From contig NZ_QJTK01000012.1 in assembly GCF_003217355.1 (NCBI RefSeq), positions 1 to 64,000 on the forward strand: a stretch of 64,000 bases of DNA, read 5' to 3'. The position numbers were made by a program, and so were the translations under genes. Positions 1 to 64,000 of the stretch are shown here, one piece after another (the first letter of the stretch is position 1; each line of letters opens with the position of its first letter). This stretch comes from Rhodobacter viridis. Its GTDB lineage: Bacteria; Pseudomonadota; Alphaproteobacteria; Rhodobacterales; Rhodobacteraceae. Under the pieces are notes generated by a model, which searched no databases, had not been told where the DNA came from, and was given only the letters and a program-made list of their open reading frames with translations.

Positions 1-95
1 CCGAGAACGACTATGGCGCGCTGGGCGACATCTCCACCCTCGCCGATCCCGGCGTCGTCCAGGAACTCATCGACAACAGAATGAACCGGGCGTGA
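1..95 (+). CDS. C-terminal end of an unidentified protein (partial)
   Basis: The window opens inside a plus-strand reading frame (codons in phase with position 3) that ends in a TGA at 93-95. The visible 30-residue tail begins ENDYGALG, contains the stretch [10 protein letters not shown] and ends NRMNRA. It is followed immediately by a strong intrinsic terminator, which supports a genuine gene end. The fragment is too short for a family assignment and I do not name a function. Confidence 0.6.
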
Positions 96-100
96 AAACG

Positions 101-130
101 AAGGGGGGCGCGAGCCCCCCTTTTGTTTTT
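101..130 (+). terminator. Rho-independent terminator
   Basis: A 7-bp GC stem (GGGGGGC at 103-109, GCCCCCC at 114-120) with a GCGA tetraloop is followed by TTTTGTTTTT at 121-130. It starts 8 bp after the stop codon of the partial upstream gene. It faces the end of pyrD, which comes from the opposite strand, so it separates the two convergent units. Confidence 0.9.
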
Positions 131-147
131 GGCATGTCCGACCGGAT

Positions 148-1206
148 TTAAAGCCAGCGGCTGCGGCCGTTGCCCACCGCCTCGGCCACCGAGGCGAAGC
201 CGTCGCGGGCCAGCAGCGCGTCAAGGCCACGCGCTACCTCGGCCGCTAGACCGATGCCCTTGTAGACCATCGCCGAATAAAGCTGCACCGCCGAGGCCCC
301 GGCGCGGATCTTTTCATAGGCCTCTTCGGCCGAAGAAATCCCGCCCACGCCGATCAGCGGCAGTTTTCCGTCCGTCAGACGCGACAGCTGCGCCAGAACC
401 CGCGTGGACTTTTCGAACAAAGGCGCCCCTGAGAGCCCGCCAGCCTGGTCAGAACTTGCACTTTTCAAACCTTTGCGCGACAGCGTCGTGTTCGTGGCCA
501 CGATCCCGTCGATGCCGACAGCGCGTGCGACTTCGGCCACGTCCTCAAGCTCGGCCGGGCTCAGATCCGGGGCGATCTTCAGGAAAACCGGGATCGGCCG
601 CGCCAGCCCGGCGCGGGTTTCCAGCACGCCGCGCAGAAGCGCCGAGAGCGCCTCCTTGCCCTGCAGATCGCGCAGCTTTTCGGTATTTGGCGAGGACACG
701 TTCACCGTGGCAAAGTCGAGATGCGCGCCCGTGCGTTTCAGCACCGTGGCGAAATCGGCGGCGCGGTCCGCGCTGTCCTTGTTCGCGCCGAGGTTCAGTC
801 CGACCGGCACCCCCGTCGGCCGCGCGGCCAGCCGGGTTGCGATCGGTTCCATCCCCTCGTTGTTGAAGCCGAAGCGGTTGATCACCGCGCGGTCTTCCTC
901 GAGCCGCCAGAGCCGCGGCTTCGGATTGCCCTCCTGCGCGCGGGGAGTTGCGGCGCCGACTTCAAGAAAGCCGAAGCCCGCCCGCATCAGCGGCCCCAAG
1001 GCCACCGCATTCTTGTCGAAGCCCGCCGCCAGCCCCACGGGATTCGCCAGCGTGAGCCCCGCGATTGTCGTGCTCAGACGCGCCCCGGTGACCGGGCCGC
1101 AGCCGGGCACCAGCCCCATCTGCAGCGCCTTCAGCGCCAGACCATGCGCGGTTTCCGGGTCGAACCCGTGCAGGAGCTTCAGCCCCAGCCGTTCGGTGAT
1201 GTTCAT
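148..1206 (-). CDS. pyrD: Dihydroorotate dehydrogenase (quinone), class 2
   Basis: This 352-aa protein catalyses oxidation of dihydroorotate to orotate in pyrimidine synthesis, passing electrons to the quinone pool. The N-terminus [21 protein letters not shown] matches the membrane-associating helical extension of class 2 enzymes. The FMN-barrel signatures [30 protein letters not shown] (active-site Ser region), TNTTLSR and [13 protein letters not shown] follow in order. The frame stays open upstream, but the start at 1206 is chosen because it begins the conserved N-terminus and overlaps the stop of the DUF952 gene as ATGA. It is therefore translationally coupled to that gene. Confidence 0.96.
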
Positions 1207-1541
1207 AGCAGCGCCTCGGGGAAGATATGGCCGCAAAGGCCAAGCGGCAGCGCGGTGTCCCAGACCACATCGCCCCGGCGCAAGCGGCGGTAAAGATGGG
1301 GGAAAAGCGCTCCACCACGCGACACTTCCCATTTCAGATCGGCGCCCAGCGCCTCGACCGCCACGGCCACCAGCACCAGATCGCTTTCGGTGGCGAAGTG
1401 TTTCGCCGCCGTCTCGACGACCTGCGCCGCGGTGGAAAAGTGGATGTAGCCATCGGCCAGATCGACGGGGGCCCCCGCGGTCTCACCCGCGGCACAGAGC
1501 GCATCCCATTCGGGGCGGCGGAAGATCTTGTAGATCAGCAT
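1203..1541 (-). CDS. DUF952 family protein
   Basis: A 112-aa cytosolic protein with the DUF952 pattern: N-terminal MLIYKIF, then [12 protein letters not shown] near residues 30-42 and a central [10 protein letters not shown] followed by [19 protein letters not shown]. The last motif (FPHLYR) is typical of this small family, which shares a fold with ADP-ribosyl-transfer-related domains but has no firmly assigned role. Its stop overlaps the start of pyrD by 4 nt, and this DUF952-pyrD pairing suggests cotranscription. The function remains unknown. Confidence 0.85.
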
Positions 1542-1641
1542 GGCTCAGTCATGCCCGCTGCCCGGAAAATGGTCAATCCCCGGCTGTGGTCTTTCGTCAT
1601 CGTCACGTCACGGCGAAGCGCGATGCAGGGCAAATCCGGTT

Positions 1642-1670
1642 TTGACAGCGCGGGCTTGCTCGCGTCACTC
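1642..1670 (+). promoter_or_regulatory. Candidate sigma-70-type promoter for the 5'-nucleotidase gene
   Basis: A perfect -35 hexamer TTGACA at 1642-1647 is followed after 17 bp by TCACTC at 1665-1670. The -10 is poor, which is common in this group where the -35 dominates. It lies about 30 bp upstream of the start at 1700. It is inferred from spacing only. Confidence 0.35.
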
Positions 1671-1699
1671 TGGGCTCATTCCCAACCGAGGAGGATCGA

Positions 1700-3265
1700 A
1701 TGTCCGTCCGCTTTCTTCTGTCGACCGCCGCATTGGTGCTGAGTGCGGGGGCCGCGCAGGCCGATTACACGCTGCACATCCTGCACACGAACGACCTGCA
1801 TTCGCGCATCGAACAGATCAACAAATATGACAGCACCTGTTCCGACAAGGACGCGGCCGAGGCGAAATGCTTTGGCGGCATTGCGCGGGTCGCGGCCAAG
1901 GTCGCGACGCTGCGGACGGAACTGGCCGGGCAGAACGTGATCGTTCTGGATGCGGGCGACCAGTTTCAGGGCTCGCTTTTCTACACCAGCTACAAGGGCA
2001 CGGACACGGCCGAGTTCATGACGGCGATCGGCTATGATGCGATGGCGGTGGGCAATCACGAATTCGACGACGGCCCGGAGGGGCTGGCGGCCTTTGTTGA
2101 AAAAGTGAAATTTCCGCTGCTCTCTGGCAACCTTGATCTGAGCCGTTCGTTGCTGAAAGACAAGATCGCCGATACGGTCGTGCTGGAGATGGGCGGCCAG
2201 AAGATCGGTCTGGTCGCGGCCTTGGCCACTGATACGGTGGAAACGTCCTCGCCCGGGCCCGACATCACGTTTCAGGACGAGATCGAGAGCCTGAAGGCCG
2301 ATGTGGCGGCGCTGACCGCGCAGGGCGTGACCAAGATCATCGCGCTCCCGCATACCGGCTTCGTCAAGGATCAGGAGATTGCCGCGGCCGTCCCGGGGAT
2401 CGACGCAGTTGTGGGGGGGCATTCGCACACGCTTTTTGGCAAGGATGGCGCCAGCTATCCGACGATGGTGGGCAAGGTGCCGGTCGTCTCGGCCTATGCC
2501 TATTCGAAATATCTGGGCCATCTGGTGCTGACCTTCGACGATGCGGGCAATCTGAAATCGGCGGGGGGCGAGCCGATCTTGCTCGATGCCTCGGTGACGC
2601 CCGACGCGACGATGGCGGCGCGGGTGGCGGAGCTGGCCAAGCCGCTGCAGGCGATCCGCGACAAGGTGGTGGCGGACAGCACGACCGAGATCGACGGGGC
2701 GCGCGATCATTGCCGGCAGATGGAATGCGCGATGGGCAATCTGGTGGCCGAGGCGATGCTCGATCGGGTCAAGGACCAGGGCATCAGCATTGCAATCGCG
2801 AATGGCGGCGGCTTGCGCGCCTCGATCGACGCCGGGCCGGTGACGATGGGCGAGGTGCTGACGGTGTTGCCGTTCCAGAACACGCTCTCGACCTTCGAGG
2901 CGAAGGGGACGACGATTCTGACGGCGCTGGAAAACGGGGTCAGCGCGGTTGAGGAGAGCGAGGGCCGCTTTCCGCAGGTGGCGGGGCTGAAATACACGTT
3001 CGATCCCGCCAAGCCCGCCGGGTCGCGGGTGAGCGAGGTGCAGGTGGCGACCTCGGTCGGGTGGAAGCCGCTCGATCCCGGCGCGACCTATGGCGTGGTG
3101 ACGAACAACTTCCTGCGCGGCGGTGGCGACGGCTACAAGATGTTCGCGACCGAGGGGCTGAACGCCTATGATTTCGGCCCCGATCTGGCCGATGTGACGG
3201 CGGAGTATCTGGCCGCCCACGCGCCCTATGCGGCGGCGCTGGATGGCCGGATCACCCGCAAGTAG
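1700..3265 (+). CDS. Periplasmic bifunctional metallophosphatase/5'-nucleotidase (UshA family)
   Basis: A 521-aa exported enzyme expected to dephosphorylate extracellular nucleotides so that nucleosides can be scavenged. Residues 1-21 form a Sec signal peptide ending AAQA-D. The calcineurin-like metallophosphatase domain shows ILHTNDLHSR (27-36), VLDAGDQFQGS, GNHEFDDG and GGHSHTLF, which carry the dinuclear metal ligands. The C-terminal 5_nucleotid_C substrate domain follows, with IAIANGGGLRASID and NNFLRGGGDGY. The start has a GAGGA ribosome site a few bases upstream. The gene appears monocistronic. The exact substrate (5'-nucleotides or a cyclic nucleotide) cannot be decided from sequence. 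Confidence 0.9.
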   Translation: MSVRFLLSTAALVLSAGAAQADYTLHILHTNDLHSRIEQINKYDSTCSDKDAAEAKCFGGIARVAAKVATLRTELAGQNVIVLDAGDQFQGSLFYTSYKGTDTAEFMTAIGYDAMAVGNHEFDDGPEGLAAFVEKVKFPLLSGNLDLSRSLLKDKIADTVVLEMGGQKIGLVAALATDTVETSSPGPDITFQDEIESLKADVAALTAQGVTKIIALPHTGFVKDQEIAAAVPGIDAVVGGHSHTLFGKDGASYPTMVGKVPVVSAYAYSKYLGHLVLTFDDAGNLKSAGGEPILLDASVTPDATMAARVAELAKPLQAIRDKVVADSTTEIDGARDHCRQMECAMGNLVAEAMLDRVKDQGISIAIANGGGLRASIDAGPVTMGEVLTVLPFQNTLSTFEAKGTTILTALENGVSAVEESEGRFPQVAGLKYTFDPAKPAGSRVSEVQVATSVGWKPLDPGATYGVVTNNFLRGGGDGYKMFATEGLNAYDFGPDLADVTAEYLAAHAPYAAALDGRITRK

Positions 3266-3361
3266 CGCGTTTGCCATGATTGCGAAGCGGGGGAGACTTC
3301 CCCCCGCTTTTCACTTGCGCGTGATCGGAGCTTGCGCAAACCTTGGCTCAGAGGTGCGGCC

Positions 3362-4048
3362 ATGAAGCGATCCGAGATCAATACCATCTTGCGGCATTCC
3401 GATGCCTTCATCCGCTCATTCGGCCATATCCTGCCGCCCTTCGCCTATTGGTCCCCGCGCGAGATGCAGGCGCGGCGGGGGGAGATCGAGGGGATCGTCT
3501 CCGCCCGCCTGGGCTGGGACATCACCGATTACGGACAAGGCGATTTTGCCCGGCTGGGCCTCTTTCTTTTCACCACCCGCAATGGCCGGGCGGCCGACCT
3601 CGCCCGGGGTGGCGGCATGTGCTATGCCGAGAAGATCATGATTTCGCGGGAAAATCAGCTTTCCCCGATGCACCGCCACATCGTCAAGGCGGAAGATATC
3701 ATCAATCGCGGCGGGGCTACGCTCGCGATCGAAATGTTCAGTTCGGACGCGGCCGGGGCGCTCGACCCCACTGCGCCCGTCGTTGTCGCCTCGGACGGGG
3801 TGACGAAAGGCCTGCCTGCGGGCGGTATCCTGCGGCTCGCGCCCGGGGAAAGCGTGACCCTGATGCCGGGCAACTGGCATGCCTTCTGGGGGGAGGGGGG
3901 AGATGTATTGATCGGCGAGGTTTCCACGGTCAACGACGACCGCACCGACAACATCTTCCGCGAGCCAATCGGACGCTTCGCGGATATCGAAGAGGACGAG
4001 GACCCGCTGCATTTGCTGGTCTCGGATTATGATACGTGGATTCCCTGA
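3362..4048 (+). CDS. D-lyxose ketol-isomerase (cupin)
   Basis: A 228-aa cupin enzyme of the D-lyxose isomerase family (EC 5.3.1.15), which interconverts D-lyxose with D-xylulose or D-mannose with D-fructose. Metal-binding cupin motifs are visible: SPMHRHIVKAEDIINRGG near the middle and MPGNWHAFWGEGGDVLIGEVSTVNDDRTDN later, the latter typical of this family. The start at 3362 (MKRSEINT) has GAGGTG upstream and is preferred to the in-frame ATG ten codons earlier. The 3' end overlaps the glycerate kinase gene by 13 nt, so the two are one unit and probably belong to the same sugar route. The natural substrate is inferred from family only. Confidence 0.82.
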   Translation: MKRSEINTILRHSDAFIRSFGHILPPFAYWSPREMQARRGEIEGIVSARLGWDITDYGQGDFARLGLFLFTTRNGRAADLARGGGMCYAEKIMISRENQLSPMHRHIVKAEDIINRGGATLAIEMFSSDAAGALDPTAPVVVASDGVTKGLPAGGILRLAPGESVTLMPGNWHAFWGEGGDVLIGEVSTVNDDRTDNIFREPIGRFADIEEDEDPLHLLVSDYDTWIP

Positions 4049-5298
4049 TCCCAACTGACCTGTTGAACAGACTTTTCGAAACGGCCGTGGCAGCAGCAGA
4101 CCCGATGCAGGTTCTGCCCCGAGTGCTTGGCCCGCGTCCGCCCGGACGGGTGGTGGTTGTCGGCGCGGGCAAGGCCTCGGCGCGGATGGCCGAGGCGGTC
4201 GAGCACGTCTGGGGGCCCTGCGAGGGGCTGGTGATCACCCGTTACGGCTATGCGCGCCCCTGTCAGGGCATCGAGATTGTCGAGGCCGCCCATCCTGTGC
4301 CCGATGCGGCGGGCGTGGCAGCGACGCGGCGGATGCTGGATCTGCTGCGCGGCCTTGGCCCCGAGGATCGCGTGCTGGCCCTGATCTCGGGCGGGGGCTC
4401 GGCGCTGCTTTGCGCCCCGGCCGAGGGGCTGACTTTGGCCGACAAGCAGGCGGTGACCGCGGCGCTTCTGGCCTCGGGCGCGCCGATCGAGCGGATCAAC
4501 ACCGTGCGCAAGCATCTGAGCGCGGTGAAGGGCGGGCAACTGGCGGCGGCGGCCTATCCGGCGCGGATGCGGGCCTTGCTGATTTCCGATGTGCCGGGGG
4601 ACGATCCGGCCTTCATCGCTTCGGGTCCGACGGTGGGCGATACGAGCACGGCCGCCGAGGCGCTGAAGGTGCTCGAAGAGCATGCGATTGCCGTGCCCGA
4701 GGCGGTGCGTCGGCATCTGCTGGCGGGATCCGGGGTGCTGGCGCCGGGGGCGCAGGCGCTGTCGCGTTGCGAGACGATCATTGTCGCCGCGCCAGTGCAA
4801 TCGCTGGAAGCGGCGGCTTCGCTGGCGCGCGGGAAGGGCTGCGCGGTGCGCAGTCTGGGCGATGCGCTGGAGGGCGAGGCGGCGGAGCTTGGGGCGCAAC
4901 TGGCGCGGATGGCGATGACCTATGCCAGCGCCCGCCTGCCGGGGGAATCGCCGCTGGTTTTGCTGTCAGGTGGGGAATGTACAGTTTCCTTGCCGGAAAA
5001 CCCCGGTCTGGGCGGGCCGAATGTTGAATTTCTGCTATCCGCGCTCAACACGCTCGACGGTGCCCCGGGGATCTGGGCGCTTGCGGCCGACACGGATGGC
5101 GTCGATGGCGCGGCCGAAGTGGCCGGTGCGCTGATCGGCCCCGAAAGTCTCGCGCAGGCGCGGGCCTCGGGTCTTGATCCGGCGCAGGCCTTGGCCGGGC
5201 ATGATGCGCACAGCTTCTTCGCGGCGCTTGATGCGCAGGTGAAGCCCGGACCGACGCTGACGAATGTCAACGACTTCCGGGCTTTCCTGATCCTTTAG
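4036..5298 (+). CDS. gckA: Glycerate 2-kinase (MOFRL family; historically hydroxypyruvate reductase TtuD)
   Basis: A 420-aa cytosolic protein of the GckA/TtuD family, which phosphorylates D-glycerate to 2-phosphoglycerate. The N-terminal DUF4147 domain shows VVVGAGKASARMAEAVE, AAHPVPD, LISGGGSALL and NTVRKHLSAVKGGQLA. The C-terminal MOFRL domain shows NVEFLLSALN and ALAADTDGVDGA. The length is normal for the family. It overlaps the preceding isomerase by 13 nt, which indicates translational coupling. Glycerate could come from sugar acids, tartronate semialdehyde or the ureide pathway (glyoxylate) encoded next door. Confidence 0.85.
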   Translation: MDSLIPTDLLNRLFETAVAAADPMQVLPRVLGPRPPGRVVVVGAGKASARMAEAVEHVWGPCEGLVITRYGYARPCQGIEIVEAAHPVPDAAGVAATRRMLDLLRGLGPEDRVLALISGGGSALLCAPAEGLTLADKQAVTAALLASGAPIERINTVRKHLSAVKGGQLAAAAYPARMRALLISDVPGDDPAFIASGPTVGDTSTAAEALKVLEEHAIAVPEAVRRHLLAGSGVLAPGAQALSRCETIIVAAPVQSLEAAASLARGKGCAVRSLGDALEGEAAELGAQLARMAMTYASARLPGESPLVLLSGGECTVSLPENPGLGGPNVEFLLSALNTLDGAPGIWALAADTDGVDGAAEVAGALIGPESLAQARASGLDPAQALAGHDAHSFFAALDAQVKPGPTLTNVNDFRAFLIL

Positions 5299-6125
5299 CG
5301 GCCCAGCACGCCCCGCAACCGGGCGTGGCGGTTGACATCCTTGTAAAGCAGATAGCGGAACGGCCCCGGTCCCGCGGCGTAGCAGGCCTGCGGGCAATAG
5401 GCGCGCAGCCACATGAAGTCGCCCGCCTCGACCTCGACCCAGTCGCGGTTCAGCTTGTAGACCGCCTTGCCCTCAAGCACGTAAAGCCCATGCTCCATCA
5501 CATGCGTCTCCTCGAACGGGATCAGCCCGCCGGGTTGGAAGGTGACGATGTTCACATGCATGTCGTGACGCAGATCGGTCGGATCGACAAAGCGCGTGGT
5601 GGCCCATCGGCCCTGGGTGTCGGGCATGGCGACGGGCTTGATCTCACGCTCGTTCGTCACGAAGGCCGCGGGTTTTTCCACCCCCGGCGCCGCCTCGTAG
5701 AGCTTGCGGATCCAGTGAAAGCGCAAGGGATCGTCGGCGCCGTTCTTAACCGCCCAGCTGCACCCCGCGGGGATGTAAGCATAACCGCCCGCCGCCAACT
5801 CGTGTTCCTGACCATCGAGCGAGAGCCACATTGCGCCTTCGGTGACGAACAGCACATGCTCCGCCCCGGTCTCCGGATCGGGCATATCCGAGCCGCCATC
5901 GGCGCCGACCTCCATCACATATTGGCTGAAGGTCTCGGAAAAGCCGCTCATCGGCCGGGCGATGAGCCACATCCGGGTGTTCGTCCAGCCCGGCAGGAAG
6001 CTCGTCACGATGTCGGAAAAGCAGCCCTTCGGGATCACCGCATAGGCTTCGGTGAAGAGTGCGCGCCCGGTCATCAGCGCGGTTTGCGGCGGCAGGCCGC
6101 CGGTCGGGGTGTAATAGCCGGTCAT
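5295..6125 (-). CDS. allE: (S)-ureidoglycine aminohydrolase (bicupin)
   Basis: A 276-aa double-cupin protein matching the UGlyAH family, which releases ammonia from (S)-ureidoglycine to give (S)-ureidoglycolate in allantoin breakdown. The first cupin carries EHVLFVTEGAMWLSLDG and GGYAYIPAGCSWAV. The second carries the metal-site region EETHVMEHGLYVLEGKAVYKLN followed by EAGDFMWLRAYCPQACYA. Its ATG overlaps the stop of the upstream puuE-uraD fusion by 4 nt, so both are made from one mRNA. It converges on the glycerate kinase gene with a 4-nt overlap of ends. The symbol is given by family; the bacterial gene is also called ylbA. Confidence 0.9.
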   Translation of the reverse strand: MTGYYTPTGGLPPQTALMTGRALFTEAYAVIPKGCFSDIVTSFLPGWTNTRMWLIARPMSGFSETFSQYVMEVGADGGSDMPDPETGAEHVLFVTEGAMWLSLDGQEHELAAGGYAYIPAGCSWAVKNGADDPLRFHWIRKLYEAAPGVEKPAAFVTNEREIKPVAMPDTQGRWATTRFVDPTDLRHDMHVNIVTFQPGGLIPFEETHVMEHGLYVLEGKAVYKLNRDWVEVEAGDFMWLRAYCPQACYAAGPGPFRYLLYKDVNRHARLRGVLGR

Positions 6126-7537
6126 GGCAGAAGGTCCTTCAGTCGGTGCCAGGCGATGCGTTCAACCTGTTGGCAGGCCTCGGCGAATTCGGTGGCGCGG
6201 TCGTTGGCGATCCGGCGGCGGAACGCCTCGAGGATCGCGGGTTTCGTGTGGTCCTTCACCGCGATGATGAAGGGAAAGCCGAATTTTTCGGTGTAATCGT
6301 GGTTGAGCTCCTCGAAGGCGACCCGTTCGGCATCGGTCAGCGCGTCGAGCCCGGCCGAGGCCTGCTCGGCCGTGCTCTCCGCCGTCAACCGCTTGGCCCG
6401 GGCCAGTTTGCCCGCCAGATCGGGATGGGCCTTGAGCACGCGCAGCCGCTGCGTCTCCGAAGCCGAGCGGAACACCCTCGCCAGAACGCTGGCGATGCCC
6501 TCGGCGCAATCATGCGCGAGACCAAGCTCCAGCCCATGGGCCTTTTCGGCGATCCAGGGACTGTGCTCGTAGATTGCGCCGAACGCGGCGACGAAGGCAC
6601 TTTGCGTCATTTCGCTTGGGCGATCAAAGTCTTGTGGCGGATGCATCGCGGCCCAATGCGCCGCGATCTGGCCCCGGGTGGCAAACCAGACGCCCTCGTG
6701 GCTGCGGGCATAGTCCAGAAACCGCTTGAGCCCCGCGATCTTGCCGGGCCGCCCGATCAGACGGCAATGCAACCCGATCGAGAACATTTTCGCCGCCCCC
6801 GCGGCGCCCTCGGCATAAAGCGTGTCGAAGCTGTCCTTCAGATAGGTGAAGAACTGCTCGCCCTCGATATAGCCCGGCGCGGTGGCAAAGCGCATGTCAT
6901 TGGCTTCGAGCGTGTAGGGGATGATCAGCTGGTCGCGGTTGCCGATCCGCCGCCAATAGGGCAGATCGTCGTCGTAAGTATCTGAAATCCAGTCGAAACC
7001 ACCTTCTTCCGCGGTCAGCCGAACGGTGTTGGTCGAACAGCGCCCGGTGTACCAGCCGCGCGGTCGTTCGCCCACGACCTCGGCATGCAGCCGGATCGCC
7101 TCGGCAATCTGACGGCGTTCCTCGTCTTCGGGCATGTCGCGGTGCTCGACCCATTTCAGCCCGTGGCTGGCGATTTCCCAACCCGCCGCCTTCATCGCGG
7201 CCACCTGCTCCGGGCTGCGGGCCAGTGCGGTCGCGACGCCGTAGATGGTGATGGGCAGGTCCATCTGGGTGAAGAGCCGATGCAGCCGCCAGAATCCGGC
7301 GCGGGCGCCGTAGTCGTAGATTGACTCCATGTTCCAGTGACGCTGGCCTGGCCATTGCGCCGCCCCCGCGATGTCGGACAGGAAGGCTTCCGAGGCGGCG
7401 TCACCATGCAGGATGCAGTTCTCGCCGCCTTCCTCGTAGTTCAGCACCAAAGAGATCGCGACCCGGGCCCCCGCGGGCCAGCGCGCATCGGGCGGAGAGC
7501 CTCCATAGCCGCGCATGTCTCTGGGATATCGGGTCAT
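6122..7537 (-). CDS. Allantoinase (PuuE) fused to OHCU decarboxylase (UraD)
   Basis: A 471-aa fusion of two purine-catabolic enzymes. Residues 1 to about 305 form a polysaccharide-deacetylase-fold allantoinase of the PuuE type: N-terminal YPRDMRGYGG, VLNYEEGGE, NMESIYDYGARAGFWRL, GWEIASHGLKW and FSIGLHCRLIGRPG. Residues about 310-471 are 2-oxo-4-hydroxy-4-carboxy-5-ureidoimidazoline decarboxylase, with RVLKAHPDLAGKLA (catalytic His region), FEELNHDYTEKFGFPFIIAVK and a C-terminal basic helix. The polypeptide would convert OHCU to S-allantoin and then allantoin to allantoate. The gene is coupled to allE by an ATGA overlap and is divergent from uraH. Confidence 0.93.
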   Translation of the reverse strand: MTRYPRDMRGYGGSPPDARWPAGARVAISLVLNYEEGGENCILHGDAASEAFLSDIAGAAQWPGQRHWNMESIYDYGARAGFWRLHRLFTQMDLPITIYGVATALARSPEQVAAMKAAGWEIASHGLKWVEHRDMPEDEERRQIAEAIRLHAEVVGERPRGWYTGRCSTNTVRLTAEEGGFDWISDTYDDDLPYWRRIGNRDQLIIPYTLEANDMRFATAPGYIEGEQFFTYLKDSFDTLYAEGAAGAAKMFSIGLHCRLIGRPGKIAGLKRFLDYARSHEGVWFATRGQIAAHWAAMHPPQDFDRPSEMTQSAFVAAFGAIYEHSPWIAEKAHGLELGLAHDCAEGIASVLARVFRSASETQRLRVLKAHPDLAGKLARAKRLTAESTAEQASAGLDALTDAERVAFEELNHDYTEKFGFPFIIAVKDHTKPAILEAFRRRIANDRATEFAEACQQVERIAWHRLKDLLP

Positions 7538-7612
7538 CTTTGCCTCCGGTCCGGCTGCAGGGGGATTGCATGAGCGAGAGTTTCAGGTTTTTTTCGAAAA
7601 GGAAATCATCCG

Positions 7613-7634
7613 TTTCGCAACTTGCCGTGCGAAA
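7613..7634. promoter_or_regulatory. Candidate operator: inverted repeat between puuE-uraD and uraH
   Basis: TTTCGCA (7613-7619) and TGCGAAA (7628-7634) are perfect 7-bp inverted arms separated by 8 bp. They lie in the 132-bp divergent region between the allantoinase fusion and hydroxyisourate hydrolase. A TTTTCGAAAA palindrome sits just upstream at 7591-7600. The placement suits shared control of the purine genes, but the regulator is unknown and none is encoded adjacent. Confidence 0.45.
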
Positions 7635-7669
7635 TTGTGGCGAGGAAGAGGCAACGCAAAGGGGGGGCG

Positions 7670-8026
7670 ATGACGGGATATCTGACGACCCATGTTCTCG
7701 ATACTGCGCGGGGTTGCCCGGCGGAAGGGATCGAGATCGTGCTGAGCCGCATTGATGCCGAGGGGCGTCATCCGGTCGCGAAAAGCCGCACCAATGCGGA
7801 CGGCCGGACCGATGTCCCGATCCTGACCGTGGCGGAGTTTGCGACAGGTTGCTACGAACTTGTCTTCCGTGTTGGCGACTACTTGCGCCGGAATGGACAA
7901 GCGGGTTGCGAGCCCCAATTTCTGGACGAAATCCCGATCCGCTTCGGCGTAAATGATGCAGGGGCACATTACCATGTGCCCCTGCTTCTTTCGCCATTCG
8001 GCTATTCGACCTATCGCGGCAGTTGA
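7670..8026 (+). CDS. uraH: 5-hydroxyisourate hydrolase (transthyretin-like)
   Basis: A 118-aa protein of the HIU hydrolase family, which converts 5-hydroxyisourate to OHCU, the substrate of the UraD domain encoded divergently. The N-terminal GYLTTHVLDTARGCPAEGI contains the active-site His. The C-terminus PLLLSPFGYSTYRGS is the family hallmark (YRGS) that separates it from true transthyretin. The start at 7670 is chosen because homology begins at MTGYLTTHVLD. The ribosome site there is a G-run. It ends 6 bp from the convergent chemoreceptor gene. Confidence 0.95.
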   Translation: MTGYLTTHVLDTARGCPAEGIEIVLSRIDAEGRHPVAKSRTNADGRTDVPILTVAEFATGCYELVFRVGDYLRRNGQAGCEPQFLDEIPIRFGVNDAGAHYHVPLLLSPFGYSTYRGS

Positions 8027-8032
8027 GCCGGA

Positions 8033-10654
8033 TCAGAAGTCTTCCCAGTTGTCTTCGGCCGGAGCTGCTTTGACGGCAAGGTTCGAGCCGCGGGCGCTGC
8101 TTCTCGGGGTGGGAGCAGGAGCCGCTGCGCGAACCGGGGCGGCGGGGGCCGGTTCGACAGGCGCGGCGGCGACTTGCGTTGGCGTCGCCGGACGGGTCGA
8201 GCGGAAGCTGCTGGCTGCGTTCGCGTTTGCGGCGGCCTGTGCGCCAAGGCGGAAGCGGCTCATCGTCTCGTTCAGGCCATCCGCTTCGCGGGCCAAGGAT
8301 TGGCTGGCTGCCGAGGTTTCTTCGAACATTGCTGCATTGTGCTGCGTCACCTGATCGAGTTGCAGGATCGCGGTGTTCACTTCGCTCAGGCCCGCCGATT
8401 GCTCCGTGGTCGAGGCGGTGATGTCCGACATGAAGGTGACGATTTCGGCCACAGAGGTCTGAATGCCGTCGAGCGCGCTGCCCGCCTGGCCGACAAGTTC
8501 GACACCGCGTTTCACCTGACCGGACGAGTCCGAGATCAGACCGGCGATTTCGCGAGCCGCTTCCGAGGAACGCTGCGCCAGAGCCCGAACTTCCGAGGCG
8601 ACGACCGCAAACCCGCGACCGGCTTCGCCCGCACGGGCGGCCTCGACCCCGGCGTTCAGCGCGAGGAGGTTGGTCTGGAAGGAGATCTCCTCGATCACCG
8701 AGGTGATCCGCGAAATCTTGTTCGAGCTTTCGGAAATTTCGCCCATCGCCTGCACGGCCTCGCGCACGACCTGACCGCTCGACTCGGTGTTCCGACGCGC
8801 GAGTGCCACCATGTCATTGGCTTTCAGCGTCCGGTCAGCCGCCGATTTCACCGAGGCCGTAAGCTCGTTCAGGGCCGCGGCGGTTTCCTCCAGCGTCGCC
8901 GCCTGCTGTTCCGTGCGACGCGACAGATCCTCGGCCGCCCGCGAAATCCCGCCCGACTCGGTGCGGATCAGGCTCGAGTTTTCCAGCACGAGCACCATCG
9001 CATCGCGCAGTTTCGCGGTGGCTTCGTTGTAGTCGACGCGCAGAGTCTCGTAATCGCCCGGGAAGGGATTGCGGATCGATTGCGTCAGATCGCCCTCGGC
9101 CAGATGCCGCAGCGCATCGCGCAGCTGTTCCACAACCTGGCGCTGCTCGGCTGCGGTGCGTTCCCGCTCGGCCTGCGCACGCGCTTCGCGGGCTTCGATA
9201 TCCGACATGTCGGTCCCGATGGCGATCACGCGACGGATGTTTCCGTTACGATCCCGCACGGGGGTCATCGCGCCGTTGAGGAGAAGCTCCTGCCCGTCTA
9301 TCGAGACGATGATGCGGCCGATCACGCTTTCCCCGCGCCGGATCGCGTCGAAGGCCATTTCGCCGGTCGAGGCGATTCGAACGAGTCGCGAGAAGTCCAT
9401 GCCGATGAGTTGCGCTTCTTCGCGTTGCGAGATCACGCACATGGCGACGTTGGCAGCGCTCATCCGGCCATCAGGGGTGAATTCCACCCGCAGCTGCGTC
9501 GCGTCGATGGCCTCGGTGATCGCAATGTTGCGACGGGCCGAAGTGATGTCGTGCCATTCGGCGACATGGCCGATCTTGATGCCATCGGGCGTCTTCACCG
9601 CATTCGCTTCGGCCACGATCGTGCCGGAGGCCAGATCCTGCTCGATGCGAAGCGAGTCGCTCTTGCCCTCGTCCATGTCATGCGCCACGGCGATCCCACC
9701 CTCGAGGATGCGGTCCGCGCGATAGCCGATCATGTTGTCCGGATCGAAATCCGGGTTGCGAGCTTGAATGGAAGCAGCATGCACGCGCATCAGCTTCACC
9801 ATCGCGTCGTTCACCCAGGTGATTTCGTGATCGGTGTTGGTCAGCATGATCGCCGTGGAGGTCGATGCCAGCGCCGTGCCGCGCATCAGGGCGGTACGAT
9901 TCGTGGCTTCCGCCTCTGCCAGCGATTGCCGGAACGCTTCAAGAGACTTGGCGATGTGACCAATCTCGTCTTTCGTTTCGGTATAGGGCACCGCAGTCGT
10001 CAGCGCCCCGCCCGAAATCGCCGACATCGCGGAATTGATATTGCCGAGCCGGACGGAGACGATCGCGCGGAAGACGAGGCTGGTCACCACCATCGCGAGC
10101 ACGAGAACAATCCCGGAGACGATGAGCCCCTTGCTGGTTGCGGCGGCGATCGCGGCTTCGGTCGCGGCATCCGACCAGTGCGAAATCACGAAGCCAAGCA
10201 CGGCACCGCTGGTGGCGCTCTTGACCGGGGTCGCGATCATCAGACCGTCTTCGGCGGTGAATTCCTCGGTCTTGCCGACGACCTCCTTCGCCATGGATTC
10301 GAGGTCCGCGGTGGAAACGCCCTGCGCCGCGTAGGTCGCAATCGCCTCCCCCTTCTCGTTCACCGCCATCATGGCGTCAGCCGGATTCGAGGTATCGTCA
10401 ACGACATCCTGCAGGGCCTTGCCCAGTTGCAGCTTGTCGGAGAAGCGCATCGGCCCGACCAGTTGCTTGGCGATGATCGCGCTCGATCCATGCGCCTGTT
10501 GCTGCAGTTGCGTCAGCGCCATGTCGGTCGTTGACTTTACGTTGATGAACGTCAACGAAGCCACGAGGGTGAGCGCCGACGCGGCAACCAGCAAGGTGGC
10601 GCGGAAAAAGCTCGAGTGGAAGAAGCTGACGGAAGCGGACGTCTTGGCGCTCAT
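8033..10654 (-). CDS. Methyl-accepting chemotaxis protein, PAS-PAS type, with C-terminal NWEDF
   Basis: An 873-aa transmembrane chemoreceptor. It has TM1 at about residues 15-35, a small periplasmic region to about 170, and TM2 near 175-200. A HAMP segment ([29 protein letters not shown]) follows, then two PAS domains (about 250-370 and 375-490). The signalling coiled coil contains [37 protein letters not shown]. The last five residues are NWEDF, close to the NWETF/NWESF CheR-CheB tether of enteric receptors. A Pro/Ala-rich linker precedes it. The gene lies 13 bp downstream of a secreted PDC-type protein gene and is surely cotranscribed with it. The ligand is unknown. Confidence 0.92.
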
Positions 10655-10667
10655 CTTTGGCCCCGGA

Positions 10668-11237
10668 TTACTGGATCATTTCGGCATTGAGACCGACCGT
10701 CATCATCCCGATCGGGGACTTGGTCGCGGGGTCGGTCACGGTGAAGGAGGCTTGCACCGAATAGCTTTGCGAGGATTCGTCGAATTCGACCTCGCTCACG
10801 TAGACGGCATCGGCGCCCTTTGGGTAGGTTTCCTGGAACTTGGCTTCATCGCCCTGCCAGTAGTCGGAGGTCGGACCGGCCTGCGCCACGTTCAGCCCGC
10901 GGTTGTCGGTCACGAAGGCCTCGGTAAAGCGGCCGCCGCTCGCCTCGAGTTGCGCCTTGAGCGCCTTCGACACCGGGGAGGCGAGGATCGGATCGATGGT
11001 CGGACGACTTGCCGTGTCCAGTTCGGCCTTCCAGGCGGCGTCAAGCGAGTCGATCTGCGGCTGGCTCAGCGCGGAATGGGCTTCGTTTGCGGCCATCACC
11101 GCCGCGACCAGTGCCGGATCCGCCGCCCAGGCGCGCAGATCTTTTTCAACTATTCCCTTCACTTGCTGGGAAACGTCCTCGGCCTGCGCTGGCAGGGCGA
11201 GAAGCGCGAGGGCAAGCGTCGCGGCACGAAAGGTCAT
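10668..11237 (-). CDS. Secreted PDC/Cache-like sensor-domain protein
   Basis: A 189-aa exported protein. The start at 11237 is chosen because it begins a clear Sec signal peptide ([20 protein letters not shown]); the upstream open frame lacks one. The mature part begins [14 protein letters not shown] and contains [28 protein letters not shown], which reads like the ligand-binding core of a PDC (PhoQ-DcuS-CitA) sensor domain. It ends [15 protein letters not shown]. There is no membrane anchor and no signalling domain. It sits directly upstream of the chemoreceptor gene with a 13-bp gap, suggesting a periplasmic co-sensor. The domain call is inferred from motif reading. Confidence 0.72.
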
Positions 11238-11444
11238 GAGCAGGCTCCAGTAGCGGGAAGGATTTCCCCGAGAACATTTGTCGCACAGACTACCCACCAA
11301 CTCTTTCCGCCCGATTAATCGCCAAGAATCATTCCAACTCCTCTCTTTTAAGTCGCTGCCCTTGCAGGGGGGGACTTGCGACACTAAGACTTGATTAAGC
11401 AACGCGCGCTAAGGCTTGGCGGACATCACGAGGAAAGGCAGCGA
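11238..11444. promoter_or_regulatory. Divergent promoter region between the PDC-MCP unit and clpP
   Basis: A 207-bp gap holds the upstream regions of both units. It is locally AT-richer than its surroundings (around 11315-11350). I see no convincing operator. A GAGGAAAGG ribosome site lies just before the clpP start. Confidence 0.5.
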
Positions 11445-12074
11445 ATGAAAGACCCGGTCGACCTTTACATGAACACGCTGGTACCGATGGTGGTCGAGCA
11501 GACCTCGCGCGGCGAGCGGGCCTATGACATCTATTCCCGGCTGCTCAAGGAGCGGATCATCTTCCTTGCCGGGCCGTTCCACGACGGCATGTCGAGCCTG
11601 ATCTGCGCCCAGCTGCTGTTCCTCGAGGCCGAGAACCCCTCGAAGGAAATTTCCATGTATATCAACAGCCCCGGCGGTGTCGTCACCTCGGGCCTCGCGA
11701 TCTACGACACCATGCAATACATCCGTCCGAAGGTCTCGACGCTGGTCATCGGGCAGGCCGCCTCGATGGGCTCGGTCATTGCCTGCGCGGGCGAAAAGGG
11801 CATGCGCTTCTCGCTGCCGAACTCGCGCATCATGGTGCACCAGCCCTCGGGCGGCTATCAGGGCCAGGCGACGGACATCATGATCCACGCCCGCGAAACC
11901 GAAAAGATCCGCCAGCGCCTGTACGAGATCTACGTCCGCCACACCGGCCGGTCGATTGAGGAAGTGGCCGAGGCGCTCGAGCGTGACCGCTTCATGTCGC
12001 CCGAAGAGGCGCTGGAATGGGGCCATCTCGACGAGATCCTGTCGGCGCGGCCGAGCCTTGACGGCGGAAAGTGA
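11445..12074 (+). CDS. clpP: ATP-dependent Clp protease proteolytic subunit
   Basis: A 209-aa serine protease subunit that forms the tetradecameric ClpP barrel and degrades proteins delivered by ClpX or ClpA. The catalytic triad is visible: Ser107 in [10 protein letters not shown], His132 in [18 protein letters not shown] and Asp181 in ERDRFMS. The oxyanion strand [10 protein letters not shown] is present. The start at 11445 ([19 protein letters not shown]) matches the family and follows GAGGAAAGG; an in-frame ATG 18 codons earlier is rejected. clpX follows after 121 bp. Confidence 0.98.
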
Positions 12075-12195
12075 CGAATCGATGACCGCTCTTAACCGGA
12101 GCGGGGAATTTGCGATTGAGAAGAACGTGGTGCTGCCCTAGACTTCGGTCCAGGACAGCCCCCAAAGGCCCGGGTCGGGCCATTCGAGGATGACG

Positions 12196-13470
<1,275 letters not shown>

Positions 13471-13491
13471 GCCCCGGTCGTCGTGAAACGG

Positions 13492-13515
13492 AAGGGGCGG
13501 GGAAACCCGCCCTTT
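13492..13515 (+). terminator. Hairpin terminator-like structure after clpX
   Basis: A 10-bp stem (13492-13501 with 13506-13515, one G-U pair) closes a GAAA tetraloop. The T-run forms part of the stem, and no further U-tract follows, so termination may be partial. It lies 22 bp after the clpX stop. Confidence 0.6.
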
Positions 13516-13592
13516 GTGCTGAACGGGTCCGCAAAACACTGGACCTTGGCGGCCCCGCCGCTATAACGGGGCCAAAGATGCGGAGGTGAGAT

Positions 13593-13967
13593 ATGAAATT
13601 CCTGCTGCGCCTGCTGACGTGGTGGAACGGCCAGACTCTCGGCACCCAGATCTTTACCGCGCGTCACGGGGTGAAGGTCGGCGAGGACGCCGAGGGCAAT
13701 TGCTACTACCAGAGCAAGGATGGCAAACGTCGCTGGGTGATCTACAACGGCGAAGTTCAGGCCAGCCGCATTCCGCCCGATTGGCATGGCTGGATCCATT
13801 TCACCTGGAACGAGCCGCCGACCAAGGCGCCGCTGGATCACAAGCCCTGGGAACTGCCGCATCAGCAGAATCAGACCGGTCTGGCGACGGCCTTCGTTCC
13901 GCCGGGCTCGCTGCGCCGGGCCGAGCCCGTGGCCCGCACCGATTACGAGGCATGGCAGCCGGAGTAA
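13593..13967 (+). CDS. NADH:ubiquinone oxidoreductase accessory subunit NDUFA12 family
   Basis: A 124-aa homologue of mitochondrial complex I subunit B17.2. The diagnostic segments are [50 protein letters not shown] and [13 protein letters not shown]. These subunits occur in alphaproteobacteria and mitochondria and pack on the peripheral arm of complex I. As usual in this group the gene lies away from the nuo operon. GGAGGTGAG precedes the start. Downstream are an MlaD-like and a DUF2155 gene on the same strand. Confidence 0.93.
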
Positions 13968-14012
13968 GCCGGTCGTCCAAACCCTGTCCTTCCGCGCAAC
14001 CGGCTGGAAAAC

Positions 14013-14489
14013 ATGAGTGAAAATCGAGTTGAAGTGCTCACCGGGGCGGCCGTTCTGGCCGTCGCGGTGGGATTTTTTCTTTGGGCAGGGCAGGGGCACA
14101 GCCTCGGCACGGCCAGTAGCGGCTATCCGCTGAAAGCCTCGTTCCGCTCGGTCGAGGGAATCAGCGTCGGCACCGACGTCCGGATGGCCGGGGTCAAGGT
14201 CGGCACGGTCACCGATATCGCGCTGAACCCGCAAACCTTTTTCGCCGACACGACGGTGGCGATGAAATCGGGCGTCGATATCCCCGATGACAGCCAGATC
14301 ATCGTCGCGACCGAGGGGCTCCTCGGCGGCGCCTTCGTCGAGATCCTGCCGGGCGGCAGCCCGGTCAATCTGGGTCCGGGCGAGGAAATCGTCGACACGC
14401 AGGGGGCCGTTTCGGCGCTGGGTCTGATGATGAAATTCGCCGGCGCCAAGGATGGCGAGAAGTCATCCACCGACGGGAAAGCGCCATGA
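14013..14489 (+). CDS. mlaD: MlaD-family lipid transport protein (MCE domain)
   Basis: A 158-aa inner-membrane-anchored periplasmic protein. One TM helix (residues about 8-26, GAAVLAVAVGFFLWA) precedes a single MCE domain with KASFRSVEGISVGTDVRMAGVKVGTVTDI and TEGLLGGAFVEILPGG. MlaD hexamers form the substrate channel of the MlaFEDB system, which traffics phospholipids between the two membranes. Other mla genes are not in this window, so this is a solitary copy here. The DUF2155 gene overlaps its stop by 4 nt. The family is certain; the system membership is inferred. Confidence 0.85.
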   Translation: MSENRVEVLTGAAVLAVAVGFFLWAGQGHSLGTASSGYPLKASFRSVEGISVGTDVRMAGVKVGTVTDIALNPQTFFADTTVAMKSGVDIPDDSQIIVATEGLLGGAFVEILPGGSPVNLGPGEEIVDTQGAVSALGLMMKFAGAKDGEKSSTDGKAP

Positions 14490-14854
14490 TTCGCGCGGCT
14501 CTGGTCGCGGTGCTGCTGACGGCCGGTGCCGCGAGCGCTCAGGACGCGCCCGAGGGGCTGGCCGAGGCTCCGGGGGCCTATCTGCGCGGTCTCGACAAGA
14601 TCGCGGGGGCGGCCAGCGACCTGACGCTTTCGGTGGGCGAGAGCGTCACCTATGGCTCGCTTTCGGTGCGTCTGACCGATTGCCGCTATCCGGCCGATGA
14701 CCCGGCTTCGAACGCCTATGCCTTTCTGGACATCACCGACACGGCGCAGGGGCGCGAGGTCTTCCGCGGCTGGATGATCGCGCAGAACCCGGCGCTTTCG
14801 GCGCTTGATCATCAACGCTACGACGTCTGGGTCCTGCGCTGCAAGATCGACTGA
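14486..14854 (+). CDS. DUF2155 secreted protein
   Basis: A 122-aa exported protein with a signal peptide (residues 1-18, ending ASAQ). It shows the DUF2155 pattern: LDKIAGAASDLTLSVGE, YGSLSVRLTDCRYP, ASNAYAFLDI and FRGWMIAQNPALSALDHQRYDVWVLRC. Two conserved cysteines could form a disulfide. The function is unknown. Translation is coupled to mlaD by an ATGA overlap, which suggests an envelope role. Its 3' end overlaps the convergent aat gene by 37 nt. Confidence 0.9.
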   Translation: MIRAALVAVLLTAGAASAQDAPEGLAEAPGAYLRGLDKIAGAASDLTLSVGESVTYGSLSVRLTDCRYPADDPASNAYAFLDITDTAQGREVFRGWMIAQNPALSALDHQRYDVWVLRCKID

Positions 14855-15456
14855 GCCGTCGCGGGCGGCGGCGCGGTGAACTCTGCCTGTTGCCCCAGTG
14901 CGCGCCGCAGCCGTTTGCGATAGTCGAGCCGGGGGATTTCGATCCCGCCCAAACTCCGCAGATGTGGCGTCAGATATTGCGTGTCGAACAGGCTGAAGCC
15001 GCCTCGGATCAGCCGGTCGACCGTATAGGCCATCGCCACTTTCGACGCATTCGGCGCGCGCGAAAACATGCTTTCGCCGAAAAACGCCCCCCCCAGCGTT
15101 ACGCCGAAAATGCCGCCCACCAGATCCTCGCCCTGCCAGACCTCGACCGCATGGGCGGCGCCAAGCGCGTGCAGCGCATCGTAAAGGCGGAACAGCGTGT
15201 CATTGATCCAGGTCTCGGGGCGGTCGGCGCAGCCCTCGACCACGGCGCGAAAGGCAGTGTTGGTGCGGATGCTGTAGGTCTCGCGGCTGATCACCCGGGC
15301 CAGCGAGCGCGAGATATGAAAGCCGTCCAAGGGGATGATGCCGCGTAGCCGCGGCTCGAACCAATGCAGCTCGGTCGCGTCGCGCGCGCTCGCCATGGGG
15401 AAAATGCCTTGCGCATAGGCCGAGAGCAGTAATTCCGGACTAAGCCCCGCCGTCAT
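14818..15456 (-). CDS. aat: Leucyl/phenylalanyl-tRNA--protein transferase
   Basis: A 212-aa enzyme that adds Leu or Phe to proteins with N-terminal Arg or Lys, marking them for ClpS-ClpAP (N-end rule). Signatures are LLLSAYAQGIFPM, LHWFEPRLRGIIPLDGFHIS, TWIND, HAVEVWQGEDLVGGIFGVTLGGAFFGESMFS and FSLFDTQYLTPHLRSLGG. The start at 15456 (MTAGLSPELLLSAYAQG) is the family start; the upstream extension has no homology pattern. The stop (TAG) lies within the convergent DUF2155 gene. Confidence 0.95.
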   Translation of the reverse strand: MTAGLSPELLLSAYAQGIFPMASARDATELHWFEPRLRGIIPLDGFHISRSLARVISRETYSIRTNTAFRAVVEGCADRPETWINDTLFRLYDALHALGAAHAVEVWQGEDLVGGIFGVTLGGAFFGESMFSRAPNASKVAMAYTVDRLIRGGFSLFDTQYLTPHLRSLGGIEIPRLDYRKRLRRALGQQAEFTAPPPATAQSILQRRTQTS

Positions 15457-15521
15457 TTGTTGCCAACCGTGATCCCGAACCCTAAGCTGACGGGAGTTTG
15501 ACACGAAAGTGCGGCAATGCC

Positions 15522-16229
15522 ATGGGATTTTTCGATTTTTTGCGATCTGTCGCACGGTATTCCAGCGACGATTACGCGATCGGGCGGCTCAATCAGCGCC
15601 ATCGCAAGCTGATCGAGCCGATCGCGGCGGATCTGGCCGGGGCGCGGGTGCTGGACCTTGCGGCGCATGACGGACGCTGGGCCTATGCCTTTGCGGCGGC
15701 GGGCGCGGGCGAGGTGGTGGGGATCGAGGGCCGTCAGCATCTGATCGAGCGGTTCCGCGAATTCCCGCAAGATGAGGCCGCCGCGCGCGTCCGGCTGCGC
15801 TGCGGCGACATCTTCGAGGGGATGGAAGCCGATCTGGCGGCGGGCGCGCAGTATGACGTGATCGGCGTGCTGGGCATCTTCTATCACATCATGGACCACT
15901 TCCGGCTTCTGCAACTGGTGACCCGGTTCAAGCCGCGGCTGGTGCTGCTCGACAGCGAGTTTTCGCAGCGGCCGGGGCAGGTGATCGATCTCGTGCGCGA
16001 GGACCCGAGCAAGGATCTGAACGCGCTGGCACAGGTCGAGGGGCAGGACAAGGCGCTGATCGGCATCCCGAGCCTTGGCGCGCTCGAGGCGATGGTCGAT
16101 GTGCTGGGCTATACGACCGAGTGGGTGGACTGGTCCGATGTGCGGCCGAACAAGCGCCGCTTCGTCGCGGATTACTTCCGCCCCACCGGCAAGCGCCGCG
16201 CCACCTGTCTGTTGCGCCCGAAGGCCTGA
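15522..16229 (+). CDS. Class I SAM-dependent methyltransferase
   Basis: A 235-aa cytosolic protein with a Rossmann-like SAM fold. Motif I is RVLDLAAHDGRWAYAFAAAGA (the Gly-rich loop is replaced by AAHDG), followed by VVGIEGR (acidic ribose-binding Glu) and VIGVLGIFYHIMDHF. The substrate cannot be predicted. The start at 15522 (MGFFDFLRSVARYSS) is preferred over an in-frame ATG eight codons upstream, which would leave little room for a ribosome site. It converges on accC, with a shared hairpin between the two. Confidence 0.78.
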   Translation: MGFFDFLRSVARYSSDDYAIGRLNQRHRKLIEPIAADLAGARVLDLAAHDGRWAYAFAAAGAGEVVGIEGRQHLIERFREFPQDEAAARVRLRCGDIFEGMEADLAAGAQYDVIGVLGIFYHIMDHFRLLQLVTRFKPRLVLLDSEFSQRPGQVIDLVREDPSKDLNALAQVEGQDKALIGIPSLGALEAMVDVLGYTTEWVDWSDVRPNKRRFVADYFRPTGKRRATCLLRPKA

Positions 16230-16233
16230 GACG

Positions 16234-16258
16234 AAAACGCCCCCTTGCGGGGGCGCTT
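16234..16258 (-). terminator. Intrinsic terminator of accBC, shared with the convergent methyltransferase
   Basis: A 7-bp stem (CGCCCCC 16238-16244 with GGGGGCG 16249-16255) has a TTGC loop. On the minus strand it is followed by TTTT (complement of 16234-16237), making it a terminator for accC. On the plus strand no U-run follows. Confidence 0.8.
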
Positions 16259-16261
16259 CGG

Positions 16262-17608
16262 TCAACCGTAGGTCTTGGCGAGCCATTTCTCGAGCCAGTG
16301 GATCGAGTAATCGCCGCGCAGGATGTCGGGCTCTTCCAGCAACTGCCGGAACAGCGGGATCGTGGTGTCGACGCCATCGACGATCAGCTCGCCAAGCGCC
16401 CGGTTCAGACGCGCCAGCGCCTCGTTGCGGTCGCGGCCATGCACGATCAGCTTGCCGATCAGGCTGTCGTAATAGGGCGGGATCTTGTAGCCGTCGTAAA
16501 GCGCCGAGTCGATCCGCACGCCCAGCCCGCCCGGGGCGTGGTATTGCGTGATCTTGCCGGGGCAGGGGGCGAAGTTCGGCAGCCGTTCGGCGTTGATCCG
16601 CACCTCGATCGCATGACCGCGGATCTGCAGGTTTTCCTGCGTGAACTCCATCTCTTCGCCCGCCGCGACACGGATCTGTTCGCGCACGAGATCGACGCCG
16701 AAGATGCCCTCGGTCACCGGATGTTCCACCTGCAGGCGGGTGTTCATCTCGATGAAGTAGAATTCGCCGTCTTCATACAGGAATTCGATCGTGCCGGCGC
16801 CGGAATAGCCCAGCTCGCCCATCGCCTTGGCGCAGATGCCGCCGATGCGGGCGCGCTGCTCGGGGGTGATGCAGGGCCCGGGGGCCTCCTCGAAGACCTT
16901 CTGGTGGCGGCGTTGCAGCGAGCAATCCCGCTCGCCCAGATGCACCGCGCGGCCACGGCCGTCGCCGAAGACCTGCACCTCGATGTGACGCGGCCGCTGG
17001 AGGTATTTCTCCATGTAGACTTCGTCATTGCCGAAAGCAGCCTTGGCTTCGCTGCGCGCGGTGCGGAAGGCGATCTCGAGTTCGGCTTCCGACTGCGCCA
17101 CTTTCATGCCGCGACCACCGCCACCGGCGGTGGCCTTGATGATCACCGGATAGCCCATCTCGGCGGCGGCTTTCTTCGCCGCCTCGAAATCGGGAACGCC
17201 GCCGTCCGAACCGGGGACGACCGGAATGCCCAGCTTCTTCGCCGTGTCCTTCGCGGTGATCTTGTCGCCCATGATGCGGATATGCTCCGCTTTCGGGCCG
17301 ATGAAGGCGATGCCGTGGTCTTCGAGCACCTGCACGAAGGTGGCGTTTTCCGACAGGAAACCATAGCCCGGGTGGATCGCCTGCGCGCCGGTGATTTCGC
17401 AGGCGGCGACGATCGCGGGGATCGAAAGATAGCTTTCCGAAGACGGGTTCGGCCCGATGCAGACGCTTTCATCCGCCATGCGCACATGCATGGCGTCGGC
17501 GTCGGCGGTGGAATGCACCGCCACCGAGGCGATCCCCATCTCGCGGCAGGCACGGATCACGCGCAGCGCGATCTCGCCCCGGTTAGCGATCAGGATCTTT
17601 TCGAACAT
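16262..17608 (-). CDS. accC: Acetyl-CoA carboxylase, biotin carboxylase subunit
   Basis: A 448-aa ATP-grasp enzyme that carboxylates the biotin carried by AccB, the first half-reaction of malonyl-CoA synthesis. It starts [23 protein letters not shown] and shows the glycine-rich ATP loop [14 protein letters not shown], the [13 protein letters not shown] segment and [12 protein letters not shown] (catalytic Arg and Glu region). The length is standard. It follows accB after only 7 bp, giving the usual accBC operon. Confidence 0.98.
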
Positions 17609-17615
17609 CTGCGCC

Positions 17616-18116
17616 TCACTCGACGATCATCAGGGGCGTGCCGTATTCGACCGGCGAGCCGTCATCGACGAGAATGCGCTTCACCGTGCCCGATTTCGGC
17701 GCCGGAATGTGGTTCATCGTCTTCATGGCTTCGACGATCAGCAGCGTCTGGCCTTCCTTGACCGTGTCGCCGACCTTGACGAAGGCCGAAGCCCCGGGTT
17801 CCGGCGCGAGGTAGACGGTGCCGACCATCGGCGAGGTGACCGCGCCCGGGTGGTTCGCCGGATCGGCATCGGCGGCGGCCGGAGCGGCGGCGGCAGCAGC
17901 GGCAACCGGGGCGGCAAGCGGCGCGGCCAACGCCGGCGCGGCATAGACCGGGGCGGGGGCGGCGACGACGGTCGCCTGCTTCACCACGCGCACTTCGAGA
18001 CTGTCGTCTTCGCCGTATTCCCGCACGACCGCGATTTCGGTCAGGTCATTCTTGTTCAGCAGCTCCGCCAGCGCCTGGATGAAGGCGACGTCGTTCTCAT
18101 GCGATTGTTTGGTCAT
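17616..18116 (-). CDS. accB: Acetyl-CoA carboxylase biotin carboxyl carrier protein
   Basis: A 166-aa carrier. The N-terminal region (1-45) is followed by a flexible Ala/Pro-rich linker (about 48-85). The C-terminal biotinyl domain has [14 protein letters not shown] and the biotin site EAMKTMNHI, with the target lysine at residue 132. It cooperates with AccC encoded just downstream. The accA and accD genes are not in the window. Confidence 0.97.
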
Positions 18117-18409
18117 GCGGTCCTCGAAAGACTCTTCAGGTTGCCCCGCTCATTCGCTTCGGGGCGCGTTCATGTGCCCCGCTTATACGCGAGCCGCGCG
18201 GGCGAGGAAAGCGTGAACGGATGACGCAGGGGAAAGGCTCCGGGGCGCAGTCCCCGGTGAAATTTCACAATGAAAATGGGGCCGCAACCAGAGCCTTGGC
18301 CCGCACGATCGGGGGGGATCGGCGGGCGGGCACTGGTGCGGCCAGATTTTATGGTCACGACCCGCAAGACCGCGGGCGTGCGAGGAGGCCGGACTGCGCC
18401 GGGCCGTTT
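18117..18409. other. Gap upstream of accB with a GC hairpin and a 12-bp palindrome
   Basis: This 293-bp stretch separates accB from the next minus-strand gene. It holds a hairpin CCGGGG-N6-CCCCGG at 18240-18257, and directly abutting it the perfect palindrome GTGAAATTTCAC at 18257-18268. Several short open frames cross it on both strands, but none has a ribosome site or recognisable motif. The accB promoter must lie within it; I cannot place it. Confidence 0.4.
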
Positions 18410-19000
18410 TCAGCGCACGACGTCGAGACTCGGTTCGGCTGTGTCCGATGTGGCTTGCCAATCGGAGGCGGCATGAGCCGCCGCACGCTCGACCTTGACT
18501 TCGGGCTGCGGCGCCGGTTCCGGCTTGGCTTGCGCCTTCGGCGCCGGTGCGGCGGTGTCAGCCTCCGGTGCGACCTGCGGCTGCGGATCGGCCTCGGCAG
18601 AGCCTTCGGCTGCCTGCTGCGCCGCCGTTTCGGTCATCTCGGCCCGCGGGTCGGCTTCCGGTTCCTGCGGCGGCACGGCCATCAGCGCGGCGGCATTCGC
18701 CTCGAGCGGCGTCACGTCGAAAGTCGGCGGCGGGCCGGTCGGCGCGTCCGGGTCCGGTAACGAGGCCGATCGGCTTTGCGCAAGAACAGCCGTTTCCACC
18801 GCCAGATCGCGATTGCGGGCCTGCAACTGCACCACCCGCTCGTTCTGGTTCTGCGAGCCGACTTCGGCCCCGAGGCCGGAATTCGTATTCGCCGATGTGT
18901 TTGCCGGTTCGACGGTTGTCGCCGGCGGTTTCTTCTGTGGCACCATGCTCAGCAAAGGTGACCATCCGGTTTGGGGCATCAGCCCCGATATGCGGTCCAT
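18410..19000 (-). CDS. Hypothetical Pro/Ala/Glu-rich protein
   Basis: A 196-aa protein with no recognised domain. The N-terminus MDRISGLMPQTGWSPLLSMV is followed by low-complexity sequence with SQNQNERVVQLQARNRDLAVE near residues 49-69, possibly a short helix. The rest is rich in Pro, Ala and acidic residues (for example PAPKAQAKPEPAPQPEV). A GGAGAG ribosome site lies shortly upstream of the ATG. It has no signal peptide or TM segment and is probably largely disordered. An open frame runs on the other strand, but it lacks a ribosome site. Confidence 0.55.
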   Translation of the reverse strand: MDRISGLMPQTGWSPLLSMVPQKKPPATTVEPANTSANTNSGLGAEVGSQNQNERVVQLQARNRDLAVETAVLAQSRSASLPDPDAPTGPPPTFDVTPLEANAAALMAVPPQEPEADPRAEMTETAAQQAAEGSAEADPQPQVAPEADTAAPAPKAQAKPEPAPQPEVKVERAAAHAASDWQATSDTAEPSLDVVR

Positions 19001-19109
19001 TTCCCCACTCTCCTCGCGGTTTTACCCCTGACTTCGATGATGCGCCCGGCAAGTTACTCAGAAGTTACCAAGCGCGACCAATTCGGCAGAGGGTTAACGC
19101 GCGCCGGGA

Positions 19110-19769
19110 TCAGGGGCGCAGCAGCCGGTCAAAGAGCGTGTCGAGGAAGCGCTCGGCTTCCGTATAGGGGTCGTGACCCGGGCCCAGCACGGCGCGGACC
19201 TGCACGTCGAAATCCGCATAATGTTGTGTCAGCGCCCAGATCGAGAAGATCAGGTGGTGCGGATCGACGGGCGCGATCTTTCCCGCGGCGCTCCAGCCGC
19301 GGATGATCGCCGCCTTTTCGTCGACCAGAACCTTCAGTTCGACCGCCAGCGTGCCTCCCATCCGCGGGGCGCCTTGCAGGATTTCATTGGCGAACAACCG
19401 GCTTTCGCGCGGCATCGCGCGACTCATCTCCAGCTTGCGGCGCATGTAGCGCATGATTTCGTCGCGCGGCTCACCCTCGGCGCGCATCTCGCGCAGCGGC
19501 GCCAGCCAGTCATCAAGCAGCGAGCTGAGCAGCTCCAGATGGATCGCCTCTTTCGAGGGGAAGTAATAGAGCAGGTTCGGCTTCGACAGACCCGCCGCGG
19601 TGGCGATCTGGTCGAGCGTCGCCCCGCGAAACCCCTGCGCCGAAAACACCTCGAGCGCGGCGTCAAGGATCGCTTCGATGTTGCGCTTCTGGATGCGGGT
19701 GAGCGGACGCGCGGAGGTTTCGGCGGGCTCGGCGGGCATCGGATCGGCGGACATCGGTTCAGAGGGCAT
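19110..19769 (-). CDS. rutR: RutR-type TetR-family transcriptional regulator
   Basis: A 219-aa repressor closely resembling E. coli RutR, which senses uracil/thymine and controls pyrimidine degradation. The HTH reads GATLDQIATAAGLSKPNLLYYFPSKEAIH (about residues 50-78), and the ligand domain shows WLAPL, RLFANEILQGAP, DEKAAIIRGW and IDPHHLIFSIWALTQHYADF-like sequence with near-identity to RutR. AGGA lies about 10 bp upstream of the chosen start. It is divergent from an omega-aminotransferase gene, and a RutR-type operator lies in the middle of the shared promoter, so it probably controls both. The rut operon itself is not in the window. Confidence 0.9.
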   Translation of the reverse strand: MPSEPMSADPMPAEPAETSARPLTRIQKRNIEAILDAALEVFSAQGFRGATLDQIATAAGLSKPNLLYYFPSKEAIHLELLSSLLDDWLAPLREMRAEGEPRDEIMRYMRRKLEMSRAMPRESRLFANEILQGAPRMGGTLAVELKVLVDEKAAIIRGWSAAGKIAPVDPHHLIFSIWALTQHYADFDVQVRAVLGPGHDPYTEAERFLDTLFDRLLRP

Positions 19770-19835
19770 GCGGTCACAGTCCTTTTATACAGGCGCGGGA
19801 AGCTTGACGCCGCCCGTTCCGATGTTAGCCTGATG

Positions 19836-19851
19836 CTGACCGTTCGGTCAA
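19836..19851. promoter_or_regulatory. RutR operator
   Basis: CTGACCGTTCGGTCAA contains the perfect inverted repeat TGACCG-TT-CGGTCA. The established E. coli RutR consensus is TTGACCA-N2-TGGTCAA, and 11 of 14 defined positions match. It lies 66 bp from the rutR start and 62 bp from the aminotransferase start, central to the divergent promoters. Confidence 0.8.
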
Positions 19852-19913
19852 ACGACCCGGCCCGAGATCCGGGCGCAAAATTCGGCCCAAACCGGCCCTT
19901 CAGGGAGACTTCC

Positions 19914-21239
19914 ATGGCGCTCGACCGCAAGACGCCCAATGATCTCAATGCCTTCTGGATGCCGTTCACGGCGAACCGGCAATTCAAGAAAGCGCCCCGG
20001 ATGTTCGTGGGCGCCAAGGACATGCATTACACCACCGCGGATGGCCGTCAGGTGCTCGATGGTACCGCGGGGCTGTGGTGCTGCAACGCGGGGCATTGCC
20101 GCCCGAAGATCTCCGAAGCGATCGCGAAACAGGCGGCCGAGCTCGATTATGCGCCCGCCTTCCAGATGGGCCATCCGGCCGCCTTCGAGCTGGCGAACCG
20201 CATCATCGACATCGCGCCGAAGGGGATGGAACATGTGTTCTATACCAACTCCGGCTCGGAATCGGTCGAGACGGCGCTGAAGCTCGCCATCGCCTATCAC
20301 CGCGCCCGCGGCGAAGGCGCCCGCACCCGGCTCATTGGCCGCGAGCGCGGCTATCACGGCGTGAACTTCGGTGGCATCTCGGTCGGCGGCATCGTCACCA
20401 ATCGCAAGATGTTCGGCAGCCTGCTGACCGGCGTCGATCACATGCCGCACACCCATCTTCCGGCGCTGAACGCCTTTTCGAAGGGGCAACCGGAGCATGG
20501 CGCCAATCTGGCGGATGAGCTGGAGCGCATCGTCACCCTGCATGGCGCGGAAACCATCGCCGCCGTGATCGTCGAACCGATGGCAGGCTCGACCGGCGTG
20601 CTGCTGCCGCCGAAGGGCTATCTGCAGAAGCTGCGCGAGATCACGAAGAAACACGGCATCCTCTTGATTTTCGACGAGGTGATCACCGGCTTCGGGCGGC
20701 TCGGCTCGGCCTTTGCGGTGCAGCATTACGACGTGCTGCCCGACATGATGACGACCGCCAAGGGTCTGACGAATGGCGTCATTCCGATGGGCGCGGTGCT
20801 GACCACCGCCGCCGTGCATGACGCCTTCATGCAGGGCCCCGAGCACATGATCGAGCTTTTCCACGGCTACACCTATTCGGGCAACCCGATCGCTGCCGCA
20901 GCCGGGATCGCGACGCTCGAAACCTACAAGGAAGAAGGGCTTTTCGAGCGCTGCGCGGAGCTCGCCCCCTATTGGCAGGAGGCGCTGCACAGCCTGCGCG
21001 GCACCCGTCACGTCATCGACATCCGCAACGAGGGCCTGATCGGCGCGGTCGAACTGGAGCCGATCGCCGGGGAGCCGACGAAGCGGGCCTTCACCGCCTT
21101 CCTGAAGGCCTATGAAAAGGGCATCCTGATCCGTACCACCGGCGACATCATCGCGATGAGCCCGCCGCTGATCATCTCGAAAGCGCAGATCGACGAGCTG
21201 ATCGGCACGCTGAAATCGGTGCTCGAGACGCTCGACTGA
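19914..21239 (+). CDS. Class III aminotransferase, beta-alanine (omega-amino acid):pyruvate type
   Basis: A 441-aa PLP enzyme of the omega-amino acid--pyruvate aminotransferase group. Segments include NDLNAFWMPFTANRQFKKAPRM, GTAGLWCCNAGHCRP, YTNSGSESVETALKLA, RERGYHGVNFGGISVGG, LIFDEVITGFGRLGS (PLP Asp) and MMTTAKGLTNGVIPMGA (PLP Lys). The start at 19914 has GGGAGA upstream. Its divergence from rutR across a RutR-like operator ties it to pyrimidine breakdown: beta-alanine and 3-aminoisobutyrate, products of the reductive pathway, would be transaminated to semialdehydes. The gene name is left blank because the exact substrate is unproven. Confidence 0.88.
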   Translation: MALDRKTPNDLNAFWMPFTANRQFKKAPRMFVGAKDMHYTTADGRQVLDGTAGLWCCNAGHCRPKISEAIAKQAAELDYAPAFQMGHPAAFELANRIIDIAPKGMEHVFYTNSGSESVETALKLAIAYHRARGEGARTRLIGRERGYHGVNFGGISVGGIVTNRKMFGSLLTGVDHMPHTHLPALNAFSKGQPEHGANLADELERIVTLHGAETIAAVIVEPMAGSTGVLLPPKGYLQKLREITKKHGILLIFDEVITGFGRLGSAFAVQHYDVLPDMMTTAKGLTNGVIPMGAVLTTAAVHDAFMQGPEHMIELFHGYTYSGNPIAAAAGIATLETYKEEGLFERCAELAPYWQEALHSLRGTRHVIDIRNEGLIGAVELEPIAGEPTKRAFTAFLKAYEKGILIRTTGDIIAMSPPLIISKAQIDELIGTLKSVLETLD

Positions 21240-21247
21240 GACAGGAA

Positions 21248-21275
21248 GGGGGCGGGTGGCCGCCCCCATTTCTTA
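21248..21275 (+). terminator. Rho-independent terminator after the aminotransferase
   Basis: An 8-bp perfect stem (GGGGGCGG 21248-21255 with CCGCCCCC 21260-21267) with a GTGG loop is followed by ATTTCTT. It lies 8 bp beyond the stop codon. Confidence 0.8.
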
Positions 21276-21329
21276 CCGGCGTTTGGACTTTCTTAACCAT
21301 TCCGAGGCATCCTGATTGCGGAGGATGCC

Positions 21330-21785
21330 ATGCCCACAACCGCAAGTAAAAATTCCAAGCAGCAGATCAACTCTGACGAGGCGCTCTCTCCGGTGCTCGT
21401 CTGGGGGGGGGGATTCGCGCTTGTGGTGCTGGTGGCGGTGCTGTTCTGGGGGGTCTGGAAGACCCAGTTCGCCGCCCCTCCGGGCCATCTTTTCGATACG
21501 CCCTCGCTTGATGTCGAGGCGGGCTACTGCCTGTCGGTGGCGCAGTCGATCGTTCCCAGCGGCGCCCCCCCGGGCAGCTATTTCGAGGAAGCGGCGCAAT
21601 TCTGGGTCAAGCGCATGCGCGACATCAAGTCCGACATGGGGCCCGCGATCGCGCAGGGGCGCGCCAAACTTGCGGTCGACAAGCAGGCCTCGGGGCAGAA
21701 GGCGTCTGTCTGGCTGCAATATGCGATGGATCTCTGCTCGCGCCGCGCCCTGAATTACGGGGCGCATTTCCGCAGTTTCGACTGA
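21330..21785 (+). CDS. Hypothetical single-span membrane protein
   Basis: A 151-aa protein with a polar N-terminus, one TM helix at about residues 21-42 (PVLVWGGGFALVVLVAVLFWGV) and a periplasmic C-terminal part. This part contains GYCLSVAQSIVPSGAPPGSYFEEAAQFW and a second cysteine in MDLCSRRAL, so a disulfide is possible. There is no recognised family. A GGAGG-type ribosome site precedes the start and a TTAACCAT motif lies near 21294. It follows the aminotransferase terminator, so it is probably its own unit. Confidence 0.68.
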   Translation: MPTTASKNSKQQINSDEALSPVLVWGGGFALVVLVAVLFWGVWKTQFAAPPGHLFDTPSLDVEAGYCLSVAQSIVPSGAPPGSYFEEAAQFWVKRMRDIKSDMGPAIAQGRAKLAVDKQASGQKASVWLQYAMDLCSRRALNYGAHFRSFD

Positions 21786-21799
21786 ATCGTCAGGCTGCT

Positions 21800-21813
21800 T
21801 GACACAGATCAGG
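21800..21813 (+). promoter_or_regulatory. FnrL-like box (one mismatch)
   Basis: TTGACACAGATCAG matches TTGA-N6-TCAA at all positions except the last. It lies 82 bp upstream of the small lipoprotein gene and just before a 20-bp palindrome. Binding is inferred from consensus only. Confidence 0.4.
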
Positions 21814-21828
21814 GCGTCATCGCATGCT

Positions 21829-21848
21829 GTGAACTATGTAGTTCACAT
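21829..21848. promoter_or_regulatory. Perfect 20-bp palindromic operator candidate
   Basis: TGTGAACTATGTAGTTCACA is a perfect dyad of 9-bp arms around TG. It lies 46 bp upstream of the lipoprotein start, in a position suited to a repressor operator. The arms do not fit CRP/FNR half-site spacing. No regulator gene is immediately adjacent except the ScfR-type gene at 22226. Confidence 0.6.
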
Positions 21849-21894
21849 CGCTTCGGGGCATCCCCGGGCGGGCGCGATCTGGAGGAGGCCGCAC

Positions 21895-22050
21895 ATGACC
21901 TGCACACCCACCCGCAAGACATCGCTTGCGTTTCTGGCCGCTCTGGCCCTTGCCGCCCTGTCCGGCTGCACGCAGCCGCCGGGCAAATGCGAAGGCGGCG
22001 TTTCCGATCTGTCCACGCTGTCGAGCGTGACGGTGCAAAACCCCTGCTGA
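21895..22050 (+). CDS. Small lipoprotein (51 aa)
   Basis: A tiny exported protein. The start at 21895 is supported by a GGAGGAGG ribosome site and because it opens a lipoprotein signal: basic MTCTPTRK, hydrophobic SLAFLAALALAAL, then the lipobox LSGC. The mature peptide from Cys is about 27 residues, CTQPPGKCEGGVSDLSTL onward, ending NPC with three cysteines. It has no known family. It lies downstream of an FnrL-like box and a perfect palindrome, suggesting tight regulation. Confidence 0.75.
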   Translation: MTCTPTRKTSLAFLAALALAALSGCTQPPGKCEGGVSDLSTLSSVTVQNPC

Positions 22051-22225
22051 TTTGTCACGGCGCAGGGGCAGGCCCGCGTGCCGGGGTGCCCCCCTCTGCC
22101 GCGGGCCGATCGCGCGTGCGCCCTGCCGCCTCTCGCGGCGGGGATGGTAAATTGCGTTGTGTTCCCTGAACTTGTTTGTAAATTCGTGAGGGGGTCCCGG
22201 GCTCCCTCCGAGGTGTGGGGATACG

Positions 22226-23566
22226 ATGGCACGATCTGCCCTGACGGGCACGCGGATACGTGAAAGGCGGCTGGCGCTGAAACTGCGTCAGGCCGATCTT
22301 GCGCGGTCGGTCGGAATTTCGGCCGCCTATCTGAACCTGATCGAACACAACCGCCGTCGGGTCTCCGAGCCTTTGCTCGACACCTTTGCCCAAGCGCTGG
22401 GTGTCGCGCCGGTCGCGTTGTCGGAAGGGGCGGAAAGTGCGCTCTTCGAAGCCCTGCGCGAGGCGGCGGCGGGGGCTGACACGACAGGCGCCGAAGCCGG
22501 GGCGCTGATCGACCCGTCCGAGCTGGACCGGATCGAGGAATTCGTCGGCCGCTTTCCCGGCTGGGCGAAGATTCTGGCGGCGCGGCAGGCCCGGGCGGCG
22601 GCGCTCGAGCGGGTGGTCGAGACCTATTCCGAGCGGATGGGGCAGGACCCTTACCTGCTCGACGAGCTGCACGAAGTGCTGTCTGCCGTGACCTCGCTGC
22701 GCTCGAGCGCGGCGATTCTGGTCGAGACCCCCGATATCGAACCGGAGTGGCAAGCGCGGTTCCTGTCCTCGATCGCCTCGGAAAGCCTGCGTCTGAGCGC
22801 GGCCGCCGAGGGGCTTGTCGCCTATCTCGACGGCATCGAAGCGGCGGATTCGGGCCTTGCCGCGCCGCTCGATCAACTTGAATCTTGGCTTTCGGCGCGC
22901 GGCTGGCATCTGGCGGAATTCGAGCGCCCCGATCCGCCCGCGCCCGCCGATCTGATCGCGCAGGCGCCGGAACTGGCCGCCTCGGCCGCGCGCGATCTCG
23001 CCTTGGGCTATCTGACCCGCGCGTTGGCCGACAGCCGCATCCTGCCGCTCAAGCCGTTCCTTGCCGCGCTGGCCGAGACCGGGCTCGACCCCGGGCGGCT
23101 CGCGGCGCGGTTCGGCGCGCCGATGGCCGCGGTCTTTCGCCGTCTGGCGACGCTGCCCGAGGGCGCGGCCAACCTGCCGCCGCTTGGCCTTGTCGTCTGC
23201 GATGCCTCGGGCACGCTGACGCTGCGCCGCCCGCTGCCGGGATTTGCGCTGCCGCGCTCGGCCGCCGGCTGCCCGCTCTGGCCGCTTTACGAGGCGCTGG
23301 CGCGGCCGATGCAGCCGTTGCGTCTCACCCTCGACATGGCCGGGCGGCTGCCGCAGCGCTTCCAGTCCTGGGCCTTTGCCGCCCCCCGCCCGCCCGAGGG
23401 ATCGGCCGCCGCCTTCGACGCCCCGGTGCTGATGGAGGCGATGATGCTTGTCACCCCCGCCACCACCCGGTCCGAGGACGCGCGGCCGGTCGGCACCTCC
23501 TGCCGGGTCTGCCCGCGCCGCGACTGCACCGGACGGCGCGAGCCCTCGCTGATCGCTGCCCGCTGA
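22226..23566 (+). CDS. ScfR-type short-chain fatty acyl transcriptional regulator (XRE HTH + DUF2083)
   Basis: A 446-aa cytosolic regulator. An N-terminal HTH_3 domain (about residues 4-62: LTGTRIRERRLALKLRQADLARSVGISAAYLNLIEHNRR) is followed by a helical middle region. The C-terminal DUF2083 region ends TSCRVCPRRDCTGRREPSL with a conserved Cys cluster. This architecture is the ScfR family, whose members control acetate, propionate or glyoxylate metabolism in response to acyl-CoAs. The M78-like central segment shows no HExxH motif. Two GTAAATT copies lie upstream at 22147 and 22178. The regulated genes cannot be told from position. Confidence 0.82.
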   Translation: MARSALTGTRIRERRLALKLRQADLARSVGISAAYLNLIEHNRRRVSEPLLDTFAQALGVAPVALSEGAESALFEALREAAAGADTTGAEAGALIDPSELDRIEEFVGRFPGWAKILAARQARAAALERVVETYSERMGQDPYLLDELHEVLSAVTSLRSSAAILVETPDIEPEWQARFLSSIASESLRLSAAAEGLVAYLDGIEAADSGLAAPLDQLESWLSARGWHLAEFERPDPPAPADLIAQAPELAASAARDLALGYLTRALADSRILPLKPFLAALAETGLDPGRLAARFGAPMAAVFRRLATLPEGAANLPPLGLVVCDASGTLTLRRPLPGFALPRSAAGCPLWPLYEALARPMQPLRLTLDMAGRLPQRFQSWAFAAPRPPEGSAAAFDAPVLMEAMMLVTPATTRSEDARPVGTSCRVCPRRDCTGRREPSLIAAR

Positions 23567-23573
23567 CGGCGGT

Positions 23574-23602
23574 TTGACAGCATGGGGACAAGCGTGGATA
23601 GA
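23574..23602 (+). promoter_or_regulatory. Sigma-70-type promoter for the response-regulator operon
   Basis: TTGACA at 23574-23579 and GATAGA at 23597-23602 have ideal 17-bp spacing. They lie just after the ScfR-type stop codon and about 24 bp before the response-regulator start, which has a GGGGGAGGAG ribosome site. Confidence 0.55.
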
Positions 23603-23625
23603 TTGACCGGGGGAGGAGTTCGATC

Positions 23626-24039
23626 ATGGCGGAAAAGCATGTGCTATTGGTCGAGGACGAGCCGAATATCGCCGAGGCGATCCGGTTCATCCTGACGCGG
23701 GCGGGCTGGAACGTGACCGTAGAGGCCTCGGGCATCGCGGCGCTGGCCCGTATCGCCGCGCTGCGTCCGACCGCCGTCATCCTCGATCTGATGCTGCCCG
23801 GCCGCTCCGGTCTTGAAATCCTGGCCGAACTGCGCGCCGATGCCGATCTGGGCGCCACCCCGGTGCTGATGCTGACCGCCCGCGGGCAGGGCCGCGACCG
23901 CGAAGCCGCCGCCGCTGCGGGGGCCTCGGCCTTTCTTGCCAAGCCCTTCGCCAATGCCGATGTGCTGGCCGCGCTCGAGGCGATCGCCGCCCCGGTCCTT
24001 GCTGCCTCGGTTCTGGCGGGATCGGGCAAGGCAGGCTGA
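23626..24039 (+). CDS. Single-domain response regulator (REC only)
   Basis: A 137-aa receiver protein with no output domain. The acidic pocket is DE at 11-12, the phospho-acceptor is Asp54 (AVILDLMLPGRSG), the switch Thr is Thr84 (LMLTAR) and the conserved Lys is Lys106 (LAKPF). All catalytic receiver residues are present. Its stop overlaps the next start (TGATG), and the operon continues with a membrane protein and an SSS-type histidine kinase, its likely partner. Without a DNA-binding domain it must act through protein contacts or as a phosphate sink. Confidence 0.9.
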   Translation: MAEKHVLLVEDEPNIAEAIRFILTRAGWNVTVEASGIAALARIAALRPTAVILDLMLPGRSGLEILAELRADADLGATPVLMLTARGQGRDREAAAAAGASAFLAKPFANADVLAALEAIAAPVLAASVLAGSGKAG

Positions 24040-24329
24040 TGCCGGGCTCCGCCACGCCGCTGTTCCTGGCCCGGCGCTCCTATCGGCGCCGTCGCATGAT
24101 GGATGCGGCCCGGCTTTTGCCGCTGGTCGGGCTGGTGCTGATCCTGCTGCCGATGCTCTGGCATCCGGCCGACACGCCGATCCCGGATACCGCACGCGGC
24201 ATGATCTATCTTTTCTCGGTCTGGGTCGGGCTGATCCTTGCCGCTGCGGCGCTGGCCCGCGGTCTGGCCCCGGCGCTCGATGCCGAGGAAGAGGCCGAGG
24301 GCAGCACGCCCGAACCCGGAGACAGCTGA
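24039..24329 (+). CDS. Small membrane protein between response regulator and SSS kinase
   Basis: A 96-aa protein with two predicted TM helices (about residues 23-40 LLPLVGLVLILLPML and 55-77 MIYLFSVWVGLILAAAALA) and an acidic C-terminal tail (EEEAEGSTPEPGDS). No family is recognised. Its start overlaps the response-regulator stop by 1 nt, and its stop is 3 bp before the kinase gene, so the three are made together. In transporter systems, small two-TM proteins next to SSS proteins are common (DUF485-like in acetate permease operons). Similarity to DUF485 here is only positional. Confidence 0.75.
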   Translation: MPGSATPLFLARRSYRRRRMMDAARLLPLVGLVLILLPMLWHPADTPIPDTARGMIYLFSVWVGLILAAAALARGLAPALDAEEEAEGSTPEPGDS

Positions 24330-24332
24330 TCC

Positions 24333-27026
24333 ATGCCCTTCAACGTGCTGGTGGGCGTCTCGCTCGTCTATGTGATGGTGCTGTTCCTCGTCGCCTTCGT
24401 GGCCGAGCGCCGCGCCGCGCGCGGCCGGTTGCGCTTTCTGCACAGCCCCTGGGTCTATACGCTGTCGCTGTCGATCTATTGCACCGCCTGGACCTTTTAC
24501 GGCGCGGTGGGCTATGCGGCGCGTTCGGGGCTTGAGTTCCTGACGATCTACCTTGGCCCGACGCTGGTCTTTGTCGGCTGGTGGTGGGTGCTGCGCAAGC
24601 TTGTCCGGATCGGGCGCACCCAGCGCGTCACCTCGATTGCGGATCTGATTTCAAGCCGTTACGGCAAGTCGAACCTTCTGGGCGTGATCGTCACGCTGAT
24701 GTCGGTGGCCTCGGCCACGCCCTATATCGCGCTGCAATTGCAATCGGTCACGCTCTCTTTCGGGGTCTTTGCCGCGCAGGGGCCGGGCTTCTGGGTGTTG
24801 CCCGAGCAATCGGCCACCGCGCTCTGGATCGCCGGGGGGCTGGCGATCTTCACCATCCTCTTCGGCACCCGCAATCTGGATGCGAACGAGCGTCACCACG
24901 GCGTCGTCACCGCCATCGCGCTTGAAGCGATCGTCAAACTGGTGGCGCTGCTCGCCGTCGGCATCTGGGTCGTCTGGGGCGTGGCGGGGGGAGTGTCCGA
25001 CATCCTCGCCCGCATCGATGCCTCGGAAATCGCCGAATGGAGCCTGAAACCCGGCCGCTTTGCCGGGTTGACCTTCGTCTCGGCCGCCGCCGTGCTGACC
25101 CTGCCGCGGATGTTTCAGGTGCTGGTCGTCGAAAATACCGACGAGCGCCATCTGGTCACCGCAAGCTGGGCCTTTCCGACCTATCTGATGCTGATGAGCC
25201 TGTTCGTCGTGCCGATCGCGGTCGTCGGGCTTGGCCATCCGCATACCGGGGTGAACCCGGACCTGTTCGTGCTGACCCTGCCGCTGTCCGAAGGCCGGGG
25301 CAGCCTCGCGCTGCTGGCCTTTCTGGGCGGGTTTTCCTCGGCCACTTCGATGGTGATCGTCGCCGCCATCGCGCTTTCGACCATGGTGTCGAACCACATC
25401 GTCACGCCGCTCTGGCTCGCGATCTACCGCGACGAACCGGCCGAGCGCGGCGACGTGCGCGGCCTTGTGCTGATGTCGCGACGTCTCTCGATCGGGCTCG
25501 TTCTGGCGATGGGCTATGGCTATTACAAGCTTTCGGGCGGGTCCGAGGCGCTGGCCGAGATCGGTCTGATCGCCTTTGTCGGCGCGGCGCAGGTGCTGCC
25601 CGCGCTGATCGGCGGCATCTACTGGCGCGGCGCGACGCATCTGGGCGCGGCCACGGGCCTGCTCACCGGCTTCGCGATCTGGCTTTACGCGCTCTTCCTG
25701 CCGTCCGTCGGCGACTCCGGCCTGATCTCGGCGCAGCTGATGGCCGAGGGGCCGTTCGGCCTCTCCTGGCTGCGCCCGCAGGCGCTGTTCGGCATTCAGG
25801 GGCTTGATCCGCTGCTGCATGCGCTGTTCTGGAGCCTGCTCTTCAACACGCTGGCTTTCCTTGTCTTTTCGATCCTCTCCTTCCCCGGTCCGGTCGAGCG
25901 GCTGCAGGGCGTCGCCTTCGTCAACGTCTTCGAGGGCCGTCCGGGCGCCAAAGGCTGGTCGCGCACCCAGGCCGAGGCCGAGGATCTGCTGTCGATGGCG
26001 CAGCGCATCCTTGGCGCCGAGGAGGCGCAGCTGTTCTTCCAGACCGCCGCGGCGGCGCAGGGCAAGCGCGGCTTCCTGCCCGATCCGACGCCGGATTTCC
26101 TCGCCTCGCTCGAACGCCAGCTGGCGGGCTCGGTCGGCGCGGCGACGGCGCATGCGATGATCTCGCAGCTGACCGGCGGCGCCGCGGTCTCGGTCCAGGA
26201 TCTGATCGCGGTTGCGAACGAAGCGGCTGAAATCAAGGAATATTCCGCCCAGCTCGAGGCGAAGTCGGCCGAGCTGGCCCGCACCGCCCGCGCGCTCTCG
26301 GACGCAAACGCGAAGCTCACCACGCTTTCGGTGCAGAAGGACGCTTTCCTCGGCCAGATCAGCCACGAACTGCGCACGCCGATGACCTCGATCCGGGCGT
26401 TTTCCGAGATCCTGATGGAGCCCGACCTGCCCGAGCCGCTGCGGGCGCAATATGCGGAAATCATTCACGAAGAAGCCCGCCGCCTGACCCGTCTGCTGGA
26501 TGATCTGCTGGACCTTGCGGTGCTCGAAAACCGCAAGGTGCAGCTGAATATTTCGGTGGCGAACCTGCATGATCTGATCGACCGCGCCGTGCAGGCGGCC
26601 TCCTCGACCCGGCCCGAGCGCGAGTTCCGCTATGACCGCGATCTGCCTTCGGAACACATGCCGGTGTTCACCGACACGGACCGGCTGGTGCAGGTTTTCA
26701 TCAATCTGATCTCGAATGCGCGCAAGTATTGTGCCGCCGAGCGCGCGGTGCTGCGCATCGAGGTGAAGAAACGCGGCAAGATGGTGCAGATCGATTTTTG
26801 CGACAATGGCGCGGGGATCCCGAAGGCCTCGCAGGGGCTGATCTTCGAGAAATTCGCCCGCCTCACCGACACGTCGAAAGCGGGCGGCGCCGGGCTTGGG
26901 CTGGCGATTTGCCGCGAAATCATGGCGAATCTGGGCGGGTCGATCGACTATGTGCCGGGGCAGGGCGGGGCCGCGTTCCGCGTCACGCTGCCCCTGCGCC
27001 GCCGCGACGGCGACGAGGCGGTCTGA
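24333..27026 (+). CDS. Sensor histidine kinase with N-terminal sodium:solute symporter domain (CbrA/CrbS-like)
   Basis: An 897-aa membrane kinase. Residues 1 to about 510 form an SLC5/SSS transporter domain of some 13 helices (for example LVGVSLVYVMVLFLVAF, SIYCTAWTFYGAVGYAAR, RVTSIADLISSRYGKS). A STAC-like linker around residues 545-570 (LLSMAQRILGAEEAQ) and a coiled coil follow. The HisKA box carries His678 (QISHELRTPMTSIR). The ATPase domain has LISNARKYC, DNGAGIPKAS and GGAGLGLAICREI. The architecture matches CbrA and CrbS, which sense histidine/C:N state or acetate. The cognate partner is probably the REC-only protein two genes upstream. The sensed or transported solute is unknown. Confidence 0.93.
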   Translation: MPFNVLVGVSLVYVMVLFLVAFVAERRAARGRLRFLHSPWVYTLSLSIYCTAWTFYGAVGYAARSGLEFLTIYLGPTLVFVGWWWVLRKLVRIGRTQRVTSIADLISSRYGKSNLLGVIVTLMSVASATPYIALQLQSVTLSFGVFAAQGPGFWVLPEQSATALWIAGGLAIFTILFGTRNLDANERHHGVVTAIALEAIVKLVALLAVGIWVVWGVAGGVSDILARIDASEIAEWSLKPGRFAGLTFVSAAAVLTLPRMFQVLVVENTDERHLVTASWAFPTYLMLMSLFVVPIAVVGLGHPHTGVNPDLFVLTLPLSEGRGSLALLAFLGGFSSATSMVIVAAIALSTMVSNHIVTPLWLAIYRDEPAERGDVRGLVLMSRRLSIGLVLAMGYGYYKLSGGSEALAEIGLIAFVGAAQVLPALIGGIYWRGATHLGAATGLLTGFAIWLYALFLPSVGDSGLISAQLMAEGPFGLSWLRPQALFGIQGLDPLLHALFWSLLFNTLAFLVFSILSFPGPVERLQGVAFVNVFEGRPGAKGWSRTQAEAEDLLSMAQRILGAEEAQLFFQTAAAAQGKRGFLPDPTPDFLASLERQLAGSVGAATAHAMISQLTGGAAVSVQDLIAVANEAAEIKEYSAQLEAKSAELARTARALSDANAKLTTLSVQKDAFLGQISHELRTPMTSIRAFSEILMEPDLPEPLRAQYAEIIHEEARRLTRLLDDLLDLAVLENRKVQLNISVANLHDLIDRAVQAASSTRPEREFRYDRDLPSEHMPVFTDTDRLVQVFINLISNARKYCAAERAVLRIEVKKRGKMVQIDFCDNGAGIPKASQGLIFEKFARLTDTSKAGGAGLGLAICREIMANLGGSIDYVPGQGGAAFRVTLPLRRRDGDEAV

Positions 27027-27158
27027 CCGGAGCATCCCGGCTGCAAGTCTCGGGAATGACCGCGAAAAAGTGTAAAGCTCCGGCTCAGATATCAACCATT
27101 TGTAAACCCTGATCTGCGATTCCTTATCCGTCGACGCACAGGCAAACGGCGGGACGGG

Positions 27159-28397
27159 ATGACGGAAGAACGGCTTCAGACAGTGATGCGGCGCAAGGCC
27201 GAGGCGGGCAGGCCCGCTTCGGACGGTTCTCCGATCACGGCCGAACGGGCGATCGTGCAGGCGATCTCGAAAGTGGCGCAGGACATGTTCCAGCTGCCCG
27301 CGCAGGTCATGAACGTCACCGAAGGGCGCCGGACGCTCGCCGACCTGCCCGAGGCGATCGAGCCGTTTTCGTTGATCGCGATCATCGAAGGCCCCGAGGA
27401 AAGCATGGGCATCGTGGCGCTGCCGCCCGAGACGCTTTCGGTGCTGATCGAGGTGCAGACCACCGGCAATCTGGCCAAGGGGCCGGGGCAGCCGCGCAAA
27501 CCGACGCGGATCGACGCCTCGATGGTGGCCGATTTCATCGACGCGACGCTCGGCCTGATCGAGGAAACGCTGGTCGAGACCGAGGCCGTCGTCTGGGCGG
27601 GGGGCTTCCGCTATGCCTCTTATCTGGATGATCCGCGCCCGCTCGGCCTTCTGCTTGAGGATATGGGATACCGGCTCTGGCAGCTGGAGGTCGGCTTCGG
27701 CCACGGCTTCGAGCGCAAGGGCCAGATCGTCTGGGCGGTGCCGGTGAACGGGCGCGGCCATTCGCTGCGGCGCATGCCGGGGCTGGCCGAGGCCGGGCCG
27801 ATCACCCCCGACCGCGAGGCGGCGGAATGGGCGCATCGGATGGAGAATTCCGTCATGGGCGCGCAGGCGCAGCTCGATGCCGTGCTGCACCGCGTGACGC
27901 TGCCTCTGGCGGCGGTGATGGGGTTGCGGGCCGGAATGGACATTCCGATCCCCTCGGATGCGCTGGAAAATCTGACCGTCGAGGGCGTGGGGCGGCGCAA
28001 GCTCTCTGCGGCGCGGCTGGGACAGCATCGCGGCCTGCGCGCGGTGCGGCTGGTCGAACACGAAGAGGTGGATCTTCAGGCTCCGCCCGAACCGAAGTCG
28101 CGCCGCGTCGTGCCGCCGCCCTTCGAGGCGGGGTCCAGTCCCTTTGCCGGCAAATCCGCGCCGGGCGGACCGCGGGCGCCGCTCGACCGGATCGATTCCC
28201 CGGCCTATGACCCGGAGCCGGGCAGCGGCCTCGGGGGTCTTGGCGGGCTTGGCGGTTTTGATGGCGGGGATCTGGGCGGTCTGGGCGGCTTCGACGCCGG
28301 GGGCGATCTGCCGCCGCTTGGGCTGACGCTTGATGGCTTCGGCGCTGATGACACCGCGGGGGATCTGCCGCCGCTGAAGATCGGATCCGGCTTCTGA
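27159..28397 (+). CDS. FliM/FliN-like (SpoA-domain) protein with Gly/Leu-rich tail
   Basis: A 412-aa cytosolic protein. The central part looks like flagellar switch protein FliM: VAQDMFQLPAQVMNVTEG, a middle domain with VALPPETLSVLIEVQTTG and MVADFIDATLGLIEETL, then a SpoA-type segment LDAVLHRVTLPLAAVMGLRAG...LGQHRGLRAVRLVEHEEV (about residues 240-310). The last 100 residues are low complexity, with repeated LGGLGGF and GDLPPLGL/GDLPPLKI units. No other flagellar genes are in the window. A degenerate CtrA-like motif (TCAA-N7-TAAAC) lies around 27097. It could be a second, specialised FliM paralogue. Confidence 0.65.
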   Translation: MTEERLQTVMRRKAEAGRPASDGSPITAERAIVQAISKVAQDMFQLPAQVMNVTEGRRTLADLPEAIEPFSLIAIIEGPEESMGIVALPPETLSVLIEVQTTGNLAKGPGQPRKPTRIDASMVADFIDATLGLIEETLVETEAVVWAGGFRYASYLDDPRPLGLLLEDMGYRLWQLEVGFGHGFERKGQIVWAVPVNGRGHSLRRMPGLAEAGPITPDREAAEWAHRMENSVMGAQAQLDAVLHRVTLPLAAVMGLRAGMDIPIPSDALENLTVEGVGRRKLSAARLGQHRGLRAVRLVEHEEVDLQAPPEPKSRRVVPPPFEAGSSPFAGKSAPGGPRAPLDRIDSPAYDPEPGSGLGGLGGLGGFDGGDLGGLGGFDAGGDLPPLGLTLDGFGADDTAGDLPPLKIGSGF

Positions 28398-28407
28398 GCC
28401 GGGTCGA

Positions 28408-28421
28408 TTGACCTGCATCAA
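28408..28421 (+). promoter_or_regulatory. FnrL-type box (perfect TTGA-N6-TCAA)
   Basis: TTGACCTGCATCAA is a perfect FNR-family site. It lies 50 bp upstream of the TraR/DksA gene, in the 74-bp gap after the FliM-like gene. The position fits oxygen-responsive control of the zinc-finger gene. Confidence 0.7.
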
Positions 28422-28471
28422 GGCTTTTTTCAACGTTTTGCGCTTGTCTAAGGGAACGACAGGAGGACGCG

Positions 28472-28795
28472 ATGAAATCCCTCGAACTCCGGCGGGAGGA
28501 GCTTCTGTCCCGCAAGGCGCAGCTGACCACGCGCATGGCGCAGATCTCGGACGAGCTCGAGACCCATGAGGCCAAGGATTGGGCCGAAATGGCCACCGAG
28601 CGCGAGGGAGACGAGGTGCTGCAGGATCTGGGCGACGCCGCCCGCAACGAGTTGCGGATGATCGAGGCGGCCTTGGCGCGGATGGACGATGGCGAATACG
28701 GCTCTTGCGTCACCTGCGGGGAACCGATCGCGGAAGAGCGGCTCGATCTTCTGCCCGCGACCCCCTTCTGCCGCGACCACGCCGCCAAGCACTGA
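28472..28795 (+). CDS. TraR/DksA-family zinc-finger protein with Cys-to-His substitution
   Basis: A 107-aa cytosolic protein with an N-terminal coiled coil (residues 1-72) and a C-terminal zinc finger. DksA relatives enter the RNA polymerase secondary channel and modulate initiation with ppGpp. The finger reads C79-VT-C82, 17 residues, then C100-RD-H103. The spacing is canonical but the fourth ligand is His instead of Cys. It has GGAGGA upstream. A perfect FnrL-type box precedes it, suggesting expression under low oxygen. Confidence 0.88.
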   Translation: MKSLELRREELLSRKAQLTTRMAQISDELETHEAKDWAEMATEREGDEVLQDLGDAARNELRMIEAALARMDDGEYGSCVTCGEPIAEERLDLLPATPFCRDHAAKH

Positions 28796-28895
28796 GGGCG
28801 GCTATAATTTCCTGTCCCGACCTGGGCTTGGGCCCGGGTTGCGCTTGCCGTGACCGGGCCTGCGCGCGTAACCTGAGCAAAAAGCCGGAGGGGGC

Positions 28896-30830
28896 ATGGC
28901 AAGACGGGTGAACGTGCAGCGGCGCGACGGTGTCGCGTTGGTGACGCTGGAGGGGGCCGACGAGGGGCCGAAAGGGGCGGGCTTCGACCAGCCGATGCGC
29001 TGGGCGCTTGAGGCCGCGCTGACCGAGGCTTTCGAAACCCCGGGCCTGCAGGCGATCGTGCTGCGCGCGGGCGACGGCGGATGGCCGCGCGCGCTTGACC
29101 CGGCCGAGGAGTACAGCGCCGCAAAACCCACCTTGGGCACGCTCTGCACCCGTCTGGCACAGGCCGAGGTGCCGGTCGTGGCGGTGCTTTCGGGCACGAT
29201 TTCGGGCGGGGTCCTCGCCCTGACGCAGGCGGCCGGGCTGCGGCTCGCGCTGGCCTCGACCCGGTTTCACTTCCCGGAATCCGCGTTGAACCTTTTGCCC
29301 GCTGCTGGCGGGACGGTGCGTCTGGTGCGCCGCGTCGGGGGCGCCGTGGCGCTGGAGGCGCTGCTCTCGGGCCGTGTGTTCCGCGCCGAGGAGGCGATGC
29401 CGCTTGGCCTGTGCGATGCCGTGGCCTCGGAAGGCACGATCGAGACCGCCGCCCAGACCGAGGCCTTGCGGGTCGCGGCGCTGGGTGCCGAGGGGCCGTT
29501 CTCGCGCCGCGACGGGGCGCTTTCCGATCCGGGCGGCGCGCTGGATGCGCTGGCCGCGGCGCGGACGCGCATTCCGCCGCGCGCCGATCTTTCCGCCCCG
29601 ACCCGTATCGCGCAGGTGGCCGAGGCGGCGCTGCTTTTGCCGCTGCCCGCCGCGCTGGAGTTCGAAGCCGTGGCCTATGCCGATCTTGTCGCTTCGGAAA
29701 CCGCGGCGGCGCTGCGCCATCTCGCGCGGGCGCAGACAGAGTTGCAGGGGCTGGCGGGCGTGCCGACCGAGGGCATCGTCCCGGTCTCGCGCGTGGCGCT
29801 CTGGAACCCGAGCGCCGGGCGGGTGATTGCGCTGTTGCGCCGGGGGCTTGCGGTGCAGATCGGCACCTCCGACCCCGCGCGCCTGCCGCCGCTTCTGACC
29901 GAGATCGCCCGGGCGCAGGAGAAGGCCGCGGCCGAGGGACTTCTTGATCCCGCCCGCCGCGAGGCCGATTGGGCGCGGCTGGAGCCGGTCTCTGGCCCCG
30001 ATGCTTTTGGTCCGACCGATCTGATGATCGCCGCGCCGACCACTCCCGAGGAACGCGACACGCTGCGCAGGTTCCTGCCCGCGGGCGCGGTGCTGGCGCT
30101 GTCGGGTACGGCCCCCGGGCCGGACGAATTGGGCATCGACCGCAGCCAGCGTCTGGCGGCGATCTGGGCCGGGACACCCGGGCAGACGGCCGATCTGCCG
30201 CGGCTGGCGGCGGTGTTGCGCGCCGGCGGCATGCGGGTGATCCATGCGACGGCCCCGGCGCTGCGGCTTGAGGCGGCGTATTTCATGGCCGCAGACCGCA
30301 CCGTTCTGGCGGGCGCCGCACCGCAGGCGGTCGATGCCGCGCTGACGCGCTGGGGTTTTGCCGAAGGGCCTTTTGCCCGCTTCGAGCGCCTTGGCGCCGA
30401 TCTGGCGGGCACCCGTCTTCTGGCCGCCGGGCGCAAGCCGGGGCCGGTTCTGGCGACGCTCGCCGTTCTGGGGGGGATGGCGCAGGCGGCGGAGCCTCTG
30501 GCCGCGCTGCGCGCCGAAGCCGGGATCGCGCCGCGCAGCTTTTCCGAGGCCGAGATCGTCGCCCGGATCCTTGCCGAACTGGCGGCGCTCGGCATTGCGG
30601 CGCTCGAATCACGCAAGGCCTTCCGCCCGGGCGATATCGATCTGATGGCGGGGGCCGAGCTTGGCTTTCCGGCGCATCGCGGCGGGCCGATGTTTCAGGC
30701 CGACCGGATCGGTCCGCTTGCCCTGCGCAAGCGTCTGCGCGCGCTGGAGGCCGAAGGGGCCCCGCCGACGCCCGCGCTTCTGGATGTGCTCATCCGCGAC
30801 GGACAAAGCCTCGCCGAGCGTTTCGCGTGA
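28896..30830 (+). CDS. FadB/FadJ-like fatty-oxidation protein, degenerate
   Basis: A 644-aa protein with a crotonase-fold N-terminus (about 1-180), a central region where the NAD-binding 3-hydroxyacyl-CoA dehydrogenase domain should be, and a recognisable 3HCDH C-terminal end (SFSEAEIVARILAELAALG, DLMAGAELGFPAHRGGPMFQAD). In the crotonase part, the position of FadB Glu119 is Ala (SGGVLALTQ), while the second Glu is kept (HFPESALNLLP). The dehydrogenase GxGxxG loop and the catalytic His-Glu pair are not visible. It is therefore probably altered or inactive in one or both activities. GGAGGGGGC directly precedes the ATG. It converges on a small membrane protein gene. Confidence 0.72.
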   Translation: MARRVNVQRRDGVALVTLEGADEGPKGAGFDQPMRWALEAALTEAFETPGLQAIVLRAGDGGWPRALDPAEEYSAAKPTLGTLCTRLAQAEVPVVAVLSGTISGGVLALTQAAGLRLALASTRFHFPESALNLLPAAGGTVRLVRRVGGAVALEALLSGRVFRAEEAMPLGLCDAVASEGTIETAAQTEALRVAALGAEGPFSRRDGALSDPGGALDALAAARTRIPPRADLSAPTRIAQVAEAALLLPLPAALEFEAVAYADLVASETAAALRHLARAQTELQGLAGVPTEGIVPVSRVALWNPSAGRVIALLRRGLAVQIGTSDPARLPPLLTEIARAQEKAAAEGLLDPARREADWARLEPVSGPDAFGPTDLMIAAPTTPEERDTLRRFLPAGAVLALSGTAPGPDELGIDRSQRLAAIWAGTPGQTADLPRLAAVLRAGGMRVIHATAPALRLEAAYFMAADRTVLAGAAPQAVDAALTRWGFAEGPFARFERLGADLAGTRLLAAGRKPGPVLATLAVLGGMAQAAEPLAALRAEAGIAPRSFSEAEIVARILAELAALGIAALESRKAFRPGDIDLMAGAELGFPAHRGGPMFQADRIGPLALRKRLRALEAEGAPPTPALLDVLIRDGQSLAERFA

Positions 30831-30833
30831 GAC

Positions 30834-31049
30834 TTATTTGAAGGTCACGCCCAGCACGACGAGCATCAGCCCGATCACCGAAACGAAAAGCGCGCCAAGG
30901 TTCATCACCACGACGCCGCGCAGCTGCGCACGCAGGCCGGCATCGTCGAGCCCGGCTTTCTTCGCCTTGGCCACTTGCGCGGCGCAATAGAGGATGCCGA
31001 CCATCCCCACCAGCGAGATTGCCGCCCCCGCCCAGATCAGAACTTCCAT
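30834..31049 (-). CDS. Small two-TM membrane protein
   Basis: A 71-aa protein starting at MEVLIWAGAAISLVGMVGILYCAAQ, with a first TM helix at about 2-24 and a second at about 48-68 (VVVMNLGALFVSVIGLMLVVLG). A basic loop (AKAKKAGLDDAGLRAQLRG) joins them. The start is fixed by GGAGGCGATC just before the ATG; an open frame runs upstream without a ribosome site. It is divergent from gapR. The family is unknown. Confidence 0.75.
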   Translation of the reverse strand: MEVLIWAGAAISLVGMVGILYCAAQVAKAKKAGLDDAGLRAQLRGVVVMNLGALFVSVIGLMLVVLGVTFK

Positions 31050-31191
31050 GATCGCCTCCGTTTTGCCCCGGCTACCTTGCGCGCAAGGTCTTGGCAAGCA
31101 CCGCGATGGCGCGAGGGTTGCGGCTTGAAGGGGGGGCGGGGCTGCGCTAGTCAGGGGCTCCATCCCGCGTAACGACCTTCGGAGAGCCTTC

Positions 31192-31440
31192 ATGTCGAAC
31201 GACGCCTATACCGTGGCCGCGGACGAGCTGCGCCAGTTCATCGAGCAATACGAGCATCTCGAGGCCGAGAAGAAGGACATCACCGAGCAGCAAAAGGACA
31301 TCATGTCCGAGGCCAAGGCCCGCGGTTACGACACCAAGGTGATCAAGAAGATCATCGCGATGCGCAAGCGCGACAAGAATGATCTGGCCGAGGAAGAGGC
31401 GATCCTTGATATCTACAAGGCCGCGCTTGGCATGTCGTAA
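31192..31440 (+). CDS. gapR: GapR-family DNA-binding protein (DUF2312/UPF0335)
   Basis: An 82-aa all-helical protein, almost entirely one DUF2312 domain: AADELRQFIEQYEHLEAEKKDITEQQKDI, then ARGYDTKVIKKIIAMRKRDKNDLAEEE. In Caulobacter, GapR clamps over-twisted AT-rich DNA ahead of replication and transcription and stimulates type II topoisomerases. GGAGAG lies upstream. It is probably essential or near-essential, as elsewhere in alphaproteobacteria. The symbol is assigned by family. Confidence 0.93.
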   Translation: MSNDAYTVAADELRQFIEQYEHLEAEKKDITEQQKDIMSEAKARGYDTKVIKKIIAMRKRDKNDLAEEEAILDIYKAALGMS

Positions 31441-31455
31441 GCGCCGGGGCCTGCG

Positions 31456-32343
31456 TCAGGACGTGATCAGCGTCACGCCCGGCAGTCGCGCGATGGCCGC
31501 CACGTCCTGCGCATACCGCGCGGCGATTTCGGCCACCAGCTCCTCGGTGAAGCCCGGCAGGGCCACATCGGCCAGAAGCGCCTCGGGGCGGGCGAATTTC
31601 TCCAGAAACGCCGTCAGCACCTTGCGCCGCTGCTCGGCCGTTTGCGGCGGGTGCTGCGCCATGTAGGTGCGCAGACGCTTCGCCCCCTCGGGCTGCATCA
31701 GATCCTCGACCAGCCCATATTCGCCCATCAGCGGCGCGGCGGCGGCGATGCCGCCCATCTGCCGCAGCACCTCGGGGAAAATCAGCGGCAGATCCTCGTT
31801 GCACCACACGACCAGTTTCGCGCCGACCTTCGTTGCCGCCTCGGCCATCCGTTCCAGCACCGGGCCCCAGCGCAGATCCTCGGGCGCGTGACCGGCGAGC
31901 ATGTCGCTGAAGTCGCGGCCGGGCTGGCGGGCGGCCAGCGCAACGAGCAGCAGCGCCGGGTCGAGAAGGCCGAGGTGAAACTCGGTCTGATCTTGCGGAA
32001 AGAGGTTCGCCAGCGGCGCCAGCTTGTCGGCGGCGGCCGGATAAAGCCCCGTGGCGCCAATCGCGCGCTCGGGCAGGGCGAGGAAATTCTCGTAGCTGAA
32101 GATCAGCCGCTCGACCGGGCCGCGCGCGCCGCGCAGGCAGGCTTTGCGCAGCCCGTCCTGCGTCGCCGCATCGGCGGGCCGCCCCTTCAGACCGATCAAC
32201 GCATCGCGCAGCGCCATGCGATAGGCGGTGGGGGCGGGGGCATGCGACTGCGCCGCGGCCATCACCTCCGGGTTGGTCGCCAGTGTCCGAATGAGACGTT
32301 CGTCATCGGTGGCATGGGCGCCGAGATGAAAGACCAGGTGCAT
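31456..32343 (-). CDS. Hypothetical sulfotransferase-like protein
   Basis: A 295-aa protein with no confident family. The N-terminus MHLVFHLGAHATDDERLIRTL resembles the first strand and P-loop area of nucleotide-dependent sulfotransferases (HLG-x-H/P-K-T), but the K-T-G-T core is missing. Later segments include RLIFSYENFLALPERAIG and VVWCNEDLPLIFPEVLRQM. A GAGGAG ribosome site lies upstream. It lies downstream of an AlgX-like gene on the same strand, 95 bp away, so a role in surface-polymer modification is conceivable but unproven. Confidence 0.62.
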   Translation of the reverse strand: MHLVFHLGAHATDDERLIRTLATNPEVMAAAQSHAPAPTAYRMALRDALIGLKGRPADAATQDGLRKACLRGARGPVERLIFSYENFLALPERAIGATGLYPAAADKLAPLANLFPQDQTEFHLGLLDPALLLVALAARQPGRDFSDMLAGHAPEDLRWGPVLERMAEAATKVGAKLVVWCNEDLPLIFPEVLRQMGGIAAAAPLMGEYGLVEDLMQPEGAKRLRTYMAQHPPQTAEQRRKVLTAFLEKFARPEALLADVALPGFTEELVAEIAARYAQDVAAIARLPGVTLITS

Positions 32344-32438
32344 CGCGTGTTTCTCCTCGCGTCACCATAGCCGCCAATGCTGCGCAGGCAAAGCCCCGCA
32401 GGCCATTCCTTTTCCGGCTCTTGCCGTGGGCCGCGCCC

Positions 32439-33434
32439 TCACTCCAGCGGTGCCGAGGCCAGCATGTCGGCCGCATAGGCCGCATTCGGCCCGGTGCGCA
32501 GCGCGTGCATCGGCGCAAGCAGGGCCGCGCGCTTTTCAGGATCAAGCCCGCCCAGCTTCTGGCGCAGGTCCGTCTTGTAGGAGAAATCCGTGATCCGCGG
32601 CGGGACCGTGCGCAGGAAACGCTCGATCGACACCGACAGCACGATGTCGGGACGTTCGCGAAACAGGATTTCGCGGTCGATCGCGCTGGTGTGCACCCGC
32701 ACCAGCCGCCGCGCGCGATGCGCCAGATATCTGACCATCTCGGAGGCGAAGCTGTCGCCGAAAACCAGCATCACCGGGCCGTCCGGGGCGCCACCCTCCC
32801 AGATCCCGAGGTTGCCATGATTGACGATCCGGTTGTCGAAACGGCACGCGGCCGTGCTGTGCGGAAGCTGCGCCCGGATGCTGCCCGGGCTGATCGGTGG
32901 ATCGAACTTTCGCGACAGATCGCCGATGAACTGCGTCTCAGTGCGGAAGCTGACCTCCTGCTCCGAGATCGGTTGCAGGCCGCCCGGAATTTCCAGCCCC
33001 GCAAGGATGTGATTGACCACATGCCAGGCACCAAAGGCATTCCAGTGCGTGTCGCCGCGGTCGAAGAATTTCAGCCGCTCGGGATGGTTCAGAATGAAGG
33101 GCTCGAGGACGATGTCATGCACATGTCCCCGGGCGGCGTCACGCACCTGATGGACCAGACGAAACGGGGCCTTGTGCAGCTCCGGCGGGGTCATGTCCGG
33201 CAGAACACATTCCTTGTTCGGCACGATGATATACCGGTAATGGATGCCAAGCGCGCGCATCAGGGTGCCGCGACGGACAAATTCCTCGCGCCATTGCGCT
33301 TGGGCGCTGTCGTCGAGACGCAGGCGCCCCTCGTACATGTCCCATGTCTGGTTGGTGTCGTTGCACAGGAAAAGCCAGTCATCGAGACCCGAAATCGCCT
33401 TCGGCGCAGCGCCCATTCCCCTCACCTTCAGCAT
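32439..33434 (-). CDS. AlgX/AlgJ-like SGNH-fold protein (putative polysaccharide O-acetyltransferase)
   Basis: A 331-aa protein resembling the catalytic domain of alginate O-acetylation proteins AlgX and AlgJ. The segments are GLDDWLFLCNDTNQ near the N-terminus, a DTHWNAFGAW motif (Asp-His of the active site) and FGDSFASEM (nucleophilic Ser block), with a typical SGNH arrangement. No signal peptide is visible at the given start, which is unusual because AlgX/AlgJ act in the periplasm. An alternative ATG at 33416 has a better GGTGAGG site. A cytosolic substrate or another export route cannot be excluded. Confidence 0.72.
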   Translation of the reverse strand: MLKVRGMGAAPKAISGLDDWLFLCNDTNQTWDMYEGRLRLDDSAQAQWREEFVRRGTLMRALGIHYRYIIVPNKECVLPDMTPPELHKAPFRLVHQVRDAARGHVHDIVLEPFILNHPERLKFFDRGDTHWNAFGAWHVVNHILAGLEIPGGLQPISEQEVSFRTETQFIGDLSRKFDPPISPGSIRAQLPHSTAACRFDNRIVNHGNLGIWEGGAPDGPVMLVFGDSFASEMVRYLAHRARRLVRVHTSAIDREILFRERPDIVLSVSIERFLRTVPPRITDFSYKTDLRQKLGGLDPEKRAALLAPMHALRTGPNAAYAADMLASAPLE

Positions 33435-33558
33435 CGAACCGTCCCGATCATGGGGGTTAGAGGCGAAGGGTCAAGGAAAACTTGAGCGTGTTCCGGTTTC
33501 AGATGGAACAATCAGAAGGCGAAGAGGCGGAGGCGATCTGAACTGGAGGGAAGGTGTC

Positions 33559-34947
33559 TCAGCGCCCGGTCAGCCAGTTCGCCAGACCCGCGAGCCGCGA
33601 GGTGCGGGCGCCGCCCCGCGCTGCTTCCCGGCCATCGGCGAGCGCATAAAGCCGATACATCCCCTGCACCCCCAGCCAGCGCAGCGGCTCGGGTTCCCAG
33701 CGGCGCGGCTGGCGGTTCACCCAGGGCAGGGCGGTGCGCTCGGTCCTGGCGTCCAGCACCAGATCGGCCAGCGTCTGCCCGGCAAGGTTCGAGGTCGAGA
33801 CCCCAAGCCCGACATAGCCCCCCGCCCAGCCGATGCCGGTCGCGCGATCAAGCCCGACGGTCGCGCACCAGTCCCGCGGCACGCCCAGAACCCCGCACCA
33901 GGCATGGTCGAGCCGCAGCCCGCGCGCCTGTGGCACCATCCGCTCGAGAATCGCGACCAGCTTCGCGATCGTCTCGGGCTGCGTCTGCCCGCGCCGATCC
34001 AGCCCCGAGCCGAAGCGATAGGGCACGCCGCGCCCGCCCATCGCGATCCGCCCGGCGCGGGTGCGCTGAGCATAGCAATAGGCGTGCGAGGCATCGCCCA
34101 GAAGTTCCGATCCGGCCCAGCCGATCTCGTCCCAGAGCGCGGGCGGAAGCGGTTCGGTCACGACGATCGCGCTGTTGAGCGGCAACCAGTCGCGGTCATG
34201 GCCTGCGATGTTGCGGGTGAATCCTTCCGTCGCGCGCAGGACCCGCTCGGCCCGCACCCGGCCGCGGTCGGTCTGCACGAGGCCAGGGGTGATCTCGGTG
34301 ACGCAGGTCTGCTCGTAAATGCGCACGCCGCGGCGCTCGACCGCGGCGGCGAGCCCGCGCACCAGCTTCGCCGGTTGCACCCGGGCAACGCCATGCGTCA
34401 CCAGCGCGCCAAGGGCTCCCGGCACCCGGATCCGGGCCGCGGCCGCAGCGCCGTCGAGCCAGTCGATCCGGTCCGGGCCGATCCCCCAGGCGCGATCCTC
34501 GGCCAGACTTGCGCGCAGCCGTTCGACCTGCGCCGGGGTGCAGGCATAGGTCAGGCACTCGGTCTCGTGCTGATCGGCGTCGATGCCCTCGGCCGCGCAG
34601 ATGCGCAGGATTTCAGCCACGGTGGCGCGCAGCTGCCGTTCCAGCGCGATCACGCCCTCGCGCGTGCCGCTTTGAAGGTAGCGGCTGCGGTTCCAGCCGA
34701 ATTCGCCCGAGCACCAGCCGCCATTGCGGCCCGAGGCGCCGAACCCGGCGAATTCCTTTTCGACCACGGCAATCGAGAGATCGGGCCGGGCCTGCTTCAG
34801 ATAATAGGCCGCCCAAAGCCCGGTGAACCCGGCGCCGACGATGCAGACATCGACCGCGATATCCCCGGGCAGGGGCGGGCGCGCGGGCGGCAGACCGCCC
34901 ATGTCCGCAAACCAGAAGGAAACCTCGCCGTTCGTCGTCACCGCCAT
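33559..34947 (-). CDS. FAD-dependent oxidoreductase (DAO family)
   Basis: A 462-aa flavoenzyme. The dinucleotide fold is DVCIVGAGFTGLWAAYYLKQARPDLSIAVVEKE (about residues 29-61), and the FAD-contact region GASGRNGGWCSGEFGWNRSR follows. C-terminal WAGGYVGLGVSTSNLAGQTLADL is the closing FAD motif. This is the pattern of glycine-oxidase/gamma-glutamylputrescine-oxidase relatives (PuuB-type), so an amine or amino-acid substrate is likely. The start at 34947 is set by GGAGG upstream; the longer open frame has no support. It lies 83 bp downstream of the DUF2339 gene. Confidence 0.85.
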   Translation of the reverse strand: MAVTTNGEVSFWFADMGGLPPARPPLPGDIAVDVCIVGAGFTGLWAAYYLKQARPDLSIAVVEKEFAGFGASGRNGGWCSGEFGWNRSRYLQSGTREGVIALERQLRATVAEILRICAAEGIDADQHETECLTYACTPAQVERLRASLAEDRAWGIGPDRIDWLDGAAAAARIRVPGALGALVTHGVARVQPAKLVRGLAAAVERRGVRIYEQTCVTEITPGLVQTDRGRVRAERVLRATEGFTRNIAGHDRDWLPLNSAIVVTEPLPPALWDEIGWAGSELLGDASHAYCYAQRTRAGRIAMGGRGVPYRFGSGLDRRGQTQPETIAKLVAILERMVPQARGLRLDHAWCGVLGVPRDWCATVGLDRATGIGWAGGYVGLGVSTSNLAGQTLADLVLDARTERTALPWVNRQPRRWEPEPLRWLGVQGMYRLYALADGREAARGGARTSRLAGLANWLTGR

Positions 34948-35030
34948 CGCTGCCTCCGTAGCCGTCCGGGCCAGTCTAAAGCCCTTCGCGGCGCTGCCCA
35001 GCGGTTTGTGCAGGCGGGGCTTGCGTCGCC

Positions 35031-37739
35031 TCACGCGGGGCCGCGCGCCTCGGCGGTCAGCATCGCGGCCCGGCGGTTGATCCAGGCAAGGCCCGCCAGC
35101 GCGAGGCCAAGGATCAGGAACGAGCCCGCCCGCACCAGCCCGCCAAGGTCGGAGGCATCGACGAAGAAGACCTTGACGATGGCGAGGCCCAGAACCGCAT
35201 CGGCGACATAGCGCAGCCAGGTTTCCCGCCGCAGCAGCGCCGCGACCAGCAACCCGGCGCCGATCACCAGCAAGAGCGCGGTATAGCTCCACAATTCGCC
35301 CTCGCTCATCGGCAGGCGGGCAGGGTCGTTGCCGCGCCAGGCCTGGGCGACGCTGAAGAACAGATACAGCGCCACCAGCCCCGCGCCGCTGGCCCCGAAG
35401 CCCACCCGCAACCAAAGCGGCATCCGGCGCAGCGTCGCCGCGATCGCGCAGCCGATCAGGCCGGGCAGCAGATAGCCGAGCGCGAGCGATGAAAACACGA
35501 CCGGCCCGAGGATGGTGCCGCCAAAGCCCCAGAACGGATTGCCGAAGATCACATCCGACGCCAGCAGGCCCGCCGCCGAGACGAAAGACAGCGTTGCGGT
35601 GATCCGGCGCAGCCAGAGCGCCGCCTTGTGGCCGGGCAATGCGGCCTCTGCCGGTGTCTCGGCCAGCGCGGTGCGCGCCGAGGACCAGCCCGCAAGCAGC
35701 CAGACGCTGGCGAGGAGGCCGAAGGTCAGATGCCAGGGCCGGGTGCCCTGATCCGACAGATCCTCGAGCCCGCGGGTGATCAGCACCGAAAGACCCGCCC
35801 CCGCGACGACCGCGAAAGCGCCTTCAAGGGCGGCGCGGGTGACCGGCCGGGCCGCGCCGCGCACGAGCCCCCATGCGGCCGCAAGGGCGGCGGCGGGCAG
35901 CGCATGGGCGAGCAGGATGTCCGGGTAGCTCGCCACGCTCAGCGCCCAGTCGAGTCCCGGATCGACGGTGACCCGATAGACCAGCACCGCCGCGCCCGCC
36001 TGCGCGAAAGCCGCCAGATGCGGCAGCCGCCAGCGGTCATCCATCGCGACAGCGGCGAGCACCAGCACGCCGAGTGCGACCGAAAGCGCCGCCGTGCCCA
36101 GAAGAATGAACAGCGCGAGCGCCAGCAGCGCCATCGCCGCGAGCGCCGCAAGCGACATCCGGCCGTGATCGGCGCCGTCGCGCTTGCCGGCGCGCTCGGC
36201 GAGAGCCGTGGCCAGTGCCGCCCCCGCCATCACGATCCCTGCCCAGGGCGTCGGCCCGATCATCCGCGCCGGGGCCTGCAGCAATTCTTCGACCGCGAGC
36301 ACGCCGGGGCCGAGCACCGCCGCCCCCTGCGCCCACCACAGCGCCGCCGGGCCGGTCGCGGCAATGCTTTGCCGCGCCGCCAGCAGCGATCCGAGCGTCG
36401 CCGCGGCGATCAGCGCGTAAAAGCCCATCATCGCGCTTTGCACCGGTTCCTCGGGCACGGGAGCCGAGAGCATCGGGTGGATCTCGGTCGCCAACAGAAG
36501 CAGCGCCGCCCCGGTCAGCACGGCGAAATCGGCCACGGCGGGGGCGCGGCGGCTCCAGAAAGTGGCAAGGGCGAACTGCCCCCCCACCGCGAGCGCCGCG
36601 ATCAGATAGCCCAGATCGGCCGCGGCGATGTCGCCGTAAGGCTCGGTCAAGACCGTCTTGAGGATCGCGGCAAGCCCCGCCGCCCAGACGATCAGCAAGG
36701 CCCATTGCCGCCAGCCCACCGAAGCGCGGTCGCGCTGGGCGAGCCGCTGCACCACTGGCGGCATGTCGAGCCGCGGTTGCAGCGCGCCGCCAAAGAAGAT
36801 CGTCGCGACGATCGGCATCAGCGCCGACAGGCACAGGAAGGCGGCCTCGCCGCCGGTCTCTTCCTGCACGAGACCCGCCGCGAGGAAGGGCAGGGCCAGC
36901 GCCACCTCGTCCAGATAGCGCCACTTGCGCGCGGCGTTGATCACGAGCCCGGCCAGCATGACGAGGCCGAAATAGCTCTGGATCAGCCAGGGCGAGCCGG
37001 GTTCCCCCCCGGCAAGGAAGGGCGCGGCAGTGGCGCCAGTGAGGCCGATCACCGCAAGGAACGGGCCGTAGAACCAGCCCAGCACGACGGCGAGGGCCGA
37101 GACCAGCACCAGCCCGGCAAGGGTCACGCCCGGACCGATCAGCGCGTAAAGCATCTGCGCCGTCAGCACCGTGCCGTAAAGCGTCACCAGCCCTGCGCCC
37201 GAAAAGATCGAGGGCAGATAGGCGGTGGCGCTGTCGGTCTCGTCGCCCCAGCGGCGCCGGATCGCCTCGCCCGCGCCGATCAGCGCGACGCCAAGACCCG
37301 CCGCAAGGAGGAGCCGCGCGGTGGGCGACAGCATCCCGCGCTCGGCCGCATATTGCGCCGCAAAAAGCCCGGCCAGCGCCAGCGACAGACCGGCGATGAC
37401 GTAAAACCAGTTTTCCATCAGCCAGCCGACCGCGATCTGCACCAGATCCGGCCTCGGGATCGGGGGCGGTTTGGGCGCCTCGGTCGGTGCGATGGGCAGG
37501 GGCGGGGGCTGCACCGCCTCGGCCGGTTCAGCCGGGGGCGCAACGGTTTCTGACGGCGCAATGGCGGGCACGCTTTCGGGCAGCACCAGGCGCAGTTGCG
37601 CGGCCATCTCGCCCAACCGGGTCTCGGCCAGATCAAGGCGACGACGCAGGCCCATGACCTTGAGGACGAGCACGACAAGCGTGAGCACAATGGCCAGCGG
37701 AACGGCCAGGATCACTGCGATCAGTTCTTCATCGCCCAC
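35031..37739 (-). CDS. DUF2339 polytopic membrane protein
   Basis: A 902-aa integral membrane protein with an N-terminal TM segment (LIAVILAVPLAIVLTLVVLVLKVM), a Pro-rich linker (about 65-110, APPAEPAEAVQPPPLP) and then more than 20 hydrophobic helices. These include the DUF2339 start LMENWFYVIAGLSLALAGLFAAQY. The start is the GTG at 37739, because GGAGGAG lies 5 nt upstream. An in-frame ATG farther upstream would add a run of unlike sequence. The function is unknown; the family is common in Gram-negatives. Confidence 0.85.
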   Translation of the reverse strand: MGDEELIAVILAVPLAIVLTLVVLVLKVMGLRRRLDLAETRLGEMAAQLRLVLPESVPAIAPSETVAPPAEPAEAVQPPPLPIAPTEAPKPPPIPRPDLVQIAVGWLMENWFYVIAGLSLALAGLFAAQYAAERGMLSPTARLLLAAGLGVALIGAGEAIRRRWGDETDSATAYLPSIFSGAGLVTLYGTVLTAQMLYALIGPGVTLAGLVLVSALAVVLGWFYGPFLAVIGLTGATAAPFLAGGEPGSPWLIQSYFGLVMLAGLVINAARKWRYLDEVALALPFLAAGLVQEETGGEAAFLCLSALMPIVATIFFGGALQPRLDMPPVVQRLAQRDRASVGWRQWALLIVWAAGLAAILKTVLTEPYGDIAAADLGYLIAALAVGGQFALATFWSRRAPAVADFAVLTGAALLLLATEIHPMLSAPVPEEPVQSAMMGFYALIAAATLGSLLAARQSIAATGPAALWWAQGAAVLGPGVLAVEELLQAPARMIGPTPWAGIVMAGAALATALAERAGKRDGADHGRMSLAALAAMALLALALFILLGTAALSVALGVLVLAAVAMDDRWRLPHLAAFAQAGAAVLVYRVTVDPGLDWALSVASYPDILLAHALPAAALAAAWGLVRGAARPVTRAALEGAFAVVAGAGLSVLITRGLEDLSDQGTRPWHLTFGLLASVWLLAGWSSARTALAETPAEAALPGHKAALWLRRITATLSFVSAAGLLASDVIFGNPFWGFGGTILGPVVFSSLALGYLLPGLIGCAIAATLRRMPLWLRVGFGASGAGLVALYLFFSVAQAWRGNDPARLPMSEGELWSYTALLLVIGAGLLVAALLRRETWLRYVADAVLGLAIVKVFFVDASDLGGLVRAGSFLILGLALAGLAWINRRAAMLTAEARGPA

Positions 37740-38038
37740 GAGAACTCCTCCGACCAGATCTGTCGTGAAGCCTATCGGGAAAAGACGTGCAAGGGAACGG
37801 ACTTGGGCCACCCGGGCCGGGAGGTCGCATCGCGAGTGATGCGGGGCTCACCACTCCCTTGATGCGTCTGACGATGCGAGCACCGCGCAGGACGCGACGG
37901 ATGCTGAAAATTCTGAGGTCAATCAACAGTTTCCCCGGAAACGATGCGTCGGAGCCACTCTCTCCGGCGCATCGGGACTTTCTTAGCAAAGCCCGGCGGG
38001 GGCAAACACTGGGGGAAATTCCCCATGTTGCCGAACAG
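37740..38038. other. Structured 299-bp gap with repeated GATGCG hairpins
   Basis: The region holds CGCATC-N6-GATGCG at 37826-37843, a 12-bp stem (GATGCGTCGGAG 37943-37954 with CTCCGGCGCATC 37962-37973, one G-T pair), the dyad GTTTCCCCGGAAAC at 37929-37942 abutting it, and a GGGGGAAATTCCCC inverted repeat near 38011-38024. GATGCG or its complement occurs at least six times. No coding frame is convincing. It is downstream of the LuxR-type gene and upstream of DUF2339, so it may include a terminator and promoter. Confidence 0.5.
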
Positions 38039-38782
38039 TTACAGCGGCAGCAGACGCATCAGCACGGCCTTGGCCAGCGCCTGATCGCGGGTGCGCGATT
38101 TCAGCTTCGCCTTGGCCGAGGCGATATGTTTCTCGAAGGTCTTTTCCGAAATCTTCAGCCGCCAGCAGATCTCGGCCGGGCGCAGGCCGCGGGCCAGCCA
38201 GCACAGGCAGTCGATCTCGCGCGGGGAAAGCCGCACCAGCAGGTTCGTCCGGTCGCCCCGCACGGCGGCATCCAGCAGGTTCGAGGCGGCCGTCAGCACC
38301 GTACCTTCGGCGGCCCAGAGCCGGCGAAAGGCTGCGGTCTCGGGCGGGGTGTCCATCCAGAGCCCGATGCCGGAAAAGCCGAGCGGATGCCCGTCAAGCA
38401 GAAGCGAGGCGCCGCAGGTCATGCCAAGGTCGTGTTCGATCTCGAACTGACGGCGCTGCGACGGGGTCAGGCTGGCAAGGAAGCTGCCCAGTTCGGCGGG
38501 CATCCATTCGACCATGCGCGCGCCGTGATCCATCGCGACGATGGAATGGTCATTGTCGAGAAGCGCCCCGACGCCGATCGCGGACTGCCATTCGGCGCTG
38601 TAGGTGTGGTGATGAAACAGGGCGGCGGTATAGCCCAGATCGCCCACATCGCTGCGAAAGGCGCTGAAACCGTAGAAAAAGCCCTTCGCGCCCCGCCTTT
38701 GTGCGAATTCGGAAAAGCGCGCCAGCGGATCTGGATCGGCGCGCAGGGTCTCGGCCAGATCAAGAAGCGCCTGCATCGTCAT
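38039..38782 (-). CDS. LuxR-family transcriptional regulator
   Basis: A 247-aa protein. The C-terminal HTH (LSPREIDCLCWLARGLRPAEICWRLKISEKTFEKHIASAKAKLKSR) is a standard LuxR/FixJ type. The N-terminal 170 residues (LARFSEFAQRRGAKGFFYGFSAFRSDVG...YSAEWQ) look like an autoinducer-binding fold, with conserved Trp and aromatic residues. No luxI-type synthase lies in the window, so it is a candidate LuxR solo. The start at 38782 (MTMQALLDL) has GGGGAAAG upstream. An open frame extends further upstream, but that extension is Pro/Arg-rich noise. Confidence 0.82.
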   Translation of the reverse strand: MTMQALLDLAETLRADPDPLARFSEFAQRRGAKGFFYGFSAFRSDVGDLGYTAALFHHHTYSAEWQSAIGVGALLDNDHSIVAMDHGARMVEWMPAELGSFLASLTPSQRRQFEIEHDLGMTCGASLLLDGHPLGFSGIGLWMDTPPETAAFRRLWAAEGTVLTAASNLLDAAVRGDRTNLLVRLSPREIDCLCWLARGLRPAEICWRLKISEKTFEKHIASAKAKLKSRTRDQALAKAVLMRLLPL

Positions 38783-39013
38783 GTCTTTCCCCGCAGCGGG
38801 CAGGCGGGGGCGCGGCGGCGGTCGGGAACAAGGACGCGATCGGTCATCGATGGGCAACAGGCCATGGTTACACAGGTAAAGACGGGCCGCAGATCAGGCC
38901 CGTGCCACAGCGGAAAGGAAGCCCCGCCGCCCCCTGAACGCAACGAGTCTTTCGGGGCTGCGGCGATCCCCCGCAGTTGCGGGGGGCTCCGGGGCGTCCG
39001 CGGTGAAGATCGC

Positions 39014-41770
39014 TCACGGCGCGGTGCCGAAGAACCGTGCCTCGAAAACGGCCTGCGGCAGGGGGCGCTCGAACAGATAGCCCTGTCCGTGCTCGCAGCC
39101 GAGGTCGATCAGCGTCTGCAGCGCCGCCTCGGATTCGATCCCCTCGGCCAGCGCGACGAAGCCGAATTTCTTCGCCAGCCCGATGATCGCCTCGACGATC
39201 TGGCGGGCGTCGCCATCGGCCTCGATGCCGCGCACGAAGCTGGCGTCGATCTTCAGCGTCGTCACCGGCATCCGGCGCAGATAGGTCAGGCTCGAATAGC
39301 CGGTTCCGAAATCGTCGATGGCGAGCGCAATCCCCATCTTGCGCAGCCGCTGCAGCGCCTCCATCGCGCCCGGCACGTCGATCGCGAGCTGATCCTCGGT
39401 CAGTTCGATCTGCAACCCGAAGGGCGGCGCGACATCGTTCGTGGTCTTCCAGCCCACCCGCACCAGCTCCGCATCGAGCACATCGGCCCAGTCCTGCGCC
39501 GCAAGGCTGGAGGCGGTCTGGTTGATCGACAGCGTCCAGTCGGCATGGACAAGCCCCGCCCAGCGCCAGCGCGCCTGCACCGCCACCGCGCGGCGCAGCA
39601 CCATCCGGTCGATCGCGGGCATCAGCCCCGCCTTGGCGGCGATCGGCAGGAAATCCCCCGGCATCACCAGCCCGTGCCCGGGCCGGTGCCAGCGCACCAG
39701 CGCCTCGCAGCCGCGCGGGCGTTTGTCCGCAAGCGCGAAGATCGGCTGAAAATGCAGCTCGAATTCGTCGTTTTCGAGCGCATTGATCAGCGCCACCCGG
39801 GTTTCCAGCTCGCGCAGCGCCTCGGCCCCCATCGAGGGTTCGTAGATCGTCACCGCCTGCCGGTCGGATTTCGCCGCATACATCGCCAGATCGGAATTGC
39901 GCAAAAGCGCATCGCGACTGTCGCCGTGACGGCCATAACAGGCGATCCCCGCCGAGGCCGAGGGCCGGTAATTGTGCAGCCCCGGCAGATCAAGCGGCCG
40001 CGCCAGATGATCGAGCAACGCCTCCGCCCGGGCCCGCGCCGCCGTCTCGTTGGCATTGCCGATCAGCACGACGAATTCGTCGCCGCCGATCCGCGCCGCC
40101 AATTCGTTTTCGCCCAGCACGGCGCGCAGCCGGTCGGCAATCACCGTCAGCAGCAGATCGCCGGTCTCGTGGCCCAGCGAGTCGTTCACCGATTTGAACT
40201 TGTTCAGGTCAAGATACATCAGCGCGAAGGACTGACCCGAGCGCGAGCAAAAGCCGATCCAGTCGTCGATCCGCTCGGCCAGAAGCCGCCGGTTGGCGAG
40301 GCCCGTGAGCTGGTCGAACTGCGCCATGCGCTGGTTGTCGGCCTGGGTCTGACGCAGCAGCGTCAGATCGGCCAGCATCGCGACATGGCCAAGCGTGGTC
40401 CCCGCCGCATCGGTCAGCCGGGTGATCCGCGCCCAGCAGGTCAGCTGGCGGTCGTCCCGACTGTGCAGCACCACCTCGCCCTGCCAGGTCCCGTCGGTCG
40501 GCGAAAGCTCCTGTCGCAGCCAGGATTCGTCGTTCGGCATGCCTGCCGCGATCCAGCGCGTCCCGCTGCGCGGCGTCACCAGCGCCTCGAGCTGCGGGGA
40601 TGGGCCGGTGCCCAGATCAAGGCCGCTCATCCGCTCGAAGGCCGGGTTCGCCCGCACCACCCGAAACGCCGGATCGGTCACCACGATCGCATCGCTGGAT
40701 TGCTCGAAGACCCGGTCGGCAAGCCGCTCCACCTCGCGCATGCGCAGCTCTTCGCTGACATCGCGGGCGCGCGTGAAGACGCCGATCACGGCCCCGTCGT
40801 CGTCGAAGATCGGGCGTCGCTCGGTCAAGAGATGCGCCGGTCGCAGCGCGCCGGGCTGGCCGTTGCGGGTTACGCTCGGGCGCAGGGCCGTCTCTTCCAT
40901 CAGCACCGCCTGGCGCTTTGCGATCACCCCGGCCTCGATCCCGTTCTGATGCCGCGCCAGCTTTTCATCCATGAATTGCGACCGCCGCCGCCCCTCGATC
41001 TCGGCGGGGGTGAGGCCGAAAGGCATGGCATAGGCCTTGTTGGCGATCACCACCCGGCCATCGGTATCGGTCAGGGTCACCGGGTCGAGCGTGCTTTCGA
41101 TCAGGAAACGCAAGAGTTCGGGGTTGCCCGCAGAGGTGCTGGCATTGACTGGCAGCAGCACCACCCACCAGGTCAGTCCCCGGGCGCCGAATCTGTCCGG
41201 GGTGCCGACGACATGGGCATCATAGGTTTGCTGCGCCCGTCCGGCGCGCAGGATGTGCAGCCGCAGCGCCTGCACCGCGCTCTTGTCCCGGATCGGCACA
41301 AACGGCTGTGCCGGGGCCGCATCCAGCGCCGCCGTCAGGGCGCGCGCCTCGCTGCGCGACAGAGCCCCGCGCAGGGCCCCGGAAGGATTGCCGCTGCGGT
41401 CGTCGCCCAGCATCCGGCGCGCGGGGTCATTCCAGTCCGCGATGCGCAGCGCATGGGTAAGAAGCAGCACCGGCACCGGCAGGCGGCGCAACAGATCGCC
41501 GGGAATATGCATCCCATCCGGTGCCTGATGCAGCGACAGCTCCAGCGCGGCCGCCTGTTCGGCGCAACTCACCCGCAGCCGGTCGAGCGCGGCCCGCAAG
41601 TCGGGGCTGTCACTCTCGGGGGGCAGCAGCGATTCCAGGGCTGCGAAACGGGCGTCGATCTCTGCGACAGGGTCATTCACCGGCCCGCAGGCCGTGAGCG
41701 CCGGATCCGGGGCGCTCGTCAAAGGTTTGCTGCGCGCGCTGGCGCGATTTGAAGCGGGTTTCCAATTCAT
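39014..41770 (-). CDS. PAS-GGDEF-EAL protein (c-di-GMP turnover)
   Basis: A 918-aa cytosolic signalling protein with no TM segment. A short N-terminal coiled region and PAS-like domains (about 105-225, 220-335 and 355-475) precede a GGDEF domain (motif near residue 560, ARIGGDEFVVLIG) and an EAL domain (EAL near 688, RGCEALVRWHRP). The EAL active site looks complete (SINQTAS, LQIELTEDQL, AIDDFGTGYSSL, AEGIESEA). The RxxD inhibitory site five residues before GGDEF is absent (GENE). It can potentially both make and break c-di-GMP. It is divergent from a NIT-domain chemoreceptor across a 290-bp gap. Confidence 0.9.
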   Translation of the reverse strand: MNWKPASNRASARSKPLTSAPDPALTACGPVNDPVAEIDARFAALESLLPPESDSPDLRAALDRLRVSCAEQAAALELSLHQAPDGMHIPGDLLRRLPVPVLLLTHALRIADWNDPARRMLGDDRSGNPSGALRGALSRSEARALTAALDAAPAQPFVPIRDKSAVQALRLHILRAGRAQQTYDAHVVGTPDRFGARGLTWWVVLLPVNASTSAGNPELLRFLIESTLDPVTLTDTDGRVVIANKAYAMPFGLTPAEIEGRRRSQFMDEKLARHQNGIEAGVIAKRQAVLMEETALRPSVTRNGQPGALRPAHLLTERRPIFDDDGAVIGVFTRARDVSEELRMREVERLADRVFEQSSDAIVVTDPAFRVVRANPAFERMSGLDLGTGPSPQLEALVTPRSGTRWIAAGMPNDESWLRQELSPTDGTWQGEVVLHSRDDRQLTCWARITRLTDAAGTTLGHVAMLADLTLLRQTQADNQRMAQFDQLTGLANRRLLAERIDDWIGFCSRSGQSFALMYLDLNKFKSVNDSLGHETGDLLLTVIADRLRAVLGENELAARIGGDEFVVLIGNANETAARARAEALLDHLARPLDLPGLHNYRPSASAGIACYGRHGDSRDALLRNSDLAMYAAKSDRQAVTIYEPSMGAEALRELETRVALINALENDEFELHFQPIFALADKRPRGCEALVRWHRPGHGLVMPGDFLPIAAKAGLMPAIDRMVLRRAVAVQARWRWAGLVHADWTLSINQTASSLAAQDWADVLDAELVRVGWKTTNDVAPPFGLQIELTEDQLAIDVPGAMEALQRLRKMGIALAIDDFGTGYSSLTYLRRMPVTTLKIDASFVRGIEADGDARQIVEAIIGLAKKFGFVALAEGIESEAALQTLIDLGCEHGQGYLFERPLPQAVFEARFFGTAP

Positions 41771-42060
41771 CGAAAGACGCTCCCTCGGCGCCCGGAAAAG
41801 AGGAGATAAACAGTTTGAACTGGCAGTATGAATCGCGATCTGCGACGTTCTGTCAACGTTGCAATTCAGGGCTGCATTCCTGGGGACGGTCTACTGCCCG
41901 AAAAAGCGTCGCAGGGGCCGGTTTGCAGAGTCCATTTGCGTCATATTTTATCAAAGAAAGTTGCTCTGTCTCGGCTTGAGAGGAGTCCGGCCCGGGCAAC
42001 TTTGCAAAACATTAGGGAAGCGCGGGCATTCTCGTTTCGGTTGCAAATGGGTGCTTTCAG
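41771..42060. promoter_or_regulatory. 290-bp divergent promoter region (GGDEF-EAL / NIT-MCP)
   Basis: No gene is seen here. The region holds the start signals of both flanking genes, including GAGGAG just upstream of the PAS-GGDEF-EAL start. It is clearly more AT-rich around 41936-41962. A CAACGTTG dyad occurs at 41854-41861. No consensus operator is convincing. Confidence 0.45.
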
Positions 42061-44436
42061 ATGTCGGAAAAACCTCTTCCCCGAAACTCGCTGCGGCGCG
42101 TGATGGTCACGACGCTCGGCATGCCCGCTTTGCTGGCGCTGGTTTTCGGGTTCGTCCTGATCGGCGAGCGCTGGACGGCGCTGTCGGATGCGCGGCAGGT
42201 GCAGCGGCTGATGGGACTGGCCGAGGCGGCGGCCAATGTGGCCCATGCCCAGCAGCTTGAAAGCGGGATGACGAGCCTGTTTCTCAATGGCAAGGAAGCC
42301 ACCATCCCGGACAAGCTCGCAGCCCAGCGCAAGGCGGCCGATACGGCGCGCGTGGCCTTGATCGAGCATGCGAAAACGATCGGCCTTGACCAGTTGCCGC
42401 CGCAGATTGCGGCCCTGCTGACCGAGCTTGAAGGGGATTTCAAGAGAAGCGCCGACCTTCGCAAGGCCGTCGATGCCCGGCAGATCCCGCCGCCCGAGGC
42501 GATCGAATATTTCACCGAAATGAACGCCGATGTGCTGCAACTCGTCGACGTCGTGGCCGGTGCCAGCGCCGATGCGCAGATCAACGCGCGGATCACCGCC
42601 TATGCGGCGTTCACCACCGCGAAGGAACGGGCCGGGCTCGAACGCGCGCTGGGCTCGGGCGCGTTCCGCAAGGGGCAGTTCGACACGGTGACCCTGTTGA
42701 AGATACGCGCGATGGTGGCGCAGCAGGAGCAGGCTTTCCTGTTCTTTTCCGCCTTTGCAACGCCCGAGGATCAGGCCGCGGTGGATCGGCTGAACGAGCT
42801 GCCCGCCTCGATCGAGCTGAACCGGATGCGCGAGATTGCCTTTTCCTTCCCGACGACCCAGGACACGGGCGGCGTGACGGGGGATGCGTTCTTTGCCACC
42901 ACCACCGCCCGGATCGAGGCGATGAAGCAGGTCGAAACCGAAATCGGCAACCGGATCGGGGCGGCGGCTGCCGCCAAGGCCCGCGCTGCGCTGATCGGCT
43001 TCCTGGGGGTCGGCGGCGTCATTCTGGCGGCGCTCGTCGCGTCGATGATGACGGGGGCGCGCTCGGTCTGGCGGACCGAAGGGGATGTGCGGGCACTGGT
43101 GCAGGCGGCGGATGCGATGGCGGGCGGTCAGCTGGATGTGGCCCTGCCGGTGCCGCGTCTGCGCGAGACCGCGCAGATGGGCAGCGCGCTCGACAGTTTC
43201 CGGGTCAGCATTCTCGAAGGCCAGGACATCGCCCGCAAGGCCGAAGAGGACCGCGAGGCGCATCGTCAGGAGGAAGCACGGCGCGAGGCGGCACAGCGGG
43301 CCGGCAAGGAGGCGCGACTGGCCCGCGAAGCCGAGGAGGCCCGGCGTCAGGCCGAGCAGGATCGCCGCATCGCCGCCGAGATTTCGGCGATGGTCACCGC
43401 CTGTGCCGATGGGGATTTCTCGCGCCGGATCGGGCTTGACGACAAGGAAGGGATGCTGGCCGAGATCTGCGCCGGTCTGAACCGGATCGGCGAGATCACG
43501 GATGCGGGCATCGCCGAGGTCAACAAGGCGCTGCGCCATCTGGCCGAGGGCGATCTGACCTATCACATGCAGGACGGGCTGGTGGGCGTCTTCGACGAAA
43601 TGGCGCGCTCGGTGCGGGCGGCGAATGACAGCATTGCGCGGACGGTGCTGGCGATCGAGGCGGCCTCGGTGACGATCGACGGCTCGAGCTCCGAGATCAG
43701 CACCGCCGCCAATGATCTGGCGCGGCGCAGCGAACAGAATGCGGCCATGCTCGAGGAAACCGCCTCGGCGCTGGAGGAAATGTCGAGCTCGATCGGCAAT
43801 ATGGCGGGGATCGCCAATGACGCCAAGGAGCGGATGCGGGAGATCTCGACACGGGCCGAGACCGGCAACGGCATTGCGACCCGGGCGATGGAGGCGATGG
43901 AGAGCATTCGCCAATCCTCCGAACGGATCGAGCGGGTGTTGCAGGTGATCGACGACATCGCCTTCCAGACCAACCTTCTGGCGCTGAACGCGGGGGTCGA
44001 GGCGGCGCGGGCGGGCGAAAGCGGACGCGGCTTTGCCGTCGTCGCCTCGGAGGTGCGGGCGCTGGCGCAGCGCTCCTCGGAAGCCTCGCGCGAGATTGCG
44101 CAGATCATCGGCACGGCGACGCAGGATGTCGGCCGCGGGGTCGAGATGGTCGATCAGACCGCGGGCGCCTTGAGCGAGATCGTCGGCACGATCCGCGGCG
44201 CGCTCGAGCGGATCGAACATATCGCAGGCGCGGTGGGCGAGACCGAGGTCGGCATCTCGGAAATTTCGAAGGCGACGACCGAGCTGGATCGGGTCACGCA
44301 GCAGAATGCCGCGATGTTCGAAGAGACCAATGCCGCGCTCGGCGCGCTGAGGGTCGAGGCGGATGCGCTGGTCGAGAATGTGTCGCAGTTCCGCACCGAC
44401 AAGGATGCGCCCGCGCAGCGGGGCCGGGCGGCCTGA
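42061..44436 (+). CDS. Methyl-accepting chemotaxis protein with nitrate/nitrite-sensing (NIT) domain
   Basis: A 791-aa transmembrane chemoreceptor. TM1 (about 15-35) is followed by a helical NIT-type periplasmic domain to about 310, with [18 protein letters not shown] and [27 protein letters not shown], the latter a strong NIT signature. TM2 lies at about 312-335. HAMP regions and a charged coiled coil ([21 protein letters not shown]) follow. The signalling tip is [40 protein letters not shown]. It ends RGRAA without a CheR pentapeptide. Nitrate or nitrite sensing is family-based. The nearby hcp/nsrR pair makes a nitrogen-oxide theme plausible. Confidence 0.9.
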
Positions 44437-44451
44437 GGCAGGCCCCGGCTT

Positions 44452-44478
44452 GGGACGGGCGGCAGGGCCGCCCGTTCC
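44452..44478. terminator. Bidirectional hairpin between convergent MCP and hcp genes
   Basis: A 12-bp stem (44452-44463 with 44467-44478, including the perfect ACGGGCGGC/GCCGCCCGT core and one G-T pair) has an AGG loop. There is no U-run on either strand, so it may act as an mRNA-stabilising end or need Rho. Confidence 0.55.
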
Positions 44479-44490
44479 GCAGTGCCAAGG

Positions 44491-46140
44491 TCAGGCGCAG
44501 AGCGTCTCGGCCAGAGTTTCCTCGGGGGTCGAGATCAGCCGCAGCCCGAATTCGGCATTCAGCGTGGCGATCAGGTTCGGCGTCAGGAACCCCGGCGCGG
44601 TCGGCCCGACCCGGATATCGCGCACGCCAAGCGCCAGCAGAGTCAGCAGGATCACGATCGCCTTCTGCTCGAACCAGGACAGCACCAGCGTCAGCGGCAG
44701 ATCGTTCACCCCGCAGCCGAGCGCCTCGGACAGGGCCACGGCCAGCCGGATCGCGGCATAGGCATCGTTGCACTGACCGAGATCCAGCAGCCGCGGCAGG
44801 CCGTCGACGCTGCCGAAATCGATGCCGTCAAGACGGAACTTGCCGCAGCCCAGCGTCAGCACCACTGTGTCTTGCGGCAGCGCCCGGGCGAGATCGGCAT
44901 AATAGCTGCGCTCGGCCCGCGTGCCGTCACAGCCGCCGATCAGATAGAAATGCCGGATCTTCCCCGACTTGACCTTGTCGAGCACCGCGGGCGCGGCGTC
45001 GAGCAGGGTGGCGCGGCCAAACCCGGTCAGTTGCGTCACCACCGGCTCGGTCGCGGCAAAGCCCGCCAGGGTCTCGGCGCAGGCGACGACCGCGGCGAAA
45101 TCCTCGTCCTCGATATGGCGCACGCCGGGCCAGCCGACGATCGACCGGGTGAAGATCCGGTCCTGATAGGCGCCGCTGCGCGGATCGATCAGGCAGTTCG
45201 ATGTCATCACGATCGCCCCCGGGAAGGCGGCGAATTCGCTTTGCTGGTTCTGCCAGGCGCTGCCGTAATGGCCGACGAGATGCGGGAAGACCTTGAAGGC
45301 CGGATAGGCATGGGCGGGCAGCATCTCGCCGTGCGTATAGACATTGATGCCGCGCCCGGCGGTCTGTTCGAGAATGCGCAGCAGGTCGTGCAGATCATGC
45401 CCCGAGACGAGGATCGCCTTGCCCGCGACCGGGCGTCGGTTCACCGGCGTCGGCACCGGATCGCCGAAAGTGCCGGTCGCCCCGGCGTCGAGCATCTCCA
45501 TCACCCGGAAGTTCAGCGTGCCGATCGCCATCGCCTCGGCAAAAAGCGCGCGCGCTTCGGTCGGCTCGGTTGCCAGGAAGGCCATGTGGCGATGAAAGCC
45601 CGCCGCCGCCACGGGGTCGGTCTGGCCGAGCACCCGGGCGTGTTCCATATAGGCGGCGATCCCCTTGAGTCCGTAAAGGCACAGGAGCCGCAGGCCCATC
45701 ACATCCGCGCCGATCCGCGCCGCATCGCGGTCGAGCGCCACCTGCCGACCGGCCTCGCTCAGCCCGGCGGCATCGCTGGGCCATGTGGCATCGGCGAGCG
45801 CAGGCAGAGAGGGCAGCGCCGCCCCGGCTTCGGCGCACAGCCCGCGCAGCCGGTCGCGCAGCTTTTGCGCCTCGGTCGTATAGCCGGCAAGCCGCTCGGG
45901 GTCGAAGTTGACGTTCGTCAGCGTCGCAAACAGCGCCTTCGGCACGAAGGCATCGACCTCGGCATCGATGATCCCCTGCGCCCGCGCCGCGACGGCATAG
46001 CTCGACACCGCCATCAGCGCGCAGATGAGCGCATCCTGAAGATCGGAGACGGCGGCGGTCTTGCCGCAATCGCCACGCGCGAAGCGGCAGCCGACACCGG
46101 TCGCGGTGTGCAGGGTCTGTTCGCACTGGATGCAAAACAT
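44491..46140 (-). CDS. hcp: Hydroxylamine reductase / hybrid cluster protein, class II
   Basis: A 549-aa iron-sulfur protein that reduces hydroxylamine and nitric oxide and catalyses protein S-nitrosylation in enteric bacteria. The N-terminal cysteines have the spacing C3-X2-C6-X11-C18-X6-C25, the class II pattern that binds a [2Fe-2S] cluster. The hybrid-cluster region includes LVSGHDLHDL, VMTSNCLIDPR, LIGGCDGTRAERSYY and LTLGCGKFRLDG. The start at 46140 (MFCIQCEQT) has AAAGGA upstream. No hcr reductase lies next to it. Divergent nsrR and the dyads between them indicate NsrR control. Confidence 0.96.
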   Translation of the reverse strand: MFCIQCEQTLHTATGVGCRFARGDCGKTAAVSDLQDALICALMAVSSYAVAARAQGIIDAEVDAFVPKALFATLTNVNFDPERLAGYTTEAQKLRDRLRGLCAEAGAALPSLPALADATWPSDAAGLSEAGRQVALDRDAARIGADVMGLRLLCLYGLKGIAAYMEHARVLGQTDPVAAAGFHRHMAFLATEPTEARALFAEAMAIGTLNFRVMEMLDAGATGTFGDPVPTPVNRRPVAGKAILVSGHDLHDLLRILEQTAGRGINVYTHGEMLPAHAYPAFKVFPHLVGHYGSAWQNQQSEFAAFPGAIVMTSNCLIDPRSGAYQDRIFTRSIVGWPGVRHIEDEDFAAVVACAETLAGFAATEPVVTQLTGFGRATLLDAAPAVLDKVKSGKIRHFYLIGGCDGTRAERSYYADLARALPQDTVVLTLGCGKFRLDGIDFGSVDGLPRLLDLGQCNDAYAAIRLAVALSEALGCGVNDLPLTLVLSWFEQKAIVILLTLLALGVRDIRVGPTAPGFLTPNLIATLNAEFGLRLISTPEETLAETLCA

Positions 46141-46171
46141 CTGATGTCCTTTCGGGAGAGAGCAAGTATCG

Positions 46172-46188
46172 TGGTATTTCTGATACCA
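46172..46188. promoter_or_regulatory. NsrR-type operator, site 1 (hcp proximal)
   Basis: TGGTAT-N5-ATACCA is a perfect 6-bp-arm inverted repeat, 32 bp upstream of the hcp start. A related imperfect dyad occurs 37 bp away. The adjacent regulator gene is nsrR. Confidence 0.65.
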
Positions 46189-46207
46189 TTTAAACTCTCT
46201 CCGCAAC

Positions 46208-46226
46208 GTGGTATTGTGAATTCCAC
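46208..46226. promoter_or_regulatory. NsrR-type operator, site 2 (nsrR proximal)
   Basis: GTGGTATTGTGAATTCCAC is an inverted repeat with one mismatched pair and shares GTGGTATT with site 1. It lies 44 bp upstream of nsrR. Two sites in a 130-bp divergent region suggest joint regulation of hcp and autoregulation. Confidence 0.55.
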
Positions 46227-46270
46227 GATGGGCGCAACGCAAAGCCGCGCCCGGAGCCGGAGAGCGACGC

Positions 46271-46690
46271 ATGCATCTGATGTCATCGACCGATTTCGCG
46301 CTGCGCACGCTGCTTTTTCTGGCATCCGAACCGGAGCGGCTGGTCAATACCGAGGCACTTGCGCAAGCCCTCGCTGTGTCTCGCAACCATCTTCAGAAGG
46401 TGGTTCAGACGCTGGTGGCCGGAGGATTCGTGCGCACGGTGAAGGGCGCGAAGGGGGGCGTGCTGCTGGCGCGGCCCGCGACCGAGATCCGCGTCGGCGC
46501 GGTGGTGCGTCATTTCGAGGCCCGCCAGCCGATCGTGGCTTGTTTCGCCCCCGACGGGCAGTGCGTCGTCGAGCCGCTCTGCGGGTTGAAAGGCGTTCTT
46601 TCCTCGGCGCAGGGGCAGTATTTCCGCTTCCTCGACGCCTACAGCATCGCCGATTGCCTGCGCCGCAGGCCCGCCCCGCAAGGCGTCTGA
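46271..46690 (+). CDS. nsrR: NsrR, Rrf2-family nitric-oxide-sensing repressor
   Basis: A 139-aa Rrf2 regulator with a winged HTH (LVNTEALAQALAVSRNHLQKVVQTLVAGGFVRTVKGAKGGVLLA). Three cysteines, Cys91, Cys98 and Cys104 (ACFAPDGQCVVEPLCGLK), are placed to hold an iron-sulfur cluster that NO destroys. GGAGAG lies upstream of the start. It is divergent from hcp, the commonest NsrR target. The C-terminal RRRPAPQGV tail is uninformative. Confidence 0.92.
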   Translation: MHLMSSTDFALRTLLFLASEPERLVNTEALAQALAVSRNHLQKVVQTLVAGGFVRTVKGAKGGVLLARPATEIRVGAVVRHFEARQPIVACFAPDGQCVVEPLCGLKGVLSSAQGQYFRFLDAYSIADCLRRRPAPQGV

Positions 46691-46700
46691 GGGCGCGCGA

Positions 46701-49700
46701 TCAGATCGCGCCCCCCGAGGCCCGCACCGGGCTTTGCCGCGCCATCATGAAGGCGCGCAGCCTGGCCTCGTCGAGCGGCGGCGCGATGAAGAAGCCCTGC
46801 ATCCTGTCGCAGCCGATCGCGCGGAGTGTCTCTGCCTGTGCCGCGGTCTCGACCCCCTCGGCAATCGTGGTGATGCCAAGGCTGCGGGCGATCTGCACGA
46901 TCTGGCGCACGAGCCCGGCATCCTGGGTGTCGCGCCGCATCGCCGCGACGATCCGCCGGTCGATCTTCAACGCCGAGGGCCGGATCTCCATCAGCCCGAC
47001 GATCGAGGTCTGACCCGAGCCGAAATCGTCGATCTCGATCTCGATCCCCTGCGCGCGCAGCCGCGCCAGAGCTTCGCGGAAATCGTCGCCTTCCTCCTGC
47101 CAGTTTCCGGTTTCGAGCAGCTCCAGCGCCACCCGGGTCCGGTCGCGCGCGACCTTGCGGGCCGCCAGCGGCAAGGAGGGGTCGCGCAACCGCCCGGCGC
47201 AGACATTGAAGGAGACCCGCTGCAGCACGATCCCCGCGCCCTCGAGCCGGTCGAGCACCTCGGCGGTCTTTTCCATCACCACACGGTCGATTTCCGCCAC
47301 GATCTGCAATTCCCGCGCCACCCGCAGGAAGGCCTCGGGGGTCATCAGGCCGCGTTCGGGATGGCGCCAGCGCACCAGCACCTCGACCCCGACAAGGGAC
47401 ATGTCACTCGTGCGCACCTGAGGCTGGAACCAGGGTTCGAACTCGTTTTTCTCGAAGGCCCAGTGGAAGTGTGCGGCCAGCTGCCGGTCGAGATGCATCT
47501 GTTCGGCCAGCGCATGGGCGAAAATCTCGACCCGGTCACGCCCGGCGGTCTTGGCGCGATAAAGCGCGGCATCGGCGTAAAGCTGCAGTTCTTCGGCCAG
47601 ATCGGTCATGTCCTCGGCAATCACCACGCCAAAGGAGGCGCTGATCCGGCAGGGATGGCCACGATAGCGCAGCGGCTCGTCGAGCCCGCGGCGCAGCCGT
47701 TCGACGATGGCGCGGGCGCGCATTTCGGTGGTGCCCGGGGCGAGCAGCAGACAGAATTCGTCGCCACCAAGGCGCGCCGCGAAATCATCCGCCTGCAGGT
47801 TGCGGCGCAGAAGATCGGCCACGCGGATCAGCACCTGATCGCCCGCCGCGTGGCCCAAAGTGTCGTTCACATGCTTGAAGTGGTCGAGGTCGACCTGGAT
47901 CAGCACACAGTCGCGCGGACCATGACCCGCTTCGGCCGCATGCAGACGGGCCTCGATGTGGCGGTCGAAATAGCGCCGGTTCGGCAGCCGGGTCAGCCCG
48001 TCATGCAGCGCCAGATGCTCGTTTTCGTTGCGCATCTGCTCGGCCAGCGCATAGGCGCGTTCCAGCTCGGATTCGCGCGTGACGTCGGGGGTGGCGTCGT
48101 AAAGCGCCCCGGTCCAGATCACCGTGCCATCGGGTTTCGCCTCGGGGATCGAGGCCGCCATCAGCCAGATCATCCCCCGCTCGGGGTGGGCATAGCGAAA
48201 CCGCATCCGCCACGGTGTCAGCTCTGCCGCGCTGATCCGGGTCAGCTCTTCCATCGCGGGCCGATCCTCGGGCAGAACTCCGGCCAGCAGCGCCCCCCCA
48301 AGCCGCGCGATCTCGGCCCGGTCGCGGCCGACGAGTTCGCCGAACCGCCCGCTCGTATAGGGGAAATCGGTGCGGCCATCCGGGTGCAGCCGGAATTCGA
48401 ACAGCCCGACCGGCACGATGTCGAGGATCGAGGCGATGCGGGCATGGGCGAGGCGGACCTCTTCGGCGGCCGCCGTCACCTGCGCCTCGATCTGCAGACG
48501 ATCGGTGATGTCGAGCGCCTTGCCGAACCAGTGCACCGCCCCGTCGGGCTGCGCCGAGGGCGAGGCCCAGAGATTGACCCAGCGTGTCTCGCCATCGGCG
48601 TCCATCACCCGGTGCCGCGCCTCGAGCAGGCTCAGCGACTGCCGCGAGGCGAGGAAGGCATTCTGCACCGCCTCGAAATCCGCGCGCGGGATGTTGCGGA
48701 AGACGGGGGGGCCGCCCGCGGCCATGATGCTGTCGGGCACGCCCAGCAATTCGGCGAATTTGCGGGTGAAATAGGGAAACCCGATCCGGCCGTCGGCCTC
48801 GCGGCGCAACTCGAAAAGCGCCCCGGGCACGTTCTGCGCGATCGTGTTCAGCCGTTCATGGGCGATCTGCACTTCGGTTGCCGCCTCGGCCAGCTTGCGC
48901 TCGCTTTCCTTGCGGGCGGTGATGTCCTGAAACGCCCCGGCGATGCGCACGGGCAGGCCGTCCTCGAACTGCGCCTCGCCCAGCGAGACTACCCAGATCC
49001 GCGTGCCATCAGCCCGGATCAGCGGCAGCTCGAACTGCCAGGGTGTGCCATGCTGCATCGCGGCCTCGACGGCGGCTGCGACGATCGGGCGGGCTTCGGG
49101 GGCGTAGAAGGCGATCGCCTTTTCCAGCGGCGGCACGGTTCCGGGGGGCATGCCGTGGATGCGGCAGGTTTCATCGGACCAGTAGATTTCCTGCGTTCGG
49201 ACGTCGAGTTCCCAGCAGCCGAAACCGGCGAGCGCCCCCGCCTTTTCCAAAAGCCCCTGCACCCGGCGCAATTGCCCTTCGCGCGCCTTCACCGCGTCGA
49301 TGTTGCGATGCACGCCATACATCCATTCCGGGCGCCCCTGCGCGTCGCGGCTCTGCAACCGCCCGACATCGCGCACCCAGATCCAGCGGCCGTCCTTGCG
49401 CCGCATCCGCACCTCGACCTCGTACCATTCGGTCTCGCCCGCGAAATGGCGCTGCAATTCATGGTTGGAGCGCGCCAGATCGTCGGGATGACAAAGCTGC
49501 AGCCAGGTCTCGATGCTGATCGGGGCGAGCTCGGCCAGACGATAGCCGACGATCCCGGCCCAGCGTTCGTTGAACCGCGTCTCGCCGGTCTGCACGTTCC
49601 AGGCCCAGGTGCCGAGCCAGGTCTCGTCGACGTAATGGGCGAAGTGGTCGCGCTCGGCGCGCAGGCGCGCGACATCCTCGGCCGCGGCGGCATCGTTCAG

Positions 49701-50036
49701 GACGGCGCGTCCGGCCTGCCCGGGGGCGAGGCGCAAGAGCGTGACATGGCAGGGAAGGGGGGGCAGCAGGCCCCGGGTCAGCGACAGGCGCAGCGTCGTC
49801 GCGGTTTCGGGCGAGGCCAGCCAGTCCGCAAGCTGCAGCCGATCGGCGGGGATGAACAGATCGGGGAAAGGAGTGCCGCCACGCGCGGTGCCGCTCTGAC
49901 CGAGCAGATCAAGAGATCCCGCAACCACGGTGATCCGCCCGGTCGGGTCGAAATCGATCGTCAGCGACGACGGCCCGTCGCGCGCGTTGGTCTTCACTTC
50001 TCCCGTCGCGGCTCCAAAATCCGGCACATTGAGCAT
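46701..50036 (-). CDS. Large multi-PAS GGDEF-EAL (EVL) protein
   Basis: An 1111-aa cytosolic signalling protein. After about 130 residues come at least four PAS/PAC units (roughly 135-255, 260-385, 390-520 and 525-650). The GGDEF domain follows (motif near residue 755, ARLGGDEFCLLL). The EAL domain has EVL in place of EAL (VEVLVRWRHP, near 884), but the metal/catalytic residues SFNVCAG, ALELLETG, EIDDFGSGQTS and AEGVETA are kept. There is no RxxD site before GGDEF (QADD). The start at 50036 (MLNVPDFG) has GGGGGGAG upstream and is preferred to an ATG ten codons earlier. A CtrA-like box lies about 70 bp upstream. Confidence 0.9.
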   Translation of the reverse strand: MLNVPDFGAATGEVKTNARDGPSSLTIDFDPTGRITVVAGSLDLLGQSGTARGGTPFPDLFIPADRLQLADWLASPETATTLRLSLTRGLLPPLPCHVTLLRLAPGQAGRAVLNDAAAAEDVARLRAERDHFAHYVDETWLGTWAWNVQTGETRFNERWAGIVGYRLAELAPISIETWLQLCHPDDLARSNHELQRHFAGETEWYEVEVRMRRKDGRWIWVRDVGRLQSRDAQGRPEWMYGVHRNIDAVKAREGQLRRVQGLLEKAGALAGFGCWELDVRTQEIYWSDETCRIHGMPPGTVPPLEKAIAFYAPEARPIVAAAVEAAMQHGTPWQFELPLIRADGTRIWVVSLGEAQFEDGLPVRIAGAFQDITARKESERKLAEAATEVQIAHERLNTIAQNVPGALFELRREADGRIGFPYFTRKFAELLGVPDSIMAAGGPPVFRNIPRADFEAVQNAFLASRQSLSLLEARHRVMDADGETRWVNLWASPSAQPDGAVHWFGKALDITDRLQIEAQVTAAAEEVRLAHARIASILDIVPVGLFEFRLHPDGRTDFPYTSGRFGELVGRDRAEIARLGGALLAGVLPEDRPAMEELTRISAAELTPWRMRFRYAHPERGMIWLMAASIPEAKPDGTVIWTGALYDATPDVTRESELERAYALAEQMRNENEHLALHDGLTRLPNRRYFDRHIEARLHAAEAGHGPRDCVLIQVDLDHFKHVNDTLGHAAGDQVLIRVADLLRRNLQADDFAARLGGDEFCLLLAPGTTEMRARAIVERLRRGLDEPLRYRGHPCRISASFGVVIAEDMTDLAEELQLYADAALYRAKTAGRDRVEIFAHALAEQMHLDRQLAAHFHWAFEKNEFEPWFQPQVRTSDMSLVGVEVLVRWRHPERGLMTPEAFLRVARELQIVAEIDRVVMEKTAEVLDRLEGAGIVLQRVSFNVCAGRLRDPSLPLAARKVARDRTRVALELLETGNWQEEGDDFREALARLRAQGIEIEIDDFGSGQTSIVGLMEIRPSALKIDRRIVAAMRRDTQDAGLVRQIVQIARSLGITTIAEGVETAAQAETLRAIGCDRMQGFFIAPPLDEARLRAFMMARQSPVRASGGAI

Positions 50037-50052
50037 ATGTCTCCCCCCGAGC

Positions 50053-50071
50053 CCTGCATGAACCATGCAGG
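50053..50071. other. Perfect hairpin in the 5' region of the GGDEF-EAL gene
   Basis: CCTGCATG-AAC-CATGCAGG forms an 8-bp perfect stem with a triloop. It sits 17 bp upstream of the start codon and next to the G-rich ribosome site on the minus strand, so it may affect translation. Confidence 0.5.
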
Positions 50072-50106
50072 ACCTTCCCTCCCCGACTCAGGGGATCATA
50101 ATATGG

Positions 50107-50122
50107 TTAACGAAAAATTAAC
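50107..50122. promoter_or_regulatory. CtrA-like box (TTAA-N7-TTAAC)
   Basis: TTAACGAAAAATTAAC matches the alphaproteobacterial CtrA consensus TTAA-N7-TTAAC exactly and is nearly symmetric, so it reads well on both strands. It is 71 bp upstream of the GGDEF-EAL start. The other flank is tRNA-Gly, 130 bp away. Confidence 0.7.
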
Positions 50123-50251
50123 GCTTTCGTGCCAATCCGCGCCGAGGGCCGCGGGATCGGGTTTTCGCCCCTGTTTGGGCGCCGGAGCTGGCGGAGGATG
50201 GCCGTCCTGCCTCTTGCCAGCCGCGATTTCGGGTTGTAAGACGCGCCCTGT

Positions 50252-50325
50252 GCGGGTGTTGTGTAATGGTAAGACCCTAGCCTTCCAAGCTAGAGACACG
50301 GGTTCGATTCCCGTCACCCGCTCCA
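50252..50325 (+). tRNA. tRNA-Gly (anticodon TCC)
   Basis: A 74-nt cloverleaf. The acceptor stem GCGGGTG pairs with CACCCGC, the anticodon stem CTAGC/GCTAG encloses loop CTTCCAA with anticodon TCC (reads GGA), and the T arm is ACGGG-TTCGATT-CCCGT. The discriminator is T and CCA is encoded at 50323-50325. No integrated element is seen at its 3' end. Confidence 0.97.
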
Positions 50326-50386
50326 TCCTTCCAGCTTTGACGAAGGCGATCCGCCCTGCCAGAGTGGCGCGGCAGGAGGAGTTCGC

Positions 50387-50662
50387 ATGGCCGGTGGTTG
50401 GGCGCGCGATGGCGCGGTTCAGGATCAGATCGACGCCTCGATCGAGGACGAGCTCAAGCGCATGGCGGCGCGGCGGGGTCTGGTGGGCGAAAGCGCGCGG
50501 ACCTGCATCGACTGCGACGAGCCGATCCCGGAAGAGCGTCGGCAGGCCGTGCCCGGCGTGAAGCTCTGCCGCGACTGCGCCGCCGATCGCGATGCGGCCA
50601 AGGCCCGCCAGCCGCGGCCCGGCATGAACCGGCGTGCCTCGAAAGACAGCCAGTTGAAATGA
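50387..50662 (+). CDS. DksA/TraR-family C4 zinc-finger protein
   Basis: A 91-aa protein of the short YbiI/TraR type. The finger is C40-ID-C43, 17 residues, C61-RD-C64, so all four ligands are present, unlike the other DksA-like protein in the window. The N-terminal helix (VQDQIDASIEDELKRMAARR) is short, so channel insertion like full-length DksA is less certain. GGAGGAG lies upstream. It sits 61 bp downstream of tRNA-Gly on the same strand, so it could share the tRNA transcript or have its own promoter. Confidence 0.88.
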   Translation: MAGGWARDGAVQDQIDASIEDELKRMAARRGLVGESARTCIDCDEPIPEERRQAVPGVKLCRDCAADRDAAKARQPRPGMNRRASKDSQLK

Positions 50663-50731
50663 AAAAAGGGACCGGTTGCCCGGCCCCAAGTCAGCGATGA
50701 GAGAGTTTCGGGAGCGGCGCCTGACCGGGGA

Positions 50732-50893
50732 TCATTTGGTCAGGATCAGCTTTCCCTGCCGCGTGATACGCAGCGTATAGGTTTGTCCGTCGAGATCGAT
50801 CTGCGCCAGGTTGCCGCCCCTGGTCAAAATGCGCGCATCATGGGCCGGAAGCACCGGCGTGGCGCTGCCCGACATCGGAAGGGTCATGTTCAT
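50732..50893 (-). CDS. hemP: Hemin uptake protein HemP
   Basis: A 53-aa protein with the HemP signature: HDARILTRGGNLAQIDLDG, then TYTLRITRQGKLILTK at the C-terminus. HemP proteins are small, often lie at the head of hemin-uptake operons, and in some betaproteobacteria act as activators of hemin-receptor genes. The ATG overlaps the stop of the small upstream gene as ATGA, which indicates coupled translation. No hemin transport genes are in the window. A second ATG is two codons downstream. Confidence 0.9.
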   Translation of the reverse strand: MNMTLPMSGSATPVLPAHDARILTRGGNLAQIDLDGQTYTLRITRQGKLILTK

Positions 50894-51054
50894 GCGCAGC
50901 CCTCCCGCCGGTCCAGCATCGCCTCATACCGCTGTGCATGGTCGAACCCGGTGCTGAGCGCGGCGACAAGGTCGGACAGGGAAAACGGCACCGGCGCCCG
51001 GTCGTCGTGCCGGGGCAGGGCCGGACGGTTGCGAGTGAAGAGAGCAAGGGTCAT
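50890..51054 (-). CDS. Small hypothetical protein coupled to hemP (54 aa)
   Basis: A 54-aa polypeptide: a basic N-terminus (MTLALFTRNRPALPRHDDR), then SLSDLVAALSTGFDHAQRYEAMLDRREG, which would form one amphipathic helix. No family is recognised. The start at 51054 has GAGG eight bp upstream, and the GAGG-TTCA-CCTC inverted repeat there could cover the ribosome site. Its stop overlaps the hemP start by 4 nt, so it is the first gene of a two-gene unit. Iron-related regulation is inferred from hemP. Confidence 0.65.
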   Translation of the reverse strand: MTLALFTRNRPALPRHDDRAPVPFSLSDLVAALSTGFDHAQRYEAMLDRREGCA

Positions 51055-51221
51055 GAGGTGAACCTCGGCGGTTGTGGATGATGTGCTAAACCTGACTGAT
51101 TCAATCGGAAATGTAAAGCCGGAATCTTTTCGTCGGAAATTTCTTGACCCGCTTGGGTGGAAACCGCTTGGCAATCCGGCTGACTGCGGCTTCTCTGGAC
51201 GGGCAGGAGAGGGAGAGCCGG

Positions 51222-51953
51222 ATGCGGATCGGAATTCTGGGGACGGGCACGATTGCGAGCGCCGTGGTGCGCGGCATGGAGGGCGACGGGCACGAGATCA
51301 CCGTCTCCGAACGCGGCGCGGCCCATGCGGCGGCGCTGGCGCGGGACTGCGCCTGTGTCACCATCGCGCCCAATCAGGCGGTGCTGGAGCGCTCCGAGGT
51401 GGTGATCCTCGGCCTTGTGGCCGAAACGGCGGCGCAGCTTCTGCCCGACCTTGGCTTTCGGCCCGATCAGCGGGTGATCTCGCTGATGGCGGGGGCGACG
51501 CTGGCGCAGGTCGCGCAATGGGTCGCTCCGGCCCGGGCCGAGGCGGTGATGCTGCCCTATCCGGCGATCGCGACGGGCGGCTCGCCGATCCTCGCCTGTG
51601 GCGAGACCGCGCTGATCGAGACGCTGTTCGGGGCGCGCAACCGGATCTATGCGCTCGGCGCCGAGTCCGAGCTGACCGATTGGCTGGCCGCGCAGGCGGT
51701 GCTGTCGCCGGTGGCGCTTCTGGTGCAGGAAACGGCGGGCTGGCTTGCGGCGCGCAGCCGCGATCCGGCGGCGGGCGAGGCCTTCCTGCGCCATCTGGTC
51801 GGCGTCAGTCTGCAGGCCGGGCCGGTCGCCGATCTGCTGGCCGCGCTCGACACCGAGGGGGGCTACAACCAGCGCCTGCGCCGCCACATGGAAGCGGCGG
51901 GGATGGTGCCCGATCTGCTGGCGGGGCTCGACCGTCTGGCCGGGCGCAGCTAG
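51222..51953 (+). CDS. Pyrroline-5-carboxylate reductase-like NADP oxidoreductase
   Basis: A 243-aa protein with the ProC/F420-oxidoreductase-type NAD(P) fold MRIGILGTGTIASAVVRGM, VVILGLVA and VISLMAGATLAQVAQWV. The C-terminal dimerisation helices (QETAGWLAARSRDPAAGEAFLRHLVG, TEGGYNQRLRRHM) resemble ProC, but the ProC signature (usually PGG(S/T)T) is only loosely present (DTEGGYN). It may be an ancillary P5C reductase or a different imine reductase. GGAGAGGGAGAG lies upstream. Its stop overlaps that of the convergent GlxA-type gene as CTAG. Confidence 0.72.
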   Translation: MRIGILGTGTIASAVVRGMEGDGHEITVSERGAAHAAALARDCACVTIAPNQAVLERSEVVILGLVAETAAQLLPDLGFRPDQRVISLMAGATLAQVAQWVAPARAEAVMLPYPAIATGGSPILACGETALIETLFGARNRIYALGAESELTDWLAAQAVLSPVALLVQETAGWLAARSRDPAAGEAFLRHLVGVSLQAGPVADLLAALDTEGGYNQRLRRHMEAAGMVPDLLAGLDRLAGRS

Positions 51954-52978
51954 CGCGGCTGCGGCGCCGGGGCGCTGAGCGTGCGGTTGAATTTCGTCGG
52001 CGCCACCCCGAACCGGGCGCGGAAGCTGCGCGAGAAATGCGCCACGGTCGAAAATCCGCAGGCGACGGCGACCTCGATCAGCGTCATCTCGGTGGTCGAC
52101 AGCAGGTTGCGGGCGTGATCGAGCCGCAGCCCGCGGTAGAAGTCCCCGGGCGTCTCGCCCAGCACCGACAGGAACATCCGCTCCACATGGCGGCGCGAAT
52201 AGCCCGAGGCGGTGACGATCTCGGCCAGCGGCACCGGGTCTTCCAGATGCGCCTTCATCCGCGCCACCATCGCGATCAACCCCGGATTGCGCGAGCGGAT
52301 CAGCACCGACAGCGCCGAGCGCTGCGCCGCATCGACCCCCACCATCACCTTGCGCAGGCACATCTCCGACACCATCGCGGCGAATTCCGCGCCATGATCC
52401 TGCGCGATCAGCGAAATCATCATGTCGGTCGAGGCCGCGCCGCCACCGCAGGTCATCACCTTCGCCGCGATCTCGAACATCGCGGGCGTGGGGGTCAGTT
52501 CAGGAAAATCCTCGCAAAAGGCGGGCTGGTTTTCCCAATGCAGGGTGAAACTTGCCCGGTCCAGCAAGCCCGCCTTGGCCAGCGCGACGGCGCCGGTGCA
52601 GATCCCGCCCACGGTGCCGCCAAAGCGTGCATGCGCCCGCACCAGCGCCACCACCGGCTCCGCCGCGGCGGCCGCGGCCGGATTGCCCGAGCAGACGAAC
52701 AGCCGGGTGTCCCGGGGCAGGGCGGCCAGCGGCCCATCGGTGCAGACCGAAATCCCCGAAGACGAGGCGACGGCGGCACCGCCCTCTGACAGCAGCCGCC
52801 ACTGATAAAGCGGCTGTTGCGAGAGTTGATTGGCAATCCGCAGCGGCTCCACCGCCGAGGAAAAGGCAAGCAGGGTGAAGCCCGGCACGAGCAGGAACGC
52901 GTATTTGCGGGTCTCGCCCGGGGTTTCGACGGGAAAGAAGGCCGCGCCCTGCGGCACGAGCGGAAGCGAATCGGTCAT
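51950..52978 (-). CDS. GlxA-family AraC-type transcriptional regulator
   Basis: A 342-aa regulator. The N-terminal DJ-1/PfpI-like domain (FLLVPGFTLLAFSSAVEPLRIANQLS, then GTVGGICTGAVALAKAGLLD) keeps a Cys at the usual position. The C-terminal AraC domain has PVPLAEIVTASGYSRRHVERMFLSVLGETPGDFYRGLRLDHARNLL and VAVACGFSTVAHFSRSFRARFGVAP. Relatives include GbdR/CdhR, which control glycine betaine, carnitine or arginine catabolism. It lies 72 bp downstream of iolB on the same strand, so it might be cotranscribed with the inositol genes, but the family does not suggest inositol sensing. Confidence 0.86.
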   Translation of the reverse strand: MTDSLPLVPQGAAFFPVETPGETRKYAFLLVPGFTLLAFSSAVEPLRIANQLSQQPLYQWRLLSEGGAAVASSSGISVCTDGPLAALPRDTRLFVCSGNPAAAAAAEPVVALVRAHARFGGTVGGICTGAVALAKAGLLDRASFTLHWENQPAFCEDFPELTPTPAMFEIAAKVMTCGGGAASTDMMISLIAQDHGAEFAAMVSEMCLRKVMVGVDAAQRSALSVLIRSRNPGLIAMVARMKAHLEDPVPLAEIVTASGYSRRHVERMFLSVLGETPGDFYRGLRLDHARNLLSTTEMTLIEVAVACGFSTVAHFSRSFRARFGVAPTKFNRTLSAPAPQPR

Positions 52979-53050
52979 CGGGTCCCCGAAGCGTGGATAT
53001 CCCTGCGTGACACGACGACGCGGGGGATCGCAACAGCCCCGCGCGGCCCC

Positions 53051-53854
53051 TCAGGCATCCCGGGTCAGGATCCATTCGCTGGCGGGATCGGGCTGGAAGC
53101 GCCAGTTCCGCCGCGGCCCGGCCATGACGTTGAGGTAATACATCTCGAAGCCATAGGGGGCGCCGCAGGGGTGATGGCCGCGCGGGACGCAGACAACATC
53201 GCCATCCTTCACCGCCATCGTCTCGTCAAGGCTGCCGTCTTCGGTATAGACCCGCTGCACCCCCCAGCCCTGCGCCGGGTTGAGCCGGTGGTAATAGGTC
53301 TCCTCGAGATAGGTGATGCGGGGGAAGTCATCCTCGTCATGGCGGTGGCTCGGATAGGACGACCAATGACCCGCAGGCGTAAACACCTCGGTGACCAGCA
53401 GGCTGTCGCAATAATCCTCGTTTTCCATCGCGATGTTGTTGATGTGACGGGTGTTTCCGCCCTTCCCGCGCGGCGTGAGCGTGATCCCCTCCGGCCCGAT
53501 CCGGCGCGCAGGATGCCCGCCCTTGCCCGGCGCGGCACAGACGGCAATCGTGCAGTCGGTCTCGGCCACGGCCGACCAATCCTGCCCGTTCGGCACATAA
53601 AGACAATGCGGCGGGGTCTTCTCGAAGACATTCATCCGCTCGCCGAGCATGCCCCAATCCTGCCCGGCCGCGGTCAGATGCGCCTTGCCCTCGACCATGA
53701 CCAGGATCACCTCGTTGCCCCCGGTCGCCTCGGCCGTCCCCTCGCCCGCGCGCAGCCGGTAAAGCGAGAACCCCACATAGCGCCATCCCGCCGAGGCCGG
53801 GGTGATCTCATGCACCTTCCCATGCGCCCCGAAAGGCTTGCGCAGCAACGTCAT
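53051..53854 (-). CDS. iolB: 5-deoxy-glucuronate isomerase
   Basis: A 267-aa bicupin that converts 5-deoxy-glucuronate to 2-deoxy-5-keto-gluconate in myo-inositol breakdown. Family features are ITPASAGWRYVGFSLYRLRAGEG, the metal-site region HWSSYPSHRHDEDDFPRITYLEETYYHRLNPAQGWG and the C-terminal GDVVCVPRGHHPCGAPYGFEMYYLNVMAG. It is the last recognised iol gene of the operon. The gap to iolE holds one copy of the intergenic repeat. Confidence 0.96.
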   Translation of the reverse strand: MTLLRKPFGAHGKVHEITPASAGWRYVGFSLYRLRAGEGTAEATGGNEVILVMVEGKAHLTAAGQDWGMLGERMNVFEKTPPHCLYVPNGQDWSAVAETDCTIAVCAAPGKGGHPARRIGPEGITLTPRGKGGNTRHINNIAMENEDYCDSLLVTEVFTPAGHWSSYPSHRHDEDDFPRITYLEETYYHRLNPAQGWGVQRVYTEDGSLDETMAVKDGDVVCVPRGHHPCGAPYGFEMYYLNVMAGPRRNWRFQPDPASEWILTRDA

Positions 53855-53864
53855 CCCGTGTCCC

Positions 53865-53918
53865 TTTATCTTGCACTAAATACCTCGGATGGGGTCCGGA
53901 GAAGGCAGCGCCTTCCCC
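53865..53918. repeat. Intergenic repeat copy A (iolE/iolB junction)
   Basis: TTTATCTTGCACTAAATACCTCGG is followed by a GGTCC core and the hairpin GAAGGC-AGC-GCCTTC. The left block and the hairpin position align with copies at 54885 and 56826, while the stem sequence differs yet stays paired. Confidence 0.75.
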
Positions 53919-53939
53919 GTGTTTTGGCCCCGGCTTTCG

Positions 53940-54860
53940 TTACGAACAGCCGCAGCCGCACCCGGCATCGAGCCCCGCCGCCCGCGCCGCCGCCTTCAGC
54001 GACTTCAGCCCCAGCGACTGATACTGCAGCGGATTGCGCAGCTTCGGATCCTGCTCGGCCTCGATCACCAGCCAGCCGCTGTAATGCGCGCTCGCAAGGA
54101 TCCGCATCAGCGGCAGGAAGTCGATCGCCCCTTCGGGATCGCCCGGCACGGTGAAAGCCCCGGCCAGAACGCCCTGCAGGAAGGACAGATTCTCGGCCCG
54201 GACCCGGTCACAGATCGCGCGACGGATGTTCTTGGAATGGAAATGCGCAACGCGCCCCACATGCCGCGCCAGAACTTCCTCGGGGTTGCCGCCGCCAAAG
54301 GTGCAATGCCCGGCATCGAACAACAGGTGCGCATGCGGCCCGGTCGCGGCCATGAAGGCGTCGATTTCTTCCGGACTTTCGACCACGGTGCCCATATGGT
54401 GGTGATAAGCAAGCGTCACGCCCTCGGAGGCCAGATAGGCCGCAAAGGCCTCGATCTTCGCGCCAAAGGCCACCATCTCGTCAGCCGTCAGGCGCGGCCG
54501 CGCATTCACCGGCGTCGTCGGGCTGCCATGCACGGTGTTCGAGCATTCGCAGACGATGCAGACCTTGCAGCCGTTCTCCTTCAGCTTCGCCAGATGCCCC
54601 TGCACCGACTTGATCTCGTCCTCGACCGAGCCGACGAGCAGATTGGTCGAATACCAGCCCGAGACGAACTTCAGCCCATACGCCCCCAGCAGCGCCTTCA
54701 GCGCGACCGGATCCTCGGGCCAGCGGTGGCCGTTCTCGATACCGTCAAAGCCGATCTCGCGGCCCGCTTCGCGCAGGATCTGCTCGGTCGGAATATCGGC
54801 GCCGATCGTCTGATCGTCATCATTCGCCCAGGCGATGGGGTTCGTGCCGTAAAGGATCAT
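53940..54860 (-). CDS. iolE: Myo-inosose-2 dehydratase
   Basis: A 306-aa TIM-barrel enzyme (AP-endonuclease 2 fold) that dehydrates 2-keto-myo-inositol to the diketone. Matching segments are MILYGTNPIAWANDDDQTIGADIPTEQIL, FDGIENGHRWPEDP, LAYHHHMGTVVE, LLFDAGHCTFGG and GWLVIEAEQDP, which carry the metal ligands. GAGGAAAAG precedes the ATG. The last residues, DAGCGCGCS, are Cys/Gly-rich and unusual. The downstream gene is iolB. Confidence 0.95.
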   Translation of the reverse strand: MILYGTNPIAWANDDDQTIGADIPTEQILREAGREIGFDGIENGHRWPEDPVALKALLGAYGLKFVSGWYSTNLLVGSVEDEIKSVQGHLAKLKENGCKVCIVCECSNTVHGSPTTPVNARPRLTADEMVAFGAKIEAFAAYLASEGVTLAYHHHMGTVVESPEEIDAFMAATGPHAHLLFDAGHCTFGGGNPEEVLARHVGRVAHFHSKNIRRAICDRVRAENLSFLQGVLAGAFTVPGDPEGAIDFLPLMRILASAHYSGWLVIEAEQDPKLRNPLQYQSLGLKSLKAAARAAGLDAGCGCGCS

Positions 54861-54884
54861 CTTTTCCTCTTTTCCCGGGCCTTG

Positions 54885-54933
54885 TTTTTTCTTGGCCCAA
54901 ATACGCTGGGGGGTCCGGGGGCAAAGCCCCCGG
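54885..54933. repeat. Intergenic repeat copy B (iolD/iolE junction)
   Basis: A T-rich block ending in TCTTGGCCCAAATACGCTGG precedes GGGTCC and the hairpin CCGGGGGC-AAA-GCCCCCGG (54915-54922 with 54926-54933). It is aligned with copies A and C. Confidence 0.8.
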
Positions 54934-54941
54934 CCTTCGGT

Positions 54942-56783
54942 TCAGTTCACGACATTCTGCCGGGCGGCGGCCTTCACATAGCGCTCGCGCGCCGCCTCAA
55001 GCCGCGCAGGCCCGCCCACTTGCGGCACGGCCACATCCCACCAATGCCCGCCCGCGCCGGTGCCCGGCACCGGATCGGTGTCGATCAGGATCACGCTCGG
55101 GATCTTGCGCCCGCGCGCGGCGACGATCGCGGCTTCCAGATCGGCGATCGAGCCGACCTTCTCGGCATGCGCCCCCATCGAGGCCGCATGGGCGACGAAA
55201 TCGATCTGCGGCCCCTCTTCGATGCGGCAGTCCTTGTAAAGGTTGTTGAACTCGGCCCCGCCGCATTCCTGCTGCAGCCGGTTGATGCAGCCATAGCCAC
55301 GGTTGTCGGTCAGCACGATGGTGAAGGGCACATGACGCATCACCGCGGTGGCAAGCTCCGAATTCGCCATCATGTAGCTGCCATCACCGACGAAACAGAT
55401 CACCTCTTTCCCGGGGCGGGCGAGCGCAATCCCCAGCGCCCCCGCCACCTCGTAGCCCATGCAGGAATAGCCGTATTCCATGTGATAGCCGCCTGGCGCC
55501 GCCTGCCAAAGCACCTGCAGCGCCCCCGGCATCGTGCCCGCCGCGCACATCACGATGCTGTCCTTCGTCACCACCCGCTGCACCGCGCCGATCACCTGCG
55601 CATCCGAGGGCAGATTGTTCGCATCGCCTCGCGCGGGCGGCGCCGTCACCACCTTCACCGCAGCCTGCCAGGCCAGCCGCGAGGCCGCATCAAAGGCCGG
55701 GGCCTTGTGATCGCCAAGCGCCGCGGAGATCTTCTGCAAGCAGACCTTGGCATCGCCGACAAGCCCGACCGCCCCGTGCTTGAGCGCGTCATAGCCCGCA
55801 AGGTTGATGCTCACGAGCTTGCGCCCTTCGGCCCCGAAAACCGTCCATGAGCCGGTGGTGAAATCCTGAAACCGGGTGCCGACCCCCAGCACCAGATCGG
55901 CCTTGGCACAAAGCTCGTTGGCACAGGCCGAACCGGTCACCCCGGGCGAGCCGAAGTTGAACGCATCGTCCCAGCCATTCGCTCCCTTGCCCGCCTGGGT
56001 CTCGACAAAGGGAATGTTGTGGGCCGCTGCGAAGGCCGCCAGATCGGCCTCGGCACCCGAATAGATCACCCCGCCGCCCGCGACGATCACCGGGGCTTCG
56101 GCCGCCTTGATCAGCGCCACGACCTCGGCCAGTTCCTGCAGATCCGGCTCGGGGCGGCGGATGCGCCAGACCTTCGGCGCGAAGAACTCGACCGGATAGT
56201 CGAAAGCCTCGGCCTGCACGTCCTGACAGAAGGCGAGACAGACCGGGCCGCAATTGGCCGGATCGGTCATCACCGCGAAAGCGCGGGGCAGGGCGGTCAG
56301 CAGATGCTCGGGCCGCGAAATCCGGTCGAAATAGCGCACCACCGGGCGGAAGCAGTCATTGGCCGAAATCGTGCCGTCGTCGAAATCCTCGATCTGCTGC
56401 AGCACCGGATCGGGGCGGCGGTTGGCAAAGACATCGCCCGGGATGAAAAGCACGGGCAAGCGGTTCACATGGGCGAGCGCCGCCGCCGTCACCATGTTCG
56501 TCGCCCCCGGCCCGATCGAGGAGGTCACCGCCATCGCGCGCTTACGCTTCATCGTCTTCGCATAGGCAATCGCCGCATGGGCCATCGTCTGCTCGTTCTG
56601 CCCCCGCCAGGTCGGCAGCGCATCGCCGATGCCGTGCAAAGCCTCGCCGATCCCCGCCACGTTGCCGTGGCCGAAAATCGCCCAGACGCCTTCGAGGAAG
56701 CGCTCGCCTTCCTCGGTCATCTGCACCGAAAGCCAGCGCATCATCGCCTGCGCCGCCGTCAACCGGATCGTCTCACCCGCCAT
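54942..56783 (-). CDS. iolD: 3D-(3,5/4)-trihydroxycyclohexane-1,2-dione acylhydrolase
   Basis: A 613-aa thiamine-diphosphate enzyme that opens the inositol ring to give 5-deoxy-glucuronate. It has the usual PYR, central and PP domains: N-terminal TAAQAMMRWLSVQ, the conserved EGVWAIFGHGNVAGIGEAL, then GPGATNMVTAAALAHVNRLPVL. The ThDP/Mg motif is GDGSYMMANSELATAV...DNRGYGCINRLQQ. GGGAGAGG lies upstream. Its position and neighbours match iolD exactly. Confidence 0.97.
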   Translation of the reverse strand: MAGETIRLTAAQAMMRWLSVQMTEEGERFLEGVWAIFGHGNVAGIGEALHGIGDALPTWRGQNEQTMAHAAIAYAKTMKRKRAMAVTSSIGPGATNMVTAAALAHVNRLPVLFIPGDVFANRRPDPVLQQIEDFDDGTISANDCFRPVVRYFDRISRPEHLLTALPRAFAVMTDPANCGPVCLAFCQDVQAEAFDYPVEFFAPKVWRIRRPEPDLQELAEVVALIKAAEAPVIVAGGGVIYSGAEADLAAFAAAHNIPFVETQAGKGANGWDDAFNFGSPGVTGSACANELCAKADLVLGVGTRFQDFTTGSWTVFGAEGRKLVSINLAGYDALKHGAVGLVGDAKVCLQKISAALGDHKAPAFDAASRLAWQAAVKVVTAPPARGDANNLPSDAQVIGAVQRVVTKDSIVMCAAGTMPGALQVLWQAAPGGYHMEYGYSCMGYEVAGALGIALARPGKEVICFVGDGSYMMANSELATAVMRHVPFTIVLTDNRGYGCINRLQQECGGAEFNNLYKDCRIEEGPQIDFVAHAASMGAHAEKVGSIADLEAAIVAARGRKIPSVILIDTDPVPGTGAGGHWWDVAVPQVGGPARLEAARERYVKAAARQNVVN

Positions 56784-56825
56784 CTTTCGCCTCTCCCGGG
56801 ATCAGCGGGCCAGAACCCGCAACCC

Positions 56826-56873
56826 TTTCATCTTGCTTCAAATATCTCGGGGGTGTGGGGGCAGCGCCCCCAC
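56826..56873. repeat. Intergenic repeat copy C (iolC/iolD junction)
   Basis: TTTCATCTTGCTTCAAATAT then CTCGGGGGT precedes the hairpin GTGGGGGC-AGC-GCCCCCAC (56855-56862 with 56866-56873). It is the third aligned copy in the operon. Confidence 0.8.
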
Positions 56874-56882
56874 CCGCCCGTT

Positions 56883-58799
56883 TCACCGCGCCGCCACGTG
56901 CCCCCGCGCACCGACCCGCGCCCGGTCCCAGACCGTGCACAGCCGCGCATAGCGCCGCGCCATTTCCGCCACCGCTTCCGCATCGCCGAGGTCGCCCTCG
57001 AACCAGGCCCGCGCGACGACGCCAAAGATCGTGCGACCCACGGCAAAGCCCTTCACCAGCGGGAAGCCCGCGGCGATGGCGAAGCTTTCCGCCAGATCCT
57101 CCTCGGGCGCATCAAGGCCCAGCACGACGATGCCGCGCGTATGCGGGTCGTTTTCCTCGATGGCGGCGCAGGCCGCGGCCCAGGCAGCCCGCGTCGCCAT
57201 CGGTTCCAGCTTCCACCAGTCGGGGCAAACGCCCGCCGCGTAGAACTGCCGGATCAGCGTTGCCGTCGTGGTCTCGGTCACCGGACCGACCTTCGACGGG
57301 ATGATTTCCAGAAGGAATTCCAGACGGTTGCGCCGCGCCGCCGTGTAAAGACGCACCACCTCCGCCTCCTGCGCGCGGCGCAGATCGGGCGCGTCGTCAG
57401 GGTGGCAGAAGACGAGCACCTTCACCACATTCTCGCGCGCCCAGTTTTCCAGACCGCCGCAATCGGGGCCAAGCTCGGGCTCCAGCTCCAAGGGCCGCGA
57501 GCCCGGCCATTCGCAGGGCCGCCCGATCCAGAGCCCGGTTCCGCTCGCCGCATGCAGCGCCTTCCGGCCGATGCGGTTGTCGCACAGGATGCCGTAGCCG
57601 GGGCGTCCGCCCTGCACCTCGCGCGCGGCGGCCAGACACAGCTCCTTGAACCGGCTGCCCTTGTCGGCGGTGAAGCCGGGCAATTGCTCCAGCTGCATCC
57701 GGTGGTCGAAGGCAAAGACCCGCATCGTCGACCAATCGCCCTTGCGGGTCGTCGCCCAATGCACCTGCTCAAGCTCGGCATCATTGCGCAGATCCGGCCG
57801 CACCACCCCGCGCCGCAGGAAGAACTTCAGCTCCTCGAGGCTCGGATAGGCCGGAGTGCAGCCGTGACGGCTGACCGCGAAAGCCCCGCAGGCATTGGCA
57901 TATTCGAGCGCGCGCGGCCAGGCCTCACCATCGAGCCAGCCCTTCAGAAGCCCCGAAAAGAACCCGTCCCCGGCGCCGAGCACGTTGAAGACCTCGATCG
58001 GGAAACCGGGGCCGCTTTGGCCGTCATCGAGGCTGTCGGGAATGGTTCCCTCGAAGGCCACCGCCCCCTTGGCGCCGCGCTTGCAAACGAGCGTCGCGTT
58101 CGACACCGCCCGCACTGCCCGCAAAGCCGCGATCGTGTCGGTGCTGCCGCCCGCGATATGGAATTCCTCTTCCGTGCCGACGATCAGATCGAAAAGATGC
58201 AGCGTGCCCAGAAGCTTCGCCGTCACCTTGGCGCTTTCGACAAAGCGGCTTTCGCCCGCGCCATGCCCCGCCACGCCCCAGAGGTTCGGCCGGTAATCGA
58301 TATCGAGCGCCGTCTTCGCCCCATGCTTGCGCGCCAGGGCCAGCGCCTTCAGCACGGCGGCTTCGGTGCGCGGGTGCGACAGATGCGTGCCGGTGGCCAG
58401 AACCGAGCGGGCTTCGGCGATGAACCCCTCCTCGATATCGGCCTCGCAAAGCGCCATGTCGGCGCAATTCTCGCGGTAGAAGATCAGCGGGAACTGCTCC
58501 TCGTCGCGGATGCCGAGGATGACGAGCGCCGTCAGCCGCTCGGGATCGGTCTTCACGCCGCGCACATCGACGCCCTCGCGCCCGAGCTGCTCGCGGATGA
58601 AGCGCCCCATATGTTCGTCGCCCACCCGCGTGATCAAGGCCGAGCGCAGCCCCAGACGCGCGGTGCCGCAGGCGATATTCGTCGGCGAGCCGCCGATGTA
58701 TTTCTGAAACGACCCCATATCCTCGAGCCGCCCGCCCACTTGCGTCCCGTAAAGGTCCACGCCAGCCCGGCCTATGGTGATCACATCAAGGGTCTTCAT
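56883..58799 (-). CDS. iolC: 5-dehydro-2-deoxygluconokinase fused to DUF2090 aldolase-like domain
   Basis: A 638-aa fusion. Residues 1 to about 330 form a PfkB-type kinase: LDVITIGRAGVDLYG, GGSPTNIACGTARLG and the catalytic FNVLGAGDGFFSGLLKGW. Residues about 340-638 form the DUF2090 TIM-barrel domain, with VFAFDHRMQLEQLP, GYGILCDNRIGRKAL, PSKVGPVTETTTATLIRQFYAAGVCPDWWKLEP and GFAVGRTIFGV. The fusion probably performs phosphorylation of 2-deoxy-5-keto-gluconate and the following aldol cleavage (the IolC and IolJ steps). The ribosome site is weak (GACCGAAAG). No separate iolJ was seen. Confidence 0.94.
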   Translation of the reverse strand: MKTLDVITIGRAGVDLYGTQVGGRLEDMGSFQKYIGGSPTNIACGTARLGLRSALITRVGDEHMGRFIREQLGREGVDVRGVKTDPERLTALVILGIRDEEQFPLIFYRENCADMALCEADIEEGFIAEARSVLATGTHLSHPRTEAAVLKALALARKHGAKTALDIDYRPNLWGVAGHGAGESRFVESAKVTAKLLGTLHLFDLIVGTEEEFHIAGGSTDTIAALRAVRAVSNATLVCKRGAKGAVAFEGTIPDSLDDGQSGPGFPIEVFNVLGAGDGFFSGLLKGWLDGEAWPRALEYANACGAFAVSRHGCTPAYPSLEELKFFLRRGVVRPDLRNDAELEQVHWATTRKGDWSTMRVFAFDHRMQLEQLPGFTADKGSRFKELCLAAAREVQGGRPGYGILCDNRIGRKALHAASGTGLWIGRPCEWPGSRPLELEPELGPDCGGLENWARENVVKVLVFCHPDDAPDLRRAQEAEVVRLYTAARRNRLEFLLEIIPSKVGPVTETTTATLIRQFYAAGVCPDWWKLEPMATRAAWAAACAAIEENDPHTRGIVVLGLDAPEEDLAESFAIAAGFPLVKGFAVGRTIFGVVARAWFEGDLGDAEAVAEMARRYARLCTVWDRARVGARGHVAAR

Positions 58800-58831
58800 C
58801 TTTCGGTCCTATCGGCTCGGGGTGGTCCGGA

Positions 58832-58908
58832 GGGGCCCGAAGGCCCCTTCGGGCAGGGGGTGCGGGGGGCGGCAGCCCCCCGTTCGGGTCCGGGCGCAGT
58901 ACGCCCGG
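58832..58908. repeat. Three tandem GC hairpins between iolI-like and iolC genes
   Basis: The 115-bp gap holds three perfect stems: GGGGCC-CGAA-GGCCCC (58832-58847), GGGGGGC-GGCA-GCCCCCC (58864-58881) and CCGGGCG-N5-CGCCCGG (58890-58908). A CTCGGGG-TGGTCCGG segment before them resembles the core of the repeat copies A-C. They may act as mRNA-stability or attenuation elements. Confidence 0.65.
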
Positions 58909-58914
58909 AAACCG

Positions 58915-59700
58915 TCAGAGACCGGCCTTCACGAAGGCGATGCTCTCGGCCAGCGCCGCTTCCGGGTCGGCCAGATCATGCACTTCGGTGGCAAAGGGCT
59001 CGAAGCTGAACGGACCGGCATAGCCACCCGCCAGAAGCGCCTTGATCTGCGGCAGGTTTTCCAGTCGGTCCTGGGCATCGACCAGCACCCGATGCGCATC
59101 AAGCATGCCGCCCACCAGCAGACCCGGATCATTGACGCCCGAGATATGCACCAGCGCCGTGCGCTGCGGGTAGAACTCGGTCTCGCCCGCAAGGTGATGG
59201 TGGAAGGTGTCGTGCAACAGCCGGAAGGTGCCGTCATCGCCCGCCTCGGTGATCGCCGCGATCGCCTCTTTCTTCGTGCGCAAGGACGAGACCGGGAAGC
59301 CGAGCGGCTCCACCAGACCCATCAACCCGCGCGATTTCAGCATCGGCTTGATCGCGTCCAAAGCCGCCACGACCTGCGAATGCGCCACCGCCCGGCCCTC
59401 GTTCAAGGGGCACATGACCAAAGCCTTGGCCCCACAAGCCGCCGCGTAATCGGCCATCTTCTCGGCCTTCGCGGGCAGATCGCCCGACCAGACGTTGAAC
59501 GGATAAAGCGCGTTGATCGAGAGGATCGTCACGCCCGCATCCTCGGCCGCCGACTTCACATCGGCCGCTTTCCAGCTGCTCATCACGTCGGGCAGATCGT
59601 TGCGAATCTCGACCTCGGTCGAGCCCAACCGCTTCGCCATCTCGAAGAACTCGACCAACGCCACTTTCGGCGCCGCGATGTGGTTCATTGCAAAACGCAT
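58915..59700 (-). CDS. TIM-barrel isomerase, IolI-like (inosose isomerase family)
   Basis: A 261-aa AP-endonuclease-2-type TIM barrel. Conserved points are MRFAMNHIAAPKVALVEFFEMAKRLG at the N-terminus, ILSINALYPFNVW, LVEPLGF (metal Glu), LLHDTFHHHLAGE (metal His/Asp) and VHISGVNDPG. It resembles hydroxypyruvate-isomerase-like and IolI proteins, which interconvert inososes. The start at 59700 has GGGGGAAGCG upstream. It lies between iolG and iolC in the operon, so inosose isomerisation is the likely role, but the exact substrate is not proven. Confidence 0.8.
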   Translation of the reverse strand: MRFAMNHIAAPKVALVEFFEMAKRLGSTEVEIRNDLPDVMSSWKAADVKSAAEDAGVTILSINALYPFNVWSGDLPAKAEKMADYAAACGAKALVMCPLNEGRAVAHSQVVAALDAIKPMLKSRGLMGLVEPLGFPVSSLRTKKEAIAAITEAGDDGTFRLLHDTFHHHLAGETEFYPQRTALVHISGVNDPGLLVGGMLDAHRVLVDAQDRLENLPQIKALLAGGYAGPFSFEPFATEVHDLADPEAALAESIAFVKAGL

Positions 59701-59710
59701 CGCTTCCCCC

Positions 59711-60721
59711 TTACGCGTAAAGCGCCGGACGCGCCGGATAGGTGATGGCGACGGCCTCGCCCTCACACTCCTGCGCCTTGACGCAAGCGTCCGAGGTGAC
59801 GGCGGCCATGTAGCCATCCCACGAGGTCGGACCCGAGGCCGTGCCCCGCGCGGCCGCTTGCAGGAAGTCTTGCAGTTCGACGTCATAGGCGCCGACGAAG
59901 CGGTCTTTCCAATCCACAAGGATCTCGTTTTGCAGCTTCGCGCCCAGACGCATCTGAATCGCCATCGGCTCGGGCAGTTTCGCGATGCCATCCTCGCCCA
60001 CGACTTCGCATTGGATGTCGTAGCCGTAGTGGCAGTTCACGAAGATCTCGGTGTCGATGACGACGCCCTTGGCGGTTTTCAGCGTCACGATCTGCGGGTC
60101 GCGCAGCTTTTCGTGGCTGCGGGCACATTTGCGCGGAAAGGTCACGCGGGCCTCGGTGTAATCGTCATCGAGCAGCCAGCGGAACACGTCGATTTCGTGG
60201 ATCAGCGTGTCATGGATCGCCATCGGCGTGACGTAGTTGTTGCCCACACGCGGGTTGCGGTGCGCGGCATGGACCATGATCGGCGCCCCGGTATGGCTCT
60301 CGACCGCCGATTTCAGCGCGACATAACCGGCGTCATAGCGGCGCATGAAGCCCACTTGCACCAGACGCTTGCCCGCCGCCACTTCGGCATCGACGATGCG
60401 TTTGGCGCCATCCGCCGTGGTGGCCAGCGGCTTTTCGCAGAAACACGGTTTGCCCGCGGCGATGGCGGCCAGCACATATTGCTCATGCGTCTGCCCCCAG
60501 GAGCAGACCAGAACCGCATCGACATTGGCCGAAGCGATCAGCTCCTCGCCGGTGGCGAAAATCTCGGCGTCGGGCGCGATCTCGGCCTTGACCGCCTCGG
60601 CCGAAGCCATGTTCACGTCCGAAAGCGCGGTGATCTTGCCGCCTGCCAGAACCTTCTCGATGCGGCGGGCATGGTCGCGGCCGATGGCGCCGGTGCCGAT
60701 AACCCCGATTTTCACAGTCAT
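59711..60721 (-). CDS. iolG: Inositol 2-dehydrogenase
   Basis: A 336-aa Gfo/Idh/MocA enzyme that oxidises myo-inositol to 2-keto-myo-inositol with NAD, the entry step of the pathway. The Rossmann motif is [19 protein letters not shown]. The catalytic Lys lies in [16 protein letters not shown], and the Asp/His pair in [20 protein letters not shown] precedes the ATG. Its neighbours are an IolI-like isomerase downstream and a TIM-barrel isomerase upstream. Confidence 0.93.
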
Positions 60722-60731
60722 TTCGTGGACC

Positions 60732-61631
60732 TCATTTCCAGAATTTGTCGATGTAGCGTTGCATCTCGGCGCGCATGAAGGTGGACGACGCGTCCGCCTT
60801 GTCTTCCCAGGCGAAGACGCAGGCGGTCATGATGCCGTCGAAGCCAATCTCGTGGAGCGTGCCGAAGAAGTCGTCCCAGGGCACTTCGCCCTGACCGATG
60901 TTCAGATGCTGGTGCACCCGGGCTTGGGTGCCCGGCGGGTTCAGGATGTAGCGCAGACCCGAGCTGGCCTTGTGGTTGAACGTGTCGCCGACATGGACAT
61001 GGGCCAGCACATCGGCGGCTTCCCGGATCATCGCCTTTGTGTCGTCGCCGAAATAGAACGTATGCGGCGCGCAATAGAGGAACTTCACGCGCGGGCTGTT
61101 CACCGTGCGGATGATGTCGAGCGCCGGTTGCAGCGTCTCGCACCAATCCTCGGGGTGGGGCTCGATATGCAGGTTGACGCCTTCGCGCTCGAAGAGCGGC
61201 ACCAACTCCTCCATCGAGCGCCACCAGGCATCCTCGCAAGTCTCGATCATGCTGCCCGTATGGCAGCAGTAGCACGAGCCCTTGTCCGGGTGCGGCCCCC
61301 GGCCGAATTCCGAATTCATCGTGTCGACGCCCATCTCGACACAGATTTCGAGCGCGCGTTTCCAGTGCTTGACGGCAGCCTGCCGTTCGCCCTCGTCATT
61401 GCTGGCCCAGCGATACATCGGCAGGATCGAGGCGATCTGCACATTGGCGTCGGAAAGCGCCTTTTTGAACGACTTCACCCGGTCGGGGAACACGCGAGGG
61501 GCCTTGAACCATTCCAGGAAATCGCCGCGGGGGCTGAGTTCGATCCAGTCGTAGCCAAGTTCGGCGACCTTCGAGGGCAGGGCCTCAAGGCTCAGATGGC
61601 GGTGCATGAAGGGGTCGAGGGCGATCCTCAT
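60732..61631 (-). CDS. Sugar-phosphate isomerase/epimerase-family TIM-barrel protein
   Basis: A 299-aa TIM barrel of the AP-endonuclease-2 superfamily. Segments are [48 protein letters not shown] (metal Glu), [11 protein letters not shown] (metal Glu/His), [14 protein letters not shown] and [14 protein letters not shown]. It is distinct from IolE and the IolI-like protein. GAGGAGTCA lies upstream of the start. In the operon it probably acts on another inositol isomer or a keto-inositol, but the substrate cannot be predicted. Confidence 0.8.
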
Positions 61632-61641
61632 ATCTGACTCC

Positions 61642-62754
61642 TCAGGGTTTCACGGGACGGCCCTGCGAGGCCGCCATGGCATGGATGATTTTTTCGATGA
61701 CGAGGCCCTGCACGAAATCCGGGCCGCAGGCCGGACCGCCCGCAATCGCCGACAGAAGATCGCGCGCCTCGATCACCTTCTGCTCGTTGAAGCCGAAGTT
61801 GTGCCCCGGCGCCGGGCAGAAGGCGGCGAAATCGGGTTGATCAGGGCCGGTGAGGTGACGGGTGAAGCCAGCCTCGCCTTTGCGGTGCAGCCAAAGCTCG
61901 TTCATGTTTTCCTGATCGAAGATCAGCGTGCCGTCGGTGCCGTGCACTTCCCATTGCAACCGGCATTTGCGCCCCCGCGCCACGCGCGAGGTGGCGAACG
62001 AGCCCTGCGCGCCGCTTTCGAACTTGATCAGGGCGAGCGCCGAATCCTCGTTCTCGACCGGCTTCGGGCCTTGCGGCGAGGGCCGCATCGGCACCGAAAT
62101 ATGGGTCAGCGCGGTGATCTCGGCCACCGGCCCCATCAGCGCCGTCATTTGTGAGACGAGGTGGCAGCCCAGATCGCCCAGGGCGCCCAGACCACCAGCC
62201 TCGCGCGTCATCCGCCAGGACCATGGGAGGGAGGGATCGGCGGAATAGTCTTCGTCATAAACACCGCGGAAGGCCATCGGTTGGCCGATCTCGCCCGCCT
62301 TGACGAATTGCACCGCCCGCTGAAACGCCGGGCTGCGCAGATAGTTGTAGCCAAGGATCGTCACCTGACCCGGGTGGGCGGCAGCCAGATCGGCCATCGC
62401 CTGCGCATCGGCCAGCGTCAGCGCCATCGGCTTTTCCAGCCAGACATGCTTGCCCGCCTTCAGCGCCGCCTCGGCCATCGGCCGGTGCAAACCGTTCGGC
62501 GCGGTGATCGACACCACATCGACGGCGGGATCGGTGCAGGCGGCCTGCCAGTCGGACGTGCCGCGGGCAAAGCCGAATTGCGCGGCAAAGGCTTGCGCCT
62601 TTTCTTCGGGCAGTTCGCAGAGCACCTCAAGCCGCGGATGGGCGCCCCCGAAGGTGGCCGCGACGGTCCGCCAGGCCATGGCATGGCATTTGCCCATGAA
62701 GCCGGTGCCGATCAGGGCAACGCCAAGGGATTTCTCAGGCATGGGACGGGTCAT
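61642..62754 (-). CDS. Gfo/Idh/MocA-family oxidoreductase
   Basis: A 370-aa NAD(P)-dependent dehydrogenase, paralogous to IolG. The Rossmann motif is [21 protein letters not shown]. The catalytic Lys lies in [16 protein letters not shown], and the His site in [19 protein letters not shown]. It differs in length and sequence from IolG, so it may act on scyllo- or D-chiro-inositol or a related sugar. It is between the transporter genes and the TIM-barrel isomerase gene (10-bp gap), which argues for a second entry route into the pathway. Confidence 0.88.
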
Positions 62755-62808
62755 CGGGACATCCTTCGGGGGGAGGCGGGGGGAGAGAGGGAAACCCCGC
62801 CGATCAGG

Positions 62809-63729
62809 TTATTGATATTGCGACATGTTTTCTTTGGTGACGGGTTCGAACGGGATCCAGATGTTGCCATCCACCTTTTCGCCCTTCGTCATCGCCACGG
62901 CCGAGGACAGCGCGACCTCGCCCTGTTTCGTGGCGTTCTGGAACACCGTCACATCCAGATCGCCCGCCGCCATCGCGGCCAGACCATCGGGGGTGGCGTC
63001 GATGCCCGCGACGACGACCGAGCCCATGTCGACGCCCGCGCCTTTCAGCGCTTGAATGGCACCGATCGCCATCTCGTCATTGTTCGAGATGATCGCGTCG
63101 AAATGCATCCCCGTGGTCAGCCAGTTCGTCGTGATGTCCTGACCCTGAGTGCGGTTCCAGTTGCCGACCTGCTTGTCGAGGATCTTCATCCCCGAACAGT
63201 CGGGCGTGGCGATCACGTCCTCGATGTCCTTGGTGCGGACAAGCGAGGCTTCGTTTTCCAGCGGCCCCATCAGCACCAGCACGTCGCCCTTGCCGCCCAG
63301 CATTTCACAGACGGCTTTCGTCTCCATCGTGCCGCTGTCGACTTCATTCGAGCCGATGAAGCTGGTGCCCGCGGGCATCGCGGCATGTTCGGCGGGCGGG
63401 TGGTTGACGTAGACAAGCGGAATGCCCGCTTCCGTCGCCAGCGCCGTCATGGCGGGGGTCGAGGCGCCATCGACCGGGTTCACGATGATCGCATCGACGC
63501 CGTTCGCGACGAAATTCTGCACCTGATTGAGCTGCTTGGCGACGTCGAGCTGCGCGTCTTCCAGGCTGAGCGTCACGGTGCTGTCCTTGGCGGCCTCGGC
63601 CTTGATCCCATTCAGCAGGATCGTCAGGAACGGGTTGTCGAAGCTCGTCATGCTGACGCCGATCTTCGTCTCGGCCGCAGCGGGCAGGGCGCACAAAACA
63701 AGCGCAGTGGTCAGGAACATGCGTTTCAT
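62809..63729 (-). CDS. Sugar (probably inositol) ABC transporter substrate-binding protein
   Basis: A 306-aa exported protein of the Peripla_BP_4/ribose-binding class. The signal peptide is MKRMFLTTALVLCALPAAAE (1-20). The binding fold shows KIGVSMTSFDNPFLTILLNGIKAEA, VANGVDAIIVNPVD, GIPLVYVNHPPA and AIISNNDEMAIGAIQALKGAG. GGAGGAAATCCC precedes the ATG. A permease gene ends just upstream, so this is the periplasmic part of the uptake system. Inositol as ligand is inferred from the operon. Confidence 0.92.
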   Translation of the reverse strand: MKRMFLTTALVLCALPAAAETKIGVSMTSFDNPFLTILLNGIKAEAAKDSTVTLSLEDAQLDVAKQLNQVQNFVANGVDAIIVNPVDGASTPAMTALATEAGIPLVYVNHPPAEHAAMPAGTSFIGSNEVDSGTMETKAVCEMLGGKGDVLVLMGPLENEASLVRTKDIEDVIATPDCSGMKILDKQVGNWNRTQGQDITTNWLTTGMHFDAIISNNDEMAIGAIQALKGAGVDMGSVVVAGIDATPDGLAAMAAGDLDVTVFQNATKQGEVALSSAVAMTKGEKVDGNIWIPFEPVTKENMSQYQ

Positions 63730-63785
63730 GGGATTTCCTCCGGGGTCATTCCCTGCCCGTCGGGCGGACAGGGGAAATCGGTATG

Positions 63786-64000
63786 TCAGGATTTCTTGGT
63801 GCGTTTTTTCTGCCGGTAGACGTCGGCGACGACAGCGGCGACGATGATCACGCCCTTGATCATTTCCTGGTAGTAAGCGTCGAGGCGCAGGAAGGTGAAC
63901 CCGGAGATGATCACGCCGAAGATCACCATCCCGATCATCGTGCCGAGGATCGATCCGCGGCCCCCGGTCAGCGACACGCCGCCGATCACCGCCATGGCGA
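63786..64000 (-). CDS. ABC transporter permease, C-terminal part (cut by window edge)
   Basis: The frame is open to the right edge of the window and ends at 63786, giving the last 71 or so residues of a permease. The visible part AVIGGVSLTGGRGSILGTMIGMVIFGVIISGFTFLRLD is the typical end of ribose/inositol-type BPD_transp_2 permeases, with the final TM helix VIIVAAVVADVYRQ and a basic tail KKRTKKS. It pairs with the substrate-binding protein 56 bp downstream. Confidence 0.9.
   Translation of the reverse strand, partial: AMAVIGGVSLTGGRGSILGTMIGMVIFGVIISGFTFLRLDAYYQEMIKGVIIVAAVVADVYRQKKRTKKS

Follow-up and report, generated by a model that had tools for sequence, protein, structure and literature searches.

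The elements that lie between the genes of the iol operon in Rhodobacter viridis are probably units of a dispersed Rhodobacteraceae repeat that is predicted to fold into an intrastrand DNA triplex, related in kind to the BoxC/PIT repeats of E. coli. Along the mRNA-complementary strand, each unit reads AAATAY - cap - G run (the third strand) - linker - purine arm - loop - pyrimidine arm. Sequence comparison supports the predicted hairpin, the register of the third strand, its base code, and the cap pair, and we infer that the selected form is DNA rather than RNA. The shape of a triple helix was already known in bacteria, and here it has apparently been preserved by evolution: all three strands covary in tens of genomes, which, as comparative evidence, indicates that the fold itself is maintained. 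Such evidence now makes it possible to address whether bacterial chromosomal triplex repeats matter as triplexes, and it bears on the organization of 3' gene ends and of convergently transcribed pairs in this large family.

The window, i.e., the whole 64,000-nt stretch of DNA that was analysed, holds one copy in each of the iolE-iolB (53855-53939), iolD-iolE (54861-54941), and iolC-iolD (56784-56882) spacers (Table 1). The initial annotation had placed a hairpin at every one of these junctions, and its three elements were found in the sequence where it had located them, with the plus-strand stems GAAGGC/GCCTTC, CCGGGGGC/GCCCCCGG, and GTGGGGGC/GCCCCCAC. Two of its details hold in part: the shared TTT-N-TCTTG is inexact in copy 3, which reads TTTCATCTTG, and full pairing applies to the stems as they were given, while copy 1, when its stem is extended to 9 bp, contains one A.C mismatch on the plus strand (G.U in the mRNA). 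In copy 2, a cap T with a loop A is the covarying alternative to C with G, and the stem run is one base shorter than the third run; copy 3 is matched by the covariance model at 56827-56876 on the minus strand (E 1.6e-16).

Table 1. Repeat units and genes of the iol region (positions in the window)
Feature	Position	Strand	Sequence	Basis
Copy 1, whole (iolE-iolB junction)	53870-53918	+		sequence
Copy 1, T-rich tail (type-C subfamily)	53865-53869	+	TTTAT	
Copy 1, CTTG	53870-53873	+	CTTG	
Copy 1, AAATAY	53878-53883	+	AAATAC	
Copy 1, cap	53884-53886	+	CTC	
Copy 1, third run	53887-53894	+	GGATGGGG	
Copy 1, linker	53895-53897	+	TCC	
Copy 1, purine arm	53898-53906	+	GGAGAAGGC	
Copy 1, loop	53907-53909	+	AGC	
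Copy 1, pyrimidine arm	53910-53918	+	GCCTTCCCC	
Copy 2, whole (iolD-iolE junction)	54891-54931	+		sequence, strict pattern
Copy 2, T-rich tail (type-G subfamily)	54885-54890	+	TTTTTT	
Copy 2, CTTG	54891-54894	+	CTTG	
Copy 2, AAATAY	54899-54904	+	AAATAC	
Copy 2, cap	54905-54907	+	GCT	
Copy 2, third run	54908-54913	+	GGGGGG	
Copy 2, linker	54914-54916	+	TCC	
Copy 2, arm	54917-54922	+	GGGGGC	
Copy 2, loop	54923-54925	+	AAA	
Copy 2, arm	54926-54931	+	GCCCCC	
Copy 3, whole (iolC-iolD junction)	56832-56871	+		sequence, strict pattern
Copy 3, T-rich tail (type-C subfamily)	56826-56831	+	TTTCAT	
Copy 3, CTTG	56832-56835	+	CTTG	
Copy 3, AAATAY	56840-56845	+	AAATAT	
Copy 3, cap	56846-56848	+	CTC	
Copy 3, third run	56849-56853	+	GGGGG	
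Copy 3, linker	56854-56856	+	TGT	
Copy 3, arm	56857-56862	+	GGGGGC	
Copy 3, loop	56863-56865	+	AGC	
Copy 3, arm	56866-56871	+	GCCCCC	
iolC, 5-dehydro-2-deoxygluconokinase fused to aldolase	56883-58799	-		NCBIfam NF047869, TIGR04382
iolD	54942-56783	-		NCBIfam TIGR04377
iolE	53940-54860	-		NCBIfam TIGR04379
iolB	53051-53854	-		NCBIfam TIGR04378

A motif scan of the 3.87-Mb genome returned 47 matches to a strict pattern and 124 to a looser one, and chance is excluded because the reversed-pattern control gave 0 for both. Less telling is the short motif alone, which with 1 mismatch allowed has 6 matches in the 64-kb window against a mean of 2.36 in shuffled sequences (7 of 100 shuffles reach 6). 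A covariance-model search, as proposed with the initial annotation, found at least 146 matches in this genome and matches in 26 of 41 relatives. Patterns matched in 56 of 149 genomes of the order (single control match in 11 of 149), and 394 Rhodobacteraceae genomes, searched with a pattern that leaves the third run free, yielded 85 matches, 80 of them listed. The expectation of a dispersed repeat with selected structure at gene junctions is supported, and the repeat is present in many genomes of the family. Sixteen plasmid records also carry the element (Paracoccus 12, Sagittula 3, Fuscovulum 1), and among 20 regions from other genera, three (L122, L124, L126) contain no G-run hairpin of this kind. 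At the iolD-iolE and iolE-iolB junctions of three congeners, the two junctions covered, there is no element, so it has been gained or lost; an iol-specific regulatory RNA was rejected on this absence and the 124 genome-wide copies. A known RNA family was rejected on the Rfam results, with tRNA alone above the gathering score in the window and five weak matches, all under that score, in eight loci with copies. In the open-licence literature we recognised no description of this element; the named Rhodobacterales motifs of PMC8632094, on structured RNAs of 26 genomes, are given there at cco and cysS genes.

Overlooked in the initial annotation, the third run (G2) mirrors the purine arm, and its length and interruptions track the stem. 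It equals both stem runs in 46 of the 50 parsed short-linker copies of the own genome (shuffled mean 25.8, maximum 37) and in 34 of 46 long-linker copies, though most copies have uninterrupted G runs, in which a third run is indistinguishable from a length-matched G run. Among 57 interrupted units from the collected loci, the linker-side G counts of third run and stem were (3,3) in 36, (4,4) in 20, and (5,3) in 1, i.e., the same register in 56/57 on the linker side, with 54/57 on the loop side; the 21 of them from own-genome loci not picked by the both-run pattern agree on both sides without exception. These counts replaced an offset-free scoring because the latter was noisy: ties were frequent, and two misparsed cases (L008, L199) favoured the antiparallel register; by that noisy measure, copy 1 scores 7/8 for the mirror register against 5/8 for the register of a competing hairpin (best offset each). 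Of the family matches (80 of 85 listed), 68 interrupted-arm units with a third run keep the register in 68/68 cases on the linker side, where the parser requires a non-G letter and 3-4 Gs, and in 64/68 on the loop side. Asymmetric cases of the mirror pattern occur in many genera. If the third run served a competing hairpin or an attenuator, it should lie in direct register, and this reading was rejected: the 39 matches to a direct-repeat pattern, which covers some arm forms (those whose A is separated from the linker by two or three Gs), include 0 asymmetric direct cases, and no direct-register third run occurs among the 57 or the 68 interrupted units either. At one site orthologous by its flanks, GGGAGGG in this genome corresponds to GGGGAGGG with third run GGGTGGGG (plus-strand letters) in two congeners, so that all three strands changed between species, and a third congener has the third run of the other two with a further changed pyrimidine arm.

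The interruptions also follow a code. In the 68 units (from the 80 of 85 matches listed), the interrupting arm position is A-T in 64, A.G in 3, C.T in 1, and never T-A or C-G; the 12 listed rows left out by the parser were inspected individually and comprise 9 C-G, 1 T-A, and 2 A-T, both of the latter with a third run. The third-strand base facing A-T in the 64 units of that listed set is A in 48, T in 15, C in 1, and G in none, compared with A 32, T 9, and no G or C in a second set of 41. The purine-motif triplets G.G-C, A.A-T, and T.A-T thereby account for 63/64 and 41/41 units, counted in overlapping sets whose copies within one genome are not independent of each other. A third strand in register on a homopurine stem is the arrangement of an intrastrand DNA triplex motif, and according to PMC4666352, the triplets of the purine motif are A(T)AT and GGC, and RNA is unable to adopt it; this base code is that of a DNA triplex. 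Misfits comprise a C opposite A in G050 and G487, four mispaired arms, and the loci L300, L160, L185, L201, L203, L210, and L233. The loop covaries with the nucleotide directly 5' of the third run: its middle base and that nucleotide are G-C in 71, A-T in 8, T-C in 5, and C-C in 1 of 85 units. Longer caps are CAC with TGTGAAA, CGC with CGCGAAG or TGCGAAA, and, in G137, TGC with TGCAAAA. An H-type RNA pseudoknot as sole explanation fits the cap pairing and is disfavoured by the third-strand code and by placement in both orientations.

We propose that the G-rich strand of the ca. 45-60 bp unit, which in the iol copies is the complement of the upstream mRNA, would fold back when single-stranded during replication or behind RNA polymerase. 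Purine and pyrimidine arm would form the hairpin, the 5' G run would lie antiparallel in its major groove as a reverse-Hoogsteen third strand (G.G-C, A.A-T, T.A-T), and the base or bases immediately 5' of this run would pair with the loop and cap the triplex. Fold and adjoining AAATAY might be the signal for a putative factor by which the element is copied or retained, and units may have settled behind stop codons because they would disturb little there; any effect on iol expression would be secondary. It is conceivable, with the balance leaning somewhat against it, that selection across Rhodobacteraceae acts on a DNA triple helix with a cap, rather than on an RNA, as a functional non-B gene-end signal read together with AAATAY by a dedicated putative protein that spreads or uses it.

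We collected 129 copies from the own genome, of which 20 have no parsed hairpin form and only one lies inside a called gene (the gene caller being trained on six window genes, four of them iol). Seventy-two form 36 head-to-head (inverted) pairs with RTATTT starts 46-79 nt apart, and 41 of these 72 lie between convergent genes; unpaired copies in tandem contexts are more often in the mRNA sense (17) than antisense (9). The alternative that survives best, though we consider it unlikely, is an RNA element: a hairpin after the stop codon, with the C-rich run as pyrimidine-motif third strand, would protect the 3' end left by RNase E cutting at AU-rich RUAUUU, which presumably matches the RN|WUU consensus, and would uncouple the next gene. 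The hairpin-first orientation of 17/26 single tandem copies, mostly near stop codons, is consistent with this, but 9/26 are reversed. PMC6238624 describes AU-rich sites as favoured by R. sphaeroides RNase E, and PMC4666352 states that the pyrimidine motif does occur in RNA. In the units from the 80 of 85 matches listed, 48/64 third bases also fit a pyrimidine-motif triplex in the mRNA sense (T in the C-rich run opposite a stem A), while 15/64, from 11 genomes, have an A there, which is not a pyrimidine-motif triplet, and alone speak for DNA. Moreover, the stem mismatches, few and partly from misparsed hairpins, show no G.U preference in the mRNA sense, and pyrimidine-motif G/C triplexes are said in PMC4666352, with regard to TM_ECO, to need acid pH. 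The intercistronic puf hairpin of R. capsulatus with its RNase E processing, cited in PMC6238624, likewise lies between genes of one transcript but is described there for one operon and not as a repeat family. The initial proposal, an RNA element with an effect on mRNA processing, is not upheld, given copies beyond one operon, pairs and both orientations, and a purine-motif DNA code; an additional RNA effect on iol mRNA may exist.

Less probable still are bidirectional transcription terminators or insulators between convergent genes, with single copies as their remnants. Junctions with elements are convergent in 44, tandem in 43, and divergent in 5 cases, compared with 21, 123, and 36 for junctions without elements at the same loci, and some head-to-head pairs enclose a classical GC stem and T run (L009, L030, L081, L111), as this explanation would have it. 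However, the E. coli relatives in kind are described in PMC4666352 as without terminator activity. Between 53000 and 57000, no GC stem followed by a T run occurs in the gene direction (minus strand), the sole site found being on the plus strand at copy 1, and the next start codon lies 10-43 nt from the iol copies.

Dispersal, head-to-head pairs, and absence from orthologous junctions would also suit a mobile element of the REP/RAYT or another single-strand transposon kind, with the hairpin as transposase signal and an incidental third run, but we regard this as very improbable. REP/BIME elements with their RAYTs are short hairpins scattered through intergenic regions, frequently as inverted pairs; our repeat resembles them in this and differs in its third strand and in the lack of a Y1 transposase. 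PF01797 is absent from the own genome and 15 congeners, which refutes a Y1 transposase acting from within these 16 genus genomes, whereas the model matched in 5/14 controls and in 3/25 genomes searched, all of other families. The third run is not incidental (register kept in 68/68 on the linker side, 80 of 85 matches listed), and with one matching contig in the viral collection, phage-borne spread was rejected as well. Hardly credible is an ordinary dispersed hairpin with equal run lengths through common descent: most copies do look alike (plain G5/C5/C5), but duplication yields direct or inverted rather than mirror repeats, and the mirrored register, the purine rule, and the A/T code, seen across tens of genomes (80 of 85 matches listed), refute it unless they stem from very few ancestral copies.

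The predicted triplex is closest in kind to BoxC = PIT = TM_ECO (Holder et al. 2015, PMC4666352), described there as an intergenic, G/C-rich, purine-motif intrastrand triplex with tens to hundreds of copies, not tied to phages, and some inverted pairs of two sub-forms; it folds in vitro, while in vivo footprinting is reported without a stable triplex. By the classes of PMC4666352, the iol-type repeat has class I order (third strand 5', purine, pyrimidine) and TM_ECO class II. Intergenic placement and partial inverted pairing are shared, whereas the TM_ECO pattern CCCTCNCCC N3-6 GGGNGAGGG N3 GGGNGAGGG has 0 matches in all loci collected. Unlike BoxC, our repeat has a cap pair, AAATAY, a tail, positions after stop codons, and compensatory changes in all three strands. 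The uptake sequences of Neisseria and Haemophilus form inverted pairs at gene ends, and our repeat is like them in its many copies and head-to-head pairs behind convergent genes and unlike them in its much longer, structured unit. Within the head-to-head pairs of the own genome, the three free bases of the paired arms are identical in 7 of 36 cases against 2.2 expected, for which quasipalindrome correction and selection are two readings.

The three hairpin elements that the initial annotation had described between successive iol genes are present where it had placed them, as a re-reading of the sequence confirmed, and the surrounding minus-strand genes are iolC (fused to an aldolase), iolD, iolE, and iolB. 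On the plus strand, each copy runs from a T-rich tail through CTTG, four nucleotides, AAATAY, and a G-rich run into the hairpin; read in mRNA sense, the hairpin comes first, soon after the stop codon. In other genera, CTTG is often substituted and an AAGAAG-like purine-rich tail (mRNA sense) is common, and the conservation of AAATAY is partly built in because it was a fixed component of the search patterns. Two subfamilies in the own genome covary across distance: one combines CTTGG and ACGC with a tail reading AAGAA or AAAAA, the other CTTGC and AYCYC with a tail reading ATAAA or ATGAA (tails in mRNA sense).

Coordinates of the iol copies and of one tRNA gene in the window
Feature	Start	End	Strand	Location or annotation
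tRNA gene	50252	50322	+	Rfam RF00005
iol copy	53865	53918		iolE-iolB junction
iol copy	54885	54933		iolD-iolE junction
iol copy	56826	56873		iolC-iolD junction

That the element is a dispersed repeat was borne out by 47 matches to a strict motif and 124 to a looser one in the 3.87-Mb genome, with none in the reversed controls. The covariance-model search proposed in the initial annotation, run with a model built from 37 copies, found many further copies, i.e., at least 146 in this genome and matches in 26 of 41 genomes: all 18 from the genus (37 to 146 matches each, the latter a lower bound), 6 of 7 representatives of the family's other genera, and, outside the family, 2 of 16 (with 1 and 7 matches). 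A pattern search was positive in 56 of 149 genomes from the order, with a single control match in 11; the assignment to Rhodobacteraceae is based on named records and plasmid records. Similar stretches occur in 16 plasmid records (unannotated in 14 of 15 among the records listed), and a single contig (locus L338) is the only one in the viral collection to match the strict pattern. Rfam holds no fitting family, and a search for a Y1 transposase in 16 genomes of the genus, the present one among them, was negative.

In mRNA sense, the hairpin is followed by a C run, equivalent to a plus-strand G run that mirrors the purine arm. Among parsed copies of the own genome, this third run matches the two stem runs in length in 46 of 50 with a short linker and in 34 of 46 with a long one. 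Most copies have uninterrupted runs, and copies within one genome are related; interrupted arms discriminate between models, since a competing hairpin predicts an interruption in the same direction in the third run and a triplex predicts its mirror image. The mirror pattern was matched in 34 of 296 genomes, with asymmetric cases in many genera among the matches listed, and the direct pattern gave 39 matches in 22 genomes, all of them listed (two control matches for each search). Within the direct pattern's reach, i.e., arms with an A two or three Gs away from the linker, none of these 39 was an asymmetric direct case, and the competing hairpin was rejected.

The triplex register also held when 57 units were parsed with neither count fixed: linker-side counts (third run, stem) were (3,3) in 36, (4,4) in 20, and (5,3) in one, and loop-side counts were equal in 54, with locus L300 a misfit. 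Mirror- or direct-pattern loci contributed 36 of these units, and the 21 from loci not selected by both runs agreed throughout. A last search leaving the third run free gave 85 matches in 49 of 394 genomes (3 control matches). Of the 80 matches listed, 68 are units with a third run, in register on the linker side in all 68 and on the loop side in 64. Their arm interruption is A-T in 64, with four mispaired arms (A.G in three, C.T in one) and neither T-A nor C-G; to a hairpin alone it would be indifferent on which side the purine lies, to a triplex it is not. The 12 other listed matches comprise 10 hairpins (nine C-G, one T-A), apparently chance matches, and two from one genome with a third run and a 4-nt linker; in none of the 12 does an A-T arm accompany a third run free of interruption.

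The cap, immediately 5' to the third run, covaries with the loop. In 85 five-base C..G loops, the middle base and the cap base adjoining the third run are G-C in 71, A-T in 8, T-C in 5, and C-C in one; the T-C cases, all with CATCG or CATTG as loop, seem to reflect a second hairpin mistaken for the first. The G-C/A-T portion alone gives a Fisher p of 3.8e-11, which overstates significance because copies are related. Longer loops come with longer caps (CAC with TGTGAAA; CGC with CGCGAAG and TGCGAAA), and among the matches listed, cap TGC with loop TGCAAAA occurs in two copies of G137, a genome independent of G037. At one site of the own genome (L090/L148), GGGAGGG is present in each of the three strands, and two congeners with matching flanks (L142, L144) carry GGGGAGGG with third run GGGTGGGG (plus-strand letters), i.e., one more base in all three strands, the interruption in register, and A changed to T. 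A third congener (L143) has the identical third run and an additional change in the pyrimidine arm.

On the plus-strand third run, the base facing A-T is A in 48 of the 64 listed units (31 genomes), T in 15 (11 genomes), C in one, and never G. A separate search of 276 genomes, overlapping with this set, gave 41 matches in 18 genomes with A in 32, T in 9, and no G or C, and 9 of 20 rows from an earlier stem-based search, judged units of the triplex kind, had A in seven, T in one, and C in one; C facing A is a misfit in both searches concerned (G487 with the third run free, G050 in the stem-based one). According to PMC4666352, the purine motif tolerates A and T opposite A-T and the pyrimidine motif T only, and RNA does not support triplexes of the purine motif. 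In an mRNA reading, 15 of the 64 would be non-triplets, and the A/T code therefore favours DNA over RNA for the fold, short of proof. Of the RNA element proposed initially, the selected paired structure stands, with interrupted arms in register, while its RNA nature is disfavoured; stem mismatches in mRNA sense show no G.U excess.

Hairpin, third-strand register, base code, and cap are supported by sequence comparison. DNA would be the form under selection, and the fold might, more tentatively, be a signal to a putative factor. Among known kinds, E. coli BoxC/PIT/TM_ECO comes closest, described in PMC4666352 as intergenic, of purine motif, partly in inverted pairs, and stable in vitro, with no promoter or terminator activity and no stable triplex seen in vivo. 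Unlike TM_ECO, the Rhodobacteraceae element has class I strand order (the other one), a different sequence, and its own cap and flank, and it preferentially lies at gene ends; it would work like an intrastrand triplex motif, yet is not a TM_ECO. The words Rhodobacter, Paracoccus, Roseobacter, and alphaproteobacteria are absent from that paper's main text, where Rhodospirillum photometricum does figure as one of the genomes in which G/C triplex motifs abound; the 6-nt stem limit applied there would miss the common 5-nt units.

Further misfits are L160, L185, L201, L203, L210, and L233; L122, L124, and L126 have no G-run hairpin of the triplex kind, and 20 of 129 own copies lack a parsed form, some with quite different heads. 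An alternative GCCTCCGGCGGG-like head (mRNA sense) directly adjoins the same RTATTT, without triplex hairpin, in L001 and L040 of the own genome and recurs in stem-based-search rows of G057, G019, G224, G023, G293, G400, G106, and G488; heads of the element seem modular. Type-G partner arms with an AAGGGC-like head likewise have no hairpin of the triplex kind beside RTATTT (L011, L051, L071, L072, L102, L108; own genome). In long forms (e.g., L012, L080, and L099 in the own genome), the pyrimidine arm is separated from the third run not by the linker but by a second hairpin, whose sequence varies while its pairing is kept.

Orthologs of iolE at 79-82 per cent occur in three congeners with iolD-E-B order kept, and their iolD-E and iolE-B junctions have no element; relative to them, the element would have been gained or lost at both. 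Stretches around own-genome copies yielded 129 distinct elements, with genes called by our own script trained on six window genes: 72 in 36 head-to-head pairs, 7 with a degenerate partner, and 50 single. Junctions carrying elements are convergent in 44 cases, tandem in 43, and divergent in 5, and those without elements at the same loci in 21, 123, and 36. Of the single copies, 21 sit at convergent and 3 at divergent junctions, and 26 at tandem ones, where 17 are hairpin-first and 9 reversed; six of the reversed copies have their tail within 0-17 nt of the end of the adjacent gene, and three lie 58-114 nt away. Pairs are long-short (13), long-long (9), short-short (1), or include an unparsed member (13); a pair usually includes a long form, and 39 of 50 long forms in the own genome are paired. 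At L009, L030, L081, and L111, a classical terminator (GC stem and T run) is nested between both tails of a head-to-head pair.
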